Below are positions 1-25,171 of a stretch of 25,171 bases of DNA, in pieces (the first letter of the stretch is position 1; every line of letters starts with the position of its first letter). The notes beneath the pieces are model-generated. The model was not told the DNA's origin, made no database searches, and saw only the letters and a program-made list of their open reading frames with translations. The translations under genes and the position numbers were made by a program. Source of the DNA: Tychonema litorale BBK16 (GTDB taxonomy: Bacteria; Cyanobacteriota; Cyanobacteriia; Cyanobacteriales; Microcoleaceae). The stretch spans positions 11,048 to 36,218 of the forward strand of contig NZ_JAKJHX010000048.1 in NCBI RefSeq assembly GCF_021648855.1, in the 5' to 3' direction.

Positions 1-166
1 AACCTAGGAGTATTTATTGGGGTTGGTGTTTCTGTTGGTTGATTGGTTGTCACAATAGTTTCAGGAGTCGGTGTTTCTATTGGAGTCGGTGTTGTTTTAG
101 GAATTGGTGTTAACCTAGGAGTATTTATTGGGGTTGGTGTTTCTGTTGGTTGATTGGTTGTCACAA
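1..166. repeat. 111-bp in-frame repeat in the Thr/Pro tail of the kinase
   Basis: Positions 1-55 and 112-166 are identical. The 111-bp offset is exactly 37 codons, so the frame is kept. The spacer carries further GGNGTTGGTGTTTCT-like units. The array encodes proline/threonine-rich residues and could change length by slippage or recombination. It runs off the window, so the copy number is unknown. Confidence 0.85.
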
Positions 167-1238
167 CTGATGAAGGTTGACGTAAAGAAACAATTCCTAA
201 ACCTAATAAAGTAATACTTCCGACAACAATCAAACTGTTTCTAATCTGTTTCTTGGGGAATTGAGGAGGTGAAATCGGTACAGGATGAGGTACAGGATTT
301 TGAGGTTGTTTTAAATTCTGTTCAATACGCTCTAATCGTTGTAAAATAACCTGATTATTTTGAGGGCGATCAGCCGCTAATCTAGCCATTAAATCATCAA
401 TCAAATCTAATAGTAAGGGGTTAATATTTTTCGTATATCCACGCCAATTTAAAACATCTCTCATCGGATCATAGATACTCGGATCAGAAGGATGTGTTCC
501 TGTTAATAAATGGACAAAAGTTCTCCCCAACGCAAAAAAATCAGACGGTGCCACAGCTTGACCATGTTGTTGTTCAATGGGTGTATAACCTACGGAACTA
601 ATCCCCGTAACTTGTCCACCCTGTACTTTTTGATAATAAGTTTGCGTTTCTTCCCTAGCTGTGCCAAAATCAATTAACACCAATTCTCCATTATTTCGCA
701 TCATAATATTAGGCGGTTTAATATCCCGATGGAAATATCTTTTCTGGTGAATTTTATCTAAAATTAAAACAATTTCTCGTAACCATTTTAAAGCCTGAGT
801 TTGATTCACCTTGCCATTATTATTTAACCATTGAATTAAATCAACACCCTCGACCTTTTCCATCACCAAACAATATAATTTTAACCCTGGTTTGGTGGTA
901 TATTCAAAATAACTTTCCGCTTGGGGAATCCCTCTGACACCTTGTTGACTTAATTCCTTTAAAACCTCATATTCCCGTTTAAATAATTCTATCGCCTTCG
1001 GTTGATTATTCCATTCGGGCTTTAATACCTTTAAAATCTTCGCGGAAAAGCCCTGAAAAACCTCATAAATATTGCCAAAACCACTATCATCACTTAACAA
1101 ACGACTCACCCGAAATTGACCCTTTAACAACAATTGTGATCCACAACTTAAACAGTAAAGAGTGTTAGAATTGTTATTATCGGGGTGATCTGGTTGTTGA
1201 CAGGCAGGATTGATACAGTAACAGGGTTTGGGTGACAT
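1..1238 (-). CDS. Ser/Thr protein kinase with N-terminal zinc ribbon, 3' end outside window
   Basis: This reading frame is open from an ATG at 1238 down to the window edge, giving about 412 visible residues with no stop. It starts with a zinc-ribbon pattern (Cys6, Cys8, Cys13, then CLSCG at 29-33), as in many cyanobacterial Hanks-type kinases. The kinase domain follows, with HRDIKPPN (catalytic Asp172) and the DFG in LIDFGTA, so the catalytic loop looks intact. After the kinase comes a Pro/Gln linker, one hydrophobic segment (SLIVVGSITLLGLGIV), and a Thr/Pro-rich tail with repeats of the PTPTETP type, which the window cuts. The likely topology is a cytoplasmic kinase with a single membrane span and an external tail. 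By eye the gene is more AT-rich than aspS beside it. The substrate is unknown. Confidence 0.9.
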   Translation of the reverse strand, partial: MSPKPCYCINPACQQPDHPDNNNSNTLYCLSCGSQLLLKGQFRVSRLLSDDSGFGNIYEVFQGFSAKILKVLKPEWNNQPKAIELFKREYEVLKELSQQGVRGIPQAESYFEYTTKPGLKLYCLVMEKVEGVDLIQWLNNNGKVNQTQALKWLREIVLILDKIHQKRYFHRDIKPPNIMMRNNGELVLIDFGTAREETQTYYQKVQGGQVTGISSVGYTPIEQQHGQAVAPSDFFALGRTFVHLLTGTHPSDPSIYDPMRDVLNWRGYTKNINPLLLDLIDDLMARLAADRPQNNQVILQRLERIEQNLKQPQNPVPHPVPISPPQFPKKQIRNSLIVVGSITLLGLGIVSLRQPSSVVTTNQPTETPTPINTPRLTPIPKTTPTPIETPTPETIVTTNQPTETPTPINTPR

Positions 1239-1333
1239 AACTGGGAAGATCAATCAAGATGGAGGCGCTTAACTAAAATGATAACCCAGATATGAAATCG
1301 AATAATAGGACAAAGGTGAAATCGCTGAGTCTG

Positions 1334-1438
1334 ACAAGACCTGTAATTCCTTCATCTGCTTCTCATCTACACCAGGCGGCGCATTTGTCAACAAACAACG
1401 CGCTTGCTGTGTCTTCGGAAAAGTCATTACATCTATAG
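1334..1438 (-). pseudogene. Decayed second copy of the aspS 3' end
   Basis: The minus strand here encodes [17 protein letters not shown] followed by [14 protein letters not shown]. This matches the last residues of the intact aspS ([19 protein letters not shown], then EKQMKELQV). Nucleotide identity with 1616-1709 is roughly 80% counted by eye, and most differences fall at third codon positions. Homology stops abruptly near 1438, and nothing upstream resembles AspRS. The frame runs on past the homology to a TAA at 1269-1271 and has an internal ATG at 1427, but a functional 52-residue peptide seems unlikely. I infer a remnant of a duplication or of integration into the aspS 3' end. Confidence 0.8.
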
Positions 1439-1481
1439 CAATCCTAAATCATTTGTGAATTTCTGATTACCCACAAACCAA

Positions 1482-1545
1482 AGAAACCGGGTTTTTCGCA
1501 GTTTCTGGGAGGTGTGGCGAAGTATTCTGGAAAAATCCGGTTTCT
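1482..1545. repeat. Palindromic AGAAACCGGGTTTTT-type intergenic repeat
   Basis: The left arm agaaaccgggtttttc (1482-1497) pairs with gaaaaatccggtttct (1530-1545) with one mismatch across a 32-bp loop. The same arms occur in opposite order at 25037-25103, so this is a dispersed family. It lies just downstream of aspS and could act as a terminator for it. Confidence 0.7.
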
Positions 1546-1583
1546 CGCCACCCATCCACTATTCATGAAGGTGTTTCACATAC

Positions 1584-3371
1584 CTATGTTTTCGCTACAT
1601 AAGTCGATCGCACTTGCAACTCCTTCATCTGCTTCTCATCCACGCTAGACGGCGCATTCGCCAAAATACAACGCGCTTGCTGCGTCTTCGGAAACGCAAT
1701 CACATCCCGAATCGACTCCTCACCAGCTAACAACATTACCAGGCGATCGACACCATAGGCAATTCCTCCATGGGGCGGGGTTCCATACTCAAACGCATCC
1801 AACAAAAAGCCAAACTTATTGTAAGCTTCCTCAGTCGATAAGCCGATCGCCTCAAACACCCTTTCCTGAACATCCCGCTGGTAAATCCGCAGAGAACCGC
1901 CACCGACTTCTGTGCCGTTTAATACCAAATCGTAAGCTTGAGCTCTCGCAGTCTTCAAATCGCCAATATCATCAGGATGCGGGGCTGTAAACGGGTGATG
2001 CAACGCTTCCAAACGCTTCTCGTCAGCATTCCATTCAAACATCGGGAAATCTGTCACCCACAGCAGATTCATCTTGTCTTTGTCAATCAATCCCAATTCG
2101 TTACCGACGCACAAACGCAATCTATCCAAAGTCTTATTGACAGTTGTGACATCGGCTGCTGCAAATAACAACAAATGACCAGGTTGCGCGCCCGTGCGAT
2201 CGAGCAATTCCTGTTTTTGCGCTTCCGTCAAATTATCCTTAATTGCGCCGATCGTATCAATTTCGCCATTTTCCCGTACCCGGATATAAGCTAATCCTTT
2301 GGCCCCGGCTTCGCTGGCTTCCTTGAACAAATCGCCGCCCGGCTTAATTCGCACATTAGAAATCGCATCATTCCCGCCCGGAATTGGCAAAATTTTCACA
2401 ATTCCGCCCGCAGCAACTGCACCGGAAAACACCTTAAATCCCGAATCTTTCATCAAATCGGAAACATCGACTAATTCCATACCGAAGCGAGTATCTGGTT
2501 TATCGCTACCATAACGATCCATCGCTTCGGCGTAAGTCAAACGCGGGAAAGGACAAGGCAATTCAACACCCTTCACAGTTTGGAAAATATTGCAAACTAA
2601 ACCTTCGTTTAATTCGAGTATTTCTTCCAAAGACATGAAACTCATTTCCATGTCTAATTGTGTAAATTCTGGTTGTCTGTCAGCGCGCAAATCTTCATCG
2701 CGGAAGCAGCGCGCAACCTGATAATATCTGTCTAAACCCGAAACCATCAGCAATTGTTTGAACAATTGTGGTGACTGCGGCAAAGCGTACCATTCACCCA
2801 AATTGACGCGGCTGGGAACTAAATAATCTCTCGCACCTTCGGGAGTCGATCGCGTTAAAATCGGTGTTTCAACTTCAATAAAACCGCCAACGTCTTCGAG
2901 GTGGCGACGCATCGCTTTGATCACCTGGTGACGAAGCTGCAAATTACGACTCATGCGATCGCGCCGCAAGTCCAAATAGCGATATTTCAAACGCAAATCT
3001 TCTCGCACGCTTTCATTATCCGCCGTCGAAACCTGAAACGGTAACTGTTTGCGAACCGCATTCAACAATTCAATCTCATCGGCGTAAATTTCTACCTCAC
3101 CCGTAGGCAATTTAGGGTTGAGAGAATCTGCGGGGCGGTTGGTGACTCTACCTGTAATTCTCACCACGTATTCGCCGCGCAAAGCCTCAGCCCCGTGATA
3201 GGAATCTGGGGTGCGTTCGGGATCGCTGACAATTTGTACGATACCCGATCGATCGCGCAAATCCAGAAAAATCACCCCGCCATGATCGCGGCGGCGATCC
3301 ACCCATCCGTAGAGAGTGACAGTTTGTCCGATGTGTTCGCTTCGTAGTTCGCCGCAGTAGTAACTTCTCAT
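1584..3371 (-). CDS. aspS: Aspartyl-tRNA synthetase
   Basis: This class II synthetase joins aspartate to tRNA-Asp in the cytoplasm, using ATP. The 595-residue protein has an N-terminal OB-fold anticodon-binding domain (about 1-110; [26 protein letters not shown]). Motif 2 is seen as [20 protein letters not shown], the inserted bacterial-type GAD domain lies in the middle, and motif 3 is [11 protein letters not shown] near the C-terminus. I chose the ATG at 3371 because [15 protein letters not shown] is the family start; the frame extends upstream to a TTG at 3428, but that codon lies inside an intergenic palindromic repeat. No clear Shine-Dalgarno is visible. Whether it is discriminating or also charges tRNA-Asn cannot be told here. 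A fragment of its 3' end is repeated at 1334-1438. Confidence 0.97.
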
Positions 3372-3407
3372 GGTTGGGGGTTTGTGGACTAAAAATAAGG
3401 CTTTTTG

Positions 3408-3413
3408 ATTATA
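3408..3413 (-). promoter_or_regulatory. Putative -10 box of aspS
   Basis: On the minus strand the sequence is a perfect TATAAT, 36 bp before the aspS ATG. No -35 hexamer is seen 16-18 bp upstream; that spot is occupied by the palindromic repeat beginning at 3419. The assignment rests only on the match and its position. Confidence 0.4.
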
Positions 3414-3418
3414 GCGCT

Positions 3419-3519
3419 GTAGGGACACGGCACTGCCGTCTCCTAATTTCTAAATTCAGACACGGCAATGCCGTTTCCCTACCCCAAAATAACATTGTAG
3501 GGAAACGGCACTGCCGTGT
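3419..3519. repeat. Cluster of three ACGGCANTGCCGT palindromic repeats
   Basis: Three copies of a unit with core acggcactgccgt (or acggcaatgccgt), flanked by gtaggga and its complement, lie at about 3419-3440, 3459-3482 and 3497-3519, in alternating orientation. The first is followed by cctaatttctaa, which also follows the copy at 17815. This is a dispersed intergenic family. Confidence 0.8.
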
Positions 3520-3564
3520 ACTGGTTTCGGTTAATATTCAGCGAGATTGATACAAAATGTGAGT

Positions 3565-4152
3565 TTAATGCTTCTTGTCAAAAAACTTGGTTAACGCATT
3601 CCATGCAGACTTAGCGGTTTCTGTCAAGCGAGTGCCGATCGACTCAATTTCCCCAACCACAACGTGCCAATTTTTTTCAGATTCCCTCTGAATTTGGTCA
3701 ACTGCTTGTTCAATGCGATCGCGTTCGATAAACTTATTTTGTTCTACCGCTTCTCGCGCTTGGCGAACCGCTTTCAAATAAGCCTCGCGACTGACTTCGC
3801 CAGCCTCTTGCACCTGTGATTGCGCGCGAGTTTTAATCGCATCAACTACCAGCCAATTTTTCTCCGCTTCCTTTTGAATCAGCCCCACCGCATCGGTCAT
3901 TCTTTCTTTGGCGTGAGTCTTGTTTTTGGCGAGGGCTAACTGCGCTTTCTGCACAGCTTTCAAGTAAGCTTCACGGGTGAGATCGCCCGCTGCTTGTACT
4001 TCTGCTGCTGCCCGTTTTTTAATGGCTTCAAATAATATGGCTGTTTCGGCGATCGTCTCTTCTGTAGCATCAGGCATCTCCCTTTTGACGATCGCAGTCG
4101 TTTCGGGAGTTACATCTATAATTGTTTCTTCGGTCATATTTGGATCTGTCAT
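3565..4152 (-). CDS. Hypothetical helical protein with two tandem repeats
   Basis: I do not recognise a named family. The 195-residue product is charged and predicted helical, with no membrane segment. It holds two similar units of about 60 residues, each with the pattern A-I-K-x-R-A, then REAYLKAV, then a lysine/glutamate-rich helix, then I-Q-(K/R)-E-(A/S)-EKNW. A short helix ending in TKFFDKKH closes the protein. Such amphipathic repeats resemble stress (LEA-like) or membrane-associated helical proteins, but this is only an analogy. I prefer the ATG at 4152 over the one at 4161, because AGGAG at 4162-4166 abuts the latter but lies 9 nt before the former. It is divergent from fluC. Confidence 0.75.
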   Translation of the reverse strand: MTDPNMTEETIIDVTPETTAIVKREMPDATEETIAETAILFEAIKKRAAAEVQAAGDLTREAYLKAVQKAQLALAKNKTHAKERMTDAVGLIQKEAEKNWLVVDAIKTRAQSQVQEAGEVSREAYLKAVRQAREAVEQNKFIERDRIEQAVDQIQRESEKNWHVVVGEIESIGTRLTETAKSAWNALTKFFDKKH

Positions 4153-4161
4153 ATCAATCAT

Positions 4162-4166
4162 CTCCT
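4162..4166 (-). promoter_or_regulatory. Shine-Dalgarno AGGAG that decides the start at 4152
   Basis: AGGAG on the minus strand touches the first in-frame ATG (4161) but sits 9 nt from the second (4152), a normal spacing. This favours the second ATG. Confidence 0.55.
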
Positions 4167-4328
4167 GATTATCAAAGGTTTTGAAAAAAGTCCACTGTCT
4201 TTAGACAGATTTTTTTGTCTTTAGCGCCCAAATCTATTTTGGCGATCGCTTGTTTACATTGTACTATTTATAGAATCAAAGCTCATGTGTAGAATACCGC
4301 CAATTAATTGGTACGGTTTAGCACACTT

Positions 4329-4436
4329 TAGTTATTGGGGAATTAGTTATTGGGGAATTAGTTATTGGGAATTAGTTATTGGGAATTGGGAATTGGGAAT
4401 TAGTTATTGGGAATTGGGAATTAGTTATTGGGAATA
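4329..4436. repeat. Short tandem repeat array of the ATTGGGA type
   Basis: Alternating units ttagttattggg(g)aa and attggga are repeated many times up to 28 bp before the fluC start. This is the heptamer short tandem repeat known from filamentous cyanobacteria. Related arrays occur at 7401-7435 and 10026-10136. It occupies the leader region of fluC. Nothing else definite is seen in the rest of 4167-4463. Confidence 0.9.
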
Positions 4437-4463
4437 GTCAACAGTCAACAATCATTTAGTTTT

Positions 4464-4862
4464 ATGCTACAAGATCCTAATTTCCGAGTTCCGATCGCCA
4501 TTAGTTTCGGTGCAGTTGCTGGCGCTTTGAGCCGCTACTATATCACATTATGGTTTGCCAGTCGTTTCGGTACCGCTTTTCCCTACGGAACTTTTTTTAT
4601 TAACATTACTGGTTGCTTGGCTATGGGATTTTTTATTACCCTAGTATCGGAACGAGTAGTGATAATTCCTCTAGAAGTTCGGTTAATGGTAACAACTGGG
4701 TTTTTGGGCGCTTATACCACTTTTTCTACTTACGGTTTAGAGGCGAATGCTTTATGGCGCGATCGATCTTACAGCGTGGCCATTTTTTACTGGGCCGGCA
4801 GTGCCATACTAGGAGTAATTGCCGTTGAGTTAGGTGTCATTCTAGCGCGATCGGGCAAATAG
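4464..4862 (+). CDS. fluC: Fluoride channel FluC/CrcB
   Basis: A small membrane protein exporting fluoride as a dual-topology dimer. The 132 residues fit the family's usual length of about 125-130. Four hydrophobic segments are visible. Family motifs are present: [10 protein letters not shown] (the conserved Asn of helix 2) and [14 protein letters not shown] (helix 3 with the Phe/Ser residues and the central sodium site). I chose the ATG at 4464; an in-frame TTG at 4428 lies inside the short tandem repeat array and would add a non-conserved 12-residue leader. No fluoride riboswitch is recognisable in the leader. mgtE lies 183 bp downstream on the same strand, so co-transcription is possible but not shown. 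Confidence 0.93.
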
Positions 4863-5032
4863 ATCAAAAACATAATGGTAAAAAATTAGGTTTCTAGGAG
4901 ACATCTTGGTTGTGGTGCTCAAGCATAACAAAATCAATAGGGTTTTTCACACCCGATCGCCAGTCTGATCACTGTAACTATTCGTGTCAATAGGCTATAG
5001 ACTGGATTCAGGAACGCGCGCAGCACAGGTTT

Positions 5033-5039
5033 AGGAGGG
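5033..5039 (+). promoter_or_regulatory. Strong Shine-Dalgarno for the GTG start of mgtE
   Basis: AGGAGGG ends 6 nt before GTG at 5046. It supports GTG as the real start. Confidence 0.75.
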
Positions 5040-5045
5040 TCGTCA

Positions 5046-6443
5046 GTGACAGAAAGCAATTATCAATTATCTTCGCTACCGACCTACGCGCGAAAAGAAT
5101 TGCGGGAATTAGTCCGATCGCAATTAAAGGCCCTACTGGAACAAGGAGACTTTAAAGGAGCAAAAGCGATTTTGCAGCCAGTGCAGGAAGCTGACATCGC
5201 TGAAGCCATTGAAGGGCTACCAGAAACCATGCAGGTAATAGCCTTTCGCTTACTTGCCAAAGACGAAGCGATCGGAGTTTATGAATATCTCGACTCCAGT
5301 GTTCAGCAGTCTCTCTGTGAAAAATTCAAACGCCAAGAAGTCATTGACATTGTAGACAAAATGTCCCCGGACGATCGCGCTAAACTGTTTGACGAACTGC
5401 CGGCAGTATTAGTCCGCCGCCTTTTGGGTGAATTGAGCTCGACGGAACGCGAAGCTACGGCTCAACTATTGGGTTACGAAGCCAGTACCGCTGGTCGGAT
5501 CATGACCCCAGAATACATTTCTCTCAAAGAAAGCTTTACCGTTGCTCAAGCTTTAGACAGAATCCGCTCTTTGGCTAGGACTACCGAAACCATTTATTCT
5601 CTTTACGTTACCGATGCCGCCCGCAGCTTAACAGGCATTTTATCCTTACGGGATTTGGTCACTTCGCCCCTGGACAAAACAGTCGGTGAAATTATGACTC
5701 GCGAGGTAGTTTCAGTTCAAACTGGTACTGACCAAGAAGAAGTAGCTAGGCTGATTCAGCGTTACGATTTTTTGGCAGTGCCTGTAGTAGACCGCGAACA
5801 GCGTCTCGTTGGTATCATTACAGTTGACGATGCGATCGACATTTTAGAACAAGAAGCCGCCAAAGATATCTATGCCTTGGGCGGTGTCCAGTCCGGCGGT
5901 GACAATTATTTTCAGACCGATTTAATCACCGTTGCTCGCAAAAGGGTTGTCTGGCTATTTGTACTGCTCTTAACCAATACTGTCACGGGATCAATTATTA
6001 GAGCTCAAGAAGATCTTTTGCAGCAAGTGGTAGCTTTAGCAGCCTTTATTCCATTGCTGACGGGTACGGGAGGTAATGTGGGAGCTCAGTCCTCAACGGT
6101 GGTAATTCGGGGCTTGAACACCGATGAAATTACAGCAATGGGCCCCATGAAGATAATTGTGCGTGAGGGGATGGCGGGAGCGCTGCTAGGAGCTATATTG
6201 GGGACGGTAGCAACTGCTTGGGCTTATATTCTACAAGGGAATTTAGCAGTGGCGATCGCAGTTGGGGTGAGTTTATTGGCGATCGCAATTTTAGCTTCTA
6301 TCGCCGGTTCAGCTTTGCCATTCTTATTTCGTTCTTTGGGTTTAGACCCCGCCTTAATGTCCGCACCCTTTATCACTACCGCAGTTGATGTCCTCGGTGT
6401 CTTAATTTATTTCTCTTTAGCTCGATTAATTTTGCAGATTTAA
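5046..6443 (+). CDS. mgtE: Magnesium transporter MgtE
   Basis: An inner-membrane magnesium channel gated by cytosolic Mg2+. The 465 residues follow the family order: an MgtE N domain of helical repeats (about 20-140; MSPDDRAKLFDELP), two CBS domains (about 153-270, starting MTPEYISL and MTREVVSV), and a membrane domain of about five helices (about 285-465). The pore signature PLLTGTGGNVGAQ is at 336-348, with Asn344. Translation starts at GTG behind a strong AGGAGGG. The length and all domains look complete. It lies downstream of fluC, a second ion-channel gene, on the same strand. Confidence 0.95.
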   Translation: MTESNYQLSSLPTYARKELRELVRSQLKALLEQGDFKGAKAILQPVQEADIAEAIEGLPETMQVIAFRLLAKDEAIGVYEYLDSSVQQSLCEKFKRQEVIDIVDKMSPDDRAKLFDELPAVLVRRLLGELSSTEREATAQLLGYEASTAGRIMTPEYISLKESFTVAQALDRIRSLARTTETIYSLYVTDAARSLTGILSLRDLVTSPLDKTVGEIMTREVVSVQTGTDQEEVARLIQRYDFLAVPVVDREQRLVGIITVDDAIDILEQEAAKDIYALGGVQSGGDNYFQTDLITVARKRVVWLFVLLLTNTVTGSIIRAQEDLLQQVVALAAFIPLLTGTGGNVGAQSSTVVIRGLNTDEITAMGPMKIIVREGMAGALLGAILGTVATAWAYILQGNLAVAIAVGVSLLAIAILASIAGSALPFLFRSLGLDPALMSAPFITTAVDVLGVLIYFSLARLILQI

Positions 6444-6493
6444 TATATTTAAGTAAATTTGCAGACATAAAAAACTCATACTAATTCTTAATT

Positions 6494-7399
6494 ATGCCCT
6501 CATCTAATTCAAAAACTACAATCCAAAATCCCAAATTGACCAATTTGTCAGAAATTGCTGAATTGGTTTTCCTGGCTGCATCTGGGGTGGGATTAGCTGC
6601 TAGTTTGGTTTTCCAGCAGAGCATTTATGCCCAAGTGCCGATCGCCATTTCGCTGCTATTGAATTTTGTGAATCGCCAAAAGTTGCACCGACAACTCAGA
6701 ACAACTACAGCCTCCACGTTCGATCGCCTAAATCAACAAAGCGCAACGACCACAAATGCGATCGAGCAATTACAAATTACCGTAAAATCTTTAGACCAAA
6801 CCGTCCCCCAAACCACTCCCGAAAATCTCAATGTTCAGTCAGGAGAAAACGTACACTCTCTAATTTCAGCCGTCGAAAATATCCGTCAACGGCTCATAAT
6901 TCTAGAAAAAACCATGAAAATGAATCAAAGCGAGATTGAGCTGACGAGCCGCCAATTCAAGCAGCGTCCAGAGTTAGCACAAATCGAAACTTTGACAACA
7001 ATCATGATTGACCTACAGCAGTTTGTCAACGAACTACCACAGTGGGGAAGTTTGCAACAACGCCAACTAACAGAACTTCAGCAAAAAGTAGAAAATGCTT
7101 TGAGTGAAGTATCTCAAGAAATTGCTACTATTCCTAACCGAGTTCAAGAAGCTCTAGGCGATCGCGCCGAAATCAACCAAACTTCGGGTTCGGCTTTGAA
7201 TACCCAGATTACTAAAAATCAAAATGAAAAAATTCGACAGAAGCATCCCAGAGCTTATGTCAAATGGAGTCCAGAAGAAGATAACAAGTTGAAAAATGAA
7301 TATGCTAGCGGTAAACAAATTAGTGAATTAGCCAAACAATTTCAGAGACAATCTAGTGCCATTCGTTTGCGATTGCAAAAATTAGGATTAATTCAATAA
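6494..7399 (+). CDS. Hypothetical protein: membrane anchor, coiled coil, Myb/SANT-like HTH
   Basis: The 301-residue protein has a hydrophobic region at about 18-55 (LVFLAASGVGLAASLVF, then VPIAISLLLNFV) that could form one or two spans. A long Gln/Glu-rich coiled-coil stretch covers about 65-230. A short C-terminal domain (about 245-301) reads VKWSPEEDNKLKNEY, ISELAKQF and SAIRLRLQKLGL, which is the pattern of Myb/SANT-like helix-turn-helix domains in cyanobacterial proteins. I infer a membrane-tethered DNA- or protein-binding factor; no function is known to me. It starts 50 bp after mgtE and may be read with it. A tandem-repeat array begins right after its stop codon. Confidence 0.75.
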   Translation: MPSSNSKTTIQNPKLTNLSEIAELVFLAASGVGLAASLVFQQSIYAQVPIAISLLLNFVNRQKLHRQLRTTTASTFDRLNQQSATTTNAIEQLQITVKSLDQTVPQTTPENLNVQSGENVHSLISAVENIRQRLIILEKTMKMNQSEIELTSRQFKQRPELAQIETLTTIMIDLQQFVNELPQWGSLQQRQLTELQQKVENALSEVSQEIATIPNRVQEALGDRAEINQTSGSALNTQITKNQNEKIRQKHPRAYVKWSPEEDNKLKNEYASGKQISELAKQFQRQSSAIRLRLQKLGLIQ

Positions 7400-7400
7400 T

Positions 7401-7435
7401 GGGAATTGGGAATTGGGAATTGGGAATTGGGAATT
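7401..7435. repeat. ATTGGGA tandem repeat array, left border of the accessory island
   Basis: Five units of gggaatt run directly into GGAGTTTAGAC, the tip of an insertion-sequence end. The same array type resumes at 10026, immediately after the opposite IS end. This looks like one array split by insertion. Confidence 0.85.
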
Positions 7436-7452
7436 GGAGTTTAGACTAAGCA

Positions 7453-7586
7453 AGTCAAAAAGTGCGATCGCCCAAAGACTGGCAAACGTCCATACAAGAA
7501 CGGCAATGGTCGCTGGCGATCAGCTATGAGGCTCAACCATAAGAGCGGTACCAGCGACCGTTGACGTTCTCTTTGAGGTTGCGGAT
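7453..7586 (+). other. Unassigned remnant between two IS left ends
   Basis: This 134-bp stretch joins an IS tip on each side. In the frame entering from 7448 it is open to a TGA at 7562-7564 and encodes KKCDRPKTGKRPYKNGNGRW and further basic residues. It could be the end of a lost gene, such as the toxin expected before the immunity-like gene, or a different transposase C-terminus. I cannot assign it. Confidence 0.3.
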
Positions 7587-7701
7587 TTGGAGTTTAGACT
7601 AAGCACAAATTGGTATCGGTCAAGGATATAGTACGATCGCACTGATATCTGAAAGTAGTGGCAGTTGGGCATTGCCGTTAAGACACGAACGTATAACCAG
7701 T
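7587..7701 (+). mobile_element. 115-bp fragment of the IS left end
   Basis: It matches 8973-9087 at all but one of 115 positions (T at 7648 against C at 9034). It carries the left inverted repeat joined to the same interior codons of the transposase, so it shares the internal deletion of the larger copy. It stops abruptly 31 bp before the immunity-like gene. Confidence 0.85.
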
Positions 7702-7732
7702 GACGTTTCCCTAATATCAAGGAGTAAATTTT

Positions 7733-8266
7733 ATGAAGGTATATTATCCAAAACCTGATGTTAATAATTATGATACAATTTTGGCACTAAATGAAGAGGA
7801 TGAAATCCTTCTACTGCATTTTCTGGGAGACCTTCATTGGTATGAGGTTCCCGAAGTTTGGCAGCCCATTCCTGCTGAAGTTTATAGTAAAGGAAAACCT
7901 GGTGATTTCCCAGCTATTGTAGGATTTCATTTGACATTAAGCGAAAGAGCCTTGAGGATTCTACAGCCAATTATGGGTGAAAGTGTGGAATTATTGCCAG
8001 TAGTATGTACCACTGGCGAGCAGTATTTTGCAATCAGAGTATTAGATGTGGTAGACTGCCTGGATTATTCACGGGCCTTAGTGCGGAGATATCCGAATAG
8101 CGACCGTGTGATGGTAATAGATTCTTTTGCTTTTAAAGACGGGTGTATAAGTGATAGAAATATTTTTAGACTTCCTGAATTAAATCGAGCGCTCGTTTCA
8201 CAAGCTTTTAAGGATTGCGTTGAAAATAATGGCTTAGAGGGTCTAATATTCAAACAAGTTACTTGA
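7733..8266 (+). CDS. Imm11/DUF1629-like immunity protein
   Basis: The 177-residue soluble protein resembles the Imm11 (DUF1629) family. It has an N-terminal MKVYYPKPDV, a central GDFPAIVGFHLTLSERALR, then VELLPVVC, YFAIRVLDVVDCLDYSRA, and a C-terminal FRLPELNRALVSQAFKDCVE with GLIF. In that family, members neutralise polymorphic toxins and normally lie just behind the toxin gene. Here an IS fragment lies upstream and no toxin is seen. AAGGAG at 7719-7724, 8 nt before the ATG, is a strong ribosome site and suggests the gene was once the second cistron of a transcript. By eye it is more AT-rich than its neighbours. Family assignment is from memory of the pattern; the cognate toxin is unknown. 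Confidence 0.65.
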   Translation: MKVYYPKPDVNNYDTILALNEEDEILLLHFLGDLHWYEVPEVWQPIPAEVYSKGKPGDFPAIVGFHLTLSERALRILQPIMGESVELLPVVCTTGEQYFAIRVLDVVDCLDYSRALVRRYPNSDRVMVIDSFAFKDGCISDRNIFRLPELNRALVSQAFKDCVENNGLEGLIFKQVT

Positions 8267-8313
8267 GTCGTGGCTGATTTCCACTCGGGCTACCACTAAT
8301 GGATGGTGAAAAA

Positions 8314-8940
8314 ATGCAGCTCAAATTTTTTGATTTTAGTTTTTTAGAAACAGAACTGGAATTCATACCTTCTTTTCATACACTCGCCTTTGCAGCTTCT
8401 ATTTGCGAAAGGTTACTTCCAAACTACAACGCATTCTCAAAGAACGAAAATTTTGGCAATTTTTATGTTCTGAGGCAAGCATTGGATGAAATTTGGCAAT
8501 TTCTACAAAACAATTCAGTAGATAGAACCAGATTTTCTCAATTAATATATGATTGCGACAGCGATCTAATAATTCCCCACGCAGATGACTTTGGTGCTGG
8601 ATATGCTTTAGAAGCGCAGGAAGCAGCTTTTGCCTTGTGCAATACTCTCGAAGCTTGTCTTAATCCAACACCGGAAGCTATTCTAAAAGTAGCTGAGCAC
8701 GCTACAAATACGATTGATGCCTTTATCAATTTCGATGAAACTTTCAGCCTACTGCAATCGCAAGATATGACAAAATATAAGCAGGCAATTGCTAGCCACC
8801 CCCTTGCAGTTCGAGAAATGGCAAAACAAACAGAGGATTTACGACGATTAAAAGAGATAGAGATTTTAGATCGAGAAATTTTGGGGTGGCTGCGTACTTC
8901 TTCTTACAATGGTGGTCGAAGTTTAATTGATTTATCATGA
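8314..8940 (+). CDS. DUF416 (YjaG-like) protein, possible second immunity protein
   Basis: The 208-residue protein matches the DUF416 pattern: FHTLAFAASICERLLPNYNAF near the start, then FGNFYVLRQALDEIWQFL, a central acidic turn, and AGYALEAQEAAFALCNTLEA. The fold is all-helical and soluble. E. coli YjaG is the known relative; its function is not established, but relatives are found near polymorphic-toxin immunity genes. I prefer ATG 8314 (MQLKFFDFSFLE) because homologues begin this way; the ATG at 8299 would add five residues. It follows the Imm11-like gene by 47 bp, so the two probably form one transcript. The IS begins 34 bp after its stop. Confidence 0.65.
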   Translation: MQLKFFDFSFLETELEFIPSFHTLAFAASICERLLPNYNAFSKNENFGNFYVLRQALDEIWQFLQNNSVDRTRFSQLIYDCDSDLIIPHADDFGAGYALEAQEAAFALCNTLEACLNPTPEAILKVAEHATNTIDAFINFDETFSLLQSQDMTKYKQAIASHPLAVREMAKQTEDLRRLKEIEILDREILGWLRTSSYNGGRSLIDLS

Positions 8941-8974
8941 GTCGTCATTTTTTTTTACTCGATACTTTAGAATT

Positions 8975-10025
8975 GGAGTTTAGACTAAGCACAAATTGGT
9001 ATCGGTCAAGGATATAGTACGATCGCACTGATACCTGAAAGTAGTGGCAGTTGGGCATTGCCGTTAAGACACGAACGTATAACCAGTTGGGACAACCCGA
9101 TTGGTAAAGGCGCTCAACAATTGGCACAAGTCTGTGAATATCTTCAGCATAGACTGATCGCTTTATTTGACAGCGAATATGGGTGTGCACCTCTGGTGAA
9201 AGCCACCGCTGCGGTCGCTGCTGATAAACTAATGCGTATTCGTTCCAATCGTTGCTTATGGTCAGCACCCCCAGCCTATAGTGGTAGAGGACGGCCCAAA
9301 ATTCACGGTCAACAGTTTAGACTCAACGACTCTCAAAGCTGGTGGTCACCAGAACAAACTCTGGAATCTGTGGACCCCAAACTCGGAAAAATCCGGTTAA
9401 GAAAATGGGATGACTTGCATTTTCGAGGTAGTCCCAAACATCCAATGACTCTGATTTTAGTCGAACGTTTAGAAACTGTAACGGGTCGATTAAACAGTCA
9501 ACCTTTATGGTTAGTGTGGGTGGGTCTCCAAATGCCATCTCTGGCTGAAATTTGGCAACTATATCTGCGCCGTTTTGCTCTGGAACATTGGTATCGGTTA
9601 GCAAAACAAACTTTACATTGGACTGTGCCGAAGTTGAGTACCCCAGAACAGTGCGAACGATGGAGCGATTTGATGCCTTTGCTAACTTGGCAATTATGGT
9701 TAGCTAAAGATGTCGTCACAGAAATTCGTCTTCCCTGGCAAAAGTCTCTGACTGAATTGACGCCGGGAAGGGTTGTACAATCAATGCTTCCACTTTTAAT
9801 CAAGATTGGAAGTCCGGCTGTTTCTCCCAAACGGCGAGGAAATTCAGATGGATGGCAAACGGGGAAACCTCGTACTCGAAGATGTCGCTATCAATAGGTC
9901 AAAAAGGGTAAAGGTCGGTTCCAAAACTCGTCAAAATCCATTAATTAACCTTGTGAGTTCTCTCTAAATTCGCCACAATTTTCACTCAGCGTTAGCTGAG
10001 TAAATTTGTGCTTAGTCTAAACTCC
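8975..10025 (+). mobile_element. Internally deleted insertion sequence with intact ends
   Basis: The ends are perfect inverted repeats of 23 bp (8975-8997 and 10003-10025; outer part ggagtttagactaag), or 27 bp if the flanking AATT is counted. AATT on both sides may be a 4-bp target duplication, as in IS701-like elements. The element is about 1.05 kb and encodes only the latter part of a DDE transposase, so it cannot move itself. A perfect 7-bp-stem hairpin (9984-10001, loop gtta) lies beside the right end. Intact ends mean it might still be moved by a full-length relative elsewhere. Confidence 0.85.
8989..9948 (+). pseudogene. DDE transposase, N-terminus deleted, early stop near the C-terminus
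   Basis: The frame starts right after a TAA inside the left inverted repeat and reads IGIGQGYSTIALIPESSGSW and ALPLRHERITSWDNPIGKGA. It continues with LIALFDSEYGCAPL (an acidic catalytic position), YSGRGRPKIHGQQF, and LRRFALEHWYRLAKQTLHW (the catalytic Glu region). This order is that of the IS701-like/NF041680 cyanobacterial transposases. Homologues have about 100 or more residues before this point, including the first catalytic Asp, which is missing here. TAG at 9895-9897 interrupts the C-terminus; beyond it the frame continues as VKKGKGRFQNSSKSIN to a TAA at 9946-9948, as in intact relatives. A shortened product from TTG at 9058 to 9897 (279 residues) is possible but should be inactive. Confidence 0.8.
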
Positions 10026-10136
10026 AATTGGGAATTGGGAATTGGGAATTGGGAATTGGGAATTGGGCATCGGGCATCGGGAATTGGGAATTGGGCATTA
10101 GCACAAGCTAATTCGCCATTCCCCATTCGCCATTCC
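10026..10136. repeat. ATTGGGA/ATCGGGC tandem repeat array, right border of the island
   Basis: About five gggaatt units, two gggcatc units and then more gggaatt units begin directly at the IS right end. They are followed by an inverted stretch (attcgccattcccc). A second short repeat, based on cagtcaa, lies at about 10249-10269. Confidence 0.85.
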
Positions 10137-10146
10137 CAATAACAAA

Positions 10147-10177
10147 ACGATCGCCTTTTTTACAAAAAAGCGATCGT
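10147..10177 (-). terminator. Strong hairpin, likely terminator of the parM-parR operon
   Basis: acgatcgc and gcgatcgt (HIP1-containing) pair perfectly and continue through a tttttt/aaaaaa stem around a small loop. It lies about 95 bp past the parR-like stop. On the minus strand the hairpin is followed by TTTGTT. It may work in both directions. Confidence 0.65.
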
Positions 10178-10272
10178 CTTGCTTATTTATTCACCACGGG
10201 CTAACAAAAGCCCACTAATATCGTTTCCGATTGCATCGGTATTATTTAAACAGTCAACAGTCAACTGTCAAC

Positions 10273-10845
10273 CTAAAAATCTTGTGGCAACAAAGAACTT
10301 AAACGTTCCAACAAAGGATCGGATTCCCGACGAGGAGAAACCTCAACATCATCCGCTACATTCTCATTCGCCACATTCTCATTCGCCACATTCTCATCTG
10401 CTACAGACTCAGACTTAATCGCATTAGGCTCTACTACTTTGGCAACTTGAACAAAAGAAACTTGAGAAAACTGACTATTCACACTCCCCTGCAACTGCGA
10501 CAACTGCGCGCTGAGTTGATTTAGGTTGTGTTCCAGTCCTTTCAAACGGCTTAATTCCTCAGTAGAAACATTGTGCTCGAACTCACCAAATTTGACCGTA
10601 AGTTCAGCAATACGCTGTTCCAATCGCTGAAAACTGAGCGTAGAAGCCGCAGACTCAGACACAGATGCAGACCCAGACTCAGAAACAGACAAAAACTGCC
10701 ACAAAGCTTGCTTGCAGAGATTACTAAAAGTCTGATACTTCGTCAAAGTCAGCTCTTTTTCAATAGCAGCCAACAACGTCTGATCCGCAGCATCTTCGGT
10801 AAATGCCACCGAGAAATTCGCCTTATTTTTTGCCCACAATGCCAT
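10273..10845 (-). CDS. ParR-like partner of the ParM actin
   Basis: The 190-residue protein follows the ParM-like gene by 19 bp on the same strand. The N-terminus (FSVAFTEDAADQTLLAAIE, then YQTFSNLCKQALWQFL) has the strand plus two-helix layout of a ribbon-helix-helix or ParR-type DNA-binding domain. A central coiled coil (about 70-130; LEQRIAELTVKF, GLEHNLNQLSAQLSQLQ) should make it oligomeric. The acidic tail contains three five-residue repeats of the type A(D/N)ENV, and the protein ends LLERLSSLLPQDF, which could be the peptide that binds the actin filament, as the ParR C-terminus does in R1. The ParR role is inferred from position and layout, not from clear sequence identity. AAGG stands 10 nt before the ATG. 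Confidence 0.6.
   Translation of the reverse strand: MALWAKNKANFSVAFTEDAADQTLLAAIEKELTLTKYQTFSNLCKQALWQFLSVSESGSASVSESAASTLSFQRLEQRIAELTVKFGEFEHNVSTEELSRLKGLEHNLNQLSAQLSQLQGSVNSQFSQVSFVQVAKVVEPNAIKSESVADENVANENVANENVADDVEVSPRRESDPLLERLSSLLPQDF
10354..10398. repeat. Three 15-bp tandem repeats in the ParR-like gene
   Basis: The unit cgc(t/c)acattctcatt occurs three times without gaps and encodes A(D/N)ENV on the minus strand. It marks a low-complexity linker that can vary in length without frameshift. Confidence 0.85.
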
Positions 10846-10864
10846 AGGTTCAAGCCTTAATGCG

Positions 10865-11947
10865 TTACTTAATCGTGGCTAGCTGAGCCTCAGCATAGAT
10901 ATACTGTCCCAAAGCATTTGCTTTCCGAGAAGGCTGAGCCAAGTGAGCCTTGAGATTAGCTTCCTTCAGCAAAGGTTGCAGCACTTCCCAGAAAAACTCA
11001 CCGCCTCCACCAGTCAGAACCACATCCGTCACTCGTTCTGGTAGCCACTGTAGCAAACGTTCGGACAGTTCATTCGCGAAACTCTCCCGCAAATCCTTAA
11101 TAATCGGATCTAAATCAGTTGGCTTCGCAGCTCCTCTAGGACGGTAGAAGCGCTGACCTTCCGGCTTGTTAACCGCTTCGAGCAAAGATAGAGACTGAGC
11201 ATCAGCTCCTGGAATCTTAGACGCGACTTGTTCGTAGAACTTGTTCATCGCGAAAGAATCACTCTTAGAAGCAGCCCGCGCAAACCGGAAACGATCGACC
11301 ATCAACAAATCGCTAGTCTGGTGTCCGATATCCACAACTGCCACAGACAGTTCAGGTAACTCCGGTGAAAACTCTTTGTTGTCTTGAGCTTCGCACCAAA
11401 TCAGGCTGCCGAAGCCTTCCGGCATCACCCAAACATGGCTGATATTAATCTCGACGCGCTCGCCTCGGTAAACCAGAAGGTGTGGAGAGCGAAGTTGGCT
11501 GACTATTTCTTCCTTTTCCTTCTCAAACTGATCCTGAGAATAAAACGGCAAACCTAGCACAACGGCTATATCACCTTTCATCTGGAAATATCCAGCACAC
11601 GAAAAAACCTTAACTAAAGCATCCACTACTTTAGACTGGTCAGCACCGCCAAGATTAGCGCCAAAATCCGCTGCCAGTTGGCCTATAGCGTAACCCTTGC
11701 CCTGGTACTCCAGCCACATATCCAACAAAGGGTCTGTTGCCTTCGACTCAAAACTGCCGCCCCGCACCTTTTCCACTGGCATAGTAGCCACGTTGGCAGG
11801 GATAAAAATAACACCATTGGGGTTGCGACTCACGCAAGCTTTAGTTGCGGTTCGACCCAAATCAGCACTAATGATCGATTTATGAGAACCAATCTTAGTC
11901 TGTTGCGTCAGCATAGCCGAATTAGGAACAAGCTGTCTAGTTGTCAT
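10865..11947 (-). CDS. parM: ParM/StbA-like actin ATPase
   Basis: The 360-residue protein belongs to the ParM/StbA actin-like family, which polymerises with ATP to push DNA copies apart. Visible motifs are phosphate 1 (SIISADLGRTATK, about 24-36), phosphate 2 (VAVVDIGHQTSDLL) and the adenosine motif (DVVLTGGGGEFFWE), all apparently intact. It is soluble. ATG 11947 is taken as the start; ATG 11914 is an alternative, and neither has a clear Shine-Dalgarno. The ParR-like gene follows by 19 bp, so they form an operon. Relatives are found on cyanobacterial plasmids and chromosomes; here the neighbours (ftsH2, and aspS and cobI further out) point to the chromosome, so a role other than plasmid partition is possible. 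Confidence 0.88.
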   Translation of the reverse strand: MTTRQLVPNSAMLTQQTKIGSHKSIISADLGRTATKACVSRNPNGVIFIPANVATMPVEKVRGGSFESKATDPLLDMWLEYQGKGYAIGQLAADFGANLGGADQSKVVDALVKVFSCAGYFQMKGDIAVVLGLPFYSQDQFEKEKEEIVSQLRSPHLLVYRGERVEINISHVWVMPEGFGSLIWCEAQDNKEFSPELPELSVAVVDIGHQTSDLLMVDRFRFARAASKSDSFAMNKFYEQVASKIPGADAQSLSLLEAVNKPEGQRFYRPRGAAKPTDLDPIIKDLRESFANELSERLLQWLPERVTDVVLTGGGGEFFWEVLQPLLKEANLKAHLAQPSRKANALGQYIYAEAQLATIK

Positions 11948-11984
11948 AAAAAAACTCGGTAAGTGGGAAACTGAGCAGCTTTAG

Positions 11985-12165
11985 CCCTGAAAGGGAAGCG
12001 ATACGAGCGGTTTTCACCGCTTTGAATAACTTGTTTTATTACACGGGAGTTGCTGGATTTGGTGTGCTTTTGTGATGCACTTTCAATGGGACAGTTACCA
12101 TTTCAAATTTCACAACCCTGTACGCATAATGGTTCGGCTCAATTGATGAGCCTCCCATTTCTGGG
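11985..12165 (-). other. Hairpin-rich leader upstream of parM (possible structured RNA or parC)
   Basis: The 690 bp between parM and ftsH2 contain no convincing gene. Next to parM lie several short inverted repeats: 11985-11995 (ccct/aggg), 12006-12021 (6-bp stem), 12064-12080 (gtgc/gcac), 12136-12152 (ggctca/tgagcc) and 12154-12165 (ccca/tggg). Read as minus-strand RNA, the second and last have GAAA tetraloops. This suggests a folded 5' leader or a small RNA. I do not recognise an Rfam family. No clear array of direct repeats, as expected for a parC centromere, is visible. Nothing further is recognised in 12166-12535. Confidence 0.35.
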
Positions 12166-12535
12166 ATTAATGTTAGCTTCTACCTGTTATCAGAGCTGAT
12201 TGAGCTTGTAACACTGTAAAGAGTGACCTTAGAGCATTGCTTTTACGTGCGAGAGCGTCTAAAGACCATGGTGACTTGCACCTGCTCCCTTGACACTACC
12301 ACGCTTAAAAACAGTGGGTTTTGCAACAATTTTTCTAACTTTACCTAGATTGGGCATTCAAATCAGCACCAAACATTATATTCGGGACGATCGCCTTTAG
12401 TAAATTTTATATTTTAGATTTTAGATTCTAGGGCTTATTCCACGGATTCGTCTGGGGGGTCTCATACCCGATCAGCTTGATTGTCAGTTTTTTTTTCGAT
12501 CGCCTCCACCGTACCCTGTTGCCTGAGAGTGCATT

Positions 12536-12571
12536 GTTAAGTTACATTTAGTTAAGATTCTGAGTGTTAAG
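12536..12571 (+). promoter_or_regulatory. HLR1-like site and 15-bp-spaced GTTAAG repeats upstream of ftsH2
   Basis: GTTAAG occurs at 12536, 12551 and 12566, exactly 15 bp apart. Between the first two lies GTTACATT at 12541, so GTTACATTTAGTTAAGAT (12541-12558) resembles the HLR1 consensus bound by the response regulator RpaB, with a perfect first half and an imperfect second. ftsH2 is a high-light gene in cyanobacteria, which fits. Binding is not shown. Confidence 0.4.
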
Positions 12572-12637
12572 TTTGCTCCCACTCCTTCGACACCGCGATC
12601 TTATCTGACTTGTCCACAATTCGAGGCCCTCATATTT

Positions 12638-14524
12638 ATGAAAATTTCTTGGCGAACTATACTACTTTGGACTCTACCCGCCTTAGTCATCGGCTTCTTC
12701 CTATGGCAAGGAGCCTTTGCACCATCCCCGGCAGAAATGACTAAGAACACGGCCAGCACCCGCCTCAGCTACGGTCGATTCTTAGATTACTTAAACGCCG
12801 GTCGAGTCACCAGCGTTGACCTTTATGACGGAGGTCGGACAGCGATTGTCGAAGCAGTCGATCCCGAACTGGACAATCACACACAACGGTGGCGAGTAGA
12901 TTTACCCTCCAATGCTCCAGAACTGATTTCTCGACTCAGAGCCTCCAAAATCAGCTTCGACACTCACCCGCTGCGTAATGACGGGGCTGTATGGGGACTC
13001 TTGGGTAATCTGGTTTTTCCCCTGCTGTTAGTGGGAGGGCTGTTTTTCCTCTTCCGTCGCAACGGCAACGTTCCCGGCGGCCCTGGTCAAGCGATGAATT
13101 TTGGCAAGTCCAAAGCTCGCTTTCAAATGGATGCCAAGACAGGCGTGTTGTTCGACGATGTAGCAGGCGTTGAAGAAGCAAAAGAAGAACTCTCTGAAGT
13201 TGTGACATTCCTCAAAAAACCAGAACGTTTTACCGCAATTGGCGCGAAGATTCCTAAAGGTGTGCTGCTAGTTGGCCCTCCCGGAACTGGTAAAACTATG
13301 TTGGCAAAGGCGATCGCAGGTGAAGCTGGCGTGCCTTTCTTCAGCATCTCCGGTTCGGAATTTGTGGAAATGTTTGTCGGTGTCGGTGCTTCCCGCGTCC
13401 GAGATTTGTTTAAGAAAGCCAAGGAAAATGCTCCTTGTATCATCTTTATCGATGAAATTGATGCAGTGGGCCGCCAACGGGGTTCAGGTATCGGCGGCGG
13501 CAATGATGAGCGCGAACAAACTCTCAATCAGTTGCTGACGGAAATGGATGGTTTTGAGGGCAATACTGGGATTATCATTATTGCGGCCACAAACCGTCCT
13601 GATGTGCTTGACTCTGCTTTGCTGCGGCCGGGCCGTTTTGACCGCCAAGTGAGCGTTGATACGCCGGATATTAAGGGCAGATTAGAGATTTTGGGAGTAC
13701 ACGCGCGCAACAAAAAACTGGGTGCTGATATTTCTTTGGATGCGATCGCCCGTCGGACTCCTGGTTTTACTGGTGCTGATTTGGCCAACTTGCTGAATGA
13801 GGCTGCCATTTTAACCGCCCGTCGCCGGAAAGAAGCGATTACGATGCTGGAAATTGACGATGCAGTCGATCGCGTTGTCGCAGGTATGGAAGGCACTCCC
13901 TTGGTGGATAGCAAGAGCAAACGCTTGATTGCTTATCATGAAATCGGTCATGCGATCGTTGGTACAATCATTCAAGCTCACGATCCGGTACAAAAAGTTA
14001 CGTTAGTTCCTCGCGGACAAGCTCGTGGTTTAACTTGGTTTATGCCTAGCGAAGATCAAGGTTTGATTTCGCGATCGCAAATTTTGGCACGGATCAGCGG
14101 TGCTTTGGGTGGCCGCGCCGCCGAAGAAGTCGTGTTTGGGGATGCCGAAGTGACGACTGGTGCGGGTAATGACTTGCAGCAAGTCAGCGGTATGGCGCGC
14201 CAAATGGTGACTCGCTACGGGATGTCAGACTTGGGCCCGATCGCCTTGGAAGCGCAACAAAGCGAAATTTTCCTGGGCCGCGATTACACAGCGCGATCGG
14301 AGTATTCCGAAGAAATTGCCTCTCGGATTGACGGACAAGTGCGATCGATTGTGGATCATTGCTACAATGACGCGCGCCGCATTATTCGGGAAAATCGCAC
14401 AGTAATCGATCGCCTAGTTGATTTGTTGATTGAAAAAGAAACCATCAACGGTGAAGAATTGCGGCAAATTATCGCTGAATACACCTTTGTTCCTGAAAAA
14501 GAGCAATACGTTCCTCAGCTTTAA
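12638..14524 (+). CDS. ftsH: ATP-dependent zinc metalloprotease FtsH2 (photosystem II repair)
   Basis: A membrane-bound AAA+ protease. The 628 residues closely follow the Synechocystis Slr0228 (FtsH2) pattern, from [20 protein letters not shown] to the C-terminal PQL. Two membrane helices (about 7-25 and 117-140) enclose a lumenal domain. The AAA domain has Walker A GPPGTGKT at 213-220, Walker B IIFIDEID ending at 275, and the second region of homology ([19 protein letters not shown]). The zinc site is HEIGH at 434-438 with Asp512 as third ligand. In cyanobacteria this protease, with FtsH3, removes damaged D1 protein from the thylakoid. All catalytic residues are present. The ATG at 12638 matches the family start; GAGG lies 11 nt before it. 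Confidence 0.96.
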
Positions 14525-14545
14525 AAAGTCAGGCAAATATTGAAG

Positions 14546-14564
14546 GCGAATAGAATTCGCTTTT
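14546..14564 (+). terminator. Hairpin after ftsH2
   Basis: gcgaat (14546-14551) pairs with attcgc (14555-14560) around a 3-nt loop, followed by TTTT, 22 bp after the ftsH2 stop. The stem is short, so it may be a weak terminator. Confidence 0.45.
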
Positions 14565-14612
14565 GACCTCAAATTCGGATGTGGCGAAGCGCCCGTCACC
14601 GAATTCGAGGTC
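14565..14612. repeat. Inverted repeat gacctcaaattcgg
   Basis: gacctcaaattcgg (14565-14578) pairs with ccgaattcgaggtc (14599-14612), with one mismatch and a 20-bp loop containing gcgaagcgc. It looks like a dispersed intergenic repeat. Confidence 0.6.
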
Positions 14613-14655
14613 AAACTACACAAACCAAGTCCGCCTGCGCTGACTCAAGAAATTC

Positions 14656-14683
14656 AACCCGCGAAAGCGGGTTTTGTGTTTTA
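14656..14683 (+). terminator. Rho-independent terminator
   Basis: aacccgc, the loop gaaa and gcgggtt form a perfect 7-bp stem, followed by TTTGTGTTTT. It would end any read-through from ftsH2 before the histidine kinase gene. Confidence 0.75.
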
Positions 14684-14689
14684 AATGAA

Positions 14690-14768
14690 GTAGGGTAGAG
14701 CGATAGCGAAACCCAACACCTGATATTAAATAAAGAGTTGGGTTGAGGCTTTGCGAAACCCAACCTAC
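14690..14768. repeat. Intergenic repeat with gaaacccaac motifs
   Basis: The segment starts gtagggtagagcgatagcg and ends gcgaaacccaacctac. It contains gaaacccaac twice and gttgggtt once as an inverse copy. This is a common cyanobacterial intergenic repeat type. It reaches to within 23 bp of the next gene's ATG. Confidence 0.65.
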
Positions 14769-14790
14769 ATATTTTAGATTTACATACATT

Positions 14791-17733
14791 ATGTGTATTA
14801 ATTCCACAGGGGACTCGCAACTTCTCGACACCTGCGAAACATTAGTAGCAGAGCAAAAAAATAAAATCTGGCAACTCGAAGAGGATTTACAGCACCAGAA
14901 AGAATTGTGCGTAAATTTACGGGCACAACTCAATGCAGTCGAAAATACTGATGATTCAGCTTCAGCAACTGAAGTTGAACTCACCGAGGAGCGAATTGAG
15001 TTAATCGCATCTCTCACAAAAAAATACGAAATTTACCGAATTCTGATCAAAAACTATCCGAACGGCTTGATACTTTTGTTCGATCAAAATTTGCGCTACA
15101 TTCTGGTTGATGGTCAAGGTTTAGCAGTCCTTGGTTTATCAAAAGAACAGTTAGAAGGCAAAACGTTGTGGGAAATAGCACCACCGGAAGATTTGCAATC
15201 TCTTGAATCAAAATATCGCGGTGCTTTGGCAGGAAAAGAGTATAATTTTGAATATAAATACACCAATCGCATTTATTTTACAACTATTGTACCAGTCAGA
15301 AATGACCTAAAAGAAATCATTGCTGGCATGGTTGTTATTCAAGATATCACAGAGCAAAAGCAGGCAGAAATAGCGTTACAACTAATTAAAAATGATCTAA
15401 AAATTAAATATGAAAAACGTAGTGCGGACTTGAAAACTGCCAATCAACAGTTGCGAGAAGAAATTATTGACCGCTGGCGCACAGAAGAAGCTCTGAGAGA
15501 GAGTCAAGAACAGCTAGAATTGTTTTTTTCTCAATCTTTAGATGGCTTTTTCTTTATGATGCTGGAGGAATCTGTGCAGTGGGAGAATACAGTTGATCAA
15601 GAAAAAGTATTAGATTATATATTTGCTAACGGGCGGATAACGAAGGCAAATGATGCTTTGATAGCTCAATATGGAGCTACAAGGCAAGAGTTTATTGGTC
15701 TGACACTGAACATTTTATCTTCCCACAATTTGGCTGGTGGAAGAGATGTCGTCAGGAAATTGTTTGAGGCTGGTAGAATTCACATTGAATGTGATAATCA
15801 CAAGTTTGATGGGACTACTATTTGGGTGGAAGGCAACTATATTTGCATTTACGACAGTCGTGGTAGAATAGTCGGATATTTTGGTGTGCAGCGCGATATT
15901 AGCGGACGAAAAAAAGCAGAAGCAGCACTTACAGAAAGCGAAGAAAGATTCCGACAGCTAGCAGAAAATATCGAAAGTGTGTTTTGGACGATCGATTTTC
16001 AACAGGACAAACTGATTTATATCAGTCCTGCTTACGAGAAGATTTGGGACAGAACCCGCGCTGATTTGTATGCTTTCCGCCAATCTTTTACAGATTTTGT
16101 TCATCCAGAAGACAGAGATGAGGTGCGGGCTGCTTTTTCTCGACTAATTTTATGCGAAAATGACAATGATAACGACAACGAAATAGAGTATCGAATTGTT
16201 AGGCCAGATGGCGAAATTCGCTGGATTCGCGATCGGGCTTTTCCGATTAAAAATTTAACTGGTGAAATCTACCGTATAGTTGGCATTGCAGAAGATATCA
16301 GCGAGCGAAAACGAGGACAAAAAGAACTACAAGATGCCAAGCAAATGTATCAGCAAATCCTTGATGCTATTACAGATTTTATACTGGTAAAAGGGCCAGA
16401 ATCTCGCATTGTCTGGGCAAACAAAGCTTTTCGTGACTATTACCAAATGGAGAATTCGGAACTGCTCGGTATCATTGACGCTGAATTTCAAGAACCCAAT
16501 TATACTCAGCAATATATCCTAGACGATGCTAGTGTGTTCAACACAGGGCAAGTTCGGCAAATATTAGAAGAACCTAATAAAAAATATGACGGAAAAACTT
16601 ACTATTTTGACACAATTAAATCGCCGATTTTTGATACAGAAGGTCAAGTGGTGATGACTGTCGGAGTTTCCCGAAATACGACGGAACGCAAACAGGCTGA
16701 AAAAGCTCTTCGCGAAAGTGAAGAACGCTTCCGTCAGCTAGCAGAAAATATTCAAGACTCATTCTGGCTAGTTTCTATTGAATTGACCGATTTTTTGTAT
16801 CTGAGTCCAGCTTACGAACAAATATGGGGGCGGACTCGCGAAGAATTTTACGCCAATAACTGCAACTGGATAGATTGGGTGTATCCTGAAGACAGATACC
16901 TGTTGCTGGATGCGCTGCGGCAAGTTTTGCAAGGTGAATCCACTAGCACTGAATATAGGATTTTATGGCCAGATGGCACAATTCGTTGGGTGTGCGATCG
17001 AGCTTTTCCGATTTATGATGAATTGGGGAAAGTTTACCGCATCGCGGGTATTTGTGAAGATATTAGCGATCGCAAATTGGCAGAATCTCGCCTCCAAGCA
17101 GCACTCCGGGAAAAAGAAGTGTTGCTTAAGGAGATTCACCACCGAGTTAAAAATAATATGCAAGTAATTTCTAGCTTGCTACAACTTCAAACTCAATATA
17201 TTGAGGATGAAGCGACGCTATCTTTATTTGAAGAAAGCCAGACTCGAATTCATTCAATGGCTTTGATTCATGAACAACTATATCAATCTGATAGTCTCGC
17301 TCGGATAGACATTAAAACTTACGTCGAAAATTTGGTTGCTAATTTATTTCAATCTTTTGGTTGCTGCAATAATTTTATTGAATTTAATGTCAATATCGAT
17401 CCAATCTTTTTGAATATAGAAACAGCCATTCCTTGCGGATTAATTATTAATGAGCTGGTTTCAAATTCTTTGAAATATGCTTTTCCCCCAGGTGTGAAAG
17501 GTGAAATTAAAATTGATTTTCATCAAATGCGATTTGAGCAATTGCACTTAAGTATTCAAGATAATGGCAGTGGCTTTCCAGTGGATTTTGATGTGGAAAA
17601 TACCGAGACATTAGGAGTGAGATTGGTTAAGATGTTAGCTGAGCAATTAGATGGAAAAATTACGATTAACACTCACCCTGGAACTTGCTATGATCTAATT
17701 TTTAAAGAGTTAAAGTACCGCCGACGAATTTAA
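14791..17733 (+). CDS. Multi-PAS sensor histidine kinase (HisKA_2 type)
   Basis: The 980-residue cytoplasmic kinase has no signal peptide or membrane helix. A coiled coil (about 15-75) is followed by five PAS domains at roughly 78-192, 237-375, 383-510, 517-633 and 643-763. PAS3 and PAS5 are clearly related (both start RQLAENI, contain the pattern SPAYE.IW.RTR, and end DRAFPI...YRI.GI.EDIS.RK), so one arose by duplication. The kinase core has the H box EIHHRVKNNMQ (about 781-791), typical of HisKA_2, then an ATPase domain with NELVSNSLKYAF (N box) and DNGSGFP (G box). ATG 14791 is chosen; an in-frame TTG at 14743 lies inside a repeat. No response regulator lies beside it, so it is probably an orphan sensor. 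The signal is unknown. Confidence 0.9.
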   Translation: MCINSTGDSQLLDTCETLVAEQKNKIWQLEEDLQHQKELCVNLRAQLNAVENTDDSASATEVELTEERIELIASLTKKYEIYRILIKNYPNGLILLFDQNLRYILVDGQGLAVLGLSKEQLEGKTLWEIAPPEDLQSLESKYRGALAGKEYNFEYKYTNRIYFTTIVPVRNDLKEIIAGMVVIQDITEQKQAEIALQLIKNDLKIKYEKRSADLKTANQQLREEIIDRWRTEEALRESQEQLELFFSQSLDGFFFMMLEESVQWENTVDQEKVLDYIFANGRITKANDALIAQYGATRQEFIGLTLNILSSHNLAGGRDVVRKLFEAGRIHIECDNHKFDGTTIWVEGNYICIYDSRGRIVGYFGVQRDISGRKKAEAALTESEERFRQLAENIESVFWTIDFQQDKLIYISPAYEKIWDRTRADLYAFRQSFTDFVHPEDRDEVRAAFSRLILCENDNDNDNEIEYRIVRPDGEIRWIRDRAFPIKNLTGEIYRIVGIAEDISERKRGQKELQDAKQMYQQILDAITDFILVKGPESRIVWANKAFRDYYQMENSELLGIIDAEFQEPNYTQQYILDDASVFNTGQVRQILEEPNKKYDGKTYYFDTIKSPIFDTEGQVVMTVGVSRNTTERKQAEKALRESEERFRQLAENIQDSFWLVSIELTDFLYLSPAYEQIWGRTREEFYANNCNWIDWVYPEDRYLLLDALRQVLQGESTSTEYRILWPDGTIRWVCDRAFPIYDELGKVYRIAGICEDISDRKLAESRLQAALREKEVLLKEIHHRVKNNMQVISSLLQLQTQYIEDEATLSLFEESQTRIHSMALIHEQLYQSDSLARIDIKTYVENLVANLFQSFGCCNNFIEFNVNIDPIFLNIETAIPCGLIINELVSNSLKYAFPPGVKGEIKIDFHQMRFEQLHLSIQDNGSGFPVDFDVENTETLGVRLVKMLAEQLDGKITINTHPGTCYDLIFKELKYRRRI

Positions 17734-17752
17734 AAAAAGATGAATAATATCA

Positions 17753-17771
17753 ATTCCGGTTGCACCGGAAT
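17753..17771 (+). terminator. Perfect hairpin after the histidine kinase
   Basis: attccgg and ccggaat form a perfect 7-bp stem around ttgca, 19 bp after the stop codon. There is no T-run after it, so terminator function is uncertain. Confidence 0.35.
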
Positions 17772-17780
17772 GATGAGGAG

Positions 17781-17838
17781 ACGGCAGTGCCGTGTCCCTA
17801 CCGCAAATAATACCGTAGGGACACGACACTGTCGTGTC
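17781..17838. repeat. Palindromic ACGGCAGTGCCGT repeat pair
   Basis: acggcagtgccgtgtcccta (17781-17800) is inverted relative to gtagggacacgacactgtcg (17815-17834), with a few mismatches. Each arm is itself palindromic. The copy at 17815 is followed by cctaatttctaa, as at 3441-3452. It is the same family as 3419-3519. Confidence 0.8.
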
Positions 17839-17892
17839 CTAATTTCTAATAATTCCGATGCTAAAAGAAGTCAGGGAGATATTGAAGCTAGA

Positions 17893-18603
17893 TTAAGAGA
17901 CGGATTTTTGTTGACTGGGAATCATTACTAGGGCCCAATAGGGAACTGCTGCGGGATCGACATCTGCGATCGCCCGAATTACCTGATTTGGCATTGTAGC
18001 GCGTTCGATATACAAAGCTCGATCGAACTGTCCCAACTCAATCAACACATCCCGAACCTTGGCGAAATGTCGGCCTAGCTTAATGATCACAGCAGCATCA
18101 GCAACCGCCAAGCGATCGCGCAAAACCTCAGCCTCCAACGTTGCAGGCATAATACTCAACACATCATTACGATAAGTTAGTGGCACTCCCAACGCACTCG
18201 CACTCGCCATTGTCGAAGAAATTCCCGGCACTACTTCCGTGGTAAATTTTCCCGACAAACGGTTGAATAGATACATAAAAGTGCCGTAGAGAAAAGGTTC
18301 GCCCTCACAAAGCACAGCCACATCTCGTCCCTCGCCCAGATGGGCGGCAATTTTCTCGGCCGCAATATCATAATAAGGTTGAGACGATCGCGTTGGACTA
18401 AAAGGCAACGGCATCGGAATCTCAATTTGTTCTGGGCGCAGGTAATCCGCCACAATCGATCGCGCCAACACCTTACCATTTTCCATCGCCGGATAAGCAA
18501 TCACAGGCACCGATCGCAAAATCCGATAAGCTTTCAAAGTGATCAATTCTGGATCGCCAGGGCCAATACCCAAACCGTACAATTTACCAGTAGTCTTAGT
18601 CAT
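17893..18603 (-). CDS. cobI: Precorrin-2 C20-methyltransferase
   Basis: A SAM-dependent methyltransferase of cobalamin synthesis that methylates C-20 of precorrin-2 (or its cobalt form, when named CbiL). The 236 residues match the tetrapyrrole methylase fold: LYGLGIGPGDPELITLKA at the start, CEGEPFLYGTFMYLFNRL, and the SAM-site loop VPGISSTMASASALGVPL. The length is normal. Its ATG overlaps the stop of the upstream methylmutase gene by 4 bp (ATGA, 18600-18603), so translation is probably coupled. Whether the substrate carries cobalt cannot be told from this gene; cyanobacteria generally use the early-cobalt route. Confidence 0.94.
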   Translation of the reverse strand: MTKTTGKLYGLGIGPGDPELITLKAYRILRSVPVIAYPAMENGKVLARSIVADYLRPEQIEIPMPLPFSPTRSSQPYYDIAAEKIAAHLGEGRDVAVLCEGEPFLYGTFMYLFNRLSGKFTTEVVPGISSTMASASALGVPLTYRNDVLSIMPATLEAEVLRDRLAVADAAVIIKLGRHFAKVRDVLIELGQFDRALYIERATMPNQVIRAIADVDPAAVPYWALVMIPSQQKSVS

Positions 18604-19229
18604 AATTCGTCCTTTTTCGCTAACGCATTCACCGCCGCCGTTGCCATTGCACTGCCGCCGCGCCGCCCGTGCACCACGATAAATGGCACTCCCCGACTGT
18701 TCGCAGCGAGTTCCGCTTTAGATTCGGCCGCCCCCACAAATCCTACCGGGAAACCCAGAATTAAAGCCGGTTTCGGAGCTCCATCATCCAACATTTCCAG
18801 CAGTCGGAACAAAGCAGTCGGGGCATTGCCGATCGCCACTACTGCACCTTCCAAATCATTTAGCCACAAATCAAGGGCTGCGGCCGATCGAGTATTACCA
18901 ATTTTTAGCGCTAATTCGGGGACTTGGGGATGCCAGAGGGTGCAAATGACTGAATTGTCGGCGGGAAGACGTTTGCGAGTGATACCTTCGGCTACCATCC
19001 GGGAATCGCACAGGATAGGCGCGCCGGCGACGAGGGCGTTGTATCCAGCGGTGGCGGCACCGGGGGAAGCTGCTAAATCTGTGACAATATCGATCATTCC
19101 GCAACTGTGGATTAATCGCACTGCGACGGATTCTAAGTCTGGTGGTAAGTTCGATAAATCTGCTTCGGCGCGAATTGTGGCGAAGGATTTGGTGTAGATT
19201 TCTGTTCCGTCTCGGATGTAGTCAAGCAT
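18600..19229 (-). CDS. cbiC: Precorrin-8X / cobalt-precorrin-8 methylmutase
   Basis: It moves the methyl group from C-11 to C-12, giving hydrogenobyrinic or cobyrinic acid, later in the same pathway as cobI. The 209 residues carry the family marks: RLIHSCGMIDI with the catalytic His near residue 40, ILCDSRMVAEGI, AIGNAPTALFRLLEM and GFPVGFVGAAESK. The gene is also called cobH in the aerobic pathway. The ATG at 19229 fits the family start. It lies directly upstream of cobI with a 4-bp overlap. No cobalamin riboswitch is recognised in the 222 bp before it, which mainly hold repeats. Confidence 0.94.
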   Translation of the reverse strand: MLDYIRDGTEIYTKSFATIRAEADLSNLPPDLESVAVRLIHSCGMIDIVTDLAASPGAATAGYNALVAGAPILCDSRMVAEGITRKRLPADNSVICTLWHPQVPELALKIGNTRSAAALDLWLNDLEGAVVAIGNAPTALFRLLEMLDDGAPKPALILGFPVGFVGAAESKAELAANSRGVPFIVVHGRRGGSAMATAAVNALAKKDEL

Positions 19230-19283
19230 TAAAATAATTGGTAATTGGGAATTGTTTACCTATAGCAGTCGCGAAGGCTATAC

Positions 19284-19391
19284 GGTCACTGAGCGTAGTC
19301 GAAGTGTAGTCTAAAAATGACACAACGACTGCGTTTATCCTGAGCCCTTCGACTACACTCAGGGTAAACGCAGCCGTTGGGCTCAGTGACC
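19284..19391. repeat. Inverted intergenic repeats with cttcgactac(a/g)ctcag motifs
   Basis: ctgcgtttatcctgag (19329-19344) pairs with ctcagggtaaacgcag (19358-19373) with one mismatch. Outer copies ggtcactgagcgtagtcgaa (19284-19303) and gggctcagtgacc (19379-19391) are inverted too. This motif is widespread between bacterial genes. It lies between cbiC and the large kinase/cyclase gene and may end transcription of the latter. Confidence 0.7.
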
Positions 19392-19451
19392 ATCCATGCG
19401 ATACACGTTTTTTGGACTTTTCTGATTAATGTAGATTGTTTGGCTGGTCTT

Positions 19452-22400
19452 TTATTTGTGTGCGAGTCCCAATGCAGAATGACAGCGTTCCCAATAAATT
19501 TTAGAAGCGCGATCGCCCTGATTCTGATGCCAACACTCTGCAAACAGCCGCCCCGCTTCAGCAAACTTCCCTTCGGAGTAAATCGCCAAACCTTCCGCAA
19601 ACAATTCCAGCGTGGCTAACTTGCCATCTTTAATTGCTGGCGGATCTGCATCAAACACCTCATAAACCGTCACCGCTTCGGATTTTCCCTTGACTTTTAC
19701 CGTGTCGAGGCTGCGGATTGCGTACTTAGATGGATTTTCTAAACGCGAGTAAGTTTCCTGGGTGATTAACAGCGACACCCCATAATTTTTCGTCAATCCT
19801 TCCACGCGAGAAGCTAAATTCACCGCATCGCTGATTACAGTTCCGTCCATGCGATTTGGTCCTCCCACCGTTCCCAGCATCAAAGAACCCGTATTAATCC
19901 CAATTCCAATCTTAATCGGTGCATAGCCAGAAGTAATGCGAATTTGATTGTATTCAGCAAGGCGATACAGCATGGAAATTCCCGCTTTCACCGCATTATC
20001 CGCCTCGCCACTAAACAGCGCCATAATCGCATCGCCAATATATTTATCAATAAACCCATTATTTTGATTAATGACGGGTTCCATGCGACTGAGATAGGAA
20101 TTGATAAATCTGAAATTATCCTCCGGGGTCATACTTTCCGAAAGCGTGGTGAAGTTGCGAATGTCGGAAAACAACACCGACATTTCCAACTGCACTTGGT
20201 CGCCCAATTCCACATCAATGATGCTTGATTTATCTAAAAACTGGAGGAATTGACTGGGGACGAAACGCTCGTAAGCTTTATTGAGTTGAGCCAGCCTCTT
20301 CTCACTTTCGCGTACTTCTGTATAAAGCTTAGAATTTTGAATCGAAATAGCCGCCTGTCCAGATAATACTTTTAATAGTTCCACTCTTTCTGGCGTAAAA
20401 GCTCCGGCTGTCAGATTGTTTTCTAGGTAAACAATACTGACGATTTGAGATTGATTAATCAGCGGCACGCATAAAATTGATTTGGGCTGATTTTTTCGGA
20501 TGTAGGGGTCGTTAGTAAATTGTCTCGATCGAACAGCATCATCCAATACCACCCTTTCTTGAGTGCGGGCCACATAATTGACAATCGCAGAGGCAAGTTC
20601 TTGACAATTCTCAACGGAGATTGACTGCAACACGGTGACCAGTTCGTCATCGATTCTCCCTTCAGCTTCAATTAATAGTTTTCCTTGGCTTGGCAAAATC
20701 AGATAACCTCTTTGCGCCCCTGCATTTTCAATCAAAATTCTCATCAAGTTAGACAGTAGCTTCTCCAGCAATATTTCGCCTGAAATCGCCTGAGAAGCCT
20801 TCATAACTGCGGTGATATCTACGTGATTACCCGAACCCGTAGTTGTCATGGATACGCTAGTTTGAGTGTTTTTCCTTCCCGGTTGATTTACCACCAATAT
20901 TTGGGAATATCGCGTTTCTAAATCCGTTACTTTAGCAGTTGCTCCCCATTGAACATAACAATAATACGCCTCAAATATGTAGGCTTGAGCAACTTTTGTT
21001 TTGCCCCATTCCCAGTAGAATTTGGCTGCTACTTCGTTGGCCAGGGCTTCGTCATTAATATATTTGTTTTCTTTAGCTCCAGAAATAGCGCGATCGTACA
21101 TTTCGATCGCCTCGGCTTTATTGCCCAACACCCGTTGCCGTTCTGCTTCAACTAAATACCATTTATGCAGATAATTCATCGGAGCATTTTGCGCCCACTG
21201 TTGCAAAGTGGTTTGATGTGTTTCCACTAAAGCAAGAATTTCTGTTTGCTCAATTGCTGACTGTGCCCGAAAAAGTGCCAGGTGGGTGAGGGCGGCATAA
21301 AAATGAAAAATGGGAACAAAAGCCGATCCCGATACTCCCATCAAATACTGTTTGACTTGGGTAATGTTGTCTAGGGCAGCCGTGTAATTCCCATAGCAGT
21401 AAGCAAGCAGCAGTTTGAAGATGCAGGCACAGGCGAGCGCCGTGAATTCATTATCCTGATAGTGCTTGGGAATCATCACCGTTTCATCGTAGGTAGAGCC
21501 AATTAAGCAATCCGATCGAATACGAGTTTCCCTGAAGTTCTGCACCGTCTGCTGAATCATATCCAAATAAATCCGAGCAGAATATTGTTTCAACTGCGCC
21601 ATGACAGCCCTGTAATCTGCTATTTCTGCTTCCCAAGTGTCTAGTTCTACTCCAGCGAATAAATGGGTATAAAAATAAATATATATGTTGTAGCCAGCGT
21701 CTACAAAGTCGCCAGTTTCCATGCCAGTCGTAAAGCCATCTTTCAGCGTCAGTATCGTTGCCAAAAGAGATTCTTGACGATGCTGAATCCAGCCACCAAA
21801 CAAAAGTAGAACTGTGGACTTTAATTCCCGCACATCGAACTTATCGAGCAAGTTCAGTGCCAATTGCCCAAAGCCATAGCCCGTTTCCACCTCTTGGAAA
21901 AAGGCACACAGCACCATTCCGTGAATCGCATACCCCACCGTCGATGCGGGTGCATTCCCAAATTGAAGCGATAAACTCACCATTGTGGAACTAAGCAGGG
22001 GCAGCAAACCGGGCATTCCCTGGAAAATGGGTGGAAACAACATACCAGACAGTTCCATAGCTGCCTGAATCTGTGGATTTGTCATCATAGGTAGGTCAAT
22101 TAGTTCCTCAATCTTTCTATCGCTTAATTGGCCAGCAAGGGTTTGTAGCGCTTTGCCAATCTTGGCTTCATCAGGTTCGGCAGGTAGTTCAATCCCCAAT
22201 TGCAAGAGTGCTTCTCTTGCTACTGCGATCGTTTCTAACACCTTGATCTGGGCTGTCTGAGCGGCAATTTTAATTTCGTAAACTTTAACTCGATCTAAAA
22301 TTGTTTGGGCTGATTGCAAAACCTGTGCTGCTAGGAGCTCCATACCATCGAAGTCACCATTTAAATAGGCAGTTTCAGCAGCAGCAACATAGAGATTTAA

Positions 22401-24944
22401 GGTCAATTCATACTGATTTTGCCAGCAGTTTGCTGTTAGTAAATCCATCCCTATTTGTAGATAGAGATTTGCCGCCATGTAGGCAGTAGAACTTCTGGCT
22501 TTACGTCCGGCTTCTAAGTTGAGTTTGGCTAAGGCTTCGCGCTCGCTCGGTTGGGCGATTAACTCTTGTCCTAGATTTAAATGACCCACCAGATCGAACA
22601 GCTTTTCTTCTTTTTCCATTTCAGAAAATTTTTGGAGCAGCAATTGTCCGATCGTCAGATGAGTAACTTGTTTTTGGTTTTCGGGAATCAGAGAATAAGC
22701 TGCTTGTTGGACGCGATCGTGCAGGAACCGATAAGTCGGATTGGCAACAGATTCAGTAGCAGCTTTAGCATCGGTTGCGATGAATAATTTATAAGTATCG
22801 GCGATCGGTAAGATGAATCCTTCTTGCAAGGCTTCCCACAATGCTAATGCCGTTTGTTCGGGTAATTCGTCGCTGACTATTGCCAATGTATCTAAATCAA
22901 ACTGCGCCCCAATGCACGCTGCAAGTTTGAGTGCATCCTGAGTTTCTGGTGGCAATTTTTGCAATTGCACCGCCATAAACTCCACCACATCATCAGCGCT
23001 GGTAAATGTAACTCGATCGAGATCGCAGTACCACCCCCCTTTACTTTCTCCCTTGCTAAAGGGAGGTAGTGCGTTGCGGGGGTCTCCCCCGTTGTAACAA
23101 CTGGCGTAGGACTCAGGGGGGTCAAAAATAATCAGTCCATCTTCATACAAGGACTTGAGGAATTGAGTGGAGAAAAAGGGATTACCTTGGGTTTTTTGAT
23201 AAACGAGTTCTGTTAAAGGTTGAGCCAAGGATAAATTACAAATCAGCGTATCTGCGACCAACTGATTCAGATCTGCTAAACTCAATGGTTGCAGAGTAAT
23301 AGTATTCACCGCAGCCCCAGACTTAACAATCTCATCGATCGTCAACATAAACGGATGAATAGGGGAGACTTCATTATCCCGATAAGCACCCAAGACTAAC
23401 AAATGTCCCGTATCCTCCATCAACAGTTGTAGCAATTTCAAAGATGCGGAATCCGCCCACTGCAAATCGTCCAAAAATATGACTAAGGGATGTTCGGCGG
23501 TAGTAAATACTTGCACAAACTTTTGCATCAGCATATTGAAACGATTTTGGGCCGCACTCCCCGACAGTTCTAGTGCAGTCGGTTGAACGCCAATGATGCG
23601 TTCTAACTCAGGAATAACCTCAATCAAGACTTGCCCATTATTGCCTACTGCGGCGATAATCTTGGTTTTCCATGTTTGTAATTGAGCATTCGATTCTGAT
23701 AGCAATTGACCCATCAATTCTCGAAATGCTTGCACAAATGCACTGAAGGGAATATTGCGCTGAAATTGGTCGTATTTGCCTTTAATAAAATAGCCCCGCT
23801 GTCTGGCGATCGGCTTGTGGACTTCATTCACTACTGCGGTTTTACCAATTCCAGAGAAGCCAGCCACCAGCATCAGTTCACTGCCGGATAAATGCGATCC
23901 CCCCCCTAGGGCGGGCACGGGGGCACCGCCCCTACTCAGGGGGGAGTCGGATGAAGCCTCCCTTATTAAGGGGGGTTGGGGGGATCGTCCTGATGCAACT
24001 CGTTCAAATGCTGACAGTAATTTTTGGACTTCAATTTCCCTGCCGTAGAGCTTTTCGGGGATGAGGAAACGGTCTGTAATATCCCGCGTTCCCAAGGCAA
24101 AAGTGTCAATGTTAGTTGTTTTTTGTAATTGAACGAGACACATTTCTAAATCGTGCTTTAGTCCCAATGCAGTTTGATAGCGGTTTTCTGCATTCTTAGC
24201 CATCAATTTACTGACAATTTGCGACACAATTAGGGGAATTTCTGGATCTATTTCGTGCGGGGAAATCGGCTGTCTGGCAATGTGGCAGTGAACCACCTCT
24301 AAAGGATCTTCTGTCTCAAAAGGCAGTTTTCCTGTGAGCAATTCGTAGAAGGTGACGCCGAGCGAGTAAAAGTCAGTGCGGTAATCGAGAGCGCGATTCA
24401 TTCTGCCGGTTTGTTCCGGCGAGATGTAAGCGAGAGTGCCTTCTAAAACGTTGGGGTTTTTCAGGGTGGGCGTTTCTCGCGTTAGCTGAGTAGAAATGCC
24501 AAAGTCGATGAGTTTGATCTCTCCGGTCGCTGGATTGAATACTATATTAGAAGGGTTAATATCTTTGTGTATAATATTTGCAGCATGAATTTTTCCTAAA
24601 GTTTCAGTTGAAGCGATCGCGAGGAGCAAAAATTCTTCAAGAGTAAACAGGCGCTGCTGCATCCATATTTTCAAGGATTCGCCGCCAAAGTCCTCGATAA
24701 ACATGACGAGGCTGTTTTGGTATTTTTGCAAGTCATAAACTTGCACGACTCCCGCCTCTTTCAATTTTCGGGTGATGCGGTATTCGGTGCGGTAGCGCAC
24801 CAATTCTTGAGCTGTGGGGTAGCTGTCTTTGAGAAGTTTGAGGATGACTGGCTGGTTATCCGGTTCCCGAATGGCTCGATAAACCAGAGAGTTGGCACTT
24901 TCATAGAGAAGTGTCACAACGGCAACGCCTGGAATGGAGAGCAT
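19452..24944 (-). CDS. Giant signalling protein: Ser/Thr kinase, AAA ATPase, GAF, class III cyclase
   Basis: This 1830-residue cytoplasmic protein joins four signalling modules. A Ser/Thr kinase (about 1-280) has Lys36 in VILKLLKD, HKDINPSN at 126-133 and DFG at 147-149. An AAA ATPase of the orc1-like type (about 295-620) has Walker A GFSGIGKT ending at Thr369 and VIFLDDLQWAD as Walker B. A long helical, TPR-like region covers about 700-1350. A GAF domain starts near 1381. A class III cyclase (about 1585-1750) has metal-binding Asp1594 and Asp1638, Lys1634 and Asp1706 for adenine recognition, and Asn1709 and Arg1713, so it should make cAMP. The C-terminus has one TPR-like helical pair. Similar chimeras are known in filamentous cyanobacteria, some with a histidine kinase in place of the cyclase. 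Two inserts of intergenic repeat origin lie at about residues 319-351 and 611-638. Confidence 0.92.
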   Translation of the reverse strand: MLSIPGVAVVTLLYESANSLVYRAIREPDNQPVILKLLKDSYPTAQELVRYRTEYRITRKLKEAGVVQVYDLQKYQNSLVMFIEDFGGESLKIWMQQRLFTLEEFLLLAIASTETLGKIHAANIIHKDINPSNIVFNPATGEIKLIDFGISTQLTRETPTLKNPNVLEGTLAYISPEQTGRMNRALDYRTDFYSLGVTFYELLTGKLPFETEDPLEVVHCHIARQPISPHEIDPEIPLIVSQIVSKLMAKNAENRYQTALGLKHDLEMCLVQLQKTTNIDTFALGTRDITDRFLIPEKLYGREIEVQKLLSAFERVASGRSPQPPLIREASSDSPLSRGGAPVPALGGGSHLSGSELMLVAGFSGIGKTAVVNEVHKPIARQRGYFIKGKYDQFQRNIPFSAFVQAFRELMGQLLSESNAQLQTWKTKIIAAVGNNGQVLIEVIPELERIIGVQPTALELSGSAAQNRFNMLMQKFVQVFTTAEHPLVIFLDDLQWADSASLKLLQLLMEDTGHLLVLGAYRDNEVSPIHPFMLTIDEIVKSGAAVNTITLQPLSLADLNQLVADTLICNLSLAQPLTELVYQKTQGNPFFSTQFLKSLYEDGLIIFDPPESYASCYNGGDPRNALPPFSKGESKGGWYCDLDRVTFTSADDVVEFMAVQLQKLPPETQDALKLAACIGAQFDLDTLAIVSDELPEQTALALWEALQEGFILPIADTYKLFIATDAKAATESVANPTYRFLHDRVQQAAYSLIPENQKQVTHLTIGQLLLQKFSEMEKEEKLFDLVGHLNLGQELIAQPSEREALAKLNLEAGRKARSSTAYMAANLYLQIGMDLLTANCWQNQYELTLNLYVAAAETAYLNGDFDGMELLAAQVLQSAQTILDRVKVYEIKIAAQTAQIKVLETIAVAREALLQLGIELPAEPDEAKIGKALQTLAGQLSDRKIEELIDLPMMTNPQIQAAMELSGMLFPPIFQGMPGLLPLLSSTMVSLSLQFGNAPASTVGYAIHGMVLCAFFQEVETGYGFGQLALNLLDKFDVRELKSTVLLLFGGWIQHRQESLLATILTLKDGFTTGMETGDFVDAGYNIYIYFYTHLFAGVELDTWEAEIADYRAVMAQLKQYSARIYLDMIQQTVQNFRETRIRSDCLIGSTYDETVMIPKHYQDNEFTALACACIFKLLLAYCYGNYTAALDNITQVKQYLMGVSGSAFVPIFHFYAALTHLALFRAQSAIEQTEILALVETHQTTLQQWAQNAPMNYLHKWYLVEAERQRVLGNKAEAIEMYDRAISGAKENKYINDEALANEVAAKFYWEWGKTKVAQAYIFEAYYCYVQWGATAKVTDLETRYSQILVVNQPGRKNTQTSVSMTTTGSGNHVDITAVMKASQAISGEILLEKLLSNLMRILIENAGAQRGYLILPSQGKLLIEAEGRIDDELVTVLQSISVENCQELASAIVNYVARTQERVVLDDAVRSRQFTNDPYIRKNQPKSILCVPLINQSQIVSIVYLENNLTAGAFTPERVELLKVLSGQAAISIQNSKLYTEVRESEKRLAQLNKAYERFVPSQFLQFLDKSSIIDVELGDQVQLEMSVLFSDIRNFTTLSESMTPEDNFRFINSYLSRMEPVINQNNGFIDKYIGDAIMALFSGEADNAVKAGISMLYRLAEYNQIRITSGYAPIKIGIGINTGSLMLGTVGGPNRMDGTVISDAVNLASRVEGLTKNYGVSLLITQETYSRLENPSKYAIRSLDTVKVKGKSEAVTVYEVFDADPPAIKDGKLATLELFAEGLAIYSEGKFAEAGRLFAECWHQNQGDRASKIYWERCHSALGLAHK
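23029..23112. repeat. Intergenic-type repeat inserted in frame in the kinase/cyclase gene
   Basis: The DNA has C/G-rich arms (accaccccccttta, ctaaagggaggtag, tcaggggggtc) and encodes DPPESYASCYNGGDPRN followed by LPPFSKGESKGGWY. This is how a dispersed cyanobacterial intergenic repeat reads when translated, and it does not resemble the surrounding ATPase domain. The frame is preserved. Confidence 0.7.
23893..23992. repeat. Second in-frame repeat insert, between kinase and Walker A
   Basis: The segment contains cccccccctagggcgggcac, cccctactcaggggggag and ttattaaggggggttgggg, and encodes SPQPPLIREASSDSPLSRGG then APVPALGGGSHLSG. It lies in the linker just before the ATPase P-loop, where an insert would be tolerated. 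Confidence 0.75.
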
Positions 24945-25036
24945 ATTGATTTTTTTGCGAAAAATTAACGCGAGTCAAAACGCACCATATTTGTGTCAAT
25001 AATAGCGCGTTAGAAGGATTTTAGGGACGCGCGGCC

Positions 25037-25103
25037 AAAAACCCGGTTTCTGCGTCAATATATCTCGGATCTATCAAGGATTTTTCGGAGAAACCGGGTT
25101 TTT
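25037..25103. repeat. Palindromic AAACCCGGTTTCT repeat
   Basis: aaaaacccggtttct (25037-25051) and agaaaccgggttttt (25089-25103) are perfect inverted copies. The same family occurs at 1482-1545. It lies about 90 bp upstream of the large kinase/cyclase gene. Confidence 0.75.
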
Positions 25104-25119
25104 TGCGTCTAGGACTATT

Positions 25120-25171
25120 GTTGACATACTCCCCGACAAACAGGCGCGGGGATTCTAATTCATGGTTCACA
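25120..25171. mobile_element. Probable end of an IS200/IS605-type element, cut by the window
   Basis: ttgacatactccccg, a short loop, and cgcggggattctaattc form a small hairpin (tccccg/cgggga). This layout matches the terminal hairpins next to many tnpB-type (IS200/IS605) elements. No coding sequence of the element is inside the window, so this is an assignment by motif only. Confidence 0.5.

Follow-up and report, generated by a model that had tools for sequence, protein, structure and literature searches.

The locus and the outer ends of the island

The window, the whole analysed stretch of 25,171 nucleotides from Tychonema litorale BBK16, belongs to contig C48 of a draft genome of 5.27 Mb (G000; 226 contigs, 99.92% complete). 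Between a gene for a Myb-like protein and fcmC, it carries an island of two genes enclosed by ends of an insertion sequence (IS), and an ATTGGGA array is found on both sides of the island. The features of the locus are as follows.

6494..7399 (+): gene for a Myb-like protein, the left syntenic neighbour; weak Myb match under the curated cut-off, homologue in 21 of 21 relative loci
7400..7433 (+): left part of the array; its last 7 bp (7427-7433, TTGGGAA) are read as target duplication
7434..7586 (+): true left end of the resident IS, upstream of the transposase gene, with 97% identity to positions 1-153 of the copy at locus L046
7587..7701 (+): M1, a chimeric end in which 25 bp of the inverted right tip adjoin internal IS sequence, from about parent position 605
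7733..8266 (+): Imm11-family (DUF1629) gene, 177 aa; Pfam PF07791, E 1.5e-10, 41.2 bits against a cut-off of 22.1
8299..8940 (+): DUF416 (YjaG-like) gene, 213 aa; Pfam PF04222, E 1.1e-32, 113.7 bits against a cut-off of 23.7
8973..10027 (+): M2, an IS deletion derivative of 1,055 bp with two right-type tips as boundaries
9058..9897 (+): remnant of an NF041680-type transposase; profile positions 139-433 of 439, 346.3 bits against a cut-off of 440
10028..10098 (+): right part of the array; its first 7 bp (10028-10034, TTGGGAA) are read as target duplication
10273..10845 (-): fcmC, the right syntenic neighbour; NCBIfam FcmC, 150.6 bits against a cut-off of 90
10865-11947: fcmB, following fcmC; NCBIfam FcmB, 650.9 bits against a cut-off of 300

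The fcm genes are described in the accessible part of PMC12645912 as an actin-like cell-morphology system of filamentous cyanobacteria. The island directly adjoins fcmC/fcmB (10273-11947), and the cargo genes are convergent to fcmC.

The earlier note, made from the letters of the window, had placed IS tips at 7436 and 10025, flanked by AATT and by the array on both sides, and these positions are exact. Copies of GGAGTTTAGACTAAGC occupy 7436-7451 (+) and 10025-10010 (-), with AATT directly before each. With the conserved outer TT/AA, the IS end becomes TTGGAGTTTAGACTAAGC (18 bp) and the element spans 7434-10027 (2.59 kb). The 18-bp end begins at 7434, its inverted partner finishes at 10027, and TTGGGAA flanks both. 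About 0.00015 copies of this 18-mer are expected in the own genome by chance, and 7 have been observed, 4 of them in the island; the reversed control gave 0. In a duplication test within the window, the outer pair 7434/10027 matches over 7 bp, and both inner tips fail with the right flank. Because the period of the array and the length of the duplication are both 7, this outer match is weaker than it looks, and the matching flanks alone could be a coincidence of phase, about 1 in 7. Full-length relatives identify 7434 as the true left end and 10027 as the true right end of a single type of IS. Since these relatives fix the two ends, a single IS insertion most likely divided the array, in agreement with the earlier suggestion that one array had been split.

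It is improbable that at least two IS copies inserted separately in the array and around the genes, that deletions fused them and that the flank match arose by coincidence. The period-7 array makes phase agreement cheap, and IS tips are common, being present in 20 of 29 genomes of the genus. However, 7434 and 10027 are complementary, correctly oriented ends of one IS type, and the inner junction at 7587, which falls exactly at a tip, is suggestive of transposition and not of a random deletion.

Twenty-one relative loci have been compared. The Myb-like gene and fcmC are found together, 180-902 bp apart, in the 16 scorable ones, and the other five are cut or rearranged. Neither cargo genes nor IS ends lie between the two neighbours in any of the 16, and the IS tip (up to 2 mismatches) is absent from all 21. 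Three to four perfect TTGGGAA units directly follow the Myb stop in 3 of the 16 (G023, G017 and G001), and G010 has a degenerate version. The earlier note had proposed to look for an empty site with an uninterrupted array; the site is empty in all 16, and these three have perfect array units there. In G006 and G008, which are among the five non-scorable loci, the contig stops in or just past such an array. Two arrangements that the earlier note had set against its own proposal have not been seen. No scorable relative (0 of 16) holds both genes here without IS ends, and the outer left tip does not come from an unrelated, longer IS; it belongs to the same IS family and its flank matches that of the right end. 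Apart from short matches in three genomes, at other sites, the cargo DNA is missing from the other 28 genomes of the genus.

The parent IS and the nested interior

Full-length copies of the parent IS exist in genomes of the same genus; G012 has one of 1,625 bp (L041), and G021 has copies of 1,614 bp (L045, L125, L128 and L129). The parent IS is 1.61-1.63 kb long and has an NF041680-type transposase, the gene of which begins at about position 228-250; its target duplications are usually 7 bp. At 14 outer pairs measured outside the window, 8 of which are from G021 and cover part of the copies of that genome, the duplication is 7 bp in 8, 6 bp in 1 and 8 bp in 1, and it is absent in 4. TTGGGAA is found in none of the ten duplications measured elsewhere (8 of the 10 from G021), and there is no sign of a special site, so the earlier idea of low-complexity repeats as a landing site gains no support.

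The intact L045 transposase scores 558.7 bits against NF041680, above the cut-off of 440. It shows a distant similarity to IS701 transposases, with 71.1 bits against NF049999 (cut-off 170) and 22.6 bits against a second IS701 model (cut-off 150), and is below both cut-offs. IS701 elements make 4-bp target duplications according to the accessible part of PMC2266710. Because the duplications of the parent IS are mostly 7 bp, it is not filed under IS701.

The transposase of the island is broken. A genome-wide profile search extends the remnant match to positions 115-438, a stretch interrupted by two stops, and detects no NF041680 copy over the cut-off, that is, no intact transposase, anywhere in the own genome. 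The IS is dead and its outer ends are good, just as the earlier note had described an immobile IS derivative. Other remnants in the own genome are G000:C27:824-1607 (L039), with an internal deletion and truncated on the right, a short right tip at C106:8724 (L040), and a left tip at a contig end, G000:C120:38-55 (L130).

Two further tips, at 7587 and 8973, lie inside the island and go beyond the earlier description. They have been ruled out as ordinary left ends. In each, a 25-bp inverted copy of the right end, without mismatches, is joined at a TT to internal IS sequence, and the tip at 8973 runs on into the right half of the IS. Compared with the closest copy, L046, after subtraction of the unrelated insertion that L046 itself carries, positions 8996-10027 correspond to parent position 606 to the end, and parent bases 154-605 (about 450 bp) are missing from the island. 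In their place stand the chimeric tip at 7587, then 7702-8972 with the two genes, and then the chimeric tip at 8973. A direct repeat of 115 bp, the copies of which differ by 1 mismatch, starts at the two tips, and the imm11-like and DUF416 genes are flanked by these chimeric ends. Among 61 genomes of the family, the chimera is present only at 7587 and 8973 (up to 3 mismatches allowed), and the junction has 0 matches in genome_contigs, a collection that may omit the own genome of the window. Because the junction occurs in these two places and nowhere else, M1 and M2 most likely are copies that descend from one event. The cargo sits between two copies of one IS derivative. As read from these junctions, the island is not one simple element; it is both nested and rearranged inside, where the two chimeric tips lie.

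It is highly improbable that the 226-contig draft assembly produced this picture by wrongly joining IS fragments and low-complexity arrays. Such sequences do lie at contig ends, with IS tips or arrays in this position in the own genome (C120) and in G013, G006 and G008. However, both flanks of the island are syntenic with relatives, and the chimeric junction has been found at this locus only, so that no repeat copy elsewhere in the assembly could have served as a false bridge to it.

Double tips are also present in the single-contig genome G021. At L126, a second left tip comes immediately after parent bases 1-400, with one right end in the stretch read and the outer duplication TTCCGTC. At L127, an inner right end is followed by parent bases 1253-1625, with the outer duplication TAACAA. 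The nested inner pairs of L126 and L127 have no duplication. Both loci may be read as IS-in-IS insertions in which one expected end was lost and the outer duplication was kept, and the window matches this pattern, with cargo in the inner layer.

Cargo carriage as a general habit of the IS gains no support. All 9 ORFs scanned in four interrupted copies have transposase-type matches, 6 of the 9 above the curated cut-off and 3 weak, below it, with some overlapping ORFs outside the scan. L042 and L046 are interrupted copies as well, and their ORFs appear transposase-like by eye.

The Imm11 and DUF416 genes

The G+C content is 38.6% in the imm11-like gene and 37.7% in the DUF416 gene, against 44.3% in the window. 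The earlier note had described both genes as AT-rich and resembling immunity families. The AT-richness holds and Imm11 is a named immunity family, and for DUF416 an immunity role is only plausible. Imm11 pairs with AHH, HNH and SHH toxins, as stated in the accessible text of PMC3482391; the AHH pairing also appears in that of PMC12077181. Counting the own genome, 5 of the 291 genomes of the order and 2 of the 61 genomes of the family have an Imm11 relative; for DUF416, the number is 22 of the 291.

One locus, in G141 (L114 7168-15297), contains an RHS-repeat protein, DUF416, an AHH domain ORF, Imm11 and SUKH-1 in a row, the Imm11 homologue coming directly after the AHH domain ORF. The Imm11 homologue of G216 follows a cadherin-domain ORF, and no toxin domain was matched there. 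The Imm11 protein of the island probably confers immunity to an AHH-type nuclease. The G141 row also hints that some DUF416 proteins are immunity proteins. Judged from this locus alone, the island DUF416 is possibly an immunity gene, as a weak candidate. DUF416 is not mentioned in the accessible part of Zhang et al. 2012 (PMC3482391). A search for AHH (PF14412), the one toxin family covered, gave no match in the own genome; in the genus, 6 of 29 genomes have one. Because both families are found in the RHS/AHH toxin locus of G141, the imm11-DUF416 pair of the island is probably orphan immunity, that is, toxin-less.

The own genome has a second DUF416 at locus L119, with 49% identity to that of the island. 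The immunity reading is less certain for DUF416 than for Imm11: in four loci, L119 (by Pfam) and L117, L118 and L123 (by eye), a gene beside DUF416 resembles an endonuclease III-type repair gene. L118, in G211, has two DUF416 genes, with an RHS-repeat protein and a DUF4241 gene on the other side, and favours neither the immunity nor the repair reading clearly. In G095 (L116 7961-8010), two near-copies of the IS tip lie about 270 bp upstream of a DUF416 gene. These inverted tips form a palindrome some 50 bp long, near-copies of which occur elsewhere in G095. Five more similar inverted tip pairs in this genome probably make them a tiny IS-derived repeat family.

PADLOC gave no match. In the PDB, nothing was found for Imm11, and DUF416 matched two structures, both of unknown function. 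No relative of Imm11 was confirmed in genome_contigs or viral_contigs, and matches on plasmids are distant, with 26% identity for Imm11 and at most 33% for DUF416. There is no promoter-like site upstream of imm11 within 7434-7732; the promoter scan overall yielded 3 sites, against a mean of 5.0 in shuffled sequences.

In protein database clusters, Microcoleus sp. F6_B4 has relatives of both genes, with 84% and 92% identity. Since the longest contig of both clusters is 111,562 bases, the Imm11/DUF416 pair is probably linked there. Nothing on this strain was found in the open-access literature. The own Imm11 cluster of the window comprises 3 sequences from 2 contigs, the longest of 108,792 bases, which points to a close copy of the island Imm11 gene in another assembly, outside the genomes searched.

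Insertion history and known systems

The explanation that we consider best, with slightly better than even confidence, is that the IS landed once and that a derived, cargo-bearing unit then entered the resident IS and partly collapsed. In the first step, which is well supported, an NF041680-type IS of about 1.6 kb most likely inserted once into the array in the interval between the Myb-like gene and fcmC, with its outer ends at 7434 and 10027. In the second step, the anatomy suggests that an IS-derived unit entered the resident IS tip-first after base 153 and brought the imm11-DUF416 pair. The ends of this unit would be M1 and M2 as two copies of the deletion derivative with right-type tips. 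Such an arrangement, with cargo between direct copies of M, is the expected residue of a composite transposon or of a cointegrate with an M-carrying donor molecule. In the third step, the remainder of the resident copy may have been lost by homologous recombination of M2 with the corresponding right portion of that copy, and a deletion may have trimmed M1 to 115 bp just upstream of imm11. The genomes searched hold no donor copy of M or the cargo unit, so that the second and third steps are drawn from the anatomy. In the last step, which is partly shown, the transposase was broken, and since no intact one was found in the genome, the locus would now be fixed. The genes were most likely kept as orphan immunity, Imm11 acting against AHH-type nuclease toxins of neighbouring strains.

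The earlier note had considered that the island may have moved as a 2.6-kb unit. The nested structure would then have been built elsewhere, and the whole of 7434-10027, cargo included, would have transposed into the array with a transposase supplied in trans. The outer ends are intact and matched by a 7-bp duplication, relatives show empty sites, relatives of both genes are probably linked in Microcoleus sp. F6_B4, and another assembly has a close Imm11 copy on a contig of 108,792 bases, all of which would fit such a transfer. However, neither the own genome nor the relatives covered by the search showed a second copy of the 2.59-kb unit or of the cargo unit, or an M donor, the own genome yielded no intact transposase, and the interior with its two chimeric tips requires the same internal events plus one extra transposition. 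We consider this history possible, though unlikely. The absence of a second copy from the genomes searched tips the balance towards arrival of the cargo in place, rather than transposition of the whole 2.59-kb unit together.

A composite transposon or cointegrate carries its cargo between two IS copies in the same orientation. Likewise, the cargo of the island lies between same-orientation copies of one IS derivative. However, the island does not qualify as a composite transposon: its left copy M1 is only 115 bp, its outer frame is another IS copy, and there is no duplication around the inner unit, 7587-10027. Mobile insertion cassettes are, like the island, non-autonomous IS derivatives the ends of which enclose passenger genes, and MIC231 is reportedly one of them. 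A further example is the qnrS2 cassette of pAC3, with passenger genes between IS ends (accessible part of PMC5444012). The island similarly has IS ends around passenger genes and no working transposase. As to transposition as a unit, its duplication is present, though weak within a 7-bp array, and no second copy has been seen. In contrast to such cassettes, the island has a nested double-tip interior, a dead transposase remnant and an immunity-type pair as cargo. IS231-type elements of the IS4 family have passenger genes between the left end and the transposase gene, as described in the accessible text of PMC2266710, and in the island, too, the extra genes come after the left end and before the transposase part. 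However, the transposase of the island is of another family and is broken, and IS tips enclose the extra part itself.

Acquired interbacterial defence (AID) clusters hold orphan immunity genes, toxin-less and associated with mobile DNA (accessible part of PMC10470768), and the island, the pair of which is probably toxin-less, resembles them in both respects; it differs in having two genes only, a cyanobacterial host and an IS frame. Polyimmunity loci, for which the accessible part of Zhang et al. 2012 (PMC3482391) lists Imm11 as a member, share with the island same-strand immunity genes at short spacing with no toxin between them. The island differs in having only two genes, with DUF416 unmentioned in that part of the source. 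Both passenger genes between IS ends and mobile orphan immunity genes are thus already known (accessible parts of PMC5444012, PMC2266710 and PMC10470768). No report that combines IS ends with an orphan immunity pair was found in the open-access literature, in a survey short of a full review.

It is distinctly unlikely, in our estimate, that 7434-10027 acts as a mobile insertion cassette by which orphan immunity genes spread among filamentous cyanobacteria with a transposase in trans, as a minimal, IS-based form of acquired interbacterial defence. If true, such a pair of immunity genes between the two ends of a single small IS would represent a much simpler route of acquisition. The two genes of the island may shield the cell from toxins of its neighbours, and protection by the pair would be directly testable if island-bearing and island-free strains coexist. 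IS-in-IS insertion followed by recombination can mask the delivery of cargo, since the outer ends stay clean and the second event is recorded inside. An IS that inserts into its own copies leaves double-tip structures, which are a trap when IS-bounded islands are read by their tips.
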